This document shows positions 1 to 64,000 of a DNA stretch of 64,000 nt, in pieces; the stretch's first letter is position 1, and each line of letters begins with the position of its first letter. The stretch covers positions 1,488,001 to 1,552,000 of the forward strand of contig NZ_CP083723.1 of the NCBI RefSeq assembly GCF_020150815.1, in the 5' to 3' direction. The notes under the pieces are model-generated. The model was not told the origin of the DNA. It made no database searches and saw nothing but the letters and a program-made list of their open reading frames with translations. The translations under genes and the position numbers were made by a program. This DNA is from Haloprofundus salilacus (GTDB lineage Archaea > Halobacteriota > Halobacteria > Halobacteriales > Haloferacaceae).

Positions 1-2
1 GT

Positions 3-968
3 ATGACACGGATCCTCGTCACCGGCGAGACGCTCATCGACTTCATCCCCGACTCGTCGGGTCGCCTCGCGTCGGTCGAGTCGTTCTCCCGACGACCCGG
101 CGGCGCGCCAGCGAACGTCGCCGTCGCGCTGTCGCACCTCGACGCGCCCATCTCCTTCTGGACCCGCCTCGGAACCGACCCGTTCGGCGACTACCTCGCC
201 GAGTTCCTCGACGAACAAGGACTCTCCGGTGAGTACGTCGAACGCGACCCGAACGGGAAGACGACGCTCGCGTTCGTCAGTCTCGGCGACGACGCCGACA
301 GGGAGTTCAGCTTCTACCGCGACGTGGCCGCCGACGCCCGACTCGAACCCGGCACCGTCGACGACGCCGCCCTCGCGGAGTTCGGCTGGCTCCACGCCGA
401 CGTGCTCTCGCTTGACACCGACCCCTCTCGGACCGCCGTCCTCGACCTGCTCGAACGCGCCGGGGAGGCGGACGTCACCGTCTCGTTCGACCCGAACGCC
501 CGCCCCGAGCGGTGGAGCGAGTTCTCCTACCGCGAGTCGGTGCGGAAGGGGTTCGCACTCGCCGACGTGGTGAAGGCGACGCCCGAAGACCTCCACGAAG
601 CGGGACTCACCGGCGACGCTGCAGAACTGGCGCGCGAGATCTGTACGTACGGTCCACACACGGCGGTCATCACGCTCGGCGACGCGGGGGCGTACGCCTA
701 CGCGACGCCCAACGCGCCGTGGACCGACGACGAGGAGGCGGAAGCGACCCACGAGGGCTACGTCGTCGACCCGGTCGACACGACCGGCGCGGGCGACGCG
801 TTCACCGCGGGCGTCGTTGCAGCGTTATCGGAGGGTGAGTCGCTCGCCGAAGCGCTCGCGTTCGCCAACGCCGTCGCTGCGGTGACGACGACCGAACCCG
901 GCGCGATGACGGCACTCCCGAGCAGAGCGTCGGTCGCCGAGTTCAGGAACGAACAAGCCGAACTCTGA
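3..968 (+). CDS. PfkB-family carbohydrate kinase
   Basis: Ribokinase/PfkB-fold sugar kinase of 321 aa, which would phosphorylate a sugar or sugar acid with ATP in the cytoplasm. The N-terminal strand with GETLIDF, the substrate-side GGAPANVA segment (33-40) and the C-terminal DTTGAGDAF motif with the catalytic Asp at about residue 265 are all present, and the length is normal. The sequence is closest in style to fructokinases, but KDG kinases and other PfkB members share these motifs, so the substrate is not assigned. The ATG lies 2 nt into the window, so its promoter is outside. It converges with the broken MFS gene only 14 nt downstream. Confidence 0.9.
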   Translation: MTRILVTGETLIDFIPDSSGRLASVESFSRRPGGAPANVAVALSHLDAPISFWTRLGTDPFGDYLAEFLDEQGLSGEYVERDPNGKTTLAFVSLGDDADREFSFYRDVAADARLEPGTVDDAALAEFGWLHADVLSLDTDPSRTAVLDLLERAGEADVTVSFDPNARPERWSEFSYRESVRKGFALADVVKATPEDLHEAGLTGDAAELAREICTYGPHTAVITLGDAGAYAYATPNAPWTDDEEAEATHEGYVVDPVDTTGAGDAFTAGVVAALSEGESLAEALAFANAVAAVTTTEPGAMTALPSRASVAEFRNEQAEL

Positions 969-982
969 GCCGACACCGGCGC

Positions 983-2283
983 TCAGAGCCGAGGCGTGAG
1001 TCGTCGCCGCGAAGCGAGAACGGCCGCGACGCCGATTAGAACGAGGACACCCGCCGCGCCGAACGTGTAGACGTACCCGATTCCGTCGGCGAGCGCACCG
1101 CCGAGCGCGCTCCCGACCCCGCCACCGACGCCCGCGAGCGCCGCGTAGACGCCGAAGGCGTCGCCGCGAACCGATTCGGACGCGAGGCGCGAGACGAGGC
1201 CGGTTGCCGTCACCGAGATGACCGCCCACGTGAAGCCGACGAGCGCGAACAGCACACCCGCGACGACGAGTCGCGTCGTTCCCGGCACGGCGAGACCGAC
1301 GAGCGCGACTAGCGGAAAACAGGCGGCGCGCGTCGTCAGCGCCCCCGACTGCAGGAGGTGGATGTCGTGCTCAGCAGCCATCTCCCCGGCGCGGACGTAT
1401 AACACCGCCGACCCGACGCTCGAGAGGACGAACAGCGCGAATATCTCACCGGTCGCGTAGCCCGCGTCGGTGAGATACGCCGGGAGCGGCCCGAAGAACA
1501 CCGAGAACGCGACGAAGCAGAGCGTCACCGCCGCGAGGTAGCGGACCAACTGCGACGGAAAGCGGTCGGTGACGGCGTCGAGGTTCACCGAACGCAGCGA
1601 CCAGTAGAGTCTACTTGGGCCGAACGGCACCGCGCGAACGTACCGACCGGCGCCCCAGCCTCGGCGGTGCGGCAGGTCGTGGTACGCCTTCTCGAACTTC
1701 CCAGCCGATATCGTCGGTCGGGGTACCAGACCCGGACGGCGACAAATCCCGTCGCGGCCGCGAGCGCGCTGAGGAGGAAGAACGCGCGCTGGGCACCCAG
1801 GGGTGAGAGGTCGACGAATCGCGGCGCGACGGCGGTCCACCCGGCACCCGCGAGCAGGCCGGCGAGCCAGCCATACCCCTGGTAGTGGTTCAGGAGTCCG
1901 AAGCGGCGCTCCCACCTGTCGGCGGGGACGCCCTCGACGACGATGAGGTTCAACACGGGTGCGGCCGCCGACACCGCGAACCATAGCGCGGCGTTGAGCG
2001 CGAGCACGACCCACGGCGTCGAGGCGAGCGGCAAAATCGCGAGCACGCCCGCCGTCGCCACCAGTGCGACCTGGACGAACGGTCGCTTACGGCCGGTTTC
2101 GCTCGCGATTTTGCCCCAGAGAATCGCGCCCGGGACCCCGGAGAACGCCGCAGTCGAGGCCATCAAGCCGACGAGCGTCGCGCCGGCGCCGAGTTCCAGG
2201 GCGTAGAGGGGAATCAGAAGCGACGCCGCGCCGACGGCGGCGTATCCCGTCGCCCAGCCGTAGAGCCAGCGGTCAGAAATCAC
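983..2283 (-). pseudogene. MFS transporter interrupted by a single-base frameshift
   Basis: Major facilitator transporter read in two frames. The N-terminal half (from GTG at 2283, first residues ISDRWLYGW) carries six predicted helices and the loop motif SETGRKRP; the C-terminal half continues in another frame through six more helices to the stop at 983. The frames cross at a run of four G on the plus strand (1720-1723). Adding one base there joins WYP to RPTISAGKF and gives 434 codons, a normal MFS length. No start codon or promoter supports the downstream half as a separate gene. The GTG start fits a TATA-like element 27 nt upstream. Either a real mutation or a homopolymer sequencing error; substrate unknown. 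Confidence 0.82.
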
Positions 2284-2303
2284 GTACAGAGACAGTCTCT
2301 CCG

Positions 2304-2317
2304 ACCGATAAGTGCTT
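2304..2317 (-). promoter_or_regulatory. Leaderless promoter of the MFS gene
   Basis: On the minus strand AAAGCACTTATCGG holds a TATA-like CTTATC centred near 2310, about 27 nt before the GTG at 2283. That is the usual haloarchaeal spacing for a transcript that begins at the start codon, and it decides the choice of GTG. Confidence 0.5.
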
Positions 2318-2409
2318 TTCGTCGAGGGCGTGTCGACGCCGGGTGTGTCGTCGCCGAGCGTCCCTCTCGAATCGTGTTTCGTTGTCACTGTCGCAACGAA
2401 AGCGGACCG

Positions 2410-2418
2410 CATAAGTAC
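2410..2418 (+). promoter_or_regulatory. TATA-like element of the permease gene
   Basis: The sequence CATAAGTA is centred about 26 nt before position 2441, placing the predicted transcript start next to the mini-ORF at 2442 rather than at the permease ATG. Confidence 0.4.
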
Positions 2419-2441
2419 CGAACGCCGACTTGTTTGCGCCA

Positions 2442-2459
2442 ATGGTAGGGGCACCATGA
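2442..2459 (+). other. Five-codon leader ORF overlapping the permease start
   Basis: ATG GTA GGG GCA CCA TGA encodes MVGAP. Its stop overlaps the permease start as ATGA (2456-2459), the classical arrangement for translational coupling. With the TATA-like element at 2410-2418 this mini-ORF would sit at the extreme 5' end of a leaderless mRNA. Translation is inferred only. Confidence 0.3.
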
Positions 2460-4075
2460 CGGGTAAACGAACAGAGTCGGACTTCGTGGAGTACGGTATC
2501 GAAGACAAACCACCGCTGGGCGAATCCCTCTTTCTCGGGCTACAGCACTATCTTACGATGGTCGGTGCGAACATCGCCGTGCCGCTGATTCTGGCGGCCG
2601 CACTCGGTATCCCAGATTCGCTCATCCCGCGCTTCGTCGGGACGTTCTTCGTCGTCTCCGGCATCGCGACGCTGGCGCAGACGACGTTCGGCAACCGCTA
2701 TCCCATCGTACAGGGCGCGCCGTTCTCGATGCTCGCGCCCGCGCTGGCGGTCATCGCCGTCGCGAAGACGGGTAATCCGCCCGGCGCGGACTGGCAGGTC
2801 GCACTGCTGCAGCTACAGGGGGCCATCATCGCCGCCTCGCTGGCCGAAATCGTCGTCGGCTACTTCGGATTGTTCGGCCGCCTTCGGCGGTTCGTCTCGC
2901 CGGTGGTCATCGCGCCGACCATCGCGCTTATCGGTCTCTCGCTGTTCAACGTCCCTCAGATCACCGCCGCGACCAACGACTGGTGGCTGTTGGGGCTGAC
3001 GCTCGGTCTCATCGTCCTCTTCTCGCAGTATCTCGACAGCTCCGCTCGCATCTTCAAACTCTTTCCCGTTCTCCTGGGCGTCGTCACGGCGTACGTCGTC
3101 GCCGCCGCGTTGAGCGTTGTCGGCGTCTATCAGGCCGGAATGCCCGGCTTCGTGCCGCTCGGCGAGGTGCTCGCCGCACCCGCGTTCATGCCGATTCATC
3201 CCTTCCAGTGGGGGATGGCCGGCGGCGCGAACACCGTCGCGCTCACCGTCCCCGTCGTCGGATGGTCGCTCGTCTTCGGTATCCCGCAGTTGACGCTCTC
3301 GTTCGTCGTCGGGATGCTCGCGGGCGTCGCCGCGTCGATGGTTGAGAGCTTCGGCGACTACCACGCCGTCGCTCGTCTCTCGGGTCTCGGCGCGCCCAGC
3401 GAGAAGCGCATCAACCACGGCATCGGGATGGAGGGCATCATGAACGTCTTCGCCGGGGTGATGGGTGCCGGCGGTTCGACCTCCTACTCGGAGAACATCG
3501 GCGCTATCGGCATCACGGGCGTCGCCTCGCGCTACGTCGTGCAAGTCGGCGCGGCGATGATGCTCGTCGTCGGCTTCGTCGGCTACTTCGGCCAACTCGT
3601 CGCGACGATTCCCGGCCCCATCGTCGGCGGGCTGTTCCTCGCGATGTTCGGCCAGATCGTCGCCGTCGGCCTCTCGAATCTGGAGTACGTCGACCTCAAC
3701 TCCTCGCGAAACGTCTTCATCGTCGGCTTCGCGCTGTTCGCCGGACTCGCGATTCCGGCGTACATGGGCAACGTCGCTGCTGCGAACCCCGACGTCAGTG
3801 GCGCGGAAGCGTTCCGGCAGGGAATGCAGAACGTCGCGCTCGTCGGTCCCATCCTCGGGACGAAACTCGTCGGCGACGTGCTGTACGTCGTCGGCAGCAC
3901 CGGGATGGCCGTGGGCGGCCTCATCGCGTTCGTCCTCGACAACACTATCGAGGGAACCCGCGCCGAGCGCGGTCTCGAATCGTGGGAGGAGGCCGCCGAG
4001 TCCGACGAGGAGTTCGCCTCCGCCTACGACCGGTTCGTCCGAAGCGACGAGACGGCGACGACGAAAGCCGACTGA
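2456..4075 (+). CDS. NCS2 xanthine/uracil permease family transporter
   Basis: Polytopic nucleobase:cation symporter of 539 aa in the cytoplasmic membrane, importing a purine or pyrimidine base. The opening PPLGESLFLGLQHYLTMVGA is the family signature. Many hydrophobic helices follow, and the glycine-rich GAGGSTSYSENIGAIGITGV segment corresponds to the NCS2 substrate-site region. The ATG at 2456 is chosen because the family-conserved N-terminus starts just after it; longer in-frame starts run into the divergent MFS promoter. The short acidic tail (SDEEFASAYDRFVRSDE) is typical of halophiles. Uracil or xanthine specificity cannot be read from sequence. Confidence 0.92.
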   Translation: MTGKRTESDFVEYGIEDKPPLGESLFLGLQHYLTMVGANIAVPLILAAALGIPDSLIPRFVGTFFVVSGIATLAQTTFGNRYPIVQGAPFSMLAPALAVIAVAKTGNPPGADWQVALLQLQGAIIAASLAEIVVGYFGLFGRLRRFVSPVVIAPTIALIGLSLFNVPQITAATNDWWLLGLTLGLIVLFSQYLDSSARIFKLFPVLLGVVTAYVVAAALSVVGVYQAGMPGFVPLGEVLAAPAFMPIHPFQWGMAGGANTVALTVPVVGWSLVFGIPQLTLSFVVGMLAGVAASMVESFGDYHAVARLSGLGAPSEKRINHGIGMEGIMNVFAGVMGAGGSTSYSENIGAIGITGVASRYVVQVGAAMMLVVGFVGYFGQLVATIPGPIVGGLFLAMFGQIVAVGLSNLEYVDLNSSRNVFIVGFALFAGLAIPAYMGNVAAANPDVSGAEAFRQGMQNVALVGPILGTKLVGDVLYVVGSTGMAVGGLIAFVLDNTIEGTRAERGLESWEEAAESDEEFASAYDRFVRSDETATTKAD

Positions 4076-4157
4076 GCGACGCTCGAATCGAATCGTCTCG
4101 AACGCCCCGCCTGCCGCCTTCCCCACCTCTTTTTGCGTCGCTCCCGTCGAGACGAGC

Positions 4158-4955
4158 ATGACGCTCGACTTGCCACTGTTGGGACTTGGCACCTCCGGTA
4201 ACGACGACATCGAAGAGTGCGCAACGACAGTCGCCGCGGCGCTCGATATCGGCTACCGCCACGTCGACACCGCCCAGATGTACGACAACGAGGAACCGGT
4301 CGGGACCGGGATTCGACAGAGCGACGTGGACCGCGAGGACGTGATTCTGGCGACGAAGATTCATCCCAAGAACCTCGCGCCCGACGACGTGCGCGAGACG
4401 GCGCGAAAGAGCCTCGACCGACTCGGCGTCGACTCGGTCGACCTGCTCTACGTCCACTGGCCGACGCACGCCTACGACGCGGAGGCGACGCTACCCGTCT
4501 TCGACGAACTGCGCGAAGAGGGAGTGACCGACCACGTCGGCGTGAGTAACTTCACCCCCAAACTGCTGGACGAAGCGCGCGAGATTCTCGACTCGCCCAT
4601 TGCGGCCCACCAAGTTGAGTGTCACCCGCTGCTCCCGCAGGAGGAACTGCGCGCCGACGCCCGCGAGCACGGCTACTCGCTCGTCGCGTACACGCCGCTC
4701 GGACGCGGGAAGATATTCGACGAACCAGAACTCGTCGAGGTCGCCGAAAAGCACGACGCGAGCGTCGCGCAAGTCTGCCTCGCGTGGTCGATTGCCCAGG
4801 ACGCCATCGTCCCGATTCCGAAGTCGACGGGCGAACACGTCGCCGAGAACTTCGCCGCGCAGGAGCTAGAGCTGGACGAGGAGGATCTGGCGACGATAGA
4901 CGGTATCGACCGGCAGAAGCGTGTTATCGACCCCGATAGCGCGCCGTGGAACTGA
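4158..4955 (+). CDS. Aldo/keto reductase, short type
   Basis: NAD(P)H-dependent aldo/keto reductase of 265 aa, a TIM barrel reducing aldehydes or ketones. The catalytic tetrad is visible: Asp37 and Tyr42 in HVDTAQMYDNE, Lys67 in LATKIHP and His100 in YVHWPTH. The C-terminal IPKSTGEHVAENF is the nucleotide-phosphate binding loop. It resembles 2,5-diketo-gluconate reductase-like members, and the real substrate is unknown. ATG 4158 starts right at the conserved MTLDLPLLGLGT. It is transcribed separately from the permease 82 nt upstream. Confidence 0.92.
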   Translation: MTLDLPLLGLGTSGNDDIEECATTVAAALDIGYRHVDTAQMYDNEEPVGTGIRQSDVDREDVILATKIHPKNLAPDDVRETARKSLDRLGVDSVDLLYVHWPTHAYDAEATLPVFDELREEGVTDHVGVSNFTPKLLDEAREILDSPIAAHQVECHPLLPQEELRADAREHGYSLVAYTPLGRGKIFDEPELVEVAEKHDASVAQVCLAWSIAQDAIVPIPKSTGEHVAENFAAQELELDEEDLATIDGIDRQKRVIDPDSAPWN

Positions 4956-5165
4956 ACCGAGGGGCGTGAACTGAGACGGCTCTCGGGTACCGTTTGGCGA
5001 ACAGGCCGCGCGAATCCGCGTCGCGGAGGAGCGCGCCGCGCACCCGCCTTGACTCCCCCGCGACCGTTCGTCAGGTCACGGGTGCGGATGGTCCCGCCAT
5101 CGTACTTCAACTCTCGCGACGGGATGACGCTCGTCGACCCCTGCGTTGCGCTCGCACTCCGACGC

Positions 5166-5363
5166 TCAGCGCCGGCCGCCTCCGTTCACCAACCCCGCCC
5201 GCCCGAGCGCAACCAGAATCAGGTAGCCGATCATCCCGACGACAAACATCAACACGGGGATGACGAACGGGCCGAACGTCGAAATTAGCGCCTCTACCGG
5301 TCCGAGTTGGAGCACGAGTTCGGCGATGGTTGACGAGGCGACGGACGCGACGACGAAGTCCAC
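5166..5363 (-). CDS. Small two-helix membrane protein
   Basis: A 65 aa hydrophobic protein with one helix around residues 5-25 and a stronger one around 30-55 (FVIPVLMFVVGMIGYLILVALG), ending in a basic GGGRR tail. No catalytic motif. It lies 27 nt downstream of the mscS-like gene on the same strand, so co-transcription is likely. Function not recognised. The 210 nt between it and the aldo/keto reductase show no further gene. Confidence 0.6.
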   Translation of the reverse strand: MDFVVASVASSTIAELVLQLGPVEALISTFGPFVIPVLMFVVGMIGYLILVALGRAGLVNGGGRR

Positions 5364-5390
5364 AATACTCGAAGAAGGAAGTCAGGAGAG

Positions 5391-6551
5391 TTAACTCTCC
5401 GGGCGGTCGTCGCCTGTCGACGGGTCGACTGTCTCCCTGGTCCCACCGTCGGCGACGCGCTCGACAGCGGCCGTTGAAGTCGACTTCGGCTTCGCTTCCG
5501 CGGCGTACTCGACCGTCACGTCTCGCTTCGGGAACGGGATTTCTATCCCTTCGGTGCCGAGCGTCTTATACACTGCGCGGTTGAGATTATGCGTCGCCCG
5601 CGCCTCCTGCGTCGGACTTCGAACCCAGCAGAGCAGTTCGTACTCCAGCGCGGAGTCGCCGAACCGGCGAAAGCGCATCCGCGGTTTCGGCGAATCTAAC
5701 ACCAGCGACTCCTCCTGGGCGATGTCGACGACGAGCGCCTCGAACTCGTCGATGTCGGTTCCGTAGCCGACGCCGACGGGGACGCGGACGCGTTTTCGGT
5801 GCTGCGGCGCAGACTGGTTGACGATTTTCGCGGCGTTCAACACCGAGTTCGGCACCGTGACGAGTACCTCGTCGCGGGTCAGAAGCGTCGTCGATCGGAC
5901 GCCGACTTTCACCACCGTCCCCTTCTCGCCGCTGTCGAGGACAACGAAGTCGCCGATTTTGTACGTGTCGTCGAAGTAGAGCGCGATGCCGCCGAAGAAG
6001 TTCGCGACCGTATCTTTGGCCGCGAAGCCGACGGCGATACCCGCGATACCCGCCGCGCCGAGCAGCGGTTCGACGCTTATTTCCCACAGCGACAGAATCG
6101 CCGCGACGGTGCCGACGAGGACGACGAGCGTCCAGACGTTCGAGAAGACGGGGGCGAAGTCGAAGCGTGACCCCTGTTCGTTCATCCCCTCGACGACGCG
6201 ATTGACCACCCGATTCAGGGCGTACGCCCAGACGAGGAGGATGACCGAGAGCGACGGCCTGCCGAAGAACGTCGCGAGGTCCTCGGGCGTGAAGAGGACG
6301 GCCTGGGTGACCGCCGGGAGCTGCGTCAGCAGATAGACGCCGGCGAGCGCGGCCGTGACGACGAGCGGCGGGCGGAGTTCTTCGACGAGGACGTTGTCGA
6401 ACCTCGTCTCGGTCCCGGCGACGAGTCGGCGAGCGAACCGAAGCACGACGAACTCCAGAACGAACGCGGCGAGAAGCGACGCGCCGACGACGAGCGCCGT
6501 CGCCTGCCACGCCGGTAACCCGTCAAGCGACGCGGCGAGTGCTCCGAACAT
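5391..6551 (-). CDS. MscS-family mechanosensitive channel
   Basis: Small-conductance mechanosensitive channel homologue of 386 aa, opening under membrane tension to release solutes. Several N-terminal helices precede the pore helix (GAAGIAGIAVGFAAKDTVAN), followed by the MscS beta domain with FFGGIALYFDDTYKIGDFV and the mixed C-terminal domain. The acidic Ser/Thr-rich tail is unstructured. The ATG at 6551 is preferred over a TTG five codons upstream. It is divergent from the YdjM-like gene. Confidence 0.93.
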   Translation of the reverse strand: MFGALAASLDGLPAWQATALVVGASLLAAFVLEFVVLRFARRLVAGTETRFDNVLVEELRPPLVVTAALAGVYLLTQLPAVTQAVLFTPEDLATFFGRPSLSVILLVWAYALNRVVNRVVEGMNEQGSRFDFAPVFSNVWTLVVLVGTVAAILSLWEISVEPLLGAAGIAGIAVGFAAKDTVANFFGGIALYFDDTYKIGDFVVLDSGEKGTVVKVGVRSTTLLTRDEVLVTVPNSVLNAAKIVNQSAPQHRKRVRVPVGVGYGTDIDEFEALVVDIAQEESLVLDSPKPRMRFRRFGDSALEYELLCWVRSPTQEARATHNLNRAVYKTLGTEGIEIPFPKRDVTVEYAAEAKPKSTSTAAVERVADGGTRETVDPSTGDDRPES

Positions 6552-6644
6552 GCGCCGACATAGCAACCACCCGTGATAATGGTTGCTGTCGGTGAAACAA
6601 CGGAAAACGGACGGGTTTTACATCCGGAGCCGAAACGGCGTGCC

Positions 6645-7154
6645 ATGCTCCGTACGGGCCACTACGGCGTCTCGCTGCTCGTCTTCGCGCCCATCGGCTA
6701 CGCGCTCGTCGGCGCGGGGGTGACGGCCCCCGCGTTCGTCCTCGGCGCGACGATGCTCTGGCTCTCGATGCTCCCCGACGTGGACCACAGACTCCCGGGC
6801 ATCGCCCACCGCGGACCAACGCACACGCTGCTGTTCGCGGCGCTCGTCGGCAGCCTGTTCTGGGGCGTCGCCGCGGTAGTGACGGATTCGTTCGGTTCCG
6901 TCGCCGTCTCGCTCGGCGACGCGAGCGTCGGCCTCGCCGTTTTTGCATTCGCCGTCGGCTTTCTGACCGTCGTCGGCCACCTCGTCGGCGACGCGCTCAC
7001 GCCGATGGGTGTCAACTTCCTCTGGCCGTTGTCGGGGAAGGGATACTCGCTGTCGCTGACGACGGCTGATAGCTCGGGTTGGAACTACGGCCTGTTCGTC
7101 CTCGGCGTGTTCGTCACCGCGGCCTGGGTCAGCACCGTGCTGGGACTGGTCTGA
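6645..7154 (+). CDS. YdjM-like membrane-bound metal-dependent hydrolase
   Basis: Integral membrane protein of 169 aa with about four helices and the YdjM family motif MLPDVDHRLPGIAHRGPTHT, whose Asp and His residues are the presumed metal ligands. A second conserved stretch, GHLVGDALTPMGVNFLWP, matches the family. Homologues are annotated as inner-membrane metal-dependent hydrolases, but the substrate is not established. The ATG at 6645 begins the conserved MLRTGHYG; an upstream in-frame start would add a poorly conserved extension. Confidence 0.85.
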   Translation: MLRTGHYGVSLLVFAPIGYALVGAGVTAPAFVLGATMLWLSMLPDVDHRLPGIAHRGPTHTLLFAALVGSLFWGVAAVVTDSFGSVAVSLGDASVGLAVFAFAVGFLTVVGHLVGDALTPMGVNFLWPLSGKGYSLSLTTADSSGWNYGLFVLGVFVTAAWVSTVLGLV

Positions 7155-7217
7155 ACGAGACGTTTTCGCCGTGTTCAGGGACGCACGATTAAGTACGGTC
7201 TCGCCGAATCCGCGGGT

Positions 7218-7823
7218 ATGAGCGACGATTCGACACCCACGCTCGAGGACGACGCGATGCGCCGATTTCCGGTTCCCGACTTCGAGGAGTTGCCCGAGGA
7301 CCTCCGCGAGCGAATCTCGGCGGAGTCCGAACGCGCGGGCTTCACTCCGAACGTGTTCTCCGCCTTCGCATACAAACCCTCGCACTTCAGAGCCTTCTTC
7401 GAGTACCACGACGCGCTCGTCGACGACACGGCGCTAGAGCGCGAGGAAGTCGAGATGATCATCGTCGCCGTCTCCGGCGTCAACCACTGCTACTACTGCA
7501 ACGTCGCCCACGGCGCGCTCGTTCGAATCTACGCGAAGGATCCGCTGCTGGCGGACCAACTCGTCGCCAACTACCGCACGGCGGACGTGAGCGAGAAACG
7601 GATGGCGATGCTCGACGTGGCGGTGAAACTCACCGAACGCCCCGCTGAGGTCGACGAGGTTGATTTCGAGAAGCTACGCGAGGTTGGCTACACCGAGGAA
7701 GCGATTTGGGACATCGGCGCGGTCACGTCGATGTTCAACCTCTCGAACCGGATGGCGATGTTCGCCGACATGCGCCCGAACGACGATTTTCACTCGCTCG
7801 GACGACAACCGCGAGAGGAGTGA
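7218..7823 (+). CDS. AhpD/carboxymuconolactone decarboxylase-like protein (peroxidase-related)
   Basis: All-alpha AhpD-like protein of 201 aa. The redox site HCYYCNVAHG has Cys91, Cys94 and His98, preceded by the helix with EREEVEMIIVAVSG; this Cys-x2-Cys-x3-His arrangement is that of alkylhydroperoxidase AhpD and the uncharacterised peroxidase-related enzymes. It probably reduces peroxides with a thiol partner in the cytoplasm, but no partner is adjacent. It converges with the CopZ-like gene 15 nt downstream. Confidence 0.88.
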   Translation: MSDDSTPTLEDDAMRRFPVPDFEELPEDLRERISAESERAGFTPNVFSAFAYKPSHFRAFFEYHDALVDDTALEREEVEMIIVAVSGVNHCYYCNVAHGALVRIYAKDPLLADQLVANYRTADVSEKRMAMLDVAVKLTERPAEVDEVDFEKLREVGYTEEAIWDIGAVTSMFNLSNRMAMFADMRPNDDFHSLGRQPREE

Positions 7824-7838
7824 ATCCGAACCGCGCGC

Positions 7839-8036
7839 CTACGCCTGCGCCTCGTAGCCCGCGTCGTTGACCGCGACGACGAGGTCCAGCGGGTCGGCGT
7901 CGCCCTCAACGTTCGCGGTGTTCGATTCGTGGTCGGCGGTTGCGCTCTTGACGCCCCCGACGCTTTCGAGCGCCGCTACGACGCTCTGCTCGCACCCATC
8001 ACAGCTCATCCCTTCGACGGTGAGTGTCGTCGTCAT
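7839..8036 (-). CDS. Copper chaperone (heavy-metal-associated domain)
   Basis: Single HMA domain of 65 aa. The metal loop GMSCDGCEQ supplies Cys12 and Cys15, which bind Cu(I) in CopZ/Atx1-type chaperones that hand copper to CopA. The ferredoxin-like beta-alpha-beta-beta-alpha-beta pattern fills the whole protein. It is divergent from the Lrp/TRASH regulator, and the shared upstream region carries two TTCGAA boxes. With the CopA gene 0.8 kb away it forms a copper-resistance island. Confidence 0.92.
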   Translation of the reverse strand: MTTTLTVEGMSCDGCEQSVVAALESVGGVKSATADHESNTANVEGDADPLDLVVAVNDAGYEAQA

Positions 8037-8075
8037 GGTTCAGTGTACTCGCTATCGACTCTTCCACCTTTCCCT

Positions 8076-8114
8076 TTCGAAGTCGGGTCTTCCGTGGACA
8101 AACACCTTCGAATC
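8076..8114. promoter_or_regulatory. Candidate operator: TTCGAA pair upstream of the regulator
   Basis: Two copies of the palindrome TTCGAA at 8076-8081 (as TTCGAAGT) and 8107-8112 (as ACCTTCGAATC) lie between the divergent chaperone and regulator genes. The downstream copy is 56 nt before the regulator ATG. The same two variants in the same order occur upstream of copA. Confidence 0.5.
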
Positions 8115-8162
8115 AAAAGCGTGAGCAGAACTCACTTGTGTCTCCGCACCGAACTGCCGTCT

Positions 8163-8753
8163 ATGCGCACGCTCGACGACACCGACCGGCAGATTCTGCG
8201 CCTCCTGCTCGACGACGCCCGGCGGCCGTACAGCGACATCGCCGATCGCGTCGGTCTCTCCGCGCCCGCCGTCTCCGACCGCGTTGACCGACTGCGCGAA
8301 ATCGGCGTCATCCGTCGATTCACGCTCGACGTGGACCGCTCGCTGCTGCGTGAGGGGACGCCGATGCTCGTCGAACTGGACGTACGGCCCGCCGCCGTAC
8401 AGGATGTCGCCGTGGCGCTGACGGCGGTCGACAGCGTCGACCACGTCTTCCGGACCGCCGACGCCCGCGTCGTCTTCCGCGCGCCGATACGCGAGGGCGA
8501 TGTGACGGCGTTTCTTGACACTGTTGTCGACCTTGACGACGTCCGCGGCATCGACGCGAGCCTCGTCGTCTCCGACGAGTGGACGCCCGGACTCGGCGAG
8601 GCGGAGCTCGCGCTCTCCTGCGTCGAGTGCGGCAACACCGTCACGAGCGAAGGCGAGTCCGCCCGCTTCGACGGGGAACTGTACCACTTCTGCTGCGACT
8701 CCTGCCTATCGAACTTCGACGAGCGGTTCGACCGGATCCAAAGCGACGTGTGA
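8163..8753 (+). CDS. Lrp/AsnC-type regulator with C-terminal TRASH metal-binding domain
   Basis: Transcription regulator of 196 aa. Residues 1-60 form an AsnC winged helix-turn-helix (TDRQILRLLLDDARRPYSDI, then SAPAVSDRVDRL). The middle is a truncated RAM-like domain, and the end (about 147-185) is a TRASH zinc/copper-sensing module with C-x2-C, then HFCCDSC. This architecture is known in haloarchaea for copper-responsive control of a P-type ATPase (VNG1179C of Halobacterium). The neighbours, a Cu chaperone and CopA, fit. ATG 8163 begins directly at the HTH, and an upstream in-frame extension is non-conserved and crosses the operator boxes. Confidence 0.92.
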   Translation: MRTLDDTDRQILRLLLDDARRPYSDIADRVGLSAPAVSDRVDRLREIGVIRRFTLDVDRSLLREGTPMLVELDVRPAAVQDVAVALTAVDSVDHVFRTADARVVFRAPIREGDVTAFLDTVVDLDDVRGIDASLVVSDEWTPGLGEAELALSCVECGNTVTSEGESARFDGELYHFCCDSCLSNFDERFDRIQSDV

Positions 8754-8765
8754 TTCCGGTTTGGC

Positions 8766-8798
8766 TTCGAAGTGAAACGGGAATCTTACCTTCGAATC
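8766..8798. promoter_or_regulatory. Candidate operator: TTCGAA pair upstream of copA
   Basis: TTCGAAGT at 8766-8773 and ACCTTCGAATC at 8788-8798, the same two variants as upstream of the regulator. The proximal copy is 60 nt before the copA ATG, just upstream of a TATA-like TACGTATA (8826-8833), a position suited to an activator. Confidence 0.5.
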
Positions 8799-8850
8799 GA
8801 ATGCACAACCCGCATGAGTGCGGAGTACGTATAGTCAGACAGTGAGCCAC

Positions 8851-11502
8851 ATGCAACGGGTGCGAATCGAGGTCAGGGGGATGAGCTGCGCGAACTGCTC
8901 GTCCACCGTCACGTCGGCCGTCGAGGAACTCGACGGCGTGAGGGAGGTGAACGTCAACTACGCCACCGACGAGGGGACCGTCGAGTACGACCCAGAGCGG
9001 GTGAGTCTCTCGGAGGTGTACGACGCCATCGAACGGTCGGGCTACGACCCCGTCGGCGAGGAGGTGAACGTCGGCATCACGGACATGACGTGCTCGAACT
9101 GCGTTCAGACCGTCGAGAGCGCCGTCGGCGGCCTGCCCGGCGTTCTCGCCGTTGACGCCAACTACGCCACCGACGAGGCGACGGTCCGGTACAACCCCGA
9201 GGCGGTGTCGCGCTCGGATATCTACGACGCCATCGAGGACGCGGGCTACTCGCCGGTGCGCGAGGACGCGAGCGACGGTGAGGAAAGCGAGAGCGAGGGC
9301 GACCGGCGTGAGAACGCCAGGAAAGCTGAACTTCGCCACCAACGCAACCTGACGGTGTTCGGCGCGGCGCTGGCGATTCCCCTTTCTATCTTGATGATGG
9401 GTCACCTCGTCGGCTTGCCGGTGCCCGAGTCGATTCTCGGCGTCGAGATGGGCTGGATAGCGCTCCTGCTCGCAACGCCCGTCCAGTACTTCCTCGGCAA
9501 GGAGTTCTACGTCAACTCCTACAAGGCGCTCGTGAAGAACCGCACGGCGAACATGGACGTGCTCATCGCGCTCGGGTCGACGACGGCCTATCTGTACAGC
9601 GTCGTCGTGCTCTTCGGCCTCCTCGACGTAGGCCAACTCTACTTCGAGAGCGCGGCGCTCATCCTCGTGTTCATCACGCTCGGCAACTATCTCGAAGCCC
9701 GCTCGAAGGGGCAAGCAGGTGAAGCCATCCGCCAACTACTCGAACTCGAGGCCGACGACGCCATCGTCGTCGACGAGGTAGAGACCGAAGATGGGCAGAC
9801 GTTCGAGAACGAGCGCGAAGTGCCCCTCGAAGACGTCGAGAAAGGCGACGTGATGAAGGTCCGGCCGGGCGAGAAGGTGCCGACCGACGGCGTCGTCGTC
9901 GAGGGCTCAAGCGCCGTCGACGAGTCGAACGTCACCGGCGAGTCCGTCCCCGTCGAGAAGTCGCCGGGCGACGAAGTCGTCGGCTCCACCATCAACGAGA
10001 ACGGTCTGCTGTACGTCCGCACGACGAAAGTCGGCTCGGAGACGGCGCTGCAACAGATCGTGCAGATGGTGCGCGACGCCCAGAGCCGCCAGCCCGAGAT
10101 TCAGAGCCTCGCCGACCGCATCAGCGCCTACTTCGTCCCGGCGGTCATCGCTAACGCCGTCCTCTGGAGCGTCGTCTGGTACCTGTTCCCGGAGACGCTC
10201 TCGGGCCTCGTCACCTCGCTACCGCTGTGGGGTCTCGTCGGCGGCGGTCCCGCGGCGCTCTCGACGTTCGAGTTCGCCGTCGTCGTCTTCGCGTCGGCAG
10301 TGCTCATCGCCTGCCCGTGCGCGCTGGGCCTCGCAACGCCCGCGGCGACGATGGTCGGGACGACCATCGGTGCGAAGCACGGCATCCTGTTCAAGGGCGG
10401 CGACGTGCTCGAACGCGTCCGCGACGTCGACACCGTAGTCTTCGACAAGACGGGGACGCTCACGAAGGGTGAGATGCGCCTGACCGACGCCGTCGTCGTC
10501 TCGCCGACGGCCGACGGAGCGGGCGACGCGGACAGACCGACGGGTGACGACGTTCGCGCCGACGGCGCGGGTTCGGGCACGAGCGTGGGCGCGGCCGTCG
10601 AGTCCGAGGTCAACGAGCGCCTCCTCCTCGAAGTCGCCGCCGCCGCCGAGGCGGGGAGCGAACACCCCATCGCCGAGGCCGTCGTCGACGGCGCGAAGGA
10701 GCGAGGTATCGAGATCTCCGACCCCGCCGCGTTCCAGAACGTCGCCGGGAAGGGTGTCCGCGCCCGCATCGACCGCGGTACCGCCGTCGTCGGCAAACCC
10801 GACCTGCTGCGCGAGTACGACGTGGACCCCGAACCCGCGGCCGATGTCATGGCCGACCTCGAATCCGACGGAAAGACTGCGATTCTCGTCGCCCTCGACG
10901 GTGAGTTGCTCGGCGTCCTCGCCGTCGCCGACGAGGTAAAGGGGTCGGCCGATGAAGCCGTCTCGACGCTCCGCGACCGCAGCGTCTCCGTGTTCATGCT
11001 CACCGGCGACAACGAGCGCACCGCCCGTGCCGTCGCCGAGCGCGTCGGCATCGACCCCGACAACGTCCGCGCGGAGGTGCTACCGGACGAGAAGGCCGAC
11101 GAGGTCGAGTCGATTCAGGCCGACGGCCGTCGCGTGATGATGGTCGGCGACGGCGTCAACGACGCGCCTGCACTCGCGGCCGCGTTCGTCGGCACGGCGC
11201 TCGGCAGCGGCACCGACGTGGCCATCGAAGCCGCTGACGTAACGCTGATGCGCGACGACCCGGTGGACGTGGTCCGGGCGATGCGCGTCTCGGAGGGGAC
11301 GCTCTCGAAGATCAAGCAGAACCTCTTCTGGGCGCTCGGCTACAACACGGCGATGATTCCGCTGGCGTCGCTCGGCCTCCTGCAACCCGTCCTCGCGGCG
11401 GCGGCGATGGCCGTCTCCAGCGTCTCCGTGCTGACGAACAGCCTCCTGTTCCGCCGGTACGAACCCGACGAGGAGTATCGGCTGCTCGGGTTCCTGCGCT
11501 AA
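8851..11502 (+). CDS. copA: Copper-exporting P1B-type ATPase
   Basis: Cu(I)-transporting P-type ATPase of 883 aa in the cell membrane. Two N-terminal HMA domains carry GMSCANC and DMTCSNC. An actuator domain with the TGES loop ([11 protein letters not shown]), the metal-translocating CPC (488-490), the phosphorylated Asp532 in [10 protein letters not shown] and the hinge GDGVND (766-771) follow. [11 protein letters not shown] and [12 protein letters not shown] in the last helices are the Cu(I)-specific YN and MxxSS signatures. An acidic insertion of about 35 residues after DKTGT is a halophilic loop. ATG 8851 is chosen, although GTG at 8842 is possible. It lies downstream of the TRASH regulator and probably responds to it. 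Confidence 0.96.
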
Positions 11503-11611
11503 TCGTTCGTCTCCGTTGTGACACGGACGGCAATCCCCTCACTGCCGGTGACAAACTGCAACGGCTGACGACACAAACCTTATTGAAGGCGTTCGCGTCC
11601 GTTAATATACG

Positions 11612-11806
11612 ATGGCGACTGGAACGGTTGTGTTCTTCAATGACACCGGCGGCTACGGCTTCATCGAGACTGACGACTCCGACGAGGACGTGTTCTTCCA
11701 CATGGAAGATATCGACGGCCCTGACCTCGAAGAAGGTCAAGAAGTCGAGTTCGACATCGAAACGGCGGAGAAAGGACCGCGTGCGGTGAACCTCGAACGA
11801 CTCTGA
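11612..11806 (+). CDS. cspA: Cold-shock domain protein
   Basis: Single cold-shock domain of 64 aa, an OB-fold that binds single-stranded RNA or DNA. The RNP1-like segment GGYGFIE (13-19) and RNP2-like DVFFHM (26-31) are present, though the usual first aromatic (KGFGFI) is altered to GGYGFI. It is as acidic as other haloarchaeal CspA proteins. A weak TATA-like CTTATTG lies about 30 nt before the ATG, giving a short leader at most. Confidence 0.95.
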   Translation: MATGTVVFFNDTGGYGFIETDDSDEDVFFHMEDIDGPDLEEGQEVEFDIETAEKGPRAVNLERL

Positions 11807-12146
11807 CGCCGACGAACGCCCCCGACAATCGCCGAACCGACAGACGGGACGACGACGACCCGACGTAATCCGTTCTTCGGTTCCGGTTTCGCCGCATCCG
11901 ACAGACTGCGCTGTTCGATAGATACGATTATGTTCCTTGGTGGTGTGCTATCATGTGCCGCGTCGATTCGCGGCTCACGTTCGGCGGACGTCGGGCATGC
12001 ACCCTACCGACGCCGTAGCACGCTGTCACGGACGCGACTACAGTCAGCTTACCGCGCCGCGTTCGCGAAGGGTCGCGGCGCGGATGCGACTTCTGCGCGA
12101 CTCGTTCTCGTTGACACAGTTTCCCAATGAGTGCCACGAAACGCTT
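11807..12146. other. Gene-free stretch after cspA
   Basis: About 340 nt with no convincing coding frame on either strand. Possible short frames have neither haloarchaeal codon bias nor recognisable protein. The middle (11920-11960) is slightly richer in A+T (GATAGATACGATTATGTTCC). I see no repeat or RNA structure that I can name. Confidence 0.4.
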
Positions 12147-12155
12147 TTTTATAAG
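12147..12155 (+). promoter_or_regulatory. TATA box of a leaderless small gene
   Basis: TTTTATAAG is a strong TATA box centred about 25 nt before the ATG at 12175, so transcription should begin at that codon. This argues against an in-frame ATG at 12127, which would lie upstream of the box. Confidence 0.6.
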
Positions 12156-12174
12156 TCTCCGAGTTGGCACAGAT

Positions 12175-12336
12175 ATGTCCGATACCCTCCAGACGGTGCT
12201 ACTCTGCTACATCGCCGTCCTCCTCACCATCGAGGTGCTCGAACTCGGCTGGCTCGTTCCGGTTCTCGCCGCATCGCTGGTGATTGCTGGACTCGTCGCC
12301 GCCTTCGTGTACCTCGGAAACGGAGAACCGAATTGA
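12175..12336 (+). CDS. Small two-helix membrane protein
   Basis: Protein of 53 aa, MSDTLQTVLLCYIAVLLTIE at the start, consisting almost wholly of two membrane helices (about 5-27 and 29-48) and a polar GNGEPN tail. The leaderless promoter immediately upstream defines the start. No function recognised. It converges with the acyl-CoA ligase gene 14 nt downstream. Confidence 0.6.
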   Translation: MSDTLQTVLLCYIAVLLTIEVLELGWLVPVLAASLVIAGLVAAFVYLGNGEPN

Positions 12337-12350
12337 ACGACTGAGCGCGG

Positions 12351-13967
12351 TTACTCGCCGAACATCTGCTCTTCCCGCTCTCTGAGTTCGATGCGCCGAA
12401 TCTTCCCGCTCGACGTCTTCGGGAGTTCGTCGACGAACTCCACGCGGCGCGGGTACTTGTACGGGGCCGTCTCCTCCTTCATGAACTCTTGAATCTCGTC
12501 GACCAACTCGTCATCACCTTCGTAGCCGTCTGCGAGGATGACGTACGCCTTCACGACGTTGCCGCGTTTCTCGTGCGGGCTGCCGACGGCGGCGGCCTCG
12601 GCGACCGCGGGGTGCGACACGAGCGCGTCCTCCACCTCGAACGGGCCGATGCGGTAGCCCGCCGAGAGGATGATGTCGTCGGCGCGGCCCTCGAAGAAGA
12701 AATAGCCGTCCTCGTCGCGGGAGGCCAGGTCCCCCGTCCGGTAGTACTCGCCCGCGAACGTCTTCTCGTCGAGGCTCGGCTTCTCGTAGTAGCCGTCGAA
12801 GATGCCCGGGCAGTCGACGGGAACGGCGATTTCGCCGATTTCGCCGACGCCGACCTCCTCGTCGTCGTCGTCGATTATCGTGGTGCCGAGCCCCGGCGTC
12901 GGCTTGCCCATTGCGCCGGGTTTCACGTCGATTCCCGGATAATTGGTCACCAACGCGACGGTCTCGGTCTGGCCGTAGCCGTCGCGGGGCGTCACGCCGA
13001 AAGCGTCGTCTATCATCTCGATGGGTTCACGGTTCAGCGGTTCACCCGCCGACAGCGCGGCCTTCAGTTCCACATCGTACTCCCCCAGATTCGTCTGCGT
13101 GAACATCCGGTACTGCGTCGGGACGGCGCAGAGGCGGGTGACGCCCTCGTCGGCCATGATTCCGAGGAACCGGTCGGGGTCGAACTCGCCGTCGTACAGC
13201 AATTGCGTCGCCCCCGTCGTCACGCCGACGCCGACGGGGCTCCAGAACCACTTCGCCCACCCGGTGCCCGTGGTCGCCCACAGCAACTCGTCTTCCATGT
13301 CCGAGTCGGCGGTGACGCCCCACCAGTACGGCGCGTTGACGAGCTCAAAGCAGCGCATCCACCGGTGCTTGTGGAGCACGGGTTTCGGCTGGCCCGTCGT
13401 CCCGGAGGTGTAGTTGATTGACATCGGATCCTCCGCGGAGAGGTCGGGACCGTCGTGGTCGGTCGACTGCCCGGAGAGCAGATCCGAGAACGACTGCCAG
13501 CCGTCTCTCTCGCCGTCGACGCAGACGAGATTCTCCAGCGGCGAGTCTTCGACGACGGGGTCGACCATCTCGGTGAGGTCGGCGTGCGCGACGACGGTCG
13601 TCGCCTCGCAGTCGTTCGCGCGGAACTGGAGGTCTTTCGGCTTCAGCATCGACGAACAGGGGACGAGAAGCGCGCCGCGCTTGAGCGCGCCCAACTGGAT
13701 GGCGAATACGTCGGGATGTCGCGGCAGGAGGTGCATCACCCGGTCACCCTCGCCGACGCCCAGTTCCACCAGCGCGTTCGCGAAACGGTTCATGTCGTCG
13801 CGCAGGTCGGCGTAGGTTCGTTCTTCTCGACGCTCCTTGCTCAGAAAGTGGAGGGCTACTCGGTTGCCGAACGAGTCGGCGTGCGACTCGACGACCGCCG
13901 GGAGGTTGTAGTCGGCGGGGATGTTCCACTCGAACGAAGCCAGTTCGTCATCGTATGAGAGTACCAT
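12351..13967 (-). CDS. Acyl-CoA synthetase (AMP-forming)
   Basis: ANL-superfamily ligase of 538 aa that activates a carboxylic acid to its CoA thioester through an acyl-adenylate. Visible motifs are the P-loop-like YTSGTTGQPKPV, the YGQTE A5 motif, YRTGDLA with the hinge region, and the C-terminal catalytic Lys in TSSGKIRRIEL. The layout resembles acetyl- or medium-chain acyl-CoA synthetases, and the substrate is uncertain. The ATG at 13967 is preferred over one 11 codons upstream because a TATA-like ATTATC lies about 27 nt before it. Confidence 0.9.
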   Translation of the reverse strand: MVLSYDDELASFEWNIPADYNLPAVVESHADSFGNRVALHFLSKERREERTYADLRDDMNRFANALVELGVGEGDRVMHLLPRHPDVFAIQLGALKRGALLVPCSSMLKPKDLQFRANDCEATTVVAHADLTEMVDPVVEDSPLENLVCVDGERDGWQSFSDLLSGQSTDHDGPDLSAEDPMSINYTSGTTGQPKPVLHKHRWMRCFELVNAPYWWGVTADSDMEDELLWATTGTGWAKWFWSPVGVGVTTGATQLLYDGEFDPDRFLGIMADEGVTRLCAVPTQYRMFTQTNLGEYDVELKAALSAGEPLNREPIEMIDDAFGVTPRDGYGQTETVALVTNYPGIDVKPGAMGKPTPGLGTTIIDDDDEEVGVGEIGEIAVPVDCPGIFDGYYEKPSLDEKTFAGEYYRTGDLASRDEDGYFFFEGRADDIILSAGYRIGPFEVEDALVSHPAVAEAAAVGSPHEKRGNVVKAYVILADGYEGDDELVDEIQEFMKEETAPYKYPRRVEFVDELPKTSSGKIRRIELREREEQMFGE

Positions 13968-14185
13968 GCAGGCCACGTCGCAATCATCCCGGATAATCAT
14001 TCGGGTCGGCGTAGTCTGCGGGTCGTCGAGGGAGAGCCACGGCCAGAGCGTCAGTCACGAGAGCCGCGACCGGGCGCGTGGTTCGACTCGCGCCCGAAGG
14101 AGGAGTAGGAGTCAGCACGGATAGCTCTTCAGGCGGTTCGCGCCCTTTCGCGTGGCTTTTTGTCCCTTCCCAGAGAGTCTCTCGC

Positions 14186-15160
14186 ATGGAGTACACCACC
14201 CTCGGCGACACGGGGATGACCGTCTCGCGAATCTGCCTCGGTTGCATGAGTTTCGGTACAAGCGACTGGCGCGAGTGGGTGTTGGACGAGGAGGCCGGAC
14301 TGGAGCTGGTCGACCGGGCCATCGACCTCGGTATCAACTTCTTCGACACGGCGAACATGTACTCGAACGGCGAGTCCGAGCGCATCCTGGGCAAGGCGCT
14401 GGAGGGCCGCCGCGACCAGGCCGTCGTCGCCACGAAGGGTTACTTCCCGATGGACGAGGACGACCCGAATTCGGGCGGACTGTCGCGGAAAGCCATCGAA
14501 CAGCAGCTCGACGCGTCGCTCGAACGTCTGGGGATGGACACCATCGACCTCTACCAGACGCACCGCTGGGACGACGACACGCCTATCGACCAGACGCTGG
14601 CGGCGCTCGACGACGCGGTCCGACGCGGGAAGATTCGCTACTTCGGCGCGAGTTCGATGTGGACGCACCAGTTCTCGGAGGCACTGTACGCAAGCGACCT
14701 GCTCGGCTACGACCGCTTCGTGACGATGCAAAACCACTACAATCTGCTCTACCGCGAGGAGGAGCGCGAGATGCTGCCGCTCTGCGAGAAGGAGAACGTC
14801 GGCGTCATCCCGTGGTCGCCGCTGGCGCGCGGCTGGCTCGCCCGCCCGCACGAGGAGGCCCGCTCGACCAAACGCGGCGAGACCGACAGCCTCGCGCACG
14901 GCCACCCGTATCTGGAGGGCGGCGGCCGCGAAGTCAACGAGCGCGTGCAGGAACTCGCAGACGAGAAGGGTGTGAAGATGGCCCAGATCGGGCTGGCGTG
15001 GCTGTTCCACAAGGAGTGGGTGGACGCGCCCATCGTTGGCACGACGAACGTCGAGCACCTCGAAGACGCCGTCGAGGCGCTAGACATCGACCTGAGTTCG
15101 AGTGAGATCGAGTATCTCGAAGAGCCGTACCGGCCCGTTCGCGTCTCGGGCCACGAGTAA
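14186..15160 (+). CDS. Aldo/keto reductase, YajO/Kv-beta type
   Basis: Oxidoreductase of 324 aa of the longer AKR group. The tetrad residues are in FFDTANMYSNGESE (Asp, Tyr), VVATKGYFP (Lys) and LYQTHRWDDD (His). The 1-deoxyxylulose-reductase YajO-like loop after WREWVLDEEAG and the cofactor-binding GTTNVEHLEDAVEA are present. The MEYTTLGDTGMTVS start at 14186 is the conserved family N-terminus. The 185 nt upstream hold no other gene. Substrate unknown. Confidence 0.92.
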   Translation: MEYTTLGDTGMTVSRICLGCMSFGTSDWREWVLDEEAGLELVDRAIDLGINFFDTANMYSNGESERILGKALEGRRDQAVVATKGYFPMDEDDPNSGGLSRKAIEQQLDASLERLGMDTIDLYQTHRWDDDTPIDQTLAALDDAVRRGKIRYFGASSMWTHQFSEALYASDLLGYDRFVTMQNHYNLLYREEEREMLPLCEKENVGVIPWSPLARGWLARPHEEARSTKRGETDSLAHGHPYLEGGGREVNERVQELADEKGVKMAQIGLAWLFHKEWVDAPIVGTTNVEHLEDAVEALDIDLSSSEIEYLEEPYRPVRVSGHE

Positions 15161-15261
15161 CCGAACCGCTGGCTCTTCCGACGCCGGCGACGCTCTGACG
15201 GCACGCACGGTCGCGAGAAGCCGTAAAAACCGAGATATCCTCGCGACGCCTCCTAACCGGT

Positions 15262-16275
15262 ATGATACTCGTTGTCGGTGCAACCGGTGAGCTAGGAACC
15301 GCAATCGTCCAAGAACTGGTCGACGACGGCCACCGAGTAAGGGCGTTCGTCCGCCCGGCGTCGGCGTACGGGCATCTGGTCGGGCCGAACGTCGAGTTCG
15401 CCTACGGCGACCTGCGCGACCCGATGAGCGTCGACCGCGCCGTCGACGGCGTCGAGACGGTCGTCGCGACGGCGAACGCGGTCGCCCCGCGCGACGGGTC
15501 GACGTTCGAGATGGTCGACGACCTGGGATACAGAACGCTCATCGAGGCGGCCGAGCGCCACCGGGTCGACCGTTTCATCTACATTTCAACGCCGGAGACG
15601 CCGTTGGACGACGAGGTGCCGTCGTTCACCTACAAGCGGATGAACGAGCGCCGACTCCGCGAGAGCAGACTCACGCACACTATCGTCCGACCGTCGCTGT
15701 TCATGGACAGTTGGTTGGCACTCATCGGGAGTTCGATTCCGACGCGCGGGGCCGAACAGTCGCTGATGAACCGGCCGTTCTGGTTCACCCGCGCGTTCCG
15801 GCGACTGACCGGCCGACTCGTCGAACGACGTGGGCGAGCGCTCGTCCCCGGCGACGGGTCGACGCGCCACGCCTTTGTCTCCATCGACGACGTGGCCACG
15901 TTCGTCGCCGTCTGCGTGGGCAACCCGGTCGCCGAGAACGCGACAGTACACGTTGGCGGTCCGGAGTCGCTGTCGTGGAACGAAGTCGTGGATGTCTACA
16001 GCGAGGTGCTCGGTCGGCCGGTTCGGCCCGTCTACACGCCGGTGAGGGTATACACGGCACTCCAGCGACTGGCGACCCCCATCAGCCCTGCGGCAGCGAA
16101 TATCTTCGGCATGGAGCGCATCGTCGCGAGCGCCGACACTGGCGGCGACGTCGAGGTGATGGCCGAAATCGGCTACGTCCCGCAGACGACGGTCAAAACG
16201 TTCCTCGGCGCGCGCGTCGACCCGGCGGAGCGAACGTCGCCCGGACACCGGATTCGAGTCGAAGACGCGGCGTAA
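15262..16275 (+). CDS. NmrA/atypical SDR family NAD(P)-binding protein
   Basis: Rossmann-fold protein of 337 aa starting MILVVGATGELGTAIVQ, the GxxGxxG dinucleotide motif. DLRDPMSVDRAVDG and the YISTPE segment are typical of the NmrA-like/complex I NDUFA9-like atypical SDRs, which often lack the YxxxK catalytic pair; YKRMNERRL may serve in its place. It could act as a redox-sensing or quinone/epimerase-like protein. No operon partner is evident: the next gene is convergent. Confidence 0.82.
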   Translation: MILVVGATGELGTAIVQELVDDGHRVRAFVRPASAYGHLVGPNVEFAYGDLRDPMSVDRAVDGVETVVATANAVAPRDGSTFEMVDDLGYRTLIEAAERHRVDRFIYISTPETPLDDEVPSFTYKRMNERRLRESRLTHTIVRPSLFMDSWLALIGSSIPTRGAEQSLMNRPFWFTRAFRRLTGRLVERRGRALVPGDGSTRHAFVSIDDVATFVAVCVGNPVAENATVHVGGPESLSWNEVVDVYSEVLGRPVRPVYTPVRVYTALQRLATPISPAAANIFGMERIVASADTGGDVEVMAEIGYVPQTTVKTFLGARVDPAERTSPGHRIRVEDAA

Positions 16276-16288
16276 GAAACGAGGAATC

Positions 16289-17539
16289 TCAGTCGTCGGC
16301 CTCGCCGACTACCGGTGTAGCGACTGACCCACCGTCCGCTACCAGCCGTCGTACCGCCCGCGACGCGACGAGCGCGATACCGATTTCGGTGAAGCCGACG
16401 ACGACGAACGCCTCGAAGTAGCCGAGCAGTTCGGCGGAGGACCCGCCGAGCAGGAAGCCGGTCAGGAAGCCGAGACTGCCGAAGATGTTGAATCCGCCCA
16501 TCGCTGCTCCTCGTTCGTCCTCCGCGGCGACGTCGGTGACGAGAGCCATCGTCGCCGGGGAGACCAAAGCCCCAAACACGCCGACGAGCACCATCGTCCC
16601 CGCCGCCAGCGGTAGCGACGGCGACGCGCCGACGACGATTATCGAGAGACCGTAGAGGATGGAGCCGACGACGACGGGGAGGAAGCGTCCGATGCGGTCC
16701 GAGAGCACGCCCATCGGATACTGCAGGAGCGCGAACGGCCCAAAGAACATCGCGAGCACGAGCCCCGCTCCGAACGCGTCGAGGCCGAACACGTCGCGGA
16801 AGTAGTAGATGCCGACGAGCGAGAAGAAGCCCGCTGTGAGGCGGTCGATGAAGCCGAACGCGTACGGAATCCGCAACGCCGGGCGGTCGACGATCTTTCC
16901 GAGGATCTCCCGTGCTCCGGTGCGGTCGTCGTCACCGCGACTCTCGCTTCGTTTCGCGCCGGGCGAGCGGTCCGTCACCGTCGCGGTCAGCAGCGCGACG
17001 AGACCGAGCAGTGCCGCCGCGCCGTACACCGGCGCGAGCGGGTCGGCAGTCGAGAGGCGACCGCCGACGACCGAGCCGACGGCCGCGCCGAGGCCGATGG
17101 CGATGCCCGCCGCGCCCATGTTGCGGCCGTTGCCGCCGCCGAGGTCCATCAGCATCGTCATCGACAGCGAGAACGCGCCGATGGTGAACGCGCCGCCGAC
17201 GACGCGGACTAGGAGTACGCCGCTGAAGCCGACGCCGAGCGTCGGGACGAGTGTGAGGAAAAGATAGCAGGCCGCGCCGCCGAGCGCGCCGACGACGATG
17301 AGGGGGACACGCCGCCCCGTGGCGTCGCTGAGCGCTCCCCACAGTCCGGCGAAGACGACGAACGCCGCGTACTCCGCGACGAGAAACCACATGCCGGCGT
17401 CGAGGTCGCCTGCGCCGCCGAGTGCGCGCACGAGGTCGGAGACGCCCGGGTAGAGGAGAACCTGCGACACCAACACCGCCCACACCGAGAGCGCGAGCGT
17501 GATTCGGTCACGTCGCGCCGAGTCGTTCATATCTGTCAT
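16289..17539 (-). CDS. MFS transporter
   Basis: Major facilitator of 416 aa with twelve predicted helices. Both intracellular loops carry the family signature: GALSDATGRRVPL after helix 2 and GVLSDRIGRFLPV after helix 8. The central loop is acidic (RGDDDRTGAREI). The start may be 17539 or an ATG three codons later. It is the last gene of the minus-strand series that includes the metal-binding lipoprotein, 42 nt downstream of it, so it could belong to the same unit. Substrate unknown. Confidence 0.9.
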   Translation of the reverse strand: MTDMNDSARRDRITLALSVWAVLVSQVLLYPGVSDLVRALGGAGDLDAGMWFLVAEYAAFVVFAGLWGALSDATGRRVPLIVVGALGGAACYLFLTLVPTLGVGFSGVLLVRVVGGAFTIGAFSLSMTMLMDLGGGNGRNMGAAGIAIGLGAAVGSVVGGRLSTADPLAPVYGAAALLGLVALLTATVTDRSPGAKRSESRGDDDRTGAREILGKIVDRPALRIPYAFGFIDRLTAGFFSLVGIYYFRDVFGLDAFGAGLVLAMFFGPFALLQYPMGVLSDRIGRFLPVVVGSILYGLSIIVVGASPSLPLAAGTMVLVGVFGALVSPATMALVTDVAAEDERGAAMGGFNIFGSLGFLTGFLLGGSSAELLGYFEAFVVVGFTEIGIALVASRAVRRLVADGGSVATPVVGEADD

Positions 17540-17581
17540 TCGAACCGAATCGGGAAAGCCCTGTCTCTGTCCGCTCGCGCC

Positions 17582-18625
17582 TCAGAACGTCATCGGCGGC
17601 ATATCGAGGAACGCCGTCTCGAACCCCTCGTGGCGCGCCGACTGCGGCGGCGTGTCGACGACGAGTTCGAGGTCGTCGTCAGCCGACAGTCCATCGACGT
17701 TCGCGCCGTAGTGGAAGCCGATCTTGGGGTCCAGCGCCGGTTCGAGCGAGACGTCGGTACCGCCGACCGTCGCGGAGAGCCCCATGCTCGGAATCACCAG
17801 TCCGTTGAGCGGCGTCCGCGGCGAGACGAGGAGGTAGGGCTGGTCGCCGAACCGGCCAGCGGAGACAGCGATGGCGACGAAGACGGCGTCGCCGCTCATC
17901 TCCGACCCGAACGACTCGCCCGGCAGCGAGTCCGGTTCGGGCGCTCTGCCGACGGGCATCGCCATCCCGTTCGGCATCTGCATCTCCATCACCGGGAGCG
18001 CACCGGGGTCGCCCTGCTTCTCTTCGAGTATCGTGTACGGGATGTCGTTTCGCTTGCGCTCGCTGTACTCGAACTCCAGTTCGGCCGTCGCGGGTTCCGC
18101 GAACTTCCCCTCGAACGCGCCGAACCGTCGGAGGTTCACACCGCCGACGTCGACGCGAAGGGTGTACGTCCCGTCGCCTGGGAGCGGCCAGTTGTCGCCG
18201 TAGTGAAAGCCCATCCGCTGGGAGAGCATCTCGTAGACGACCTCCTCTTCGCGGTATTCGTCGCCGTCACTCGTCTCGACGGTGACGCCCGTAGCCGGAA
18301 CGACCTGACCGCTCTCGGGGTCCCAGACGTTCACCATCAGGTGAATCGCGTCGTTGCGTCCGACGTCGATCCGCTCGGTCTCCTGCCCCTGTACGGTCCA
18401 GAAGCGGTGGGCGTAACTGTACATCACCCCGACTTTGAGGTCCCCTGCGTCCGCCATGCCGACCATCTTCATCCCCTCCTGGTGGGTGGGAACGTAGGAC
18501 GCCCGCGGGCGGTTCTCGACGAGCGGCGGTTCGCGACTCGTCGTCGTGTCGAGGAGGCTCGTACAACCGGCGAGCGAGCCCGCGAGGCCAGTGCCGACTG
18601 CACCGAGGAGGGTCCGCCGTCTCAT
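17582..18625 (-). CDS. Tat-exported lipoprotein with two P19/Tp34-like metal-binding repeats
   Basis: Predicted lipoprotein of 347 aa: a Tat signal RRRTLLG followed by the lipobox LAGC with Cys21. The mature part resembles the Fe/Cu-binding P19/Tp34 (iron transport) fold. The sequence GFHYG(D/A)N occurs twice, at 139-145 and 303-309, each followed by a beta-rich segment; in P19 the His of HYGAN is a copper ligand. A Met-rich linker (MEMQMPNGMAMP, about 213-224) joins the halves, and KMVGM near the N-terminus adds more Met. I infer a periplasm-side metal-binding protein. It lies downstream of a winged-helix regulator and a small membrane protein on the same strand. Confidence 0.75.
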   Translation of the reverse strand: MRRRTLLGAVGTGLAGSLAGCTSLLDTTTSREPPLVENRPRASYVPTHQEGMKMVGMADAGDLKVGVMYSYAHRFWTVQGQETERIDVGRNDAIHLMVNVWDPESGQVVPATGVTVETSDGDEYREEEVVYEMLSQRMGFHYGDNWPLPGDGTYTLRVDVGGVNLRRFGAFEGKFAEPATAELEFEYSERKRNDIPYTILEEKQGDPGALPVMEMQMPNGMAMPVGRAPEPDSLPGESFGSEMSGDAVFVAIAVSAGRFGDQPYLLVSPRTPLNGLVIPSMGLSATVGGTDVSLEPALDPKIGFHYGANVDGLSADDDLELVVDTPPQSARHEGFETAFLDMPPMTF

Positions 18626-18704
18626 GAGAGTGACTAGGCGAGTCCGACAGTTACGGGTTCTGGTCCGGTTCTCGAAGCGTTGGGTTCGCGTGCGACGGTC
18701 GCCG

Positions 18705-19217
18705 TCACTGTTCGAGCAGGCCGTCGACGAGGCGCGTGAACCGGTCGACGAACCGCTCGGGCAGCGACGGTGACACCGACGCGAGCAGTCGGGTGGTCGC
18801 TTCGGGACGCGCCAGCGCGAGCGTCACGCGACCGCGGCTATCGTATTGCTTCTCGACGACCGACTGCTCTTCGAGCCGCTTCGTGTGCCACGAGAGCGTG
18901 CTCCTGGCGATCCCGACCTCCTCCGCGACCTCCGCGGGCGTCGCCTCGCCGTGTTCGAGGAGGACGCCGAGCACGTCGCGGGCCGTCTCCCGACGCACCA
19001 GCGCCAGTACGCCGCGTTCCCACTCGTCGAACGTCGCCGGGTAGTAGTGGGTCTTCCCGTACAGGTGCGTTTCCGCGACCCGCTCGTCGCGGCCGAGTCG
19101 GCGGAGGTGGTACTGGACCTGTCCGGGTGCGAGGTCCAGCGCTCGGACGAGTTCGTTGAAGTGGACGCCCGGGTTGTGCTGGACGTGCGCCGCGATGCGG
19201 TTGCGCGTCGCGCTCAT
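18705..19217 (-). CDS. Transcriptional regulator with two winged-helix domains
   Basis: DNA-binding protein of 170 aa with two winged helix-turn-helix modules: one around 5-60 (HFNELVRALDLAPGQVQYHL) and one around 80-140 (TPAEVAEEVGIARSTLSWHT). The double-HTH arrangement is common among haloarchaeal ArsR-like regulators without a known ligand. The ATG lies 2 nt after the stop of the upstream membrane gene, so the two are co-transcribed, and the metal-binding lipoprotein follows 79 nt later. It probably controls this local cluster. Confidence 0.85.
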   Translation of the reverse strand: MSATRNRIAAHVQHNPGVHFNELVRALDLAPGQVQYHLRRLGRDERVAETHLYGKTHYYPATFDEWERGVLALVRRETARDVLGVLLEHGEATPAEVAEEVGIARSTLSWHTKRLEEQSVVEKQYDSRGRVTLALARPEATTRLLASVSPSLPERFVDRFTRLVDGLLEQ

Positions 19218-19219
19218 CG

Positions 19220-19552
19220 TTACCGATCACCCGCGGGCGCGGCCTGCTCGATGCTCCGCGCGTAGTACACCGCGGCGATGACCAGCGCGACCATGACGAA
19301 GTCGAGCGCGTGTTCGATGGCGTGGTGAGAGGCGAACGGGATGACGCCGCCGATAGTCAAAATCGCGACGCCGCTTCGCGCGAGCAGCGCCGCGAGCGCC
19401 AGCACGACGAGCGTGTGCGAGCGCGACTGCCGGCGCAGCAGCGCGATGAGACCGACGGCGACGATGAGCGTCGAACTGAACCCTGCCAACACGACGGCAG
19501 CCACCTCCGGGGCGCTCATCGTCGGCGCGGCGTGTGCTGAGAACGAGTGCAT
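19220..19552 (-). CDS. Small four-helix membrane protein with intramembrane His cluster (DUF7471-like)
   Basis: Protein of 110 aa with four predicted helices. The segment before the last helix, PFASHHAIEHALDF, places three His and one Glu on one face near the membrane and could coordinate metal or heme. The N-terminus MHSFSAHAAP adds two His; a start at M12 is also possible. It heads the minus-strand unit with the double winged-helix regulator and faces the DyP-like gene across a 141 nt divergent region. Function not known; the DUF name is from memory of similar haloarchaeal proteins. Confidence 0.7.
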   Translation of the reverse strand: MHSFSAHAAPTMSAPEVAAVVLAGFSSTLIVAVGLIALLRRQSRSHTLVVLALAALLARSGVAILTIGGVIPFASHHAIEHALDFVMVALVIAAVYYARSIEQAAPAGDR

Positions 19553-19693
19553 CTCTGTCTCCCCGAGATTACGCGTCGACGGTTATGTGCTGATTGGTGT
19601 GTGCGTCGAACGCCATACCCAGCGCGTCCGTTCTTGCCCGCGTTCGACGGCCGCACCAGAACCCCTATCCCCGGAACGGACCTAGCGACGACG

Positions 19694-20989
19694 ATGAGTC
19701 CGGGGACCGACGAGTGGAGTCGCAGAGACGTGCTGAAAGCCGCCGTCGCCGTCGGCGGCGCGGGCGCGCTCTCGGCCTGTCTCGACCTCACCGACGAACC
19801 CGTCCCAGAGGGCGTCTCCGACCCCTCAACGCTCCCGGCGCGACAGCACGCGTGGGACGACCTGCTCACGCGCGACGGCGCGGAGAACGTCGAACTCCCA
19901 CGGCATCAGACGCTTCTGTACCTTACGCTCGACCGCGAGGGCACGCCGACGTCCGACGACCGGCGCGCGGTGGAGGAGGCGCTGTCGACGCTGGACCGCG
20001 CCTACGAGCGGAGCAACCGGGGGCTGATTTACTCGCTCGCCTACTCGCCGGCGTACTTCTCGCGCTTCGTCGACCCGCTTCCCGAGAACGTCGACCTGCC
20101 GGAACCGCGACGGCTCTCGCCGTTCGAAACTCCTGAATTCGACCGACAGGACGCGCTGTTGCACCTCGCCAGCGACCGCGCCGACGCGCTGATAGAGGCC
20201 GAGGAAGCGCTGACGGGAGAACGAGACACTGCCAACGAGGTGACGATCGAGACGCCGCTTTCCGCCGCGTTCTCGGTTGACTCCCGGCGAACGGGGTTCA
20301 TCGGCAAAGGCATGCCCGCCGAGAAACAGGACGTGGCAGGCATCCCCGACGACGACCCGGTTCCCGAGGAGTCGCCGCTGTTCATGGGATTCAAAGCCGG
20401 GTTCGCGAAGAATCAGGCCTCAGAGGAGTACGTCACCATCCCCGACGGTCCGTTCGCGGGCGCGACGACGAAACACGTCTCGAAACTTCGCCAGCGCCTC
20501 GACGACTGGTACGTCGAGCAGGAGTTCGACGACCGGGTGGCCGAGATGTTCAGCCCCGCACACGCCGAACGCGGCCTCGTCGAGGGTATCGGCGACAACC
20601 TCGGCGACGACAGCGGCGTCACCCCGGAGATAATCGAGAGTGTCCGCGAGCACGCGCAACAGTACGGTCGGGTCGGCCACGCCCAGAAGGCCGCCCGCGC
20701 CAACCGCGACGACGAGGGAAACGTCCGCCTGCTGCGACGGCACTTCGAGTCGACCGACGAGAACGAGGCGAGCCTCCACTTCCCGTCGCTGCAGCGACGA
20801 ATCACCGACTTTGAGGAGGTGCGAGAGGCGATGAACGGGACCGACCTCACCGACGAACCCGCGATCCGCCAGCGCGTGAACAACGGCATCCTGGAGTACA
20901 TCTTCGTGAAGAACCGCGGAAACTTCCTCGTGCCGCCGCGCCGCCTGCGGGTGCTGCCGACGCCGACCGGCGAGGTTCCGGGACTGTGA
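19694..20989 (+). CDS. Tat lipoprotein with DyP/EfeB peroxidase-like fold, degenerate active site (DUF7405-like)
   Basis: Predicted exported protein of 431 aa: Tat motif SRRDVLK (9-15) and lipobox LSAC with Cys29. The C-terminal half matches the DyP-type heme peroxidase plan. GFKAGFAKN (232-240) stands where EfeB has GFKDGTANP, VGHAQKAARANRDD (327-340) provides the axial His329, LLRRHF (346-351) the distal Arg, and LHFPSLQRR the family's closing strand. The Asp of GxxDG is Ala235, so classical peroxidase chemistry is doubtful while heme binding remains possible. Divergent from the regulator operon. ATG 19694 is fixed by the Tat signal. Confidence 0.75.
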   Translation: MSPGTDEWSRRDVLKAAVAVGGAGALSACLDLTDEPVPEGVSDPSTLPARQHAWDDLLTRDGAENVELPRHQTLLYLTLDREGTPTSDDRRAVEEALSTLDRAYERSNRGLIYSLAYSPAYFSRFVDPLPENVDLPEPRRLSPFETPEFDRQDALLHLASDRADALIEAEEALTGERDTANEVTIETPLSAAFSVDSRRTGFIGKGMPAEKQDVAGIPDDDPVPEESPLFMGFKAGFAKNQASEEYVTIPDGPFAGATTKHVSKLRQRLDDWYVEQEFDDRVAEMFSPAHAERGLVEGIGDNLGDDSGVTPEIIESVREHAQQYGRVGHAQKAARANRDDEGNVRLLRRHFESTDENEASLHFPSLQRRITDFEEVREAMNGTDLTDEPAIRQRVNNGILEYIFVKNRGNFLVPPRRLRVLPTPTGEVPGL

Positions 20990-20997
20990 ATTTCCGG

Positions 20998-21177
20998 TTA
21001 TCGCTCTCTGTCGGCTGACTCGGAGTCGGAGTCAGTATCTCCGTCGGCATGGGTGAACGCCTGGAGGCATCGGTAACAGCGGTAGATACGCTTATTTCCG
21101 AAGTATGTGCCGCCGGTTCGCTTCCTCAGCACCAGTCTACTTCCACACTTCGGACAGGCGGGGTTGCCAAACACCAT
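20998..21177 (-). CDS. Small zinc-ribbon protein (59 aa)
   Basis: Reads MVFGNPACPKCGSRLVLRKR, then FGNKRIYRCYRCLQAF and an acidic Asp/Ser tail. Two Cys-x2-Cys knuckles 24 residues apart form a complete zinc ribbon, of the type seen in haloarchaeal microproteins and in the N-terminal ribbon of some transposase regulators. ATG 21177 is the only sensible start. It converges with the DyP-like gene 8 nt away and follows the large membrane gene by 44 nt on the same strand. DNA or protein binding is an inference. Confidence 0.72.
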   Translation of the reverse strand: MVFGNPACPKCGSRLVLRKRTGGTYFGNKRIYRCYRCLQAFTHADGDTDSDSESADRER

Positions 21178-21221
21178 TCGCGTGATGTTCCCTACATACC
21201 AACGCTACGACAAATGCGTTT

Positions 21222-22679
21222 TCAAACGGCAACCGGCCGCGAGATGATCCACAGCGACAGCACCGTGTAGCCGACCATGAGCGTCGCCAGCGGCGCGTGG
21301 GCCGCGAGCGCCGACCGACTATCGCCCGCGACGCGCCGGGAGACAGCGTCGGCGGCGACGACTGCGACGACGTGGCCGAGGACGACCAGGGCGACCTGCG
21401 TCAGCCAGAATGCGGGCAAAGTGAGCCAAAACAGCGGATCGACTGTCTCCGCGCCGACGGCGCTCGGCAACGCCCCGAGGCCAGTGAGCGCGTAGCCGTA
21501 GTTGTGCGCCACCTCGTAGGCGGCCGCGATGGGCAGAAGCGTCGCCGCGAACGCCGTCGCCGACGTGTGATGCGAGTCGCCGTGGTCGCCTTCGTTGCCG
21601 ACATACGCCGAGACGACGCGAGCGACGGTGGCGAAGGCGGCGAGAAACCCCGCGAGACCGACGAAGTATAGCGTCAAACTCGCCTCGGGACCCAGACCGG
21701 TCACGTCGCGTAGGCTGTAGAAGATCGCCTGATACTCCGGTGAGGCGGAGAAGCCGTCGAAGCTCACCGTGTAGACCGCGGCGACGACGAACGCGGCTTC
21801 TGCGATCGAAACGGGGGACAGACAGCCGCGCCACGGCGGGCGAGCGACGACCTGCCACTCCCCGTTCCCGCCACTGCCCTCGTCCTCAGCGCGGACCGTG
21901 CGGAGCGGCGCGACTCGACCGAGCAGTCGGTAGAGAATCGACAGCGGGTCCGCGCGGTCGAACCACGTCAAACCGAAGACGACGCCGCCGGCGAGCATTG
22001 TGAGCGCGTAGCCCGCGACCAGCGCCGCGGTCAGCGACGGCCGCGACGGTATCACGGTCAGGTTCTCGGCGACGCCGACGAGGAGCAGAAAGCCGACGAC
22101 TGCGGGCCATTCGCCGAGTTGCTCCGGATACGCTCGGAGTCGCACTTCACCGCCTTCGAGCCGGCAGAGGAGGCGATAGAGGTTCCGCCACGGCGAGAGC
22201 GTCCCCCACGGGGACCCGACGACGACGGAGACGAGCGCGACTCCCTTGAACCACACCGGCCAGACGAACAGCGTCGCGAAGTTCGTCGACGGTGCGCTCG
22301 GCCCGATCGCGCCGTGGACCAGTGCCGCGACGATTGCGAGGAAGAAGCCTCCGCCCGCGACGGCGCGAACGAGTTTCGCGGGGGTCGACGGAACGGCCGC
22401 GAGCGTCGACACGGAACGACCGGCCGGTGACGTTTCGACACGTCCGGTCCCCTTCGCCGACGGACGTCTCTTCCGGCCTGCGAGAACTGCGGCCGTCAGT
22501 CCGACCGTCGCCCCCGCGCCGAGAAACAGCAGCGAGAGCGGAATCGGCGACTCGAAGCGCGTCGCCACCTGGTGGGCCGCGACCGGCGTCGACAGCAGCG
22601 AGACGGCGACGAGGCCGACGATGACGGCGGCGAAAACGCCGGTGATGTGCGACGACGCGCAGCCAGAGAGCCTTCGCAT
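21222..22679 (-). CDS. Polytopic membrane protein of the metal/heme-like cluster
   Basis: Integral membrane protein of 485 aa with a cleavable-looking signal (VAVSLLSTPVAAHQ) and about eleven helices. A His-rich loop, GNEGDHGDSHHTS (about 398-410), and EVAHNYGYALTG in the following helix could bind a metal. The start AHQVATRFESPIPLSLLF recalls a family of bacterial membrane proteins loosely annotated as fenitrothion hydrolase, whose function is not established. There is no REXXE motif, so it is not an FTR1/EfeU iron permease. It follows the propeller gene by 61 nt on the same strand and is probably co-transcribed with it. Confidence 0.72.
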   Translation of the reverse strand: MRRLSGCASSHITGVFAAVIVGLVAVSLLSTPVAAHQVATRFESPIPLSLLFLGAGATVGLTAAVLAGRKRRPSAKGTGRVETSPAGRSVSTLAAVPSTPAKLVRAVAGGGFFLAIVAALVHGAIGPSAPSTNFATLFVWPVWFKGVALVSVVVGSPWGTLSPWRNLYRLLCRLEGGEVRLRAYPEQLGEWPAVVGFLLLVGVAENLTVIPSRPSLTAALVAGYALTMLAGGVVFGLTWFDRADPLSILYRLLGRVAPLRTVRAEDEGSGGNGEWQVVARPPWRGCLSPVSIAEAAFVVAAVYTVSFDGFSASPEYQAIFYSLRDVTGLGPEASLTLYFVGLAGFLAAFATVARVVSAYVGNEGDHGDSHHTSATAFAATLLPIAAAYEVAHNYGYALTGLGALPSAVGAETVDPLFWLTLPAFWLTQVALVVLGHVVAVVAADAVSRRVAGDSRSALAAHAPLATLMVGYTVLSLWIISRPVAV

Positions 22680-22740
22680 ACTCGACGGTGGGACAGTGCA
22701 GTGAAAACCCGCGCGGTTCGTCGGCACGGCGGTCACGAGG

Positions 22741-23976
22741 TCAGTCGGTCGCGTACTCCAGCGCCGCGACCCGTCCGTCACCGTAGCGGACGAGAATCTC
22801 GTCGTCTCCGTCGCCGTCGATATCGGAGAGCGTCGGATAAACCCACGCCGGCACGTCGCGTTCGTACGTCGCGAGCGTCTCGCCGGAGGTGGGGTCGAGA
22901 ACCGACACCGAACCCTCGTTGGTGAGCGCGACGAGTTCCGGAGCGCCGTCGCCGTCGAGGTCGCCGAGTTTCGGCGCGGGATGCTGGGCGGCCTCGCCGG
23001 TCGAAACCGTCGCTTCCCACTCGGTGTCGCTGCTGTCCGCGTCGAATGCGACGACGCGCCCGTCGGTGAGCGTCGCGTACACCTCGGCGTCGCTGTCGTC
23101 GTCGCCGTTGCCGACCGCACCGACGCGCGGGTTGCCGTCGAACGTGACGCTCCACCGCTCGCTTCCGTTCCGGCCGTCGAGAGCTGTGACTTCGCCGCTC
23201 GTGCCGACGAAGATGTCGACCGCGTCGCTATTCGCCTCGCCGTCCGCCTCGCCGACCGCCATCGACGCGACACCCCCGCCCTCACCACCGCCGCGCCACT
23301 CGACGTTTCCGTCGGCGTCAAGCAGAACCGGACCGTCGCTCGTTCCGAACAGCGTCTCGTTCGCGCCGTCGCCGTCGACGTCAGCGACGACGGGCGTCGG
23401 GAACGTCGACGCACCGAGATCCGCGCGCCACAGCACGTCGCCGGTTTCGCCGTCGACAACGACTGCGCCGCCGGCGATGTCGCTGGCGACCAGTTCGGAG
23501 TCGCCGTCGCCGGTCAAATCGCCCACCGTGGGAGCGCCGTAGCCGTAGGTGTCCATCGGAACGCGGTACCGCTCGGCGCCGTCGGCATCGAAGACGACGA
23601 GCGCTTCCTCGGTGGTGACGACGGCGACTTCGGGCGAGTCGTCGCCCGTCAGGTCGGCGACGACGGGTTCGGTCAGCGCATGCGGCGTGCAGTTCGCCTC
23701 GGGGACGGTGTAGCGCCAGCGCGTCTCGCCGTTGTCGTCGAGGCGGACAAGCGAACACTCGCCGAGCGGGACGCCGTCGCGCTCCGGGACGCTCACCGGC
23801 GCGACGACGACATCTCCGTCCGCACCGACGGCGTGGTGGTTCGCTAACGTGTCGCGTGCGGTGTCGCTCATCCACTGTTCGCGCAACTCGGGCCCGCCGT
23901 CGGTCAGCGCGACGCCCGCGACGGCGACGAGTGAAAGCGAGAGAACGACGAGGGCGGCGAGCGTCCGGCGACGCAT
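22741..23976 (-). CDS. Exported FG-GAP/VCBS propeller protein
   Basis: Secreted or membrane-anchored protein of 411 aa with an N-terminal hydrophobic segment (LAALVVLSLSLVAVAGVAL). Seven repeats are visible, most with the calcium-binding core D-x-D/T-G-D-x-x-x-E (VADLTGDDSPEVAVV, VGDLTGDGDSELVAS, VADVDGDGANETLFG, GDLDGDGAPELVAL, SDIDGDGDDEILVR and two divergent copies), consistent with a seven-bladed beta-propeller. Two Cys near residues 78-97 may form a disulfide. It probably acts on the cell surface in ligand or partner binding and leads the two- or three-gene unit with the polytopic membrane protein. Confidence 0.85.
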   Translation of the reverse strand: MRRRTLAALVVLSLSLVAVAGVALTDGGPELREQWMSDTARDTLANHHAVGADGDVVVAPVSVPERDGVPLGECSLVRLDDNGETRWRYTVPEANCTPHALTEPVVADLTGDDSPEVAVVTTEEALVVFDADGAERYRVPMDTYGYGAPTVGDLTGDGDSELVASDIAGGAVVVDGETGDVLWRADLGASTFPTPVVADVDGDGANETLFGTSDGPVLLDADGNVEWRGGGEGGGVASMAVGEADGEANSDAVDIFVGTSGEVTALDGRNGSERWSVTFDGNPRVGAVGNGDDDSDAEVYATLTDGRVVAFDADSSDTEWEATVSTGEAAQHPAPKLGDLDGDGAPELVALTNEGSVSVLDPTSGETLATYERDVPAWVYPTLSDIDGDGDDEILVRYGDGRVAALEYATD

Positions 23977-24193
23977 CAGAGGACACCCGCGCTACGTTTA
24001 CCGACGCGGGAGACGCGGGCGACGCAGATTACGCCCGCGAGAAGGTCGACCGCCGCGAATCGAAGACCGCGCAGTCGGTTCATCGCCGGACGCTAGGAAT
24101 CGGGCCACCAAGTCAGGATTGGTCCGTCCGTCGAAGTCGACGACGAGTCTGCGAGAGTGATAGATACTTGTTCACACAGTACATACATCTGCT

Positions 24194-24580
24194 ATGCCTA
24201 CCGTACAGTTCCGCGGACGAGAAATCGAGTGCGAGAAGGGGACAGTACTCCGCGACGTGTTGCTGGCGGCCGGACTGTCGCCGCACAACGGGCGCGCACA
24301 GCAACTGAACTGCCGGGGTCACGCGACGTGCGGGACGTGCGCCGTCGAAGCGGACGGCGACGTAAGCGAGATGAGGAGTCAGGAACGCCGCAGACTTTCG
24401 CTGCCGCCGCACAGCCTCGACTCGGGGCTTAGACTCTCCTGTCAGACGCGGGTCGAAGGCGACGTGGGCGTCACGAAGTACGAGGGATTCTGGGGGCAGC
24501 GCGTCGACGGCGCGCAGGGCGGTTCGGACGAGCGCGACGTATCGAACGAACGCGACGACGCGACCGCCGACCGTGTCTGA
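24194..24580 (+). CDS. [2Fe-2S] ferredoxin
   Basis: Plant-type ferredoxin-like protein of 128 aa. Cluster ligands are Cys40, Cys46 and Cys49 (NCRGHATCGTCAVE) and Cys83 (LSCQTRV), the C-x5-C-x2-C pattern of adrenodoxin-like and Isc-type ferredoxins rather than the C-x4-C-x2-C of the abundant haloarchaeal ferredoxin. A C-terminal acidic tail is probably disordered. A TATA-like GATACT about 27 nt upstream suggests a leaderless transcript. Redox partner unknown; the convergent 3-hydroxyacyl-CoA dehydrogenase is 6 nt away. Confidence 0.9.
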   Translation: MPTVQFRGREIECEKGTVLRDVLLAAGLSPHNGRAQQLNCRGHATCGTCAVEADGDVSEMRSQERRRLSLPPHSLDSGLRLSCQTRVEGDVGVTKYEGFWGQRVDGAQGGSDERDVSNERDDATADRV

Positions 24581-24586
24581 GCGCCT

Positions 24587-25444
24587 TCAGTACTCGTAGA
24601 AGCCTTTGCCCGTCTTTTTGCCGAGGTCGCCGGCGTCGACCTTCCGCTTCAACAGATAGGCGGGTTTGTAGCGGTCGCCGAGCTCCTCGAACAGCGTCTC
24701 GCTGGCGTCAAGACAGATGTCGAGACCGATGTGGTCGGCCAACTGGAGCGGACCCATCGGGACGTTCGTTCCGAGTTTCATCCCCTTGTCGATGTCCTCC
24801 TTGGAGGCGACGCCCTCGTCGTAGGCGCGGATTCCCTCGTTGAGCCACGGCATCAGGATACGGTTGGTGACGAAGCCCGGTTTGTCGTCGGACTCCCACG
24901 TCTCCTTGCCGAGATCCTCGGAGAACTCGTGGGCGAAGTCGAGCACGTCGGCGTCCGTCTTCTCGCCGCGGACCACCTCGACGCCGGTCATGATCGGGAC
25001 GGGGTTCATGAAGTGGAGGCCGACGACGAGCTCCGGGCGGTCGGTGGCGCTCGCGATGGTCGTAATCGACAGGGTGGAGGTGTTCGTCGCCAGCACCACG
25101 TCCTCGTCAACGACTTCGTCGAGGTCGGCGAAGATATCCTGTTTGATCTCCATGTTCTCGACGGCCGCTTCGACGACGAGATCGCAGTCGGCGAGCTCTC
25201 CTAACTTTGTGGTGCCGGTGATACGACCCTGAATCGCCTCGGCTTCGTCCGAATCGAGTTTCTCTTTCGAGACGAACTGCGAGAGACTGTCCTCGATGGC
25301 CGAGAAGCCGCGGTCGAGGAACTCCTGTTTCAGGTCGCGCATCACCACGTCGTAGCCCGCTGTGGCGGCGACCTGGGCGATGCCGTTTCCCATCGTTCCC
25401 GCGCCGACGACGCCGACCGTCCGAATGTCATCTACGTTCCGCAT
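24587..25444 (-). CDS. hbd: 3-hydroxyacyl-CoA dehydrogenase
   Basis: NAD-dependent dehydrogenase of 285 aa that oxidises 3-hydroxyacyl-CoA to 3-oxoacyl-CoA, in fatty acid oxidation or the reverse step of polyhydroxyalkanoate and C4 metabolism. The Rossmann motif [14 protein letters not shown], the catalytic His in [10 protein letters not shown], and the C-terminal helical domain with KPGFVTNRI and [19 protein letters not shown] are complete. The length is that of stand-alone enzymes of the 3-hydroxybutyryl-CoA dehydrogenase type. Confidence 0.95.
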
Positions 25445-25671
25445 AGTCCCGTCTGCTCCGGGGAGTTACCTAAGAGTAGCGGAGCGTCGGTGGGACCGGT
25501 GAAAGCGACTGGAACGGACGAACCCGACGCGCTCGCGGCGACGTGAATCGGCAAACACTGACGAGCACCGACTGGAATCGAGTAGAATCGACCGGATCCG
25601 CGTTTCGTTCCACTCGACCGACAGCTACAGAAACGTTGAAGTGACGATACAGAAAGAGATGATTGATTGGT

Positions 25672-26313
25672 GTGCCGGACAGTCAAGAGAAGGGTAACGT
25701 CGGAGACCTCACCGCGCTCCACCACGTCGGACCAGCGACCGCGACGGTGCTCCGAGACGCCGATATGACCGCTGACGACGTGCAGCGAAAGCGCGTCTCC
25801 TACACGGAGTTGGTCGAGGCGGGCGTCAATCCGGGCGTCGCTGCGCGCATCCGCCGCTCGCACTCGCTGTCGTGGTCGTTCGAGTCCAGCGGGCGGGACC
25901 TCGAACGGCGGTCGGCACAGGTCAGGGGCCTCGGCGACGCCGAGCGAGCGTGGGTCGCCGCGAGTTCCGGCGACTGGGAGTCTCAGGAGGCACCGGAGAG
26001 CGACCCGGACGACGAGTGGTCTCACGGGGCGTCGCCGACCGCCGACTCGTCCTCGGCGGCCGACGCGGCGGAGACGGACGGAAGCGGCGACTCGACGGCG
26101 GCCGAGGCCGCGTGGCGCGCGCGCAGCAGTCCGACGCCGCTCACCGTCCTCGACTGCGTGGACGACGACGACGCCGCGATGCTCGCCGAGGCCGGAATTA
26201 CGTCGGTTCGGAGCCTCACGACGGCGAACCCCGACCACGTCGCCGACGTGCTCGAACTGGACGTGACGGTCGTTCGCCGGTGGCACGCCGAGGCGCTCCG
26301 CCACCGCGAGTAA
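25672..26313 (+). CDS. Helix-hairpin-helix-like protein (DUF7409-like)
   Basis: Acidic protein of 213 aa with two copies of a helix-hairpin-helix-like module. The N-terminal one reads DLTALHHVGPATATVLRDAD and the C-terminal one LAEAGITSVRSLTTANPDHV; a Ser/Ala/Glu-rich linker separates them. Such modules bind DNA non-specifically or act as protein adaptors. GTG at 25672 gives MPDSQEKG and is preferred to a TTG three codons upstream. It precedes the aldolase gene by 146 nt but that gene has its own promoter, so they are likely independent. Confidence 0.65.
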   Translation: MPDSQEKGNVGDLTALHHVGPATATVLRDADMTADDVQRKRVSYTELVEAGVNPGVAARIRRSHSLSWSFESSGRDLERRSAQVRGLGDAERAWVAASSGDWESQEAPESDPDDEWSHGASPTADSSSAADAAETDGSGDSTAAEAAWRARSSPTPLTVLDCVDDDDAAMLAEAGITSVRSLTTANPDHVADVLELDVTVVRRWHAEALRHRE

Positions 26314-26428
26314 CTATTTACTCATAGAGTAGTAAGTCACCCGTTCCTATGGGCAGAGCTGAGGATCGATTTTCGTCGCTCTCGGGCGATTACACGCGTT
26401 TTCTCCGGAGTCGAACTCGGACCAATGA

Positions 26429-26437
26429 TTTATATAG
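26429..26437 (+). promoter_or_regulatory. TATA box of the aldolase/FBPase operon
   Basis: TTTATATAG, a strong TATA box about 26 nt before the aldolase ATG at 26460, implying a leaderless mRNA. It lies inside any longer reading of the aldolase and so rules out the in-frame ATG at 26349. Confidence 0.65.
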
Positions 26438-26459
26438 CAGTTCACCGGATTTTGAACCG

Positions 26460-27290
26460 ATGATTCCATCGGCAGATGCAGCCATCACACGGGACGACAG
26501 AGCGCTGATTCTCGCCTACGACCACGGCTTGGAGCACGGTCCGGTGGACTTCGAGGACGTGCCGGAATCGAGCGACCCCGAGACGGTGTTCGACGTCGCG
26601 ACCCACGACGCCGTGACGGCACTGGCGGTCCAGAAGGGTCTCGCGGAGGGCTACTACCCCTCCTACGAGGACGACGTGAACCTCCTGTTGAAACTCAACG
26701 GCACGTCGAACCTCTGGATGGGCGAACCGAACAGCGCGGTGAACTGCAGCGTCGACTACGCCGCCGAACTCGGCGCGGACGCCATCGGCTTCACCGTCTA
26801 CGGCGGGTCGAACCACGAGATAGAGATGGTAGAGGAGTTCCGCGAGGCCCACGAGGCCGCCCGCGAGCACAACATGGGCGTCGTCATGTGGTCGTACCCG
26901 CGCGGGCAGGGACTGAAGAACGACACCGCCGCCGGCACCATCTCGTACGCCGCGCGACTGGGGCTGGAACTCGGCGCGGACATCACGAAAGTGAAATATC
27001 CGGGGTCGGCCGAGGCGATGCAGTGGGCCTGCGAGTCCGCCGCCGGGTCGAAAGTCGTGATGAGCGGCGGGTCGAAGACGTCCGACCGCGACTTCCTCAC
27101 GACGGTCGAGACGGCGATGCGCGCCGGCGCGTCGGGCCTCGCGGTCGGGCGTAACGTCTTCCAGCGCGAGAACCCTACGGAGCTGCTTGACGCGCTCGAA
27201 GCCGTCATCTTTGAGGACGCGACAGCCGACGACGCGCTCGGTCTCATGTCGTCAACCAGCCAGAACCCCGCCGCCGCCTCCGACGACTGA
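26460..27290 (+). CDS. fba: Archaeal class I fructose-bisphosphate aldolase
   Basis: DhnA/FbaB-type Schiff-base aldolase of 276 aa, interconverting fructose 1,6-bisphosphate with glyceraldehyde 3-phosphate and dihydroxyacetone phosphate. Signatures include [11 protein letters not shown] at the N-terminus, [10 protein letters not shown], the Schiff-base region TKVKYPG (176-182) and the phosphate-binding GGSKTSDR and [10 protein letters not shown]. The stop TGA overlaps the ATG of the FBPase gene by one base. The pair encodes two consecutive gluconeogenic steps. Confidence 0.95.
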
Positions 27291-28207
27291 TGGAACGGCC
27301 TACCGACGGAAAAACGAACGCAGACGCGGAGACGGACGCCGACGCGGACGAGACGACGAGCGAGACGGTTCGCGAGATTCTCGAAACTCTCGCCGACCTC
27401 GCCCCGACGGTTCGCGAATCGCTACCGGGTCGCAGACAGAAGAGCGCCATCGAGAACCCCAGCGGCGAGACGCCGATGGCCGCCGACGTGTACGCCGACG
27501 AGTTGCTCGTGGAACGACTCGGCGGTCTCGACAGCGTCGGCGAGTACGCGAGCGAGGAGCGCGAGTCTGTCATCGAGGTCGGCGAGGGACTCTCCGTCGC
27601 CGTCGACCCCCTCGACGGCTCGTCAAACCTGAAGTCGAACAACACGATGGGCACCATCGTGGGCGTCTACGACGCGCCGCTACCCGCGCGCGGGAAGAAC
27701 CTTGTCGCGGCCGCGTACGTCCTCTACGGACCCATCACGACACTTATCGCCGCCGTCGAGGGCGAAGTATCCGAGTACGTTGTCGACGACGGCGAACTCG
27801 AAGCGGTCCGCGAGAACGTCACGCTGCCTGACGACCCGACAGTCTACGGCTTCGGCGGCCGGGTTCCCGACTGGACCGACGCGTTCGAGTCGTACGCCCG
27901 CGACGTGGAGTCCGACGAGTCGCTGAAACTCCGCTACGGCGGCGCGATGATCGGCGACATCAACCAGGTGCTCACCTACGGCGGCGTGTTCGCCTACCCC
28001 GCACTGAACTCGGCGCCAAACGGGAAACTCCGCCTCCAGTTCGAGGGGACGCCTATCGGCTACATCATCGAGAGCGCCGGCGGCGCGTCGACGGACGGAA
28101 CACGGTCGCTGATGACCGTCGAACCGACCGACCTCCACCAACGCGTGCCGGTGTACGTCGGCAACGCAGAACTCGTCGAGCGATTGGAGTCGGCACTCTC
28201 CTCGTAA
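27290..28207 (+). CDS. fbp: Fructose-1,6-bisphosphatase, class I
   Basis: Phosphatase of 305 aa that hydrolyses fructose 1,6-bisphosphate to fructose 6-phosphate, the committed gluconeogenic step. The metal and phosphate site DPLDGSSN, preceded by the [14 protein letters not shown] region and followed by the [10 protein letters not shown] segment, marks the class I (FBP/inositol-phosphatase fold) family. The Asp/Thr-rich first 25 residues are a halophilic extension. It overlaps the aldolase stop by one base, so the two are translationally coupled. Its stop codon is the first element of a short 24-nt tandem repeat. Confidence 0.95.
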
Positions 28208-28273
28208 GCACAGTCGGCGCCCTCTTCGTAAGCACAGTCGATGCCCTCCTCGTAAGCGCGGGTCGGCGCCGAC
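28202..28273. repeat. Three imperfect 24-nt tandem repeats at the fbp 3' end
   Basis: Units start at 28202, 28226 and 28250 with consensus TCGTAAGCACAGTCGGCGCC; the third has substitutions and one inserted G. The first unit includes the fbp stop codon. The period is eight codons, but the repeats lie outside the reading frame. Confidence 0.65.
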
Positions 28274-28337
28274 GCGCCCCGTGGGTCGCAGTCCTGACAG
28301 GCCGGCAATTGTTCTCGGCGAACCTGTCCGGAACGTA

Positions 28338-28346
28338 TTAATATCA
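28338..28346 (+). promoter_or_regulatory. TATA-like element of the sensor kinase gene
   Basis: TTAATATCA is centred about 26 nt before the ATG at 28366, favouring that codon over a GTG three codons upstream and implying a leaderless message. Confidence 0.5.
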
Positions 28347-28365
28347 CTACGACACAGTGCGCGGC

Positions 28366-30498
28366 ATGAGCGACAGCCGTTCGGCACGCGTACTCTGCGT
28401 TGACGACGACGCGAGTTTTCGCGCACTGACGACGGCACACCTCGAACGGCAGGGACTCTCCGTCATCACTGCGCCGGACGGGCCGACCGCCCTCGACACG
28501 CTCGAAGGGGAGACGTTCCACGGCGTCGTCAGCGACTTCGAGATGCCGGGGATGGACGGTCTCGAACTGCTGGAGGCGGTCAGAGAACGGTACGAGACGC
28601 TTCCGTTCGTTCTCTTCACCGCGAGGGGAAGCGAGAAACTCGCGAGTCGGGCGATTTCGGCGGGCGTCACCGACTACATCCGCAAGAAAGGTGGAGCCGA
28701 GCAGTTCGAGTTGCTCGCGAACCGGGTGGCGAACTACGTCTCGCAGCACCACGCCGAACGCGCGCTCGACCGCAGCGAGGAGCGGTACCGACAGCTCGTC
28801 GAGACGTCGCCGTCGCCCATCGGCATCTACACCGAAGACAGCACCATCGTCTACGCCAACGAGGCAGCCGCCGAGTACTTCGCCGCCGAGAGCACGTGCG
28901 ACCTTGTCGGCCGGTCGATATTCGAGTTGACCGACGAGTCGGACCTCGACCGCGCCCGCGAGCGGAGTCGCCGGGTCTTCGAGCAGCGGGCCGTCGCCCC
29001 GCCGAGCGAACTGCAGCTCCGCGACCTCGACGGACGACCGTTGTACGCCGTCTTGGCGACGGCACCCGTCACGTTCGAGGGCGAAGACGCCGCTCAAATC
29101 GTGCTGAACGACGTGACGGAGTTCAGACGCGCCCGGCAAGCGCTCGAACGCGAGAAACAGTTTACGGACGCCGCCCTCGACGCGCTCGACGACGTGTTCT
29201 TCGTCGTCGACGACGAGGGCCGACTCACCCGCTGGAACGGTCGGTTGAGCGAGATAACCGGATACGAGGACTCGGAACTCGACGGGATGTCCGCGGCGGC
29301 GTTCTTCCCGGACGACGACGCGTGCGTCGAACAGAAGATGCGGAGGCTGTTCCGAGAGGGGACGGTGACGTTCGACGGCGACCTGTTGACGAAGTCGGGC
29401 GATCTCGTCCCCTTTGAGGTGCGCGCGGTCCGTATGATCGACGACGGCGGCGACCTGGTCGGCGCGTGCGGTATCGCCAGGGACGTGAGCGAACGCCGCG
29501 AGCGCGAGCGCGAACTCGAACAGTACCGGACCGTGGTGCAGACGATACCCGACGCGACGTACGTGCTTGACCGGGAAGGGTACATCCGGATGGTGAACGA
29601 CGCCCACACCGAACAGACCGGCGACTCGGTGGAAGACTCCGTCGGCGTACACATCAGCGAGTACATGAGCGAGGACGCCATCGCGCGCGGTCGACAGGTG
29701 ATCGCGTCACTGCTCGTCGACGAGGATCGATTCTCGGGGCGCTTCGAGTTCGAAATCGAGAACGCCGACGGGGAGCGACGGCGCTACGAGGACAACCTCT
29801 CGGTGCTGACCGACGAAGACGGCCAGTTCGACGGCTCCGTCGGCATCGTCCGCGACATCACGGAGCGGATCGAGCGCGAGCGGGCGCTGAGTCGCCAGAA
29901 CGAGCGACTCGAAGCGTTCGCGTGCGTCGTCTCTCACGACCTGCGAAACCCACTGAACGTCGTCGACGGCTACCTCGAACTCGCGCGCGAAACCGGCGAC
30001 GACGAGCATTTCGACGTGATGGAGCGCGCCATCGACCGGATGGACGGTCTCATCGACGACCTGCTCTCGCTGGCGCGGCACGGTCGGGTCGTCGACGACC
30101 CCGAACCGGTCGACCTGCGCACCGCCGCCGAACGTGCGTGGGGCTACGTCGCGACGGAGAACGCGACGCTCAGGGTCTCCGAGGGCTGTACCGTCGAAGC
30201 CGACGAAGCTCGACTGCGCGAACTGTTCGAGAACCTCTTTCGGAATGCCGTCGAACACGGCGGAGAGACGGTCACCGTCCGCTCCGGTGCGTCTCCGAAC
30301 GGGTTCTACGTCGCCGACGACGGGCCGGGAATCCCCGAGGACGAACGCGACGCGGTGTTGGAGTACGGCTACTCGACGAACGAGTCCGGGACGGGGTTCG
30401 GACTCACCATCGTGACCGAGATCGCGGAGGCGCACGGGTGGGAGGTCGTCATCACCGAGAGCGACAGCGGCGGCGCGCGATTCGAGTTCGTCACCTGA
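28366..30498 (+). CDS. Hybrid sensor: receiver, PAS domains and histidine kinase
   Basis: Cytoplasmic signalling protein of 710 aa. An N-terminal receiver domain has the phospho-acceptor Asp57 in VSDFEMPGMDG. Three PAS domains follow (around 130-255, 260-380 and 385-510; motifs ERYRQLVETSPSPIGIY, LDALDDVFFVVDDEGRL and VVQTIPDATYVLD), then a HisKA domain with His524 in VVSHDLRNPLN and an HATPase domain with NLFRNAVEH, DDGPGIPE and GTGFGLTIV. No membrane segment, so it probably senses a cytoplasmic or redox signal through PAS. A response regulator partner is not adjacent. Confidence 0.95.
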   Translation: MSDSRSARVLCVDDDASFRALTTAHLERQGLSVITAPDGPTALDTLEGETFHGVVSDFEMPGMDGLELLEAVRERYETLPFVLFTARGSEKLASRAISAGVTDYIRKKGGAEQFELLANRVANYVSQHHAERALDRSEERYRQLVETSPSPIGIYTEDSTIVYANEAAAEYFAAESTCDLVGRSIFELTDESDLDRARERSRRVFEQRAVAPPSELQLRDLDGRPLYAVLATAPVTFEGEDAAQIVLNDVTEFRRARQALEREKQFTDAALDALDDVFFVVDDEGRLTRWNGRLSEITGYEDSELDGMSAAAFFPDDDACVEQKMRRLFREGTVTFDGDLLTKSGDLVPFEVRAVRMIDDGGDLVGACGIARDVSERRERERELEQYRTVVQTIPDATYVLDREGYIRMVNDAHTEQTGDSVEDSVGVHISEYMSEDAIARGRQVIASLLVDEDRFSGRFEFEIENADGERRRYEDNLSVLTDEDGQFDGSVGIVRDITERIERERALSRQNERLEAFACVVSHDLRNPLNVVDGYLELARETGDDEHFDVMERAIDRMDGLIDDLLSLARHGRVVDDPEPVDLRTAAERAWGYVATENATLRVSEGCTVEADEARLRELFENLFRNAVEHGGETVTVRSGASPNGFYVADDGPGIPEDERDAVLEYGYSTNESGTGFGLTIVTEIAEAHGWEVVITESDSGGARFEFVT

Positions 30499-30597
30499 GC
30501 GGTTGCTCTCGGCTCTCGAAGGGGGAACTCGTTTCTCGAGGTGCCAAGCCGATTCTACATGGAAAACAATTTGCGACCGCCTCGCGCAGTCGTGCGT

Positions 30598-32352
30598 ATG
30601 AAAGTCCGCATCGGCGACGGCGCGAGCGACGACGAAGCGAACGCTATCGCCCGAGCGCTGGCGACGCACCTCCGAACCGACGTAGCGGTCCACGTCGGCG
30701 ACGGCGACGACCCGGTCGCCGAGGCGACGACCCCGGCCGACGCATACCCCATCGAAGACGACCTCGAACCCGGAGAGCGGGAGGCGGCGCTGCGCGCCGA
30801 AATCGAGGACATCCTCGGCGGTGGTCCCGAGAAGTACAAGGATCGACTGCCCGAGCAGGGGAAACTGTTCGTCCGCGACCGACTCGACCTCTGGTTCGGC
30901 GGCGAAGACTGTGAACTGAAGTTCGAGGACGGCAAGTTCGCCGCCTTCGACGAGTGGCACCCCGACAGCCCCGAGATCGAAGAGGAAGACCCAGGCAATC
31001 GTCTGCCCGGCGACGGCCTGCTGACGGGCGCGGCCGAGTTCGAGGGCCGCGACCTCCACTTCATGGCGAACGACTTCACCGTCAAGGCGGGGAGCATGGC
31101 CCGCCTCGGCGTCGAGAAGTTCCTCCGGATGCAGCAGCGCGCGCTCAAGAGCGGCAAACCCGTCCTCTACCTGATGGACTCCTCGGGCGGCCGCATCGAC
31201 CAGCAGTCGGGCTTCTTCGCCAACCGCGAGGGCATCGGGAAGTACTACTACAACCACTCGATGCTCTCTGGGTACGTTCCCCAGATCTGCGTGCTCTACG
31301 GACCCTGCATCGCCGGGGCGGCGTACACGCCGGTGTTCGCCGACTTCACTATCATGGTCGAGGAGATGTCGGCGATGGCCATCGCGTCGCCGCGGATGGT
31401 GAAGATGGTCACCGGCGAGGAGATCTCGATGCAGGAGCTCGGCGGTCCCGAGGTGCACGCGAAACACTCCGGCAGCGCCGACCTCGTCGCCCGCAACGAG
31501 GAACACGCCCGGGAACTCGTCTCCGACCTCATGACGTACCTGCCGAACAAGGCGGGCGAGAAGCCGCCGCGGAGCGAACCCAACCCGCCCAAATTCAGTC
31601 CCGACGGCATCGACGAACTCATCCCTGAGTCTCCGAACCGCGCCTACGACGTGCTCGACCTGATAGAGCGCGTCGCCGACGCGGAGTCGGTGTTCGAGCT
31701 AAAACCGGCGTACGGTCCCGAAATCGTCACCGCGTTCGTCCGCATCGACGGTCGACCGGTCGGCGTCGTCGCGAATCAACCGACCGAGCGCTCGGGGGCT
31801 ATCTTCCCCGACGCCGCAGAGAAGGCCGCCGAGTTCATCTGGACCTGCGACGCCTACGAGATTCCGCTGCTCTACCTCTGCGACACGCCGGGCTTCATGG
31901 CCGGGTCGCAGGTCGAGAAGGACGCGATCCTTGAAAAGGGCAAGAAGTTCATCTACGCGACGTCGTCGGCGACCGTACCGAAACAGACCGTCGTCGTCCG
32001 CAAAGCGTACGGCGCGGGCATCTACGCGATGGGCGGCCCCGCTTACGACCCCGAGAGCGTCATCGGCCTCCCGTCGGGCGAAATCGGTATTATGGGTCCC
32101 GAGGCGGCCATCAACGCCGTTTACCGGAACAAACTCGACGCCATCGAAGACCCCGAAGAACGCAAGCAGCGGACCGAGGAACTCCGCGAGGAGTACCGCC
32201 GGGACATCGACATCCACCGCATGGCGAGCGAAGTCGTCGTCGACGAGATCGTTCCGCCGAGCGACCTCAGACGGGAACTCGCCAACCGGTTCGAGTTCTA
32301 CGCCGACATCCAGAAGGACCTTCCGGACAAGAAGCACGGCACGGTGCTGTAA
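30598..32352 (+). CDS. Acyl-CoA carboxylase, carboxyltransferase subunit
   Basis: Biotin-dependent carboxyltransferase of 584 aa of the PccB/MccB family, moving CO2 from carboxybiotin to an acyl-CoA such as propionyl- or methylcrotonyl-CoA. Two crotonase-fold halves are complete: GGRIDQQSGFF with ICVLYGPCIAGAAYTP, and DTPGFMAGSQVEKD with KAYGAGIYAMGG. It carries about 80 extra N-terminal residues relative to typical PccB. No biotin carboxylase or biotin carrier gene is adjacent. The ATG at 30598 fits a weak TATA-like ACAATTT 27 nt upstream. Substrate unresolved. Confidence 0.88.
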   Translation: MKVRIGDGASDDEANAIARALATHLRTDVAVHVGDGDDPVAEATTPADAYPIEDDLEPGEREAALRAEIEDILGGGPEKYKDRLPEQGKLFVRDRLDLWFGGEDCELKFEDGKFAAFDEWHPDSPEIEEEDPGNRLPGDGLLTGAAEFEGRDLHFMANDFTVKAGSMARLGVEKFLRMQQRALKSGKPVLYLMDSSGGRIDQQSGFFANREGIGKYYYNHSMLSGYVPQICVLYGPCIAGAAYTPVFADFTIMVEEMSAMAIASPRMVKMVTGEEISMQELGGPEVHAKHSGSADLVARNEEHARELVSDLMTYLPNKAGEKPPRSEPNPPKFSPDGIDELIPESPNRAYDVLDLIERVADAESVFELKPAYGPEIVTAFVRIDGRPVGVVANQPTERSGAIFPDAAEKAAEFIWTCDAYEIPLLYLCDTPGFMAGSQVEKDAILEKGKKFIYATSSATVPKQTVVVRKAYGAGIYAMGGPAYDPESVIGLPSGEIGIMGPEAAINAVYRNKLDAIEDPEERKQRTEELREEYRRDIDIHRMASEVVVDEIVPPSDLRRELANRFEFYADIQKDLPDKKHGTVL

Positions 32353-32498
32353 TCTCGGCTTACCGCCGAACACAGCCGCGTAGGCGACCCGTTCGGTAGT
32401 TCTCCCCGACTGTTTCGCTTCCTTACCGAACGGGTAGCGACTCGTTTGGAGCGAGTACGCTGCGGATTACCAAGAGTCGTACCCGCGTCTCCGCCGAT

Positions 32499-32879
32499 AT
32501 GAGTCAAGAGGACGTAAACAGTCTCGGGGGCGTCGGAGCGAACGGAACCGCCGCGGGATACTTACCGGTAGCGACGCTCGCACAGTTTGAACTCCATCTC
32601 TGGGCGTTCGCGCTTCTCGGGTTTGCCCTCGACGTGGCGCTCACGGCGTACGGTCTTTCACTCGGACTGGCGGAGATGAACCCGCTTGCGCGGACGCTGA
32701 TGGAGACGGTCGGCGTCGTCGAGGCGATGCTCCTCCTCAAGACGTTCTCGCTCGCCGTCGCCTACGTCGGGTGGAAGATTCTCCCGGCGCTGTACCGCTT
32801 CGTCGTCCCCGCCGGCCTCTCGCTGCCGACGTGGGTCGCCGTCGGCATCAACAGTTCGCTCATCGTCTCGCTGCTCTGA
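32499..32879 (+). CDS. Membrane protein, DUF5658-like
   Basis: Protein of 126 aa with three to four helices. The first membrane segment carries D-x5-GL-x4-EMNP (LDVALTAYGLSLGLAEMNPLARTL, split here over two stretches), a pattern I associate with the DUF5658 family of small membrane proteins. The soluble N-terminal 25 residues are polar. Function unknown. It converges with the MaoC gene after a 178 nt spacer in which I see no other gene. Confidence 0.7.
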   Translation: MSQEDVNSLGGVGANGTAAGYLPVATLAQFELHLWAFALLGFALDVALTAYGLSLGLAEMNPLARTLMETVGVVEAMLLLKTFSLAVAYVGWKILPALYRFVVPAGLSLPTWVAVGINSSLIVSLL

Positions 32880-33057
32880 AGGCTCTACTCCGTCTCTCGT
32901 TTCCCGGTCCGCACCTTTTTGAACGAAAACGGAACCACTTCCGCTCGTGACGTGACCGTCACCGCGGTTCGGGCGAGGCGGGTGAGCGGCCATCCGACCG
33001 CGGCGATTCCACGCGGCCGCCTGTTCGCCACTGCTCTCGTCGACCCCGCTACTCGCC

Positions 33058-33522
33058 TTACTCGGGGCGCTTCAGCGACAGCACCGTCCGGTCGAACTCG
33101 CAGACCAACTCCTCCTCTCGCTGCCCGTCGCCGACGACGAACGCCTCGACGTGCATCGTGACGACGCCACGCTCGCCGTCGCTCGTCTCGCGCTTCTCTG
33201 TCACCGTCGACTGCGCGCGGATGGTGTCGCCGTGGAACACCGGCGCGGGATGGGAGACATCGTCGTACGAGAGGTTCGCGACGATAGTACCGTCGGTGGT
33301 TTCGGGGATCGAGACGCCGACGGCGAGGCTCATCGTGTAGAGACCGTTGACGAGGCGCTCGCCGAACTGGGTGTCGGCGGCGAACGCTTCGTCCAGATGG
33401 AGCGGTTGCTGGTTCATCGTCATGTCGCAGAACCGCTGGTTGTCGCTCTCGCTCACCGTTCGACGCGTCTCGTGTTCGATGGTCTCGCCCACCTCGAACT
33501 CCTCGTAGTAGCGTCCGGTCAT
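33058..33522 (-). CDS. MaoC-like hot-dog dehydratase
   Basis: Single hot-dog domain of 154 aa of the MaoC/(R)-enoyl-CoA hydratase group. The active-site region MTMNQQPLHLDEAFAADTQFG with FGERLVNGLYTMSL is the recognisable hydratase motif with its Asp/His-equivalent positions. It could hydrate an enoyl-CoA or mesaconyl-CoA. The longer upstream reading is unsupported; ATG 33522 begins MTGRYYEEFEVGET, the usual family start. It is divergent from the glutamate dehydrogenase gene and close to the CitE lyase, so a link to C5 dicarboxyl-CoA metabolism is possible. Confidence 0.88.
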   Translation of the reverse strand: MTGRYYEEFEVGETIEHETRRTVSESDNQRFCDMTMNQQPLHLDEAFAADTQFGERLVNGLYTMSLAVGVSIPETTDGTIVANLSYDDVSHPAPVFHGDTIRAQSTVTEKRETSDGERGVVTMHVEAFVVGDGQREEELVCEFDRTVLSLKRPE

Positions 33523-33747
33523 GCTCGCGGCGTCACCCGGTCGGCGCAAAATCTTACCGGTCGATGCTGACGCTCCGTGCTCGCCGCCTCGCAAAATCTG
33601 ACCTGACCAAAAGACATTAACAACTATTATGGTGGTCGGAGGGGAACCCCAGACGAATGCTCCGGAGGCGCCTCCCGACGGCAAACGCTCCGGACCGGTC
33701 GAACCGGAACTGTGCGATTGCGACACACAGTCACGAGAGAGTCATCT

Positions 33748-35025
33748 ATGGCAGCTAAAGGCACATCGAAAGTCGAGGAGGAATCGGTGTCGGCGGTTCA
33801 GACCGCCCGACGACAGTTAGAGCGAGCGGCAGCGCACGTCGACGTCGACTCGGGCATCATCGAGCGCCTGTCGTACCCCGACAAGGTTCACCAGGTGTCG
33901 GTCCCGCTCCGCCGAGACTCCGGCGAACTGACGGTGTTCACCGGCTACCGCGCGCAGCACGACAGCGTCCGCGGGCCGTTCAAAGGCGGTCTGCGCTACC
34001 ACCCTGACGTGAGCGCCGAGGAGTGCGTCGGTCTCTCGATGTGGATGACCTGGAAGTGTGCCGTGATGGACATCCCCTTCGGCGGCGGCAAAGGCGGCAT
34101 CGTTGTCGACCCGAAGACGCTCAGCGAGAAGGAAAAGGAGCGACTCACGCGGCGCTTCGCCGAGGAACTCCGCGACATCATCGGCCCGATGCACGACATC
34201 CCCGCCCCGGACATGGGGACGGACCCGCAGACGATGGCGTGGTTCATGGACGCCTACTCGATGCAGGAGGGCGAGACGACGCCGGGCGTCGTCACCGGTA
34301 AACCGCCGTCCATCGGCGGGTCGTACGGCCGCGAGGAGTCGCCCGGACGCAGCGTCGGTATCATCACCCGCGAGGCCATCAACTACTACGGCTGGGACCC
34401 CGCGGAGACGACTGTCGCCGTTCAAGGGTTCGGCAGCGTCGGCGCGAACGCGGCGCGCTTCCTCGACGACCGGGGTGCGAAGATCGTCGCCGTCAGCGAC
34501 GTTGACGGCGCCATCTACGACCCTGACGGTCTCGACACGAAGGACGTGGAGGGCCACGACGAACAACCCGGCATGGTCTCGGGCTACGACGCCCCCGAGA
34601 CGCTGAGCAACAGCGACCTGCTGGAACTCGACGTGGACATCCTCATCCCCGCCGCCGTCGGCAACGTTCTCACCGCCGACAATGCTAACGACGTGCAGGC
34701 GGAGATGATCGTTGAGGGTGCGAACGGTCCGACCACGTCGGCCGCGGACACCGTTTTCGAGGAGCGCGGAATTCCCGTGATTCCGGACATTCTTGCGAAC
34801 GCCGGCGGGGTAACCGTCTCCTACTTCGAGTGGCTCCAAGACATCAACCGCCGCGCGTGGCCGCTCGAACGCGTCAACGAGGAGCTCGAACAGGAGATGC
34901 TGAAAGCGTGGAACGCGGTCCGCGCAGAGGTCGACGAGCGGAACGTCACGTGGCGCGACGCCGCGTACATCGTGGCGCTCACGCGCGTCGCCGAGGCGCA
35001 CGAAGCCCGCGGACTCTGGCCGTAG
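33748..35025 (+). CDS. gdhB: Glutamate dehydrogenase (first copy)
   Basis: Glu/Leu/Phe/Val dehydrogenase family enzyme of 425 aa converting glutamate to 2-oxoglutarate and ammonia. The substrate-binding [11 protein letters not shown] and catalytic-Lys region [12 protein letters not shown], and the nucleotide-binding [13 protein letters not shown] are complete. It is one of two GDH genes here (second at 36023), similar throughout but clearly diverged, so probably an old duplication with different cofactor or direction preference. Start 33748 is the ATG in MAAKGTSKV; a GTG-rich upstream ORF from 33629 overlaps it out of frame. Confidence 0.95.
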
Positions 35026-35107
35026 GAAACGCTCGCGATCCGATTCTCCGTCTCCGGTTCGACCCGAACCGCCGAAAGTTAAACCGCCGCCGCGCGTCGG
35101 TCCGACT

Positions 35108-35950
35108 ATGACCCGACGCAGCGTCCTCTTCTCGCCGGGCGACCGTCCGGAACTCATGCGGAAAGCGCCGACGAGCGACGCCGACACCGTCGTTTTTGAC
35201 CTCGAAGACGCCGTCTCGCCGGAACGAAAGGACGGCGCCCGCGAGGAGATCCACGACGTGCTCTCCGACCGCGAGTTCGACCCTGACGCCGAGGTGTGCG
35301 TGAGGTTGGTCGACCCGACGACCGACCTCGACGTGATTCTTGGTGCCGACGACGTCCGCCTTGACGCGGTGATGCTCCCCAAGGTGGGCGCAGCGTCGGA
35401 CGTTGACGAAGCCGCGGCCGTATTGGCCGAACACGGCCGCGACCTGCCGGTTCTCGCACTCGTCGAGAACGCGGCCGGGGTGCTCTCGGCCGCCGAAATC
35501 GCGGCCGCCGCCGCGACAGACGCGCTGCTGTTCGGCGCGGAGGACCTCGCCGCGGACGTGGGGGCGACGCGAACCGAGGAGGCGACGGAAGTGCTCTACG
35601 CCCGCCAACACGTCGTCATCGCCGCCGCCGCGGCGGGTATCGACGCCATCGACATGGTGTACACCGACTTCCGAGACTCGGAGGGACTCGCCAAGGAGAC
35701 AGCGTACGCGACGACGCTCGGATACGACGGGAAGATGGCCATCCACCCCGCGCAGGTTTCGGTGATAAACGACGCGTTCACGCCGAGCGACGAGCGGATC
35801 GAATGGGCGCAGAAGGTCGTCGCGGCGAAAGAGGAGGCCGACGACGAGGGCCGCGGCGTCTTCCAGGTCGACGGCGAGATGATAGACGGGCCGCTGGTAA
35901 CGCAGGCCGAGCGCATATTAGCGCGGGCGGAGGCCGCGGGCGAGTTATAA
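35108..35950 (+). CDS. CitE/HpcH family CoA lyase
   Basis: TIM-barrel aldolase of 280 aa. Family motifs are LFSPGDRPELMRKA, VVFDLEDAVSPERK, ALVENAAGVL and LLFGAEDLAAD, which bind Mg and the carboxylate. Haloarchaeal relatives include beta-methylmalyl-CoA/malyl-CoA lyases of the methylaspartate cycle and the CitE-like malate synthases, so the name citrate lyase beta subunit would be misleading. It sits between two glutamate dehydrogenases on the same strand. A TATA-like AGTTAAACC about 27 nt upstream supports a leaderless ATG 35108. Confidence 0.9.
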   Translation: MTRRSVLFSPGDRPELMRKAPTSDADTVVFDLEDAVSPERKDGAREEIHDVLSDREFDPDAEVCVRLVDPTTDLDVILGADDVRLDAVMLPKVGAASDVDEAAAVLAEHGRDLPVLALVENAAGVLSAAEIAAAAATDALLFGAEDLAADVGATRTEEATEVLYARQHVVIAAAAAGIDAIDMVYTDFRDSEGLAKETAYATTLGYDGKMAIHPAQVSVINDAFTPSDERIEWAQKVVAAKEEADDEGRGVFQVDGEMIDGPLVTQAERILARAEAAGEL

Positions 35951-36022
35951 GCGCGCTCACCGGTGGTGATTGCTGTTGCTTCGGCAAGCTTTAATCGCCC
36001 TCCGAGACGTGTGTCACAACAT

Positions 36023-37279
36023 ATGTCCGAGGAGGCAAACCCATTCGAGAGTCTACAGGAGCAAATTGACGACGCGGCCGCGTATCTGGACGTGTCGCCG
36101 GACGTGCACGAACGGCTGAAAAACCCCGAGCGCGTGCTGGAGACGAACCTCTCGGTGAAGATGGACGACGGCCATCTCGAAGTGTTTCGCGCGTACCGCT
36201 CGCAGTTCAACGGCGACCGCGGGCCGTACAAAGGCGGGATTCGCTACCACCCGGGCGTCTCGCGCGACGAGGTGAAGGCGCTCTCCGGCTGGATGGTCTA
36301 CAAAACCGCCGTCGTCGACATTCCGTACGGTGGCGGGAAGGGTGGCATCGTCATCGACCCCGACCAGTACACCGAGAGCGAACTCGAACGCATCACCCGC
36401 TCGTTCGCCAAAGAACTCCGTCCGTTCATTGGCGAGGACAAGGACATCCCCGCACCCGACGTCAACACCGGCCAGCGGGAGATGAACTGGATAAAGGACA
36501 CCTACGAAACGCTGGAGAACACGACCGCTCCCGGCGTCATCACCGGGAAAGCGCTCGACTCCGGCGGCAGCGAGGGGCGCGTCGAAGCGACCGGTCGCTC
36601 AACGATGCTCACCGCCCGAGAAGCGTTCGACTACCTCGGCAAGGAGATGGAGGGCGCGACGGTCGCGGTACAGGGCTACGGTAACGCCGGTTCCATCGCG
36701 GCGTACCTCATCGAGGATCTCGGCGCGAACGTCGTCGCCGCCTCCGACTCCAGCGGTGCGATTTACAACCCCGACGGCTTCGACGCGCGCGAGGCCAAGG
36801 AGTATAAAGCCGAGACGGGCAGTCTCAGCGGCTTCGACGGTGTGACCGAGGAGATGAGCAACGAGGACCTGCTGACGCTCGACGTCGACCTCCTCGTCCC
36901 CGCCGCGCTGGAAAACGCCATCGACGGCGACCTCGCTCACGACGTGCGGGCCGACGTCGTCGTCGAGGCGGCCAACGGACCGCTCACTCCCGAGGCCGAC
37001 GACGTGCTCACCGAGCGCGACGTGGCCGTCCTCCCCGACATTCTGGCGAACGCGGGCGGCGTCACCGTCTCGTACTTCGAGTGGGTCCAGAACCGTCAGC
37101 GCTTCCACTGGTCGGAGGAGCGCGTCAACGACGAACTGGAGACGGTCATCGTCAACGCCTTCGAAGACCTCGTCGACGCCTACGAGTCCAACGACGTGCC
37201 GAACTTCCGAACCGCGGCGTACGTCGTAGCCATCCAGCGCGTCGTCGACGCCTACGAACAGGGCGGCAACTGGCCGTAG
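36023..37279 (+). CDS. gdhA: Glutamate dehydrogenase (second copy)
   Basis: Second GDH of 418 aa with [26 protein letters not shown] and the Rossmann motif [13 protein letters not shown]. It shares the whole architecture of the copy at 33748 but differs in the nucleotide loop and the C-terminal third ([11 protein letters not shown] against HEARGLWP). A TATA-like TTTAATC about 29 nt upstream of the ATG at 36023 indicates its own promoter; an upstream ATG at 35963 lies before that box and is rejected. Confidence 0.95.
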
Positions 37280-37354
37280 ACGGTCACGAGTTCCGACTTC
37301 TCGTTTCGGTCTCGGGCCGTAGCATATACCATCGACCGTGACTTACGGAGACCT

Positions 37355-37879
37355 ATGCCCGGTCCCGTCTCGTGGCTTCGCCGCCACAGCTTCGGCATCA
37401 CCTTCCTCGCCCTCGTCGTCGTCAGCGTCTCGCTTCTCGGCGTCGTCGGTCTCGGTGCGCTCGTCGCCCTCGCGTCGCTCGGCCAACCGCTCGGCGCGTT
37501 CGCGGCCGCGGTGTTTCCGTGGGCCGCCGGCGCCGTCGTGCTCACCGTGTCGACCGTCGTCCTCGGATTCCTGTTCCTCTGGTCGCTCGCCCGGCGCGCG
37601 CGCCTCCCGCGGAGCGAACGCCTCCGCGCAGTCGCCGCCAGGGCGGAGGCTCGCAACGACTGGGCCGCGGCGCTGAACCTCTCCTCGCGGTTCGCGCCGA
37701 GAGGCCCGAGAGAAGACCCCGTCGAGATGCTAAAACGACGCTACGCCGCCGGCGAACTCTCCGAACGGGAGTTCGAGCGGCGACTCGACCGAATTCTAGA
37801 CGACGGTGTCGACGGCGCCGATAGCGGGCGACGAACCGAGTACGACGACAGCGAATCGGACCGACTCCGCAACTACTGA
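37355..37879 (+). CDS. Two-helix membrane protein with SHOCT domain
   Basis: Protein of 174 aa: two membrane helices (about 12-40 and 48-76), a charged middle, and a C-terminal short SHOCT domain (DPVEMLKRRYAAGELSEREF) around 120-145. SHOCT modules are short oligomerisation helices found at the ends of membrane and stress proteins. A TATA-like CATATACC 27 nt upstream of the ATG points to a leaderless transcript. Function unknown. Confidence 0.85.
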   Translation: MPGPVSWLRRHSFGITFLALVVVSVSLLGVVGLGALVALASLGQPLGAFAAAVFPWAAGAVVLTVSTVVLGFLFLWSLARRARLPRSERLRAVAARAEARNDWAAALNLSSRFAPRGPREDPVEMLKRRYAAGELSEREFERRLDRILDDGVDGADSGRRTEYDDSESDRLRNY

Positions 37880-37989
37880 ATCGCCTCCATCGTCGCTGGT
37901 GACGTTCGCTCTCAGTTGCACGACACTGTATAGTTCTGGACACCACGCTCCCGGTTGATTCAAGTCGCTGCACTACCCGCTCGTACGTG

Positions 37990-38916
37990 ATGCGTCAGGA
38001 CCACCTCATCTCCGCGGCGAACTTATCACGGGAGCGTATCGAGGCGGTGCTCGACCGGGCGGCGGCCATCGACGCCGACCCGGCGGCCTACCGTCAGCGG
38101 CACGCGGGAGCGGTGCTCGCGCTCTGCTTTTTCGAACCGAGCACGCGCACGAAGATGAGCTTCGACACCGCGATGAAACGCCTCGGCGGCACCACCGTCG
38201 ACATGGGAACCGTCGAGTCGTCGTCGGTCAAGAAGGGCGAGACGCTCGCCGACACAGTCCGCGTCGTCGAGGGCTACGCAGACGCCATCGTGCTTCGGCA
38301 CCCGTCGGAGGGCGCGGCGAAGATGGCCTCGGAGTTCGTCGATGTCCCGCTCGTGAACGCGGGCGACGGCGCGGGCCAACATCCGAGTCAGACGCTGTTG
38401 GACCTCTACACCATCCGCGAACGGGCGGGGTTGGACGACCTCTCGGTGGGGATTATGGGCGACCTCAAGTACGGCCGGACAGTGCACTCGCTCGCGCACG
38501 CGCTGACGAACTTCGACGTCCGCCAGCACTTCATCAGCCCCGAGAGCCTCCGACTGCCGCGGAACGTCCGATTCGACCTCCACGAGGCGGGCGCGCAGGT
38601 CCGCGAACACACCGACCTCGACGAGGTGCTGCCCGAACTCGACGTGCTCTACGTCACGCGCATCCAGCGCGAGCGTTTCCCCGACGAGAACGAGTACCGC
38701 GCCGTCGCCGGGCAGTACCGAATCGACAGCGAGACGCTCGACGCCGCCCGCGACGACCTGAGCGTGATGCACCCGCTGCCGCGCGTCGACGAGATCGCGC
38801 CCGAGGTGGACGAGACGCAGTACGCGACATACTTCGAGCAGGCGCACAACGGAATTCCGGTTCGGATGGCGCTGCTGGACGGACTGCTGACGCGGGCCAC
38901 GGAGGGTGGACGATGA
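37990..38916 (+). CDS. pyrB: Aspartate carbamoyltransferase catalytic subunit
   Basis: ATCase catalytic chain of 308 aa that makes N-carbamoyl-aspartate from aspartate and carbamoyl phosphate, the first committed step of pyrimidine synthesis. Carbamoyl-phosphate-binding [12 protein letters not shown], the Ser/Lys loop [19 protein letters not shown] and the aspartate-site [10 protein letters not shown] are intact. The start may be ATG 37990 or the preceding GTG. Its last four bases overlap the start of pyrI (ATGA). Confidence 0.97.
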
Positions 38917-39377
38917 GCGACCACGAACTCCGCGTCTCGAAGATCCGAAACGGCACCGTCATCGACCACGTCGCCGCCGGGCAGGCGTTGAACGTCCTCG
39001 CCATCCTCGGCATCGACGGTTCCGAGGGCGAGGGCGTCAGCATCGGGATGAACGTCCCGAGCGACCGCCTCGGCCGCAAGGACGTGGTGAAGGTCGAAGA
39101 CCGCGAATTGAGCCAGTCGGAGGTCGAGGTGCTGTCGCTCATCGCGCCGGAGGCGAGCATCAACATCATCCGCGACTACGACGTCGTCGAGAAGAGCCGC
39201 GTCGACCGCCCCGACGGCGTCGTCGGGTTGCTCTCGTGTCCGAACCGCAACTGCATCACCAACGACGGCGAACCCATCGCCTCGAAGTTCACCGTGGTCG
39301 ACGACGGGGTACGTTGCGCCTACTGCGACAGCATCATCCGCGACGGTATTGCCGACCACCTCGACGTGCAGACGTAA
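38913..39377 (+). CDS. pyrI: Aspartate carbamoyltransferase regulatory subunit
   Basis: ATCase regulatory chain of 154 aa. The N-terminal allosteric domain has [20 protein letters not shown], where nucleotides bind, and the C-terminal zinc domain has its four Cys in CPNRNC and YCDS plus the preceding Cys of GVRCAYC. It pairs with PyrB to form the allosteric holoenzyme that CTP inhibits. Overlap ATGA with pyrB indicates translational coupling. Confidence 0.97.
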
Positions 39378-39496
39378 CGCGGAGACGGCGATTCGACCGA
39401 ACACGGTCGTTCGAGAGCATCCGAACCCGTAGATAGAGGATGGATACGCCGGATTTGGTCACAATACCTTTGTACCCCCCCACTGTATCCGAGGCC

Positions 39497-39601
39497 ATGT
39501 CCGGAAAGGCAAAACTCGTACTCGTACTGGCGATGATGACGCTCGTCTACGTCCTCGCATCCGGCGGCGCAGAGCCCGTCGAAGTCGAAGTCGAGGCGTA
39601 A
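39497..39601 (+). CDS. Single-helix microprotein (34 aa)
   Basis: Reads MSGKAKLVLVLAMMTLVYVL followed by ASGG and an acidic tail EPVEVEVEA. A short basic N-terminus, one membrane helix and an acidic exterior or cytoplasmic tail are all present, and the codons have the strong GC3 of real genes. A TATA-like ACAATACCTT lies about 33 nt upstream. I believe near-identical small proteins occur in other haloarchaea, but that is from memory. Function unknown. Confidence 0.65.
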   Translation: MSGKAKLVLVLAMMTLVYVLASGGAEPVEVEVEA

Positions 39602-39695
39602 GCCTCGCCCGGCCACCGTTTTTCTCTTCTCGTCCGCCGAGCGACTGCGTCGAGTTTCTTCGCCGACCGACGCCGTCGGCTCGCGTCGACCATCG

Positions 39696-40139
39696 TTACG
39701 CCGCCAGCGGGTCGACGCCGAGTTGTCGGAGCATGCCGAGCATGTCCCAGCAGGCGTACGTCTCGGCGATTTTCCCGTCTTCGAGTCGGTGGATGACGAT
39801 ACCACCCACCTCGAACTGCTCGCCCGTCGGCGGAAGACCCGCGAACTCGCCGTCGTGGGTGCCCCGCTCTGTCGCCCGAACGACCACGTAGTCGTCGACG
39901 ACGAGCAGTTCGTCGATGTCGACGCGCACGTCGCTGAACCCGCCTCTCAACCCCTCGATGAACGCCGTGAACGCCTCGCGCCCCGTCAGTTCGGGGTTCG
40001 GTCCCATCTCGTGGCGGACGTAGGTCTCCGTCAGCACCTCGTCCGCGATATCGTAGTTGCCCTCGACTACCAGTTCGTCGAAGAATCGCCTGACGGTCGT
40101 CTCGTTTCGCCGCTCTCGTTCCTCGGTTCGCTGTGCCAT
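39696..40139 (-). CDS. SnoaL-like ester cyclase/limonene hydroxylase-fold protein
   Basis: NTF2-like alpha+beta barrel protein of 147 aa of the SnoaL polyketide-cyclase type. VRRFFDELVVEGNYDIADEVL, the HEMGPNPELTGREAFTAFI segment, and GGIVIHRLEDGKIAETYACWD are family landmarks, including the terminal W-D. Such proteins act on small hydrophobic substrates or serve as binding folds. ATG 40139 is used; a GTG three codons upstream is possible. Confidence 0.85.
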   Translation of the reverse strand: MAQRTEERERRNETTVRRFFDELVVEGNYDIADEVLTETYVRHEMGPNPELTGREAFTAFIEGLRGGFSDVRVDIDELLVVDDYVVVRATERGTHDGEFAGLPPTGEQFEVGGIVIHRLEDGKIAETYACWDMLGMLRQLGVDPLAA

Positions 40140-40291
40140 CTTCGTCACCTCGTTCGCAGGGTGTCAGTAGATCGCACACGGAGATGAGCGTTTTCGCGGA
40201 CGCTCGGGACTGTCGGTGGCGCTGTCGTACCGCGCTGTGGGTCGATGCCCGGAGCGAACGACTTAGGGCGGGCCGTCGCCAACCGACGGGC

Positions 40292-41221
40292 ATGTACGGG
40301 GTCGTCACGCGCAACGCCGAGGAAGTCGAGTGGCCGGATTTCGACGCCGGGTTCTACGAGGTCAAAGACGTCACCGGTCGCGCGGCCGCGCCGCTCTCGA
40401 ACGCAGTCAACATGGTCTCGTGTTTCGGCGACAACGCCGCCGCCGACGAGACGCCCGAACTCGTCCCGCTGAACGAGGACGGTGAGCCCGCCACCCGCGA
40501 CCGGACGTACTTCGACTGGGCGTACATCTGCCCGACCAACGAGAAGTACCGCGAGGGCTTGCTCGAGATCATCGAGGACTGCGCAGCCGAGAACGCCGAC
40601 GTGCGCCTCGACGACGTGGGCTTTCCCCGCGAGGGCTACTGTCACTGCGAGCGCTGCGAGCGACTCTTCGACGAGTGGGCGGAACAGCGTTCCGCCGAAG
40701 AATCGAGCAGGCATCGCCCGCGAGATAGCGAGTTAGACGACTGGTTCGCGTGGCGCGCGTCGGTCATCACCGAGTTCGTCGCCGACGCCGCCGAGCGCAT
40801 TCCCGGTCGGACGTATCTCACCCTCTATCCGGACCCGTATCCGGGCCATCTGTACACGCGCGCCGGTCTCGACATCGAGGCCTTGGAGGAACACGTCGAC
40901 GAGTTCGTCGTCCCCCTGTACGACATCCACTACGGGACGACCTACTGGCTCGAAACCATCGCCAAGGGGTTCCAGAGTCGGCTGAACTGGACGCCCGACG
41001 GTACCTCGCCACCGTCGGGTGAAGGCGACGGCGAGGGGACGCAGTTCTCCATCGAACTCTACGCTGTCAACGTCGACGTCGACGACCTCATCCACGCGAC
41101 GGAAGTCGCAGAAGCGTACGCGAACGACGTGTTCTTCGGCTACGACGCGAGTAACGCCGCCGCCGCGGTGCGCCGCAAGCGCGCCGACGCCCGCGAGGGC
41201 GTCACGTACGGCGACGAGTGA
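40292..41221 (+). CDS. Putative TIM-barrel protein with Cys cluster (glycosidase-like)
   Basis: Protein of 309 aa not confidently assigned. The centre reads IEDCAAENADVRLDDVGFPR and then GYCHCERCERLFDEWAEQ. A D-D before an aromatic patch and a C-x-C-x2-C motif resemble a segment of putative glycoside-hydrolase-like TIM barrels in which the Cys group binds metal. RTYLTLYPDPYPGHLYTRAG, VPLYDIHYGTTYWLE and FFGYDAS would be further barrel strands. No signal peptide, so cytoplasmic. ATG 40292 gives MYGVVTRNAEE. Substrate and activity unknown. Confidence 0.6.
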   Translation: MYGVVTRNAEEVEWPDFDAGFYEVKDVTGRAAAPLSNAVNMVSCFGDNAAADETPELVPLNEDGEPATRDRTYFDWAYICPTNEKYREGLLEIIEDCAAENADVRLDDVGFPREGYCHCERCERLFDEWAEQRSAEESSRHRPRDSELDDWFAWRASVITEFVADAAERIPGRTYLTLYPDPYPGHLYTRAGLDIEALEEHVDEFVVPLYDIHYGTTYWLETIAKGFQSRLNWTPDGTSPPSGEGDGEGTQFSIELYAVNVDVDDLIHATEVAEAYANDVFFGYDASNAAAAVRRKRADAREGVTYGDE

Positions 41222-41260
41222 GTTTCGACGCTCGCCCGCCGTACACGTCCCACTGCCCGC

Positions 41261-41377
41261 TCAGAGCGGCCCGTAGCTCATCGCCCAGACGACGGCGATA
41301 CCGAGAATCGTCATGAACACTGCGAACGCGGCGAGCGCCAGCAATATCCGACCGGTCGTTTCTCTCGACTCTGCCAT
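41261..41377 (-). CDS. Single-helix microprotein (38 aa)
   Basis: Encodes MAESRETTGRILLALAAFAV then FMTILGIAVVWAMSYGPL. A charged N-terminus of about ten residues precedes one continuous hydrophobic helix. Composition and GC3 fit a genuine haloarchaeal small membrane protein. It lies 40 nt downstream (convergent) of the glycosidase-like gene. Too short for motif assignment. Confidence 0.6.
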   Translation of the reverse strand: MAESRETTGRILLALAAFAVFMTILGIAVVWAMSYGPL

Positions 41378-41510
41378 ACGTCCTCTCGGGGTCCGACGGG
41401 CTTAGTTCGCGCGCCGTCGCGGCTCGCTCTGTATCGTCACGGTTCTCGCGCCTCGACACCCGGAACCACCGAACGATTTTGCCACTTCGATACGTACGGT
41501 ATCACGGCAC

Positions 41511-41675
41511 ATGGAATCCGAAACATCCGACCTGACTGCGCACTCGCGATGTCTCAACTGTGGATTCGAGGCTCCGCCCGGCAGCGAGCAGTGGGACCAA
41601 ATCGAGGTACCGCGGTTGGGTGAGATGACGCGCTGTCCCGACTGCGGGTCGACGAACGTGATGAGTGGTCGGTGA
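41511..41675 (+). CDS. Small zinc-ribbon protein (54 aa)
   Basis: Two knuckles, RCLNCGFE and RCPDCGST, separated by 25 residues, form a complete C-x2-C/C-x2-C zinc ribbon; the ends are short and polar. The ATG at 41511 follows a promoter-like GATACGTACGGTATC. Small zinc ribbons of this size are abundant in haloarchaea and act as nucleic-acid or protein adaptors. Function unknown. Confidence 0.72.
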   Translation: MESETSDLTAHSRCLNCGFEAPPGSEQWDQIEVPRLGEMTRCPDCGSTNVMSGR

Positions 41676-41765
41676 GCAGTCGGCGGGGGGCGGGAGCCGA
41701 CACGTTCGACCGACCCATCGGTCGCCGGCACCTACCGCCGGAATGTGATTTTTTGGTGAATAGTT

Positions 41766-41797
41766 CCCCGTAGCGGGGTATACCGAGTTTGAATAAC
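41766..41797 (+). promoter_or_regulatory. Hairpin and TATA element upstream of the ATP-grasp gene
   Basis: A perfect 5-bp inverted repeat CCCCG-TAG-CGGGG (41766-41778) is followed by TTTGAATAAC (41788-41797), a TATA-like element about 26 nt before the ATG at 41818. The inverted repeat sits just upstream of the TATA, where regulators often bind. Confidence 0.4.
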
Positions 41798-41817
41798 TCC
41801 GCCGTGTCACTCACGGC

Positions 41818-43038
41818 ATGAGCACCTCCGAACCGGGAACGGCGTCGGTGGTTGTCCCCGCGGTTAGCGCGCCGAGCTGTGTGAGCTTCGTAAGGTCGCT
41901 CGGCCGTCACGGCGTCAGACCGATTACGGTTTCGGAGCGTCCGACGGCTTCGGGTTTCTCCTCTCGCTACAGCGCCGAGAGTCACGTCGTTCCCGACCCC
42001 GCCGAGGACCTCCGGGGTTACGAGGACGCGTTGCTGTCGCTCGCCGAACGACCGGACGTGCGGACGCTCGTTCCGATGCGGGAAGCCGACGTGTTCGCGC
42101 TGGCGAGACGCCGCGAGGCGTTCGCCGAACATGTCTCGACGCTGTGGCCGTCGTTCGAGCAACTTCGAGCGGTCCACGACCGTCGACGCCTCGTCGACAT
42201 CGCCGACGGCGCGGGCGTGAGCACCCCGGAAACGCAACTGTTGAGCGAGGTCGACGACTGGAGCGAAAACCGCATCGCCAAGGGTCGATACGCGGTGCTC
42301 ACCCACGAGTACGAACCGTCGGTTCCGCCGCGGAAACTGCTCGATTCGGGTTCGACGCGGTATCTCGAGGCGGGAACCGAACCCGACGTCGGATCGATTC
42401 GCGGCGAGATGCGCCACGACCCCATCGCCCAGGAGTTCGTCGACGGCAACGAGTACGCGCTATGGGCGCTCTACGACGACGGAGAACCCGTGGCGACGTG
42501 TCAGAAACACCAGCTCCGCGGCTGGAGCTACGCCGGAGGGACGAGCGTCTATCGGCGCACGGTCCGCATCCCCGAGTTGGAGCGGGCTGGGTGCGCGCTG
42601 TTGGACGAACTCGACTGGCACGGGTTCGCTTCCGTCCAGTTCAAACGCGACGTCGACAGCGGCGAGTTCACGCTGATGGAGATAAACCCGCGCGTCTGGG
42701 TGTCGCTTCCCTGTTCGGTTCGCGCCGGAGCCGACTTCCCGCTGTACTTCTGGCAGACGGCCAATGGCGAACCCGTCTCCGTCGACGCTGAGGAGCCGTA
42801 CGAGGAGGACGTGGCCACCCACCTGCTCCGCGGCGAAATCGCTCACCTGACGAGCGTCCTCGCCGACGGGGAGTCGTTCGTCGACCCGCCGACGCTCACG
42901 ACGACCGTCACCGAGATGGCCAAGTCGATGTACCGCCCGAGACACCGGAACATCGACTACTTCAGCGCTGACGACCCGATGCCGTTCGTCCGCGGCGCTC
43001 TCAACGTCTCGCTCGGGCAGATGAAGAAGGCGCTGTGA
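41818..43038 (+). CDS. ATP-grasp carboxylate-amine ligase-like protein
   Basis: ATP-grasp fold protein of 406 aa. A Rossmann-like N-domain (VVVPAVSAPSCVSFVRSLGR, then a ligand-binding PMREADVFALARR), a central ATP lobe and the Mg-binding end of the grasp (SVQFKRDVDSGEFTLMEINPRVW) are visible. The E-x-N-P-R motif supplies the metal ligands. Members join a carboxylate to an amine or other nucleophile, and the substrate cannot be read. It stands alone between unrelated genes with its own leaderless promoter. Confidence 0.85.
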   Translation: MSTSEPGTASVVVPAVSAPSCVSFVRSLGRHGVRPITVSERPTASGFSSRYSAESHVVPDPAEDLRGYEDALLSLAERPDVRTLVPMREADVFALARRREAFAEHVSTLWPSFEQLRAVHDRRRLVDIADGAGVSTPETQLLSEVDDWSENRIAKGRYAVLTHEYEPSVPPRKLLDSGSTRYLEAGTEPDVGSIRGEMRHDPIAQEFVDGNEYALWALYDDGEPVATCQKHQLRGWSYAGGTSVYRRTVRIPELERAGCALLDELDWHGFASVQFKRDVDSGEFTLMEINPRVWVSLPCSVRAGADFPLYFWQTANGEPVSVDAEEPYEEDVATHLLRGEIAHLTSVLADGESFVDPPTLTTTVTEMAKSMYRPRHRNIDYFSADDPMPFVRGALNVSLGQMKKAL

Positions 43039-43051
43039 GTTGCGGTACGGC

Positions 43052-43113
43052 GCCGTGAACCGTCGTGAGCGTCGTAAGCCGCGGAATGCCGTGAACAGTC
43101 ATGAGCGCCGTAA
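43052..43113. repeat. Two near-identical 26-nt direct repeats
   Basis: GCCGTGAAC-x-GTC-x-TGAGCG-x-CGTAA occurs at 43052-43077 and 43088-43113, 36 nt apart, between the convergent ATP-grasp and enoyl-CoA hydratase genes. Three positions differ. No coding frame spans them. Confidence 0.6.
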
Positions 43114-43124
43114 CCGTTCAACTC

Positions 43125-43997
43125 CTACTCGCCGCGGAACTCGGGCGACCGCTTTCCGACGAACGATTCGACGCCCTCGGTGTGGTCGGCCGTCTCGAAC
43201 ACTGCCGACTGGGCGGCCGCCTCGTTGGCGATGGCCGACAAGAGCGATAGCTCCCGCCCCTGGTCGAGAAGCCGTTTCGAGGTTCGAAGGGCGACGGTCG
43301 GTCCCGTCGCGATTTTCTCGACGAACGCATCGACCCGCTCGTCGAACGCCTCGTCGGCGTAGACGTGGTTGACCAGACCCAACTCCAGCGCCCGATCCGC
43401 GTCGAGCAACTCGCCGGTGAAGACGAGTTCCTTTGCCACGTTGTCGCCGACGATTCGAGGAAGCAGGTAGGAGGTGCCGGAGTCGACGGCGAGACCCACC
43501 TGACGAAACCCGAACCCCATCCGGGCCTCCCCGCTCATCAGCTGCACGTCGCAGGCGATGGCGACGTTCGCGCCCGCGCCGACGGCGACACCCTCGATCT
43601 TCGCCACGGTCGGAAACTCGCACTCGGCGAGTCGCTGGACGCACCGACCCGTGTTCTGGATGATGTGCCGAACGGCTTCGTCGAGGCTCCACTCGCCCGA
43701 CTGCAGTTCCATCATCGCGTTCACGTCGCCGCCCGCCGAGAACGACCCCTCCGACCCGGTGACGACGACGCAGCGGGTGTCGGTTCCCTCCAGTTCGTCG
43801 AGGGCGTCGACGATGCCGTCGGCGACGTCGGCGGTGAGCGCGTTGCGGAGGCCGGGGTTGTTCAGCGTGATGGTGGCGACGCCCGTCTCTTCGTCCCTGT
43901 CGAGGATGACGGGCTCGGTGTCGTCGCCAGCGTCGGTGTCGTAGTTGTCGGCGTCAGCGTCGGCACCGCTCTCGTCGCCTGTATCGCCGTCAGTCAT
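43125..43997 (-). CDS. Enoyl-CoA hydratase/isomerase family protein
   Basis: Crotonase-fold protein of 290 aa. The first oxyanion loop SFSAGGDVNAMMEL and the second VAVGAGANVAIACDVQL are typical, though one of the two catalytic Glu positions of classical hydratases is not obvious, so another crotonase reaction is possible. The Asp-rich first 35 residues are a halophilic extension. The ATG at 43997 overlaps the acyl-CoA ligase stop by 8 nt, so the two form an operon and probably act on one CoA ester. Confidence 0.9.
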   Translation of the reverse strand: MTDGDTGDESGADADADNYDTDAGDDTEPVILDRDEETGVATITLNNPGLRNALTADVADGIVDALDELEGTDTRCVVVTGSEGSFSAGGDVNAMMELQSGEWSLDEAVRHIIQNTGRCVQRLAECEFPTVAKIEGVAVGAGANVAIACDVQLMSGEARMGFGFRQVGLAVDSGTSYLLPRIVGDNVAKELVFTGELLDADRALELGLVNHVYADEAFDERVDAFVEKIATGPTVALRTSKRLLDQGRELSLLSAIANEAAAQSAVFETADHTEGVESFVGKRSPEFRGE

Positions 43998-45570
43998 CCG
44001 ATGCTTCAGTCTCCGCGTCGCCGACGAGTTCAAACTTCTGGACCTTCCCTGTCGTCGTCCGCGGGAGTTCGTCGACGAACTCGACCTCGCGGGGGTGTTT
44101 GTACTCGGCGAGGTTCGACAGACAGTACTCCCGAATCTCGTCGGCGGTCACCTCCGCGCCGGGCGCGCGGACGATAAACGCCTTGACGGTCTCGCCGCGG
44201 CGGTCGTCCGGGATGCCGACGACGGCGGCGGCGGCGACGGCGTCGTGTTCGAACAGCAACTCCTCAACCTCCCGCGGGTAGACGTTGTAGCCCGCGGTGT
44301 TGATCATGTGCTTCTCGCGGTCGACGACGTAGAAGAAGCCGTCCTCGTCGTGGTAACCGATGTCGCCTGTGTGGAACCAGCGCGTCCCATCTCGCTCGGT
44401 GAACGCTTCCGCGTTCGCCCCGGGGAGGTTGTAGTACCCCTTCATCACGTTCGGGCCGCTGACGACGAGTTCGCCCGTGATCTCGTCCAAATCGACTTCG
44501 TCCTCGTCGACGGGCCCCTCGGAAATGGGGTCGACGAACTCGAACTCCTCGGTGACGATGCGCGCGTCGACGCCGGGAAGCGTCTTGCCGATGCTGCCCA
44601 CGCGACGACCCTCCGTGGGCGTGTTGAAGTGGGTGACGGGACTGGTCTCGGTGAGGCCGTAGCCCTCGAAAATCTTCACCGGGTAGAGTTCCTCGAATCT
44701 CCTGAGAACTTCGGCGGGGATGCCCGCGCCGCCGACGCCGCAGAGGCGCAGCGACGAGAGGTCGAACTCCTCGGCGTTCGGCTGGTTTATCACGTCGTTG
44801 TACATCGCGGGCACGCCGTGCATCAGCGTGAGGTCCTCGTCGGCGACGAGCGACATCGCCTCCTGGGCGTCCCACGACGGCAGCGGGTAGTACGCGCCGC
44901 CGCCGAACAGCGTCGCGTTCATCACGACGGTCATGCCGTAGATGTGGAACAGCGGCAGTACGCCCAGTTGCTTGTCGTCGTCGCGGATGCCGTCGGGGAT
45001 GATGGCGATGGACTGCTCGGCGTTCGACGCGAGGTTGTGGTGGGTGAGGAGGACGCCCTTCGGTTGACCAGTCGTCCCCGACGTGTACGGCTGGACTGCC
45101 TCGGCGTCGTCGTCGCGGTCGACCGTCTCGAACTCGGGGTCGCCGCAGAACGCCTCGAACGACGTCGCGTCCGCCGTCTCGCCGCCGACGCCGACGACGT
45201 GTTCGACGTCAGTCTCGTCTTTGACCTCCTCGACGAACGGGACGAGGTCGGAGAGGGCGACGACGACTTTCGCGCCGCTGTCGGCCAAGAGGTGGCCGAT
45301 TTCGCGGGCCTTGTACTGTGGGTTCATCGGGACGACGACGCCCCCCGCTCGGAGCGTGCCGTGGAACGCGACGACGAACTGCGGGAGGTTCGGGAGGTAG
45401 ATGGCGACCCGGTCGCCTTCGCCGACGCCCGAATCCGCGAGTCCGGAGGCGAAGGCCCCGGTCTGCCCCCAGAGCTCTCGATAGCTCAGGTCGGTGCCTT
45501 TGAAGCTCATCGCGAGGTTGTCAGGATGTTCCTCGACGGTCTCCGCGATGTTTGTGACTAAATTTGTCAT
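43990..45570 (-). CDS. Acyl-CoA synthetase, possible MenE
   Basis: ANL-family ligase of 526 aa. YTSGTTGQPKGVLLTHHN, GYGLTETSPV, FHTGDIGYHDEDG and the C-terminal TTTGKVQKFEL (catalytic Lys) are present. As a neighbour of menC, menA and menB on the same strand it could be the o-succinylbenzoate-CoA ligase, but the motifs equally fit a long-chain fatty acyl-CoA synthetase, and the overlapping enoyl-CoA hydratase favours a beta-oxidation role. ATG 45570 is chosen because a TATA-like CTTTTAG lies about 32 nt upstream; ATG 45582 is an alternative. Confidence 0.88.
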   Translation of the reverse strand: MTNLVTNIAETVEEHPDNLAMSFKGTDLSYRELWGQTGAFASGLADSGVGEGDRVAIYLPNLPQFVVAFHGTLRAGGVVVPMNPQYKAREIGHLLADSGAKVVVALSDLVPFVEEVKDETDVEHVVGVGGETADATSFEAFCGDPEFETVDRDDDAEAVQPYTSGTTGQPKGVLLTHHNLASNAEQSIAIIPDGIRDDDKQLGVLPLFHIYGMTVVMNATLFGGGAYYPLPSWDAQEAMSLVADEDLTLMHGVPAMYNDVINQPNAEEFDLSSLRLCGVGGAGIPAEVLRRFEELYPVKIFEGYGLTETSPVTHFNTPTEGRRVGSIGKTLPGVDARIVTEEFEFVDPISEGPVDEDEVDLDEITGELVVSGPNVMKGYYNLPGANAEAFTERDGTRWFHTGDIGYHDEDGFFYVVDREKHMINTAGYNVYPREVEELLFEHDAVAAAAVVGIPDDRRGETVKAFIVRAPGAEVTADEIREYCLSNLAEYKHPREVEFVDELPRTTTGKVQKFELVGDAETEASDD

Positions 45571-45663
45571 GTGCCATCTCATCCCATGTAGGCTGTCGCT
45601 AAAAGGTTTGTTTCGAACAACGATGATGAACTGCATCGGGTGGCGATCGTCTCTCGTTTTCGC

Positions 45664-46740
45664 TCAGTCCCAGAGCAAACAGTCGAGCGCGTTGCCGGCG
45701 ATACCCGGTCCTTCGGGAACCGCAATTTCGCCGTCGGTCACCGGTACCGGGTCGTCGACGAGGTCCTCCGCGAGCAGGTCGCCGGTGGCGAGACCGCACG
45801 GCGGAACCTCAGGAATCGCGACGGCGACGTGGACGGCGGCGGCGCGGGCGACAGCGGCGTCGACGGTGGTCGTGACGACGGGCGCGACGTCGCTTCGCCG
45901 GAGATATCGCGCGAGCGACAGCGTCGGTCCCGGTCCGCCGAGCGCCATCGGCTTGAGAATCACCGCGTCGGCGTGCTTGCGGAGGTTCAGCGGGAGCGAC
46001 ACCGACGAGTCGTACAGCGTCTCGTCGAGCGCGATGCCGACGCCGCGGTCTCTCAACTCGGCGTGACCGCTCAGGTCGCGGGCCGCGAGCGGTTGTTCGA
46101 TGTACGCGAAGCCGAGCGCAGAAAGCAGGTCGACGGCCGCACTCGCCGTCTCGCGCTCCCACGCGCCGTTGGCGTCGGCTCTGAGAACCACGTCGTCGCC
46201 GACGGCGTCACGCACCGCCCGGAGCCGTTTCTCGTCCTCCTCAAACGCCCTCGCGCCGACTTTCAGCTTGAGGCAGTCGAAGCCGTTTTCGACGGCCGTT
46301 TCGGCCGCAGAGACGGTTTCGTCGACCGAGCCATCGCCGACGGTGGCGTTGACGGGGACGGTCGTCGATCGGTCGACGCCGTCGCGCCTCGTCCCGAAGC
46401 GATCGGCGAGCCGCTCGTGCAGCGCCATACCCTTCGCGCGAGCCTCTGCGTCCATCCTCGCGAGATTCACCGCGTGGCGGGCCGCCGACCCGAGCGTCTC
46501 CGTGTCGAATTCGCGTCCCTTGCCTGCGGTGTCCCGCATCTCCTCCAACCGGGCGCGGCACTCCTCGTACGACTCGGTCCATCCCGGAAGCGGCGTTGCC
46601 TCGCCGATGCCGCGTACACCGTCGTCGGTCTCGACCCCGACGAGGAACCCCCAGCGCTCGCCAATCTCGCCCTTCGCGGTTCCGAGCGGCTTTTTCAGGC
46701 GTAGCGAAAACGGTTCGAGTTCGAGTTTCGCGCGCCGCAT
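45664..46740 (-). CDS. menC: o-Succinylbenzoate synthase
   Basis: Enolase-superfamily enzyme of 358 aa that dehydrates SHCHC to o-succinylbenzoate in menaquinone synthesis. The acid/base Lys region CLKLKVGA, the metal ligands in LRADANGAW, IEQPL and LDETL, and the second Lys in DAVILKPMALGG are complete. It follows menA with a single-base gap, so the two are an operon. Muconate cycloisomerase relatives share the fold, and the men context decides the name. Confidence 0.9.
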   Translation of the reverse strand: MRRAKLELEPFSLRLKKPLGTAKGEIGERWGFLVGVETDDGVRGIGEATPLPGWTESYEECRARLEEMRDTAGKGREFDTETLGSAARHAVNLARMDAEARAKGMALHERLADRFGTRRDGVDRSTTVPVNATVGDGSVDETVSAAETAVENGFDCLKLKVGARAFEEDEKRLRAVRDAVGDDVVLRADANGAWERETASAAVDLLSALGFAYIEQPLAARDLSGHAELRDRGVGIALDETLYDSSVSLPLNLRKHADAVILKPMALGGPGPTLSLARYLRRSDVAPVVTTTVDAAVARAAAVHVAVAIPEVPPCGLATGDLLAEDLVDDPVPVTDGEIAVPEGPGIAGNALDCLLWD

Positions 46741-46741
46741 C

Positions 46742-47689
46742 TCAGACCACTGTCCCGAGAACCACGCCGACGGCGAATAAGACGGCGTACGCCGCCAGCA
46801 GCTTTCCTGTCCGCTCCAACGCCGGGTTCAGTTTCTCGCCCTTCGTCTCCGTGGCGACGGTTTTCGTGACTCGCACCGCGAGCGGGAACGTCAGAAGCGG
46901 GAGGAGAGCCGTCCACGAGAAGCTCTCGACGGCGGCGAAGTACACCGGAACGGCATACGCGAGGACGAGCATTGCGACGTACTCCGCCCGCGCGAAGCCG
47001 TAGCCGTAGCGGACGGCGAGCGTCCGCTTGCCCGTCGTCGCGTCCTCCTCCCTGTCGCGGATATTGTTGACGACGAGGATGTTCGTCGAGATGGCCGCGA
47101 TGGGCAGCGAGGCGATAATCACCTCGAGCGGAACGGTCCCGGCGGGAATCCCCACCGTAAGCGGGTCCGAGAGAATGGAGACGGCCTGGACGTAGTACGT
47201 CCCCGTAACGGCGACGAGACCGAAGAAGACGAAGACGAAGACGTCGCCCAACCCGTGGTAGCCGAGCGGGTACGGGCCGCCGGTGTAGGCGATGCCGCTG
47301 GCGACCGAGAGCAGGCCGATGACGAGGATGGGGACGCCGCCCACGTAGACGAGATAGGTGCCCAAGAGAATGGCGACGGCGAAGGTGAGATACATCGCCC
47401 GCTTCACCTCCTCGGGTGCGATGAGGCCGCCCGCCGTCACACGGGTGAACCCCTCCCGATTTTCGGTGTCCGCGCCCTGAACCGCGTCGTAGTAGTCGTT
47501 CGCGAAGTTCGTTCCGATCTGGATGAGCGCCGCGCCGACGAGCGCGGCGACGGCGGGCCAGAAGGCGAACACCGAGTCGTGGAGCGCGAACCCGACGCCG
47601 ACGACGACCGGCGCGGCGGCGGCCGGGAGCGTCTGCGGCCGCGCCGCGATGACCCACGCCTTCCGGCGCGAGATGTTCTGCGTACTCAT
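46742..47689 (-). CDS. menA: 1,4-Dihydroxy-2-naphthoate polyprenyltransferase
   Basis: UbiA-family membrane prenyltransferase of 315 aa with about nine helices, attaching the polyprenyl chain to DHNA. The first Asp-rich motif, NFANDYYDAVQGADTENREG, gives the N-D-x2-D pattern that holds the Mg-prenyl diphosphate; the second, VVNNIRDREED, is also present. One base separates it from menC. Confidence 0.94.
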   Translation of the reverse strand: MSTQNISRRKAWVIAARPQTLPAAAAPVVVGVGFALHDSVFAFWPAVAALVGAALIQIGTNFANDYYDAVQGADTENREGFTRVTAGGLIAPEEVKRAMYLTFAVAILLGTYLVYVGGVPILVIGLLSVASGIAYTGGPYPLGYHGLGDVFVFVFFGLVAVTGTYYVQAVSILSDPLTVGIPAGTVPLEVIIASLPIAAISTNILVVNNIRDREEDATTGKRTLAVRYGYGFARAEYVAMLVLAYAVPVYFAAVESFSWTALLPLLTFPLAVRVTKTVATETKGEKLNPALERTGKLLAAYAVLFAVGVVLGTVV

Positions 47690-47834
47690 TGGCTTCGTCT
47701 CGGAGCTAGGGTGTCGTCAAATTTGGCATGTCGGGTCGGCGACCTCTCGGGAAATCTCGTTCTCCTCTTCGAGCGCTGGTTGTTCGACGATTGGCGGGGG
47801 TTGAGCGCGCCGAAGGCGCTCGACGCCACCCGCT

Positions 47835-47840
47835 AAAAAA
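47835..47840 (-). terminator. T-tract just after menB
   Basis: On the minus strand a run of six T follows the menB stop by about 5 nt, the simple oligo-T signal used by archaeal RNA polymerase. A GAGCGC/GCGCTC inverted repeat lies further downstream (47799-47820). Confidence 0.35.
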
Positions 47841-47845
47841 GTGCG

Positions 47846-48757
47846 TTAGTAGTGCCAGGGGAACTGGCCGAAGTCCGGCTTCCGCTTCTCTAAGAACGCG
47901 TCTCTTCCTTCCTTCGCCTCGTCGGTCATGTAGCCGAGTCGCGTCGCCTCCCCCGCAAAGATCTGCTGGCCGACTATCCCGTCGTCGACGGCGTTGAACG
48001 CGAACTTCAGCATCCGAATTGCCATCGGACTCTTGCTCGTTATCTCCTCGGCCCACTCGAAGGCGACGTCCTCTAACTCCGCGTGCGGAATCGCCTCGTT
48101 CGCCATCCCCATCTCGACGGCCTCCTCGGCCGAGTAGGTCTTCCCACGGAAGAAGATCTCGCGGGCTTTCTTCTGGCCGACCTGCCGGGCGAGGTACGCG
48201 GAGCCAAAGCCGCCGTCGAACGACGCCACGTCAGGGTCGGTCTGGAGGAACTTCGCGTGCTCCTCGGAGGCCAGCGTCAGGTCGCAGACGACGTGCAGCG
48301 AGTGGCCGCCGCCGACGGCCCACCCGGGAACGACGGCGATGACGGGCTTCGGCATGAAGCGGATGAGCCGCTGGACTTCGAGGATGTGCAGTCGACCCGC
48401 CTTCGCCGTCTTCACCGCGGGGTCGTCGTCTTCGGCTGCCTCGTCGTCGCCGCGGTACTCGTAGCCGGAGCCGCCGCGGACCGACTGGTCGCCGCCGGAG
48501 CAGAACGCCCAGCCGCCGTCCTTCTCCGAGGGACCGTTACCCGTCAGGAGGACGCAGCCCACGTCGGCCTGCTTGCGGGCGTGGTCGAGCGCCGCGTGGA
48601 GTTCGTCGACCGTCCCCGGACGGAAGGCGTTGCGAACCTCGGGGCGGTCGAAGGCGATGCGGACGACAGGCGCGTCGACGGCGCGGTGGTAGGTGACGTC
48701 CGAGAAGTCGGTGGTGACCTGCTCCCAGCGCTCGGGGTCGAAAAGCTCCGAAACCAT
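47846..48757 (-). CDS. menB: 1,4-Dihydroxy-2-naphthoyl-CoA synthase
   Basis: Crotonase-family MenB of 303 aa that closes the naphthoquinone ring of o-succinylbenzoyl-CoA. Characteristic stretches are AFRPGTVDEL, FCSGGDQSVRG, VVPGWAVGGGHSL and the QTDPDVASFDGGFGSAYLAR segment with the catalytic Asp/Tyr region, all typical of MenB rather than generic hydratases. The ATG at 48757 gives MVSELFDPERWEQ, the conserved family start; a longer upstream reading is unsupported. Preceded on the same strand by the metzincin-like membrane gene. Confidence 0.96.
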   Translation of the reverse strand: MVSELFDPERWEQVTTDFSDVTYHRAVDAPVVRIAFDRPEVRNAFRPGTVDELHAALDHARKQADVGCVLLTGNGPSEKDGGWAFCSGGDQSVRGGSGYEYRGDDEAAEDDDPAVKTAKAGRLHILEVQRLIRFMPKPVIAVVPGWAVGGGHSLHVVCDLTLASEEHAKFLQTDPDVASFDGGFGSAYLARQVGQKKAREIFFRGKTYSAEEAVEMGMANEAIPHAELEDVAFEWAEEITSKSPMAIRMLKFAFNAVDDGIVGQQIFAGEATRLGYMTDEAKEGRDAFLEKRKPDFGQFPWHY

Positions 48758-48822
48758 ATCGGAGGCGCGAGTGGAGCGTCCAAAAAGATTCCCGTCGGAC
48801 GGTCCGGACACCACGATCACTC

Positions 48823-50082
48823 TCACGGCCGGTCGAGAAACAGCGCCAGGTGACGGACGACCGTCCTGCTCTCGAGTCCACCCGCGAGCGCGCCCGTGAC
48901 GACGCCGAGAGTGCTGATGAAGCTCGCCGTGCGGACGAGGTCGAGCAGCGAGACCGTCGGAGCTTCGAGACTGGGCCACGTCTGGATGAGATTCTGCGGG
49001 AAGACCAGCAGCTCTATCGTGAGCATCAGCGCTCCGACGAACAGGAACAACCCGGCGACGGCCGTCACGAGCGTGAGGTAGACGACGACGTTCGTGAGCG
49101 CCATGTGCCGTGTGAGGACGTTCCGCTCCTTTCGGGGAAAGGCGAGGTTGTGCACCGACATCAGGTACGTCGCAGCGGCGACGATGCTCACCGCCGCAAA
49201 CAGGGCGGCAACGCCGTCCGAGAGGTGGATACCGACGTCCCACGCCTCGGCGCTGAACACGAGGATGAGCGTCGGTGTGACCGCCGCCGTTGCCAACCCC
49301 GGCAGCGACAGCGGTAACAGCGGTGCTCGGTTCCGAACTAGCGACCGTCCCACTCGGGAAGGGTTTGTGAGGAGGCTGGAGGCGTACAGTCGAAGCCGCC
49401 CGGCGACCCCCCGACGGAGCTCCTCCTCGTCGCTCATCCGCTTTGCGTGAGCGCGTAGCGTCGGTCGACGGTCGGGGGCGAAGCTCGGGAGGTCCCGCCG
49501 GTCCGGATCGAAGTCGAAGGGGGCCATGACGGAGTCTTCGCGGTGGTCGAGGTCAAGTACGTGACCGAACAGATGCAAGAGCAGAGTCGCCCCGTTGGTG
49601 ACCACCGTCGGGTCGTCCAACTCGCGCAGCGGTTCCCCGCGCGTACTCTTCACAAGCCGGCGCGAGGAGGCGACCGCGACCCGACTGACGGGCGACGTCA
49701 GTCCGGGGACCTCCTTTCGACGACGAGAAACGACGGGGGCATCGGTGACGACGAACATCGCGTCGTACGGACCGTCGACCATCGCCCGCGTCGCCGCGTC
49801 GAGGAAATCCGACGGTCGGCGCGCCTCGTCGTTCGGAAGCCGAATCGGGTGCTCGTCGTGGAACCGCCACGATGCGCCGGTCGCCCGTTCCAGCGTCTCT
49901 TGCGCCCGGTCGACGACCTCACGGGCGAAATTCTGCAAGCGGCCCGCCTCGACGCCCGACGAGTGAGCGACCAGAACGCCGACGTTCACCTCCGGCGCGC
50001 CGTCTTCGTCGACAGAGTCGACCGTGACGGACGTGTCACGCCGCTCGGCGTACTCACTGGATTCCACCATCGGAGGAGACAA
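48823..50082 (-). CDS. Membrane protein with degenerate metzincin domain
   Basis: Protein of 419 aa. The N-terminal part looks like a metzincin-type zinc protease: HLFGHVLDLDH (170-180) keeps the three His of HExxHxxGxxH at exact spacing, and DSVMAPF (183-189) resembles the Met-turn that follows. The catalytic Glu is replaced by Leu171 and the Gly by Asp177, so it is probably inactive and may bind metal or substrate. Residues about 255-405 contain four to five membrane helices. It lies in the menaquinone region between menB and menD; no function recognised. Start could be M1 or M5. Confidence 0.7.
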   Translation of the reverse strand: MSPPMVESSEYAERRDTSVTVDSVDEDGAPEVNVGVLVAHSSGVEAGRLQNFAREVVDRAQETLERATGASWRFHDEHPIRLPNDEARRPSDFLDAATRAMVDGPYDAMFVVTDAPVVSRRRKEVPGLTSPVSRVAVASSRRLVKSTRGEPLRELDDPTVVTNGATLLLHLFGHVLDLDHREDSVMAPFDFDPDRRDLPSFAPDRRPTLRAHAKRMSDEEELRRGVAGRLRLYASSLLTNPSRVGRSLVRNRAPLLPLSLPGLATAAVTPTLILVFSAEAWDVGIHLSDGVAALFAAVSIVAAATYLMSVHNLAFPRKERNVLTRHMALTNVVVYLTLVTAVAGLFLFVGALMLTIELLVFPQNLIQTWPSLEAPTVSLLDLVRTASFISTLGVVTGALAGGLESRTVVRHLALFLDRP

Positions 50083-50124
50083 CGGTGCCGCGGGTGGTAA
50101 AGGTCGGTTCCGCTCCGACGCGGT

Positions 50125-50652
50125 TCAGCCGTAGCCCTCCGCCGTCCTGAACCGGTGAATCGCGTGACAGAGCCTGAGCAGCGCCGCGGTGGCGACGACC
50201 GGGACGACGGCGGCGACGCCGACGCCGACGAGATTGCCGGAGACCGCCCCGACGCCGACGCGCGGCCCCTCCGGGATCGCCGGGAGGAGTGCGAGGTTGG
50301 TCGCCGCCCAGAGCGCGACGTTGTACCCGACGACGCGAATGCCAGCCAGCGCGTACGAGCGCGGCGGCCACGCCGGACCGACGCCGAACCAATCGCCGCG
50401 GAACGCGCTCACCGACACGGCGAGCGAGACGAAGGCGACGCCGAAGACGAAGACGACGGCGGCAGCGGCGAGAAGGCTCTGTCTAGCCGTGACCGAGAGC
50501 ACCCAGAACATGGCGGGAATCGTCAACAAGGCTACCGCGCCGCCGCCGGAGAAGAGGTCTTCCAAGACGCGACCGAGTCCGTCCGACTCCTCGCGCGGGC
50601 GGAGCTGTCGTTGCTCGGTCGACGGATCGGTGCCGCGACGCTGGGGGGCCAT
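50125..50652 (-). CDS. Four-helix membrane protein
   Basis: Protein of 175 aa with a polar N-terminus (to about residue 35) and four hydrophobic helices (about 40-60, 65-85, 105-125, 135-160). No conserved catalytic motif visible. ATG 50652 gives MAPQRRGTDPSTEQ; longer readings on this strand cross a gene-poor region and are not supported. It precedes the metzincin-like gene by 42 nt on the same strand, so co-transcription is likely. Confidence 0.65.
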   Translation of the reverse strand: MAPQRRGTDPSTEQRQLRPREESDGLGRVLEDLFSGGGAVALLTIPAMFWVLSVTARQSLLAAAAVVFVFGVAFVSLAVSVSAFRGDWFGVGPAWPPRSYALAGIRVVGYNVALWAATNLALLPAIPEGPRVGVGAVSGNLVGVGVAAVVPVVATAALLRLCHAIHRFRTAEGYG

Positions 50653-50705
50653 ACGCGAAACATTCGGCTCGGAGCACCTAAAACTCCGCTCGTAATCGTA
50701 GCCGC

Positions 50706-51047
50706 TTACCGTTCGCGCAGCGTCGCGAGCGGCCCTGTCGGACTCGTCAGCGACGCGACGGCGACTACCAGTCCCGTCGTCAGGACGCCGAGCATAATCT
50801 CTTGGGTGATTATCAATGAGTACGCTAGTATCAGTACGGTGAGGGCGGCCGTGACGGCGGCGCGAGTCGACGAGAACGCACTGGAGAGCGTTCCGGCGGA
50901 GAGGAACTCGCCGACGAATCAGCCGGCGAAGTAGACGATGGTGGCCGCGAACACTCCTAAGAGCGGCCGTTGGACGATAATTATCGAGTAGGCGAAGACG
51001 GCAGCAACGAGCAGCCACGTCGGGACTTTCCACGCGTCGGAGGGCAT
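50706..51047 (-). pseudogene. Small membrane protein gene split by an in-frame TGA
   Basis: Continuous reading from ATG 51047 (MPSDAWKVPTWLLVAAVFAY) to the TAA at 50706 gives 113 codons apart from one TGA at 50919-50921 (codon 43). The sequence on both sides is hydrophobic and haloarchaeal: VYFAG before the stop and FVGEFLSAG after. A single G-to-A change of TGG to TGA explains it. The C-terminal half would hold two more helices. There is no selenocysteine element or evidence for readthrough. Either a true nonsense mutation or a sequencing error. Confidence 0.7.
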
Positions 51048-51095
51048 TAACCCGAGGCTCTCGCGGACTCGTCAAAAGTTCGACGGTGCGGGTCG

Positions 51096-52865
51096 TCAGT
51101 CGAGTTCCGCGACCCGTTCGACGACGCGCTCGTGGAGCGCCTCGCGAGTCCGATGACTTTCCTCAGCGTCGGTCTGCATCTCGATGACCTGCGTGCCGCT
51201 GTTCGCGACGGACTCCGCGTACGCCTCGCGGAACGCGTCTCGACCGTCGACGCACTCGAACTCGAGGTCGTAGAGGTCGCCGGTCGCCTCGAAGTCGAGA
51301 CCGTGTGGCGTCTTGAACTGCGAGGTGAACGGCGGGTCGTACTGCTCGATGGGGAGCATGTGGAAGATGCCGCCGCCGTCGTTGTTGACGAGGACAACCG
51401 TCGCGTCCACGTCACATCGCCCGAGCGCCAGCAACCCGTTCATGTCGTGGTAGTACGCGAGGTCGCCGACGACGAGCGTCAGTGGGTCGGTCGTCGCGCT
51501 ACCCGCACCGAGCGCCGTCGAGATGATACCTTCGATGCCCGACGCGCCGCGGTTGCCGAGCGCGGTGACGTTCTCCTCGGAGGGCCGGGCGAAGCGGTCG
51601 AGGTCGCGAACGGGCATACTGTTGGAGACGAACAGCGTCAACGGGTCGGGCGCTAGATCGACCACGTCGGCGAGAATCCGGCCCTCAAACGGGTCGTCCG
51701 TCTCGTCGACCGCCGCCCAGTGCTCGCGGTCGGCCGAGAGCCACCGGTCGCGCCACGCCGAACTGTCGGGACCGGAGACGAGGCGAGCGACGTGCGCCGC
51801 GAGGCGCGAGGGGTCGGCGACGACGAGGTCCGAGGCCGCGAACTCGGCCTCGCGCCACTCGGCGGCGGGGTCGACGACCAACTGCCGGGCGTCGGTCCGC
51901 GCGAGGTACTTTCTGAGCGGTTTCGAGGTCGGCGACGCCCCGATTCGGAGCACGACTTCGGGATCGGGCCAGTCGGCGACGGCCTCGTCGGCGAGGAAGC
52001 CGTCGTAGCCGCCGACGACGGGCGTCGTGCGGACGTGGCCGCCGAACCGGAGGCCCGAAAGCGGGTCAGCGAGCACCGGAAATCCGGTGCCGTGTGCGAA
52101 GACGGCCATCGCCTCCGGGTCGACACCCGGGGGGTCGGCGGGACCGGCGACGACGAGACCGCGTTCGGCCGAGAGCGCCTCCGCAACCTGCTGGAGTTCC
52201 CGGTCGTCCAACTGCGGCACTCCGCGAGTCGTCTGGACGTACGCGCCGCTGCGTCCGCCGCGGCTGTCTCGACCATCGGCGGCGAGCGGCGAGAGGTCTG
52301 GGGGCACGTCGCCGTCGACCGGAACGGGTTCGAGCGGCTTGCGGAACGGAACGTTGAGATGGACCGGTCCCGAGGGGGTGCCGGTCGCCTTCGCGAGCGC
52401 GCGGTGCGCCGTCGTGCGGAGGCCGCGGAGTTTTCGGTCCGTCGCCTCGGGTTCGGGGAGGTCCTTGTACCACCGGACGGAGTCGCCGTAGAGCTTCTCC
52501 TGATCGATGGTCTGATTCGCGCCGGAGTCGCGGAGCTCCGGTGGGCGGTCGGCGGTCAACACGAGCATCGGCACGCGCGCTTGCGACGCCTCAATGACGG
52601 CTGGGTGGAAGTTCGCGGCGGCGGTACCGGAGGTACAGACGAGCGGGGTCACGTCGCCGGTTCGACGCGCCCGGCCGAGCGCGAAGTATGCCGCCGAGCG
52701 TTCGTCGAGGTGCGAGAAGACGTGGATGTCGTCGTGTCGGGCGAACGCGACCGTCAGCGGGGTCGAGCGACTCCCCGGCGCGATGCAGACGGCGGAGACG
52801 CCCGCCTCGGCGAGTTCGTCGGCGAGCGCTCGCGCCCACAGCGTGTTTCGGTTCGGCGCGGTCAT
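51096..52865 (-). CDS. menD: SEPHCHC synthase
   Basis: Thiamine-diphosphate enzyme of 589 aa, joining 2-oxoglutarate to isochorismate early in menaquinone synthesis. The N-terminal VCIAPGSRSTPLTVAF, the activating YFALGRARRTG and TSGTAAANFHPAVIEA segments, and the C-terminal ThDP/Mg motif GDLAYYHDMNGLL with VLVNNDGGGIFHML identify MenD. The start at 52865 gives MTAPNRNTLWARAL; a longer reading to 52892 is possible. MenF lies upstream on the same strand with one small opposite-strand gene between. Confidence 0.95.
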   Translation of the reverse strand: MTAPNRNTLWARALADELAEAGVSAVCIAPGSRSTPLTVAFARHDDIHVFSHLDERSAAYFALGRARRTGDVTPLVCTSGTAAANFHPAVIEASQARVPMLVLTADRPPELRDSGANQTIDQEKLYGDSVRWYKDLPEPEATDRKLRGLRTTAHRALAKATGTPSGPVHLNVPFRKPLEPVPVDGDVPPDLSPLAADGRDSRGGRSGAYVQTTRGVPQLDDRELQQVAEALSAERGLVVAGPADPPGVDPEAMAVFAHGTGFPVLADPLSGLRFGGHVRTTPVVGGYDGFLADEAVADWPDPEVVLRIGASPTSKPLRKYLARTDARQLVVDPAAEWREAEFAASDLVVADPSRLAAHVARLVSGPDSSAWRDRWLSADREHWAAVDETDDPFEGRILADVVDLAPDPLTLFVSNSMPVRDLDRFARPSEENVTALGNRGASGIEGIISTALGAGSATTDPLTLVVGDLAYYHDMNGLLALGRCDVDATVVLVNNDGGGIFHMLPIEQYDPPFTSQFKTPHGLDFEATGDLYDLEFECVDGRDAFREAYAESVANSGTQVIEMQTDAEESHRTREALHERVVERVAELD

Positions 52866-52998
52866 TGCTTGGACGTTGGCACGCGCCGTCAAATAGGCGG
52901 CGTGATAGCTTCGAGTCGGTCCGGAGTCGGCCCGACGGTCCGGGGTCGTCGCCGCTGCCCCTCAAGAAGCCTATAACGGACCGCGTCAACGGGCGACC

Positions 52999-53232
52999 GT
53001 GAACGACGAAAACGCGCTCGTCGAACAGTACGATATCGACTCGAAGGACCAGTTAGACCACGAGATTCTCCACCTCGTCCGTCGCCTCCGACGCGAGGGG
53101 TACACCCTGCGGGAGATCGTCCCGCGCCTCCGCCGGAAGGCGGACTACTACGCCGAGTTTGCCGACGAGTACGACAAGTGGGACTACACGCCGTCGGAGT
53201 CCGACCAGGCGGTCGTCGGCGACGACGAGTAG
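52999..53232 (+). CDS. Small charged helical protein (77 aa)
   Basis: Starts at GTG 52999; a TATA-like CTATAACG 26 nt upstream indicates a leaderless message and supports that start. The protein is highly charged: QLDHEILHLVRRLRREGYTL followed by REIVPRLRRKADYYAEF could form a helix-turn-helix-like pair. It lies on the strand opposite to menD and menF, convergent with menF. No family recognised. Confidence 0.65.
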   Translation: MNDENALVEQYDIDSKDQLDHEILHLVRRLRREGYTLREIVPRLRRKADYYAEFADEYDKWDYTPSESDQAVVGDDE

Positions 53233-53287
53233 CGACACGTCGGCGGGCGAATCGGAGAACTGGATCTCTCGACACCCTGCCGGTCAA

Positions 53288-54631
53288 CTACCGCTCTAAC
53301 TCGTCGAGAATCGGCCGCACTTTCGGCTGGAGCTCCTCCCATTCGGCCTCGGGGTCGCTGTCGCCGACAATGCCGTTGCCCGCGAACAGCGTCGCCTGCA
53401 TCCCCCCAGCGACGCCCGAGCGGATGCCGACGGCGAACTCGCCGTCGCCGTCACCGTCGAACCAGCCGACGGGCGAGGCGTACCAGCCGCGGTCGAACGA
53501 CTCAGTCTGGCGAATCGTCTCCAGCGCCGCCTCTAGCGGCAGGCCGCCGACGGCGGGCGTCGGATGCAGCGCTTCGACCAGCGAGAGGACGTGCGTGTCG
53601 CCGTCGAGCCTCGCCGAAATCGGCGTCTGGAGGTGTTGGATGTTGCTCAGTTTGCGGATGCGCTTGTTGCGGGCGGTCACGTCGCCGAAGCGCTCCAACT
53701 TTTCGCAGATGGTGTCGGCGACGAGTTGCTGTTCGTGCTGGAGTTTCTCGCTCTCCAGCAGCGAGGCGGCGTAGTCGGCGTCGTCCTCGGGCGTCTCGCC
53801 CCGCGGCATCGATCCCGCGAGCGCCTCCGTCTCGACGATTCGACCGTCACATTTGACGAGGCGCTCCGGCGGCGGACCGAAGAACGCCGCCTCGTCGGTC
53901 GGCTGAACGAGGAACCGGTAACATTCGGGGTACGTCCGGCGTAGTCGTTCGAGCACGTCGGGGATGTCGACCGCCTCGGCCAGTTCGAGGTCGAGCGCCG
54001 TCGCCAGCACGACTTTCAGCAAGTCGCCCGACTGGATGCGTTTGGTGACGCGCTCGACCTGCGTCGTCCACTCGGCTTTGGACGTGCGCCACTGTCGGTC
54101 GACGACGCCGGGCGACCCGCCGCTCGGACGCATCATCGGGAGTTCAGAGAGCGAGTCGCGCGCCGTCTCCAGGGACGCCTCGGCCGTCTCTGGCGTCGCG
54201 TCCGGATTGTACTCGGCGACCGTCAGCCACGTCGCGTCGTCGCCGCGGGTCAACTGCACGCGCGGAAGGACGAACGTCGCCGCCGCGAAACCGGCCCATG
54301 GCGGCGTCTCCTCGTGGTCGGCGTTGAACGAGAGACCGCCGAGCATCCGCGGGCGCGTCGCCGCTGGGCCCTCGTGGTCCACGTCGGCGAAGACGGCGTC
54401 GGCCTCGTCGCGGAGGCGGTCGAAGCGGTCGCGTCCCGACGCGGTGAGGTGGGCGGCCGCGCCGCCGCCGACGAGCTCGAGTCCGTTGGGTGAGGCCCAG
54501 TGGACTCGCGGGGCGTTCTGGTCGGCGAGGAAAGCCCGAAACGAAACGTCCGGAACCTCGCAGGACCGGCTCACGAGCGTCGCGTCCGCGTGCGACGCCG
54601 TCACCTGCTGGTCGCGCTGCGCCGGGTTCAT
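53288..54631 (-). CDS. menF: Isochorismate synthase
   Basis: Chorismate-binding enzyme of 447 aa converting chorismate to isochorismate for menaquinone synthesis. The C-terminal catalytic domain carries KVVLATALDLEL, EALAGSMPRGETPEDD, LEALHPTPAVGGLP and GWYASPVGWFDGDGDGEFAVG, the Mg-binding and chorismate-site motifs. The menaquinone context excludes an anthranilate synthase. A TATA-like TTCAAAACC about 26 nt before the ATG at 54631 implies a leaderless transcript; it begins the men gene series. Confidence 0.95.
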   Translation of the reverse strand: MNPAQRDQQVTASHADATLVSRSCEVPDVSFRAFLADQNAPRVHWASPNGLELVGGGAAAHLTASGRDRFDRLRDEADAVFADVDHEGPAATRPRMLGGLSFNADHEETPPWAGFAAATFVLPRVQLTRGDDATWLTVAEYNPDATPETAEASLETARDSLSELPMMRPSGGSPGVVDRQWRTSKAEWTTQVERVTKRIQSGDLLKVVLATALDLELAEAVDIPDVLERLRRTYPECYRFLVQPTDEAAFFGPPPERLVKCDGRIVETEALAGSMPRGETPEDDADYAASLLESEKLQHEQQLVADTICEKLERFGDVTARNKRIRKLSNIQHLQTPISARLDGDTHVLSLVEALHPTPAVGGLPLEAALETIRQTESFDRGWYASPVGWFDGDGDGEFAVGIRSGVAGGMQATLFAGNGIVGDSDPEAEWEELQPKVRPILDELER

Positions 54632-54999
54632 CTACTCCCGGTTAGGACGCGAGGGTTTTGAACCCCACCTTTCGTCGTCGACCTTTACGCTGCGCGGACG
54701 GCTTCGCTCTCTCCGTTCATTCCTCGGTCCGTTCGCTCGGTCTTCGGTCTCGCTCGCGGCGAGTCACGTGGCTGTCTTCGTTGAAATTTAGACTATGACA
54801 GGTGTAACGTGCTGAATACAACGGATGTATCTCTCACGGATACCTCATGAATTTCGTCTTTTTGGCGCTGAGCCAACCGCGAAGTAGGCGTGCGAGGTCC
54901 GCTGTCAGAAAACTACTTCTCTTGTTGTGATAATGTGAGTAACAACCGAGCAGAGGTTGCTCTGAAAGCAACTAACGTAGCCCTAATCCAGTAAGAAAA
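54632..54999. other. Gene-free, A+T-richer stretch
   Basis: 368 nt without a supported gene. From about 54780 the base composition falls clearly below its neighbours, with many A/T runs (GAAATTTAGACTATGACAG, AATGTGAGTAACAACC). A stem-loop GTTGCT-CTGAA-AGCAAC lies at 54956-54972, just before the small zinc-ribbon gene. A 27-codon frame from 54847 is the only notable reading and is not convincing. No tRNA or attachment-site direct repeat found. Confidence 0.5.
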
Positions 55000-55173
55000 A
55001 TGACGAAGGAAGATTCAAAACCAGGAGGAGAACCAACTGTCATAACCAAGTGCGTCAACTGCGGGAACATCTATCCGGCGGAAGAGACAGGGAATAGTAG
55101 TTACCGTCCAGTTGGGACTGATGGAAGTTGTCAATGTGGTAGTGACGACTTTGAGCGGGCGATCTTTGAATGA
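55000..55173 (+). CDS. Small zinc-ribbon protein (57 aa) in an A+T-rich islet
   Basis: Reads MTKEDSKPGGEPTVITKCVN then CGNIYPAEETG and ends SCQCGSDDFERAIFE. Four Cys in C-x2-C and C-x-C pairs (KCVNCG, SCQCG) build a rubredoxin- or zinc-ribbon-like knuckle. Codon use is unusual for the window (AAA, GGA, AGT, CCA, ACA codons), unlike the GC3-rich genes around it, which suggests recent acquisition. Function unknown. Confidence 0.65.
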   Translation: MTKEDSKPGGEPTVITKCVNCGNIYPAEETGNSSYRPVGTDGSCQCGSDDFERAIFE

Positions 55174-55279
55174 TTCGATTAGCTCACATCGATGCCGAGT
55201 CAGAGACCGATACGCGCTTTCTATTCAGTACGGCCTCACAAAACCGTCGCCGGACTAATATCTCAACTAAACCGCGTGA

Positions 55280-55897
55280 TTAGCTGTACCGCTCCTCGTC
55301 CCACGGGTTCGCCGTGTTCGAGTAGCCGCGCTTCTCCCAGTAGCCGCGCTCGGGTTCGGTGAGGAACTCGACGCCCTCGACCCACTTCGCGCCCTTGTAG
55401 GCGTACTTGTGCGGGGTGACGACGCGGAGGGGACCGCCGTGGTCCGCCGGGAGCGGTTCGCCGTCGTACTCGTAGACGAACAGCACCTCCTCGCGCATGC
55501 ATTCGTCTAGAGAGAGGTTCGTCGTGTAGCCGTCGAGCGCGTGAAACATCACGTGGACCGCGTCGTCGTCGACGCCAGCCAACTTTGCCAGCGTCGGGAA
55601 TGTCACGCCGGTGAACTCGCAGTCGAACTTGCTCCACCCGGTAACGCAGTGGAAGTCTTGAATCTGGGTCTCCGACGGCAGTTCCTTGAACTCGTCGTAG
55701 GAGAACTGCAACTGCTCGTCCACCGCGCCCCACACGTCGAACTGCCACGACGAGGGGTCCCACGACGGCGTGCCGCTCTTCGAGAGCACCGGGAATCGCT
55801 CGGTCTTGCGCTGGCCGGGCGGGAGTCGCTCCCCGCTGAACTCTTCGTGAAGTCCGGTGACGTTCTCGGACATAGCATCCGTTTGGTCGCCACTCAC
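55280..55897 (-). CDS. Sulfite oxidase-fold molybdopterin protein
   Basis: Oxidoreductase molybdopterin-binding domain of 205 aa of the sulfite oxidase/YedY superfamily. DFHCVTGWSKFDCEFTGVTF contains the conserved Cys that ligates molybdenum, and HALDGYTTNLSLDE and GEPLPADHGGPLRVVTPHKY complete the cofactor pocket. No Tat or signal sequence, so cytoplasmic, unlike YedY. The GTG at 55897 is favoured because a TTTAAA box on the minus strand (about 55924-55929) lies 27-30 nt upstream. No membrane partner is adjacent. Confidence 0.9.
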   Translation of the reverse strand: MSGDQTDAMSENVTGLHEEFSGERLPPGQRKTERFPVLSKSGTPSWDPSSWQFDVWGAVDEQLQFSYDEFKELPSETQIQDFHCVTGWSKFDCEFTGVTFPTLAKLAGVDDDAVHVMFHALDGYTTNLSLDECMREEVLFVYEYDGEPLPADHGGPLRVVTPHKYAYKGAKWVEGVEFLTEPERGYWEKRGYSNTANPWDEERYS

Positions 55898-56075
55898 CTA
55901 TGGTTATCGACTCGACCCGTGGGTTTAAATAGCTCCGCTGATAGCTACGCGAAACCTGAACTGACGTTCGCGAGTTCCGTAATTATGTTCGTGGGATACC
56001 GTAACACGATTCGTCCTCGCCTCCCGTGAACGGCGTCAACTTTAAATACGGCGTATCCAAACCCTCGGTCGATAA

Positions 56076-56288
56076 ATGCCGAAAGTAAAGCTGAACATCC
56101 CCGAGCACATCGAGATGCAGATCGCGCAACTCGTCGAACAGGGCGAGTTCGTCAACCGCGAGGAGGCGGTCGAAGAACTGCTCTCGACGGGCATGAAAGC
56201 CTACAAGACGAGCGGGCCGATGGACACCGACGAACCGGGCTTCGAAGACGACGGCATGATGGGCCACGAGGACGAGTACGTCTTCTAA
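56076..56288 (+). CDS. Ribbon-helix-helix-type small protein
   Basis: Protein of 70 aa. Residues 1-45 form a ribbon-helix-helix (MPKVKLNIPEHIEMQIAQLV strand and first helix, then NREEAVEELL), as in CopG/Arc repressors and the haloarchaeal Cdr regulators; the last 25 residues are an acidic tail (DEPGFEDDGMMGHEDEY). TTTAAATA about 30 nt upstream provides a near-leaderless promoter. It lies 67 nt before the UPF0058 gene, which has its own promoter. DNA target unknown. Confidence 0.8.
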   Translation: MPKVKLNIPEHIEMQIAQLVEQGEFVNREEAVEELLSTGMKAYKTSGPMDTDEPGFEDDGMMGHEDEYVF

Positions 56289-56355
56289 GTCTGCCGTGTC
56301 AGTGTGGCAGAACGCCGCAATAATCCTTAAAACAGCAACGTTCCTACGGGTGCCC

Positions 56356-56634
56356 ATGCACAAGGACGACTTGCTCGAACTGCACGAACAGATGGTGATC
56401 ATCATGGAGTACTTCCGCTCGCAGGAGGACGTCGACTCGTCGCTGTTCGATCCCTACGACGAACTGAGCGTCGAACCCTCGCACGTCCACAAATCCAAGA
56501 GTGAGCACAAACACGCCGTCTTCGTGCTCGGCAACGCGCTGGCCAGCGCGATGAGCGACGACGAGTTCTCCAACGCGGGCCGCGTCGGCAAGCGAATGGA
56601 GGAACTCGCCGACGACGCCGAGTCCAAGATATAA
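56356..56634 (+). CDS. UPF0058 family protein
   Basis: Archaeal UPF0058 protein of 92 aa, an all-helical fold of unknown function. MHKDDLLELHEQMVIIMEYF and the HKSKSEHKHAVFVLGNALA segment are the family's conserved features. CTTAAAAC about 27 nt upstream supports the ATG at 56356 and a leaderless message; an in-frame GTG at 56296 is rejected because it lies before that box. Confidence 0.88.
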   Translation: MHKDDLLELHEQMVIIMEYFRSQEDVDSSLFDPYDELSVEPSHVHKSKSEHKHAVFVLGNALASAMSDDEFSNAGRVGKRMEELADDAESKI

Positions 56635-56683
56635 TCCGTTCCGCCACGCGAACGACTATCGTTCTCCCGTGCGAGCGACGGCC

Positions 56684-57844
56684 ATGGACCAAGCGCTCAT
56701 CGCAGGGAAAGTCGAGCAAGCGCACGCTGCCGTTGCCCAGAGCGACGCCGACTGCTGGATCACCTTCTGTCGCGAGACCGACGAAGTCCACGAACCCTGT
56801 CTTCCCTACGTTTTAGGCTTCGACGTGGTCTGGCCAACCGCCGTCGTCGTCGGTCCCGAGAAGTCGGCCGTCGTCCTCGGTCGCCACGACGCGCCGAACG
56901 CCGAGCGACTCGGCGTCCACGACGTCTACCCGTACGACGAGTCATTCATGCCTCCGCTCGAGAAGGCACTCGAAACGGTCGCGGCCGACGCCGGGACGAT
57001 CGCCATCAACTTCGACCTCGACGACAACGTCGCCGACGGTCTCACGCACGGTCTCTACCTCCGGCTGCGGGACGCCGTCGGCGACGACTACGACTTCGTA
57101 AGCGCAGGTGACATCGTTCGCGAGGTCCGCGGACTGAAGTCGCCAACCGAGCGCGAGCGCATCTACGCCGCCGCCGAGACAACCGAGGAACTGCTTGCCG
57201 CGATGGTCGACGCGTGGGCCCCCTCGTGGACCGAATCGCAGATAGTAATCTGGATGCACGAGCGGATGACCGACCGGGGCCTCGGCAGCGCGTGGAGTTG
57301 GGAGTACTGTCCAACCGTCCACGCGGGCGGCGCGAGCGAAGTCGGCCACACGCTCCCGGGCGACCTCGAAGTGCCGGAAAACGAACTGCTGCACGTCGAC
57401 TTCGGCGTCCGCCGAGACGGCTACTCGGCGGACATCCAGCGACTGTACGTCCGCGGCGACGTCCCCGACGGTCTCCAGTCGGCGTTCGAAGACGTTCGCG
57501 CGGCCATCGACGCCGGACGCGAGGTGCTTCGAGCGGGCGTACGGGGTCACGAAGTCGACGCCGCGGCACGCGAGGCGCTGACCGACGCCGGATGGCCCGC
57601 CTTCGACCACGCCTTCGGTCACCAGGTCGGTCGCGCCGCCCACGACGGGGGGACGCTCCTCGGACCGCTCTGGGACCGCTACGGCGACGCACCGCGCGGA
57701 GACGTTCGCGTCGGCGAGATTTACACGATGGAGTTGGGCGTCGACACCGAGTGGGGCTACGTCGGCCAGGAGGAGATGGTCGAAATCACCGACGAAGGGA
57801 CGGAGTGGATCGTCGACCCACAGACGGAACTGCGGTCGCTCTGA
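56684..57844 (+). CDS. M24-family metallopeptidase (Xaa-Pro aminopeptidase-like)
   Basis: Pita-bread fold peptidase of 386 aa. An N-terminal creatinase-like domain (to about 150) precedes the catalytic domain with all five metal ligands: Asp in HVDFGVRRD, Asp in YSADIQRLY, His in AFGHQVGRA, Glu in YTMELGVD and Glu in GQEEMVEI. Such enzymes remove an N-terminal residue before proline. The ATG at 56684 gives MDQALIAGKVEQ. No partner gene adjacent. Confidence 0.92.
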   Translation: MDQALIAGKVEQAHAAVAQSDADCWITFCRETDEVHEPCLPYVLGFDVVWPTAVVVGPEKSAVVLGRHDAPNAERLGVHDVYPYDESFMPPLEKALETVAADAGTIAINFDLDDNVADGLTHGLYLRLRDAVGDDYDFVSAGDIVREVRGLKSPTERERIYAAAETTEELLAAMVDAWAPSWTESQIVIWMHERMTDRGLGSAWSWEYCPTVHAGGASEVGHTLPGDLEVPENELLHVDFGVRRDGYSADIQRLYVRGDVPDGLQSAFEDVRAAIDAGREVLRAGVRGHEVDAAAREALTDAGWPAFDHAFGHQVGRAAHDGGTLLGPLWDRYGDAPRGDVRVGEIYTMELGVDTEWGYVGQEEMVEITDEGTEWIVDPQTELRSL

Positions 57845-57918
57845 GGGGGAGCGGCGGACGGCGGACGTGTCGCCGCCCAAGCATCAGGTTTGATACTCCG
57901 CCCCGCCCTGGTGCCGGT

Positions 57919-59673
57919 ATGTTCGCGGTTCCGCCGTGGCTCCCCCTCTCCCAACTCGCGCTCGTCGCCGTCGCCGCCGTTTGTCTGTTCGTCGCGTGGC
58001 GCCTCGACGACCGGCGAGCGCAGCGGGTCGTCGCGCTCCGTTCGCGTCTGCTCTACGGCGTGCCGTGGGGGACGCTCGTCTCGACGCTGTTCGTCCTCGC
58101 AGTCTACCTGTTCGTGCAGGGCGGGTTCGATTACTGGTACCGACCCGTCGTCGTCCCGTTCCGGGCGTGGTCGTACCTCTATCCGACGGGAATACTCACC
58201 GCCGCGTTCTCGCACTCGGGGGCGGGCCACCTGATCGGGAATCTTGTCGGGACGCTCACGCTCGCGCCCCTCGTTGAGTACACGTGGGGTCACTACCCGC
58301 GAAGCGGGCGCGAGACGGCTCTCTCCGACTGGGGTTCGGACCCGCGAGTACGGGCGTTTCTCGTCTTTCCCGCCGCCGTCGGTGTCGTCGGCGTGCTCAC
58401 CGCGCTGTTTTCGGTCGGTCCCATCATCGGCTTCTCCGGCGTCGTCTTCGCGTTCGCCGGGTTCGCGCTCGTCTACTACCCCCTCACCACCGTACTGGCG
58501 CTCTCGGCCAGCAGCGTCGTTGACCTCCTCTACGACTCGCTTTTCGACCCGACCACCGTCGCATCCTCGCGAGAGGCGTTCGTCTCGCCGTGGTGGGCGC
58601 AGATAGCGATTCAGGGGCACGCCATCGGCCTGCTCACCGGTGCGCTGCTGGCGCTGTGGCTGGTCGAACGCCGCGGCGACGACCGCCCCGCCGCGCTCAG
58701 ACTCTGGACGGGCGTCCTGTTCTTTTCGGTCTCGCAGTCGCTCTGGGCGGTGTACTGGTACCGCGGCGCCGACAGTTACGTCCTTTATCGGGCCGCGGGT
58801 CTCGCACTCGTCTTCCTCCTGGCGACGCTCGTGACGGCGGCCGCCAGCGCAGGCGATCGGCCACTTTTCGATCAAGTCGGCGCGTCGGTGCGCGACCGCA
58901 CCGCTGACATCCTCGGCGATGGGTCGGGGAGGCGGCTGCGGAACGGCGGAGACGGAGAAGCGGGCAGTGGAGGGCGCGGACGCGGCGGTCTCCGCGCGGT
59001 AACCGGAAGACAGGTCGCCGTTGCGCTGTTGCTCGTCGGCGCAGCGTCGATAACCGGCCCGGCCGTCGCAGTCAACATGGTCACGACGGCGGGCGAGGAA
59101 CTGCCCGGCGAGTCGGTGCAGGTCCGCGGCTACGAGGTGACGTACGCCGAGAACGTGACCAACGGGATGGTGTCGGTGCTCGAACTCGAAGGGTTCGGCG
59201 AGTCAACGAGCGTCACCACCTCCGGCGTCGTTGTCCGCAACCCCGGCCGCAACATCTGGACGAGGGAGGTGTCGAAAGGGCGACTCGCGTTCGACGGGCG
59301 GTCGGCGGTCCGCGTCGGCGGCGTCGGCTGGCGCGAGACGGTCGTCGCCAACCGAACCGGGTGGTCGCTCGTCGGCAGCAACGCCAGCTATCGGGTGACG
59401 CTCGTAGTCGACGGTAACGTGACGCCGGTGTACGCGTCGCCGCCCGCGACGGCCGAACCGGTGGTCGCCGGACAGAACGTCTCCATCGCGGCGGAAGAGG
59501 AGGGCTTCCGCCTCGTCGTCGGTCCGGAGAACGACACCGTCTCCGCGCCGGTGCCTCGGCTAAACGAATCGGTGACGCTCAGAGGTGTCGAGTTCACGAA
59601 CCGCGGCGGAAAGCTGTACGCGACGACGAACGGGACGCGGGTGCGGGTCGCGGCGAAGGAACGGTATCAGTAG
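57919..59673 (+). CDS. Rhomboid intramembrane serine protease with outer domain
   Basis: Protein of 584 aa. The first half is a rhomboid protease: HSGAGHLIGN (99-108) for the oxyanion side, the catalytic Ser173 in GFSGVVFAF and His234 in QGHAIGLLTG. After about 360 a linker rich in Gly/Arg and another helix (VAVALLLVGAASITG) lead to a beta-rich domain of about 190 residues with several N-x-S/T sites (NVTNG, NRTG, NASY, NVSI), likely outside the cell. A TATA-like TTTGATAC 27 nt upstream supports ATG 57919. Confidence 0.9.
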   Translation: MFAVPPWLPLSQLALVAVAAVCLFVAWRLDDRRAQRVVALRSRLLYGVPWGTLVSTLFVLAVYLFVQGGFDYWYRPVVVPFRAWSYLYPTGILTAAFSHSGAGHLIGNLVGTLTLAPLVEYTWGHYPRSGRETALSDWGSDPRVRAFLVFPAAVGVVGVLTALFSVGPIIGFSGVVFAFAGFALVYYPLTTVLALSASSVVDLLYDSLFDPTTVASSREAFVSPWWAQIAIQGHAIGLLTGALLALWLVERRGDDRPAALRLWTGVLFFSVSQSLWAVYWYRGADSYVLYRAAGLALVFLLATLVTAAASAGDRPLFDQVGASVRDRTADILGDGSGRRLRNGGDGEAGSGGRGRGGLRAVTGRQVAVALLLVGAASITGPAVAVNMVTTAGEELPGESVQVRGYEVTYAENVTNGMVSVLELEGFGESTSVTTSGVVVRNPGRNIWTREVSKGRLAFDGRSAVRVGGVGWRETVVANRTGWSLVGSNASYRVTLVVDGNVTPVYASPPATAEPVVAGQNVSIAAEEEGFRLVVGPENDTVSAPVPRLNESVTLRGVEFTNRGGKLYATTNGTRVRVAAKERYQ

Positions 59674-59706
59674 GTTCGTCGGCGGAAAGGAGTCAGCAAC
59701 TCGCGC

Positions 59707-60342
59707 TCAGGTCCACCGAATCCGAAACACCTCGGTGTCGAGGTCTTTCGTCTCCTCCTCGTGGAACTCGAATTGGCGGTCCAGCGTCAGCGTCGCGCCG
59801 AAGGCGTGCGTGACCTCTCCGCCCTCGTCTTCGGCGAAAGACTCGACGAACTCCCTGCTCCCCTGATTGTGGATCGAGTACGAGACGTCGGCGAGTTCGG
59901 AAGCCGTCCGAAGAAACGCTCTGTCGGCCCCGCGGCGGCCGTGCTGCGCGCCGAACGGCGGGTTCATGAGCACCGTCGTTCCCGACCCGTCGACGGTCCG
60001 GTCGCAGAGCGGCGCGCGCGTCGCGTCCCCGCGGAGCCAGTGAATCGGCGTCGTCGTCCCGACGCGTTGTTCGTTGTCGCGGGCGGTGGAGAGCGCCTCG
60101 GCGTCGAGTTCGACGCCGACGACGCGAGCGGGGCCGCGAAGCGCCGCGCCGAGCGCCAACATCCCCGTTCCAGTGCCGAGGTCGACGACCGTACGCCCGT
60201 CGATGTCGCCCTGTAAATCTGCGAGGTGGACGACGTGCGCCGCGATGTCCGGCGGCGTCGGGTACTGTTCGAGGCGAGCCTGCGGATTCTCGAACCCGGC
60301 GACGACCGCGAGTCGCGTCTCCAACGCGCGCCTGTCTCCCAT
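59707..60342 (-). CDS. METTL5-like N6-methyltransferase
   Basis: SAM-dependent methyltransferase of 211 aa. Motif I is VDLGTGTGMLALGA, the acidic loop VGVELDAEAL follows, and the catalytic NPPF lies in LMNPPFGAQHGRRGADRAF, the signature of N6-adenine methyltransferases of the archaeal METTL5 group that modify rRNA. QYPTPPDIAAHVV near the N-terminus is a family landmark. Its ATG overlaps the preceding gene's stop by one base, so the two are translationally coupled. Confidence 0.9.
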   Translation of the reverse strand: MGDRRALETRLAVVAGFENPQARLEQYPTPPDIAAHVVHLADLQGDIDGRTVVDLGTGTGMLALGAALRGPARVVGVELDAEALSTARDNEQRVGTTTPIHWLRGDATRAPLCDRTVDGSGTTVLMNPPFGAQHGRRGADRAFLRTASELADVSYSIHNQGSREFVESFAEDEGGEVTHAFGATLTLDRQFEFHEEETKDLDTEVFRIRWT

Positions 60343-60740
60343 CAGCCGAGAGTAGCGCTACCCGAGAGCGTAAGCGTGACGCCCTCGCGGTCGGCGCGTT
60401 CGCGAAGCGCGGCCAGCGCGGGTTCGACTTTCTCAGTCGCGCACACCTCGTCGACGACGACGTCGAGGCGGCCGGCGCCGAGGAACGCGGCGGCGCGGAT
60501 GTGGTTGCGAAGTCGGTCGACTTCCTGTTGAGTCGCTAGCGAGCAGTCCTCGTCGAAACGCGCCTCGACGGCGAGCGTCGCCGGTTGGTAGCCTTCGTCG
60601 CCCAACTTGGCCTTCAGGTCTCGGAGGTACGACGGCGCGGTCGAATCAAGCGTCGTCGCGTCGAGACGAACCGGAGTGACGTCGGCCGGACGACAGCCGT
60701 CGACTGCCTGCTGGACGTTCCGCGAACGGGTGGTACTCAT
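60342..60740 (-). CDS. Uncharacterised acidic protein (132 aa)
   Basis: Soluble protein of 132 aa without a recognised domain. The C-terminal half alternates strands and helices (GAGRLDVVVDEVCATEKVEP and ALAALRERADREGVTLTLSG) like a small Rossmann-like or ACT-sized fold. Its start at 60740 fits a TATA-like TATAACC 24-27 nt upstream (leaderless). It overlaps the METTL5-like gene by one base and probably forms an operon with it, suggesting a role in RNA modification. Confidence 0.7.
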   Translation of the reverse strand: MSTTRSRNVQQAVDGCRPADVTPVRLDATTLDSTAPSYLRDLKAKLGDEGYQPATLAVEARFDEDCSLATQQEVDRLRNHIRAAAFLGAGRLDVVVDEVCATEKVEPALAALRERADREGVTLTLSGSATLG

Positions 60741-60855
60741 GCTACGTCGGGATACCTTTTGGTTATACAAAAATCTTTGTAAATGCGCAGTACTCATACT
60801 GTGGACGCGAAGAGTACCGCAGACGTGTCGGTTCGGACGGGTGTCACGAACACTA

Positions 60856-61020
60856 ATGTCCGATGCTGACATAACGTCTCACGGGGGTCACACGCTCCAG
60901 CCCCCACTCCCCTCGAATCCGGCGCCTGTCGACTACGAGACTCCCGTCGCGTCGACGGCGCCGGATCTCCCTGTTGAACTATTTCGAACTGGAATTTCAG
61001 ACTCAATTACAGGTGAGTGA
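60856..61020 (+). CDS. Possible small protein (54 aa) upstream of tfb
   Basis: Reads [20 protein letters not shown], continues [20 protein letters not shown] and ends DSITGE. Proline-rich, acidic, no motif. The first two thirds show haloarchaeal GC3, the last third does not. No clear promoter precedes it. It may be a real small gene or part of the tfb leader region. Confidence 0.3.
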
Positions 61021-61046
61021 GCGGCCACCCGAATTTACACATCCCA

Positions 61047-61055
61047 TACATAAAT
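61047..61055 (+). promoter_or_regulatory. Upstream TATA-like element before tfb
   Basis: CATAAATAG lies about 100 nt before the tfb ATG and 26 nt before position 61077. It could start a longer tfb transcript with an untranslated leader of about 70 nt, in addition to the proximal promoter at 61115-61128. Confidence 0.3.
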
Positions 61056-61114
61056 AGTCAAACATGGGAGCAGGCGTCGCCTTGTGAGTTCTTGTCAGTC
61101 AGAAATCTGTTACA

Positions 61115-61128
61115 AAGGTTTAAACCTT
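61115..61128 (+). promoter_or_regulatory. Palindromic TATA region of the TFB gene
   Basis: AAGGTTTAAACCTT is a perfect 14-bp palindrome whose TTTAAA core is centred 27 nt before the tfb ATG, the leaderless TATA position. The symmetric flanks could also be an operator for a dimeric factor. Confidence 0.55.
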
Positions 61129-61148
61129 CCGTTGCCCACAAGCTTTTT

Positions 61149-62102
61149 ATGGAACGTCCGAGTCGGCAGCGTCAGCGAGAGCAGCAAGCGGAACAGACGT
61201 CGGACGAGTCCCTGGAGTGTCCGGAATGTAGTTCTACTGATGTTATCACGGACGCGGATCAGGGTGAACTCGTCTGCGACGACTGTGGTCTCGTCATCGA
61301 CGAGCGCTCTATCGACCGGGGTCCGGAGTGGCGGGCGTTCAACCACTCCGAGCGCCAGTCGAAGTCTCGTGTCGGTGCACCAATCACCGAGACGATGCAC
61401 GACCGGGGACTGACGACGACGATTGACTGGAAGGACAAGGACGCCTACGGGCGTTCGCTCTCGTCCGAAAAACGTAGTCAGATGCACCGATTGCGCAAGT
61501 GGCAGGAGCGCATCCGTACCAAGGACGCGGGCGAGCGCAACCTCCAGTTCGCGCTCTCCGAGATCGACCGGATGGCCTCCGCACTCGGCGTCCCGCGCTC
61601 GGTTCGCGAAGTCGCGTCGGTCATCTACCGCCGTGCGCTCAACGAGGATCTCATCCGCGGCCGTTCCATCGAGGGCGTCGCCACGAGCGCGCTGTACGCC
61701 GCCTGCCGACAGGAAGGAATTCCGCGAAGCCTCGACGAAGTTGCCGAAGTATCCCGCGTACCGCAGAAAGAGATCGGACGAACGTATCGCTACATCTCCC
61801 AGGAGCTCGGGCTCGAACTGAAACCCGTCGACCCCAAGCAGTTCGTCCCGCGGTTCGCCTCCGCGCTCGACCTCTCCGAGGAAGTGCAGGCGAAAGCGAC
61901 CGAAATCATCGATGTCTCCGCCGAGCAGGGTCTGCTCTCGGGGAAGTCGCCGACTGGATTCGCCGCCGCCGCCATCTACGCGGCGTCACTGCTGTGCAAC
62001 GAGAAGAAGACCCAGCGCGAAGTCGCCGACGTCGCGCAGGTGACCGAAGTCACCATCCGCAACCGATATCAGGAACAGATCGAAGCAATGGGCTTCCGCT
62101 GA
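61149..62102 (+). CDS. tfb: Transcription initiation factor TFB
   Basis: Archaeal TFIIB homologue of 317 aa that bridges TBP-bound promoters and RNA polymerase. The N-terminal zinc ribbon uses Cys24, Cys27, Cys43 and Cys46 (CPECSS and CDDCGL), followed by the B-finger/linker with [13 protein letters not shown] and two cyclin repeats (about 125-215 and 220-315). Haloarchaea carry several TFB paralogues; which one this is cannot be told from sequence alone. ATG 61149 is set by the promoter at 61115-61128. Confidence 0.96.
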
Positions 62103-62236
62103 ACAGTCTGCAATCCGAAACGACCTCTCGCGTTCTCGACGGCGGTGACGCGACCGCCGCAAAATCATTCACGTACTTGCCAGCAGTGCGTCCGTCACCC
62201 TCGAGGACGTGTGAGACTGCGGAGACGTCCGGCCGC

Positions 62237-63883
62237 TCACTGTAGCACGAAGACGAACACTTCGCGGTTCCACAGACCGAGTTCGTAGCCCGTTGACTCG
62301 TACCCCTCCAGTTGCCGCGCGACCTGACTCCGGTTCTCGGTGTCGACGACGACGACGGCGGGTGTTCCGGTAACTGTCTCCAGGTCGCTCGGCGCGGCGA
62401 CGCTCGTCTGTTGCGCGCCGAGGCGCTCGAAGTACCACGGCAACGGGAGGCGATTGCCCCACGCGTCGGAGACCGGCGGTTGCAAGTCGCCGTCGGCGCT
62501 GGAGGTGTAGAACGCCTCGCCGACGTAGACGACATCCGGACCCTCTGTGCGCTCCATCGCCGCGGAAGCGTTTTCGAGCATCGGTTCGAGCGGCTGCGAG
62601 GGCTGTGCGTACTGAGCGAGGCGGTCGTTGGGTCCCGGCGGCCCGTAGGCGTTCGTAGCGGCGACGCCGCCGACGTGGGCCAGCAGAACCATCGAGACGA
62701 GTGCGACCGCCCCGACACGGGCCGCTTGGTCGCGCGCAAGTCCGATTCGTGCGACCCGGGCGAGCGCGGCCGCACCGAGCGCTGCCGGGAGCGTCAGCGC
62801 GACGACAGTGTGGACGACGAGCCACGGGGCGAACTGTTCTGCGAGCGTCGGAACGAGGAGAAGCGAGACGCCCGCCCAGAAGGCGAAGAAGTGGAGCAGC
62901 GGTCGCCGACCCCCCGTCAGATACCGGTCGTAGAAGAACGCGCCGGCGGCCAGCGCCAACACCGGCAGCGACACCGCCGCCAGCAGTTCGCCGTAGTCAG
63001 CAAGGTACGGGAGCAGTTCGTGCCCGTTCGTCCGCCGGTAGTCGATTCGGACGGCCCAGAACTTCCGGAACGAGCCGAGAAACGCCGATTCGACGGTCGT
63101 CGGAAGCGTCGTGAGGTTCCAGAGACCGACATCGCCGGAGTCGCCCGCACGGGGCGCGTAGAAGAAGAACAGCACGCCGAGTAGAACGAACAGCGAGCGC
63201 GCGAGCGGCGTCGCCCACGAGACGAGCGCGCGCCACGCGCGTTCGGCCGTCTCGACCGGGTTCGCGTCGCCGCGGACGCGGAGATGGTCGAACGTCAGAA
63301 ACGCCGCGAACGCCCAACAGAACAGCGTGACGACGGCGAACCCCGAGGTGGCGAGCGCGAGACCGACCGCGCCGACGCTGACGTAGAGATACCGGCGACG
63401 CCCACCGTCGACGACCCGGAGGAAGCAGCCGACAGCGAGCAACGCGAACGCGGCGAGAAGTACCTCGCCGCGGGCGAACCGGGAGTAGTAGAGCAACACC
63501 GGTTCGACGGCGAGGACGAGCGCGAACGCGACCGTCTCGTCATCGCGGAGACGGCTTCGGTAGAGGAGCGCGACGAGCGGGAGCAGCCCGCCGACGAGGG
63601 CGACGACGAGGCGACCGGTGAAGTCGTTTGCGCCGAGGAGCGCGAACACGTGGCGGTTCACGAGCGGAAGGAACGTCCCGCCGGCAACGGGACGGTACTC
63701 GAACGCGCCTGAGTCGAGGTAGCGAAGCGTCCAGTAGCCGACTCGCGCCTCGTCCCAGTGGAACGCTCTGGCCCCGAGACCGACGAGGCGGGCGACGAGA
63801 GCGACGACCGCGAGACCGACGACGGCGAGAGTCGCTCGGTCGAACCGGGTGAAGGCGGCGTCGTCGCGAGGATTCATGTCCAT
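62237..63883 (-). CDS. Agl23-like membrane protein (GT-C fold, TIGR03663-like)
   Basis: Large membrane protein of 548 aa with ten or more helices. The N-terminal FHWDEARVGYWTLRY has the acidic pair of GT-C glycosyltransferases, followed by YRPVAGGTFLPLVNRHVFALLG. The C-terminal 100 residues are soluble (EGPDVVYVGEAFYTSSADGD). The architecture matches the haloarchaeal flippase-associated protein group called Agl23/TIGR03663, linked to surface glycosylation. The start is 63883 or the ATG two codons later. No other glycosylation gene is visible before the window ends. Confidence 0.8.
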   Translation of the reverse strand: MDMNPRDDAAFTRFDRATLAVVGLAVVALVARLVGLGARAFHWDEARVGYWTLRYLDSGAFEYRPVAGGTFLPLVNRHVFALLGANDFTGRLVVALVGGLLPLVALLYRSRLRDDETVAFALVLAVEPVLLYYSRFARGEVLLAAFALLAVGCFLRVVDGGRRRYLYVSVGAVGLALATSGFAVVTLFCWAFAAFLTFDHLRVRGDANPVETAERAWRALVSWATPLARSLFVLLGVLFFFYAPRAGDSGDVGLWNLTTLPTTVESAFLGSFRKFWAVRIDYRRTNGHELLPYLADYGELLAAVSLPVLALAAGAFFYDRYLTGGRRPLLHFFAFWAGVSLLLVPTLAEQFAPWLVVHTVVALTLPAALGAAALARVARIGLARDQAARVGAVALVSMVLLAHVGGVAATNAYGPPGPNDRLAQYAQPSQPLEPMLENASAAMERTEGPDVVYVGEAFYTSSADGDLQPPVSDAWGNRLPLPWYFERLGAQQTSVAAPSDLETVTGTPAVVVVDTENRSQVARQLEGYESTGYELGLWNREVFVFVLQ

Positions 63884-64000
63884 TCCTGCCGCACCGTGGG
63901 GTAGAAGCCTTTCGGGTTCTCGTCGCTCAGCTTCGATCGCCGCGCGGACGCGACCGGAGGCCCTTCGCAACCGTCAACAAGCCGACCGGCGTAGCGCGTC

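Follow-up and report, generated by a model that had tools for sequence, protein, structure and literature searches.

A candidate modular system for extracytoplasmic copper trafficking in haloarchaea, pairing P19-like and DyP-fold lipoproteins in the absence of FTR1

To date, the known secreted proteins of the P19/FtrA family and of the EfeB type have been linked with an FTR1-type permease. In EfeUOB, the dye-decolorizing peroxidase (DyP) EfeB is deployed with EfeO and the FTR1 protein EfeU, and in FetMP, P19-cFtr1 and FtrABCD a member of the P19/FtrA family is likewise partnered by FTR1; the role of both P19/FtrA and EfeB is in iron uptake, and among characterised proteins they come closest to the two secreted proteins described below. 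In CopC/CopD-type and MFS (CcoA-type) copper transport, a membrane protein accompanies an extracytoplasmic protein of copper type, in the vicinity of cox or cop genes. The means by which copper is delivered to enzymes outside the archaeal cell membrane are largely obscure, which is why the cluster considered here matters. In Streptomyces lividans, the sco-ecuc-SLI_4212-dtpA genes specify a Tat-exported DyP and copper lipoproteins required to mature the copper enzyme GlxA at low copper; oxidation of Cu(I) by DtpA was proposed by the authors, who also drew the parallel between this operon and the efeB gene cluster (PMC4736821).

The window analysed is a stretch of 64,000 nucleotides from Haloprofundus salilacus (contig NZ_CP083723.1, positions 1,488,001 to 1,552,000), the relevant genes of which are collected in Table 1 in their order along it; the short names P19 (the DUF7350 lipoprotein), DyP (the DUF7405 lipoprotein), MEM (the larger membrane protein) and HTH (the double winged-helix regulator) are used throughout. 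Each of the seven adjacent reading frames that a prior sequence-only reading had assembled into an envelope metal- or heme-handling system was present at the position and on the strand given for it; the boundary drawn around them (17582-23976) proved too tight, since the conserved MFS gene adjoining P19 lies just one gene outside. The HTH and DUF7471 genes, 2 bp apart, are followed by P19 in the same orientation, and DyP points away from DUF7471; a second minus-strand unit is made up of MEM and the propeller gene. The ferredoxin gene was recorded within 5 kb of DyP at 6 of 41 loci.

Table 1. Genes of the cluster and its flanks, with positions numbered along the window.
Gene product	Positions	Strand	Basis or remark
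MFS transporter	16289..17539	-	co-oriented with the P19 gene, 43 bp downstream of P19
P19: Tat lipoprotein, two P19/FtrA-like repeats	17582..18625	-	DUF7350 twice, Pfam Iron_transport
HTH: double winged-helix regulator	18705..19217	-	HTH_HVO_0163_N + HTH_24
DUF7471 small membrane protein	19220..19552	-	conserved HHxxEH; paired with the HTH gene
DyP: Tat lipoprotein, DyP-type peroxidase fold	19694..20989	+	DUF7405
Zinc-ribbon microprotein ORF	20998..21177	-	no relative found; outside the conserved group
MEM: polytopic membrane protein, undescribed archaeal/bacterial family	21222..22679	-	conserved residues, model
Exported FG-GAP/PQQ-type propeller	22741..23976	-	Pfam
[2Fe-2S] ferredoxin	24194..24580	+	Pfam; association with the cluster uncertain

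The 347-residue P19 had been described as a Tat lipoprotein with two P19/Tp34-like repeats, and the description held: Pfam matches to DUF7350 (E = 6e-46) and, above the cut-off, to Iron_transport were obtained, repeats 1 and 2 proved to be homologous (hhalign, 95.6%, E = 4e-9), repeat 1 aligned with a fragment of FtrA (hhalign, 97.4%), and the P19 profile matched FtrA in the PDB (E = 1.8e-5). Judged by sequence, P19 is thus a member of the P19/FtrA family. H95, M133 and H141 of repeat 1, together with H332 of repeat 2, were invariant in 35 P19 sequences, and the first three positions are presumably those of the His/Met/His copper-site ligands of P19/FtrA; the linker has many Met residues in the closest congener and many His residues in other genera. 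The family and the His/Met/His residues of repeat 1 are accordingly held in common with FetMP, P19-cFtr1 and FtrABCD, whereas here each lipoprotein carries two P19-like repeats, lacks an FTR1 partner and is paired with DyP.

Equivalent analyses of the 431-residue DyP bore out the EfeB/DyP-like fold attributed to this second Tat lipoprotein. A Pfam match to DUF7405 (E = 8e-170) was accompanied by an AlphaFold model (pLDDT 89.7) for which the best Foldseek matches in the PDB were all DyP peroxidases (E = 2e-16, TMt up to 0.75). A single-sequence search of the PDB with DyP returned only noise around the signal peptide, and hhalign against the single EfeB sequence gave a probability of 0.7% (E = 0.08) with the alignment in register; this score being low, the assignment rests on the fold match. 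Most of the length of DyP could be aligned with E. coli EfeB, the regions of His329 and RR348/349 being in register and GFKDG being replaced by GFKAGF. Both the proximal heme-ligand His329 and the distal Arg348 were retained in 39/39 aligned sequences; position 235, that of the distal Asp of GXXDG, was occupied by S (23), A (14, as here in A235), G (1) or N (1), and by Asp in 0/39. As modelled, DyP is therefore a member of the DyP superfamily by fold that lacks the distal Asp. According to a review, the residue that matters for catalysis is the Asp of the GXXDG motif in certain DyPs and the Arg in others (PMC8197335), so the activity of DUF7405 is not predictable, and the uncertainty which loss of the Asp confers on peroxidase activity counts against the copper-based reading developed below. 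EfeUOB, then, resembles the locus in combining a secreted DyP-fold protein with a secreted metal-binding protein, and in the register of the heme His and Arg, but differs in its FTR1 component and in its intact GXXDG; no EfeO-like Pfam match was obtained among the proteins of the window cluster.

FTR1 was detected in 0 of 116 haloarchaeal genomes, all four bacterial controls being matched, which makes its lack a class-wide trait rather than a peculiarity of this locus; the FTR1 partner having been searched for and not found, the cluster is neither an EfeUOB nor a FetMP/FtrABCD system. The earlier statement that no FTR1-type permease is encoded here was therefore correct, but the broader one that there is no recognisable permease was too strong, because the conserved MFS protein and the polytopic MEM are both candidates. 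The MFS gene holds its place beside P19 in several related genera, with a different MFS at one of eight distinct loci (L066).

Both DyP and P19 were present in 97 of the 116 genomes and neither in 15, DyP only in four (three with a divergent paralogue only) and P19 only in none, these genomes being related rather than independent events. The main DyP lay within 5 kb of P19 at at least 83 of 115 loci (0.5 expected), and its divergent paralogues at 0 of 28 among the matches listed; MEM lay within 5 kb of P19 at at least 28 of 117 loci (0.6 expected) and within 5 kb of DyP at at least 13 of 117 (0.4 expected). The propeller, confirmed by Pfam as an exported FG-GAP/PQQ-type protein in keeping with the FG-GAP family first given for it, adjoins MEM at 30 of 49 MEM1-type loci. 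DUF7471, the small membrane protein singled out for an HHxxEH motif that is kept in 34 of 36 relatives, was found in 99 of the 116 genomes, every one of which has the HTH family; among the loci compared, 29 of 36 DUF7471 genes adjoin an HTH gene. Comparison of neighbourhoods thus revealed pairs (DyP-P19, MEM-P19, MEM-propeller and DUF7471-HTH) linked far above chance, giving co-function a weight that proximity by itself does not provide, but did not reveal a fixed seven-gene set.

The group is instead modular. In two congeners (G019 and G022) only about 32 residues of MEM are left beside DyP, marking MEM and the propeller as dispensable modules; DUF7471 also occurs in genomes without DyP and P19, from which the DUF7471-HTH pair would seem to be a wider, near-universal one that joined the cluster; and the zinc-ribbon frame, offered as a component, is absent from all relatives searched, the closest congeners included, and is best regarded as incidental. 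An envelope metal-handling group is nevertheless supported, because DyP and P19 co-occur and adjoin class-wide, copies of P19 and MEM adjoin, and FTR1 is missing. In the library searched, no paper named DUF7405, DUF7350 or DUF7471 or supplied expression or binding results for them, and nothing relevant turned up on dye-decolorizing peroxidases in haloarchaea.

MEM (485 residues, polytopic, model pLDDT 89.1) has its closest named relative in Haloprofundus marisrubri (71% identity) and belongs to an undescribed family of archaea and bacteria with a confident model. No Pfam or NCBIfam match over the cut-off was obtained, the sequence had no match in the PDB, and the fold had none in the PDB (best E = 0.04, TM about 0.2 or less) or among viral models; MEM therefore corresponds to no described membrane-transporter family by family model or known fold, and is a transporter candidate. 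H392, H436 and M468 were conserved in every member with a residue at the position (75-76 of 76, drawn from archaea, Actinobacteria and Proteobacteria). His36 lies at the predicted signal-peptidase site, and a His directly following a signal-peptidase-like site was recorded in 65 of 76 members, with good cleavage context in 57. The GDHGDSHHTS loop, previously put forward as a metal feature, fared otherwise: it is private to the MEM of this window and absent from every other family member. The pairing of a membrane protein with an extracytoplasmic protein, plus an MFS gene, recalls CopC/CopD-type and CcoA-type transport in gene arrangement; MEM has no Pfam or PDB fold match.

Two types of MEM could be distinguished by neighbourhood: the type in the window is accompanied by the propeller and DyP, the other by a small C2H2+TM protein. 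The remaining two MEM genes of this genome are of the C2H2+TM type and lie among cytochrome-oxidase genes, one (L225) divergent from COX3 and the other (L226) within a COX1 / COX1-COX3 / COX2 / COX4 cluster. A cox gene was present within 8 kb at 15 of 37 MEM loci of the C2H2+TM type, compared with 3 of 58 other MEM loci and 0 of 33 control DyP loci lacking MEM. The gene order P19-C2H2-MEM-CopA-HiPIP was recorded in the g6 genomes, in Haloferax alexandrinus and on a plasmid of H. mediterranei, and plasmids of Haloprofundus and Salinigranum bring together CDF, a P-type ATPase, MEM, two P19, DyP, a small protein, a winged-helix regulator, a blue copper protein and a metal transporter, the Salinigranum group terminating with a multicopper oxidase. 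Actinobacterial MEM genes were variously located near CopC, heme-copper oxidase III and an oxidase assembly gene, near a P-type ATPase and multicopper oxidase, near copper membrane monooxygenase genes, and near a galactose-oxidase-like gene; in Actinobacteria MEM is preceded by a lipoprotein gene whose profile, among natural proteins, best matches the CuA domains of oxidase subunit 2, a weak match (E = 0.006-0.018). In Rhodobacterales and Rhizobiales, MEM adjoins molybdenum hydroxylase or hydantoinase genes and E205 and/or D244 are altered, so the family is not purely copper-linked. Two further observations count against copper: several of the copper neighbourhoods are on plasmids, where metal genes abound, and the window cluster itself is flanked by no CopA, cox or blue copper gene.

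The retention of P19 and DyP together throughout the class without FTR1, which separates both from iron permeation, and the occurrence, in archaea and bacteria alike, of an undescribed membrane family beside copper genes and those of cytochrome oxidase are the main surprises. From the folds, families, conserved residues, gene linkage and FTR1 absence that were directly established, we infer copper to be the best-supported metal, and likewise the direction of its movement, the role of each protein and the regulation: its probable task is to move copper on the outside of the cell membrane, and not to bring iron into the cell. That it constitutes a modular extracytoplasmic copper-trafficking system of haloarchaea has, in our judgement, about an even chance of being correct. 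P19 would serve as the copper carrier, binding the metal outside the membrane via the FtrA-equivalent His/Met/His of repeat 1, perhaps together with the conserved His in repeat 2; DyP might set the redox state of the metal and/or remove peroxide beside it, as proposed for Streptomyces DtpA; MEM, and possibly also the MFS protein, would pass copper to or across the membrane; the recipients would be extracytoplasmic cuproenzymes, for example blue copper proteins and, at their CuA/CuB sites, heme-copper oxidases; and the DUF7471-HTH pair would be the likely sensor-regulator.

By analogy, the closest precedent for such a system is the Streptomyces sco-ecuc-transporter-dtpA operon, like which the cluster may work. 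There too the genes for extracytoplasmic copper lipoproteins and for a putative copper transporter accompany that of a secreted, Tat-exported DyP, and there is a link to cuproenzyme maturation; the carrier, however, is Sco/ECuC there and P19-like here (no Sco or PCuAC Pfam match was obtained in the window cluster), the membrane protein here is MEM with an MFS nearby, the haloarchaeal DyP lacks the distal Asp, and the experimental support is from Streptomyces only. A wider proposal, and a tentative one, is that MEM represents a new copper-handling membrane family with a fold not in the PDB, which would make use of an N-terminal His and a membrane-embedded His/His/Met set and might be common to haloarchaea, Actinobacteria and Proteobacteria. 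Its partner would be a secreted copper lipoprotein of exchangeable type, P19-like in archaea and cupredoxin-like in Actinobacteria, and extracytoplasmic cuproenzymes, cytochrome oxidases and copper monooxygenases among them, would be loaded by the two together.

Iron uptake free of FTR1, in which ferrous iron would be bound and oxidised by P19 and DyP after the manner of FetMP/EfeUOB (or else taken from heme) and then imported by MEM or MFS, is unlikely, though well short of negligible. The iron role of P19/FtrA and EfeB counts against copper, and the match of P19 repeat 1 to FtrA, that of DyP to EfeB-type and other DyP proteins, and the annotation of related P19 genes as 'iron transporter' are all in its favour; but FTR1 is missing from the whole class sample, and the metal genes that could be recognised around paralogues of MEM and P19 are copper genes (CopA, multicopper oxidase, cox, cupredoxins and copper monooxygenases). 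Of the iron, copper or heme handling originally envisaged, the envelope metal group stands, with the neighbours favouring copper over iron or heme.

Those same neighbours might alternatively denote detoxification of copper (or silver), the secreted proteins sequestering or oxidising the metal and MEM or MFS expelling it in step with CopA. Such a role would be consistent with the P19-MEM-CopA-HiPIP order and with the CopC, metal-sensitive regulator, P-type ATPase, CDF and multicopper oxidase genes beside MEM genes on plasmids; it is rendered rather unlikely by the tightest MEM links in this genome being to cytochrome-oxidase genes, which suggests supply, and by a near class-wide DyP-P19 pairing that fits housekeeping better than accessory resistance.

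The double winged-helix assignment of HTH was confirmed by matches to two Pfam domains (HTH_HVO_0163_N and HTH_24), and the protein is ArsR-like, below the metalloregulator cut-off. HVO_0163, after which its N-terminal domain family is named, is up in H. volcanii under hypochlorite (PMC10294847); were DyP, the fold of which keeps the heme His and Arg, and this type of regulator to respond to oxidants, with P19 as an accessory metal site, the locus would serve envelope oxidative-stress defence, and MsrA and DsbA-like genes do occur near some loci. Given the loss of the distal Asp from every aligned DyP, and a linkage of P19 and MEM to copper genes that would be left unexplained, this is distinctly improbable. 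Mere chance proximity without shared function, to which the incidental zinc ribbon and the absence of some modules from some genomes might point, is scarcely tenable against DyP-P19 and MEM-P19 linkages roughly 50- to 150-fold above expectation and the frequent adjacency of DUF7471 and HTH.

Bacterial relatives of MEM are sometimes annotated 'fenitrothion hydrolase', a name not relied upon here: the plasmid records say hypothetical, and the literature found was unrelated. An NHH motif is located near the N-terminus of the propeller in most of the relatives inspected.

Genes for the undescribed polytopic membrane protein of the cluster (MEM) also occur outside the haloarchaea. A Marine Group IV archaeon (L174) carries cytochrome-oxidase (COX) genes adjoining those for MEM and a C2H2 protein with a membrane segment, an arrangement not limited to haloarchaea. 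The alphaproteobacterial MEM genes (L186, L187, L190, L223) are set among transporter or catabolic genes, with molybdenum hydroxylase or hydantoinase genes adjoining at three of the four loci; residues E205 and/or D244, nearly invariant elsewhere, are altered in the encoded proteins, which possibly have a different substrate. The short MEM stretch of two congeneric genomes is a deletion remnant.

Features outside the window related to the MEM and DyP-fold genes
Feature	Location	Context
Second MEM gene, source genome	L225:7353-9283	adjoins COX3; with small C2H2 zinc-finger and membrane-segment protein
Third MEM gene, source genome	L226:7921-9584	within full cytochrome-oxidase cluster; with small C2H2 zinc-finger and membrane-segment protein
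MEM remnant, ~32 residues	G019:C1:405571-405666	congeneric genome; adjoins DyP
MEM remnant, ~32 residues	G022:C1:88745-88840	congeneric genome; adjoins DyP
Divergent DUF7405 (DyP-fold) paralogue	G000:C1:256277-257269 (L101)	same genome as window cluster

Among the matches listed, no P19 gene lay within 5 kb of the divergent DUF7405 paralogues (0 of 28). Across the P19 genes at L062, L099 and L100, the encoded segment joining the two repeats varied in composition: that of the closest congener was rich in Met, whereas those of other genera were strongly enriched in His. Common to the propeller protein (window 22741-23976) and most of the relatives inspected was an NHH motif near the N-terminus, usually NHHAP, a possible metal site.

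The pairing of DUF7471 with the winged-helix regulator is nearly universal in haloarchaea, and is found too in genomes lacking DyP and P19. Under hypochlorite, HVO_0163 of H. volcanii is up-regulated (PMC10294847).
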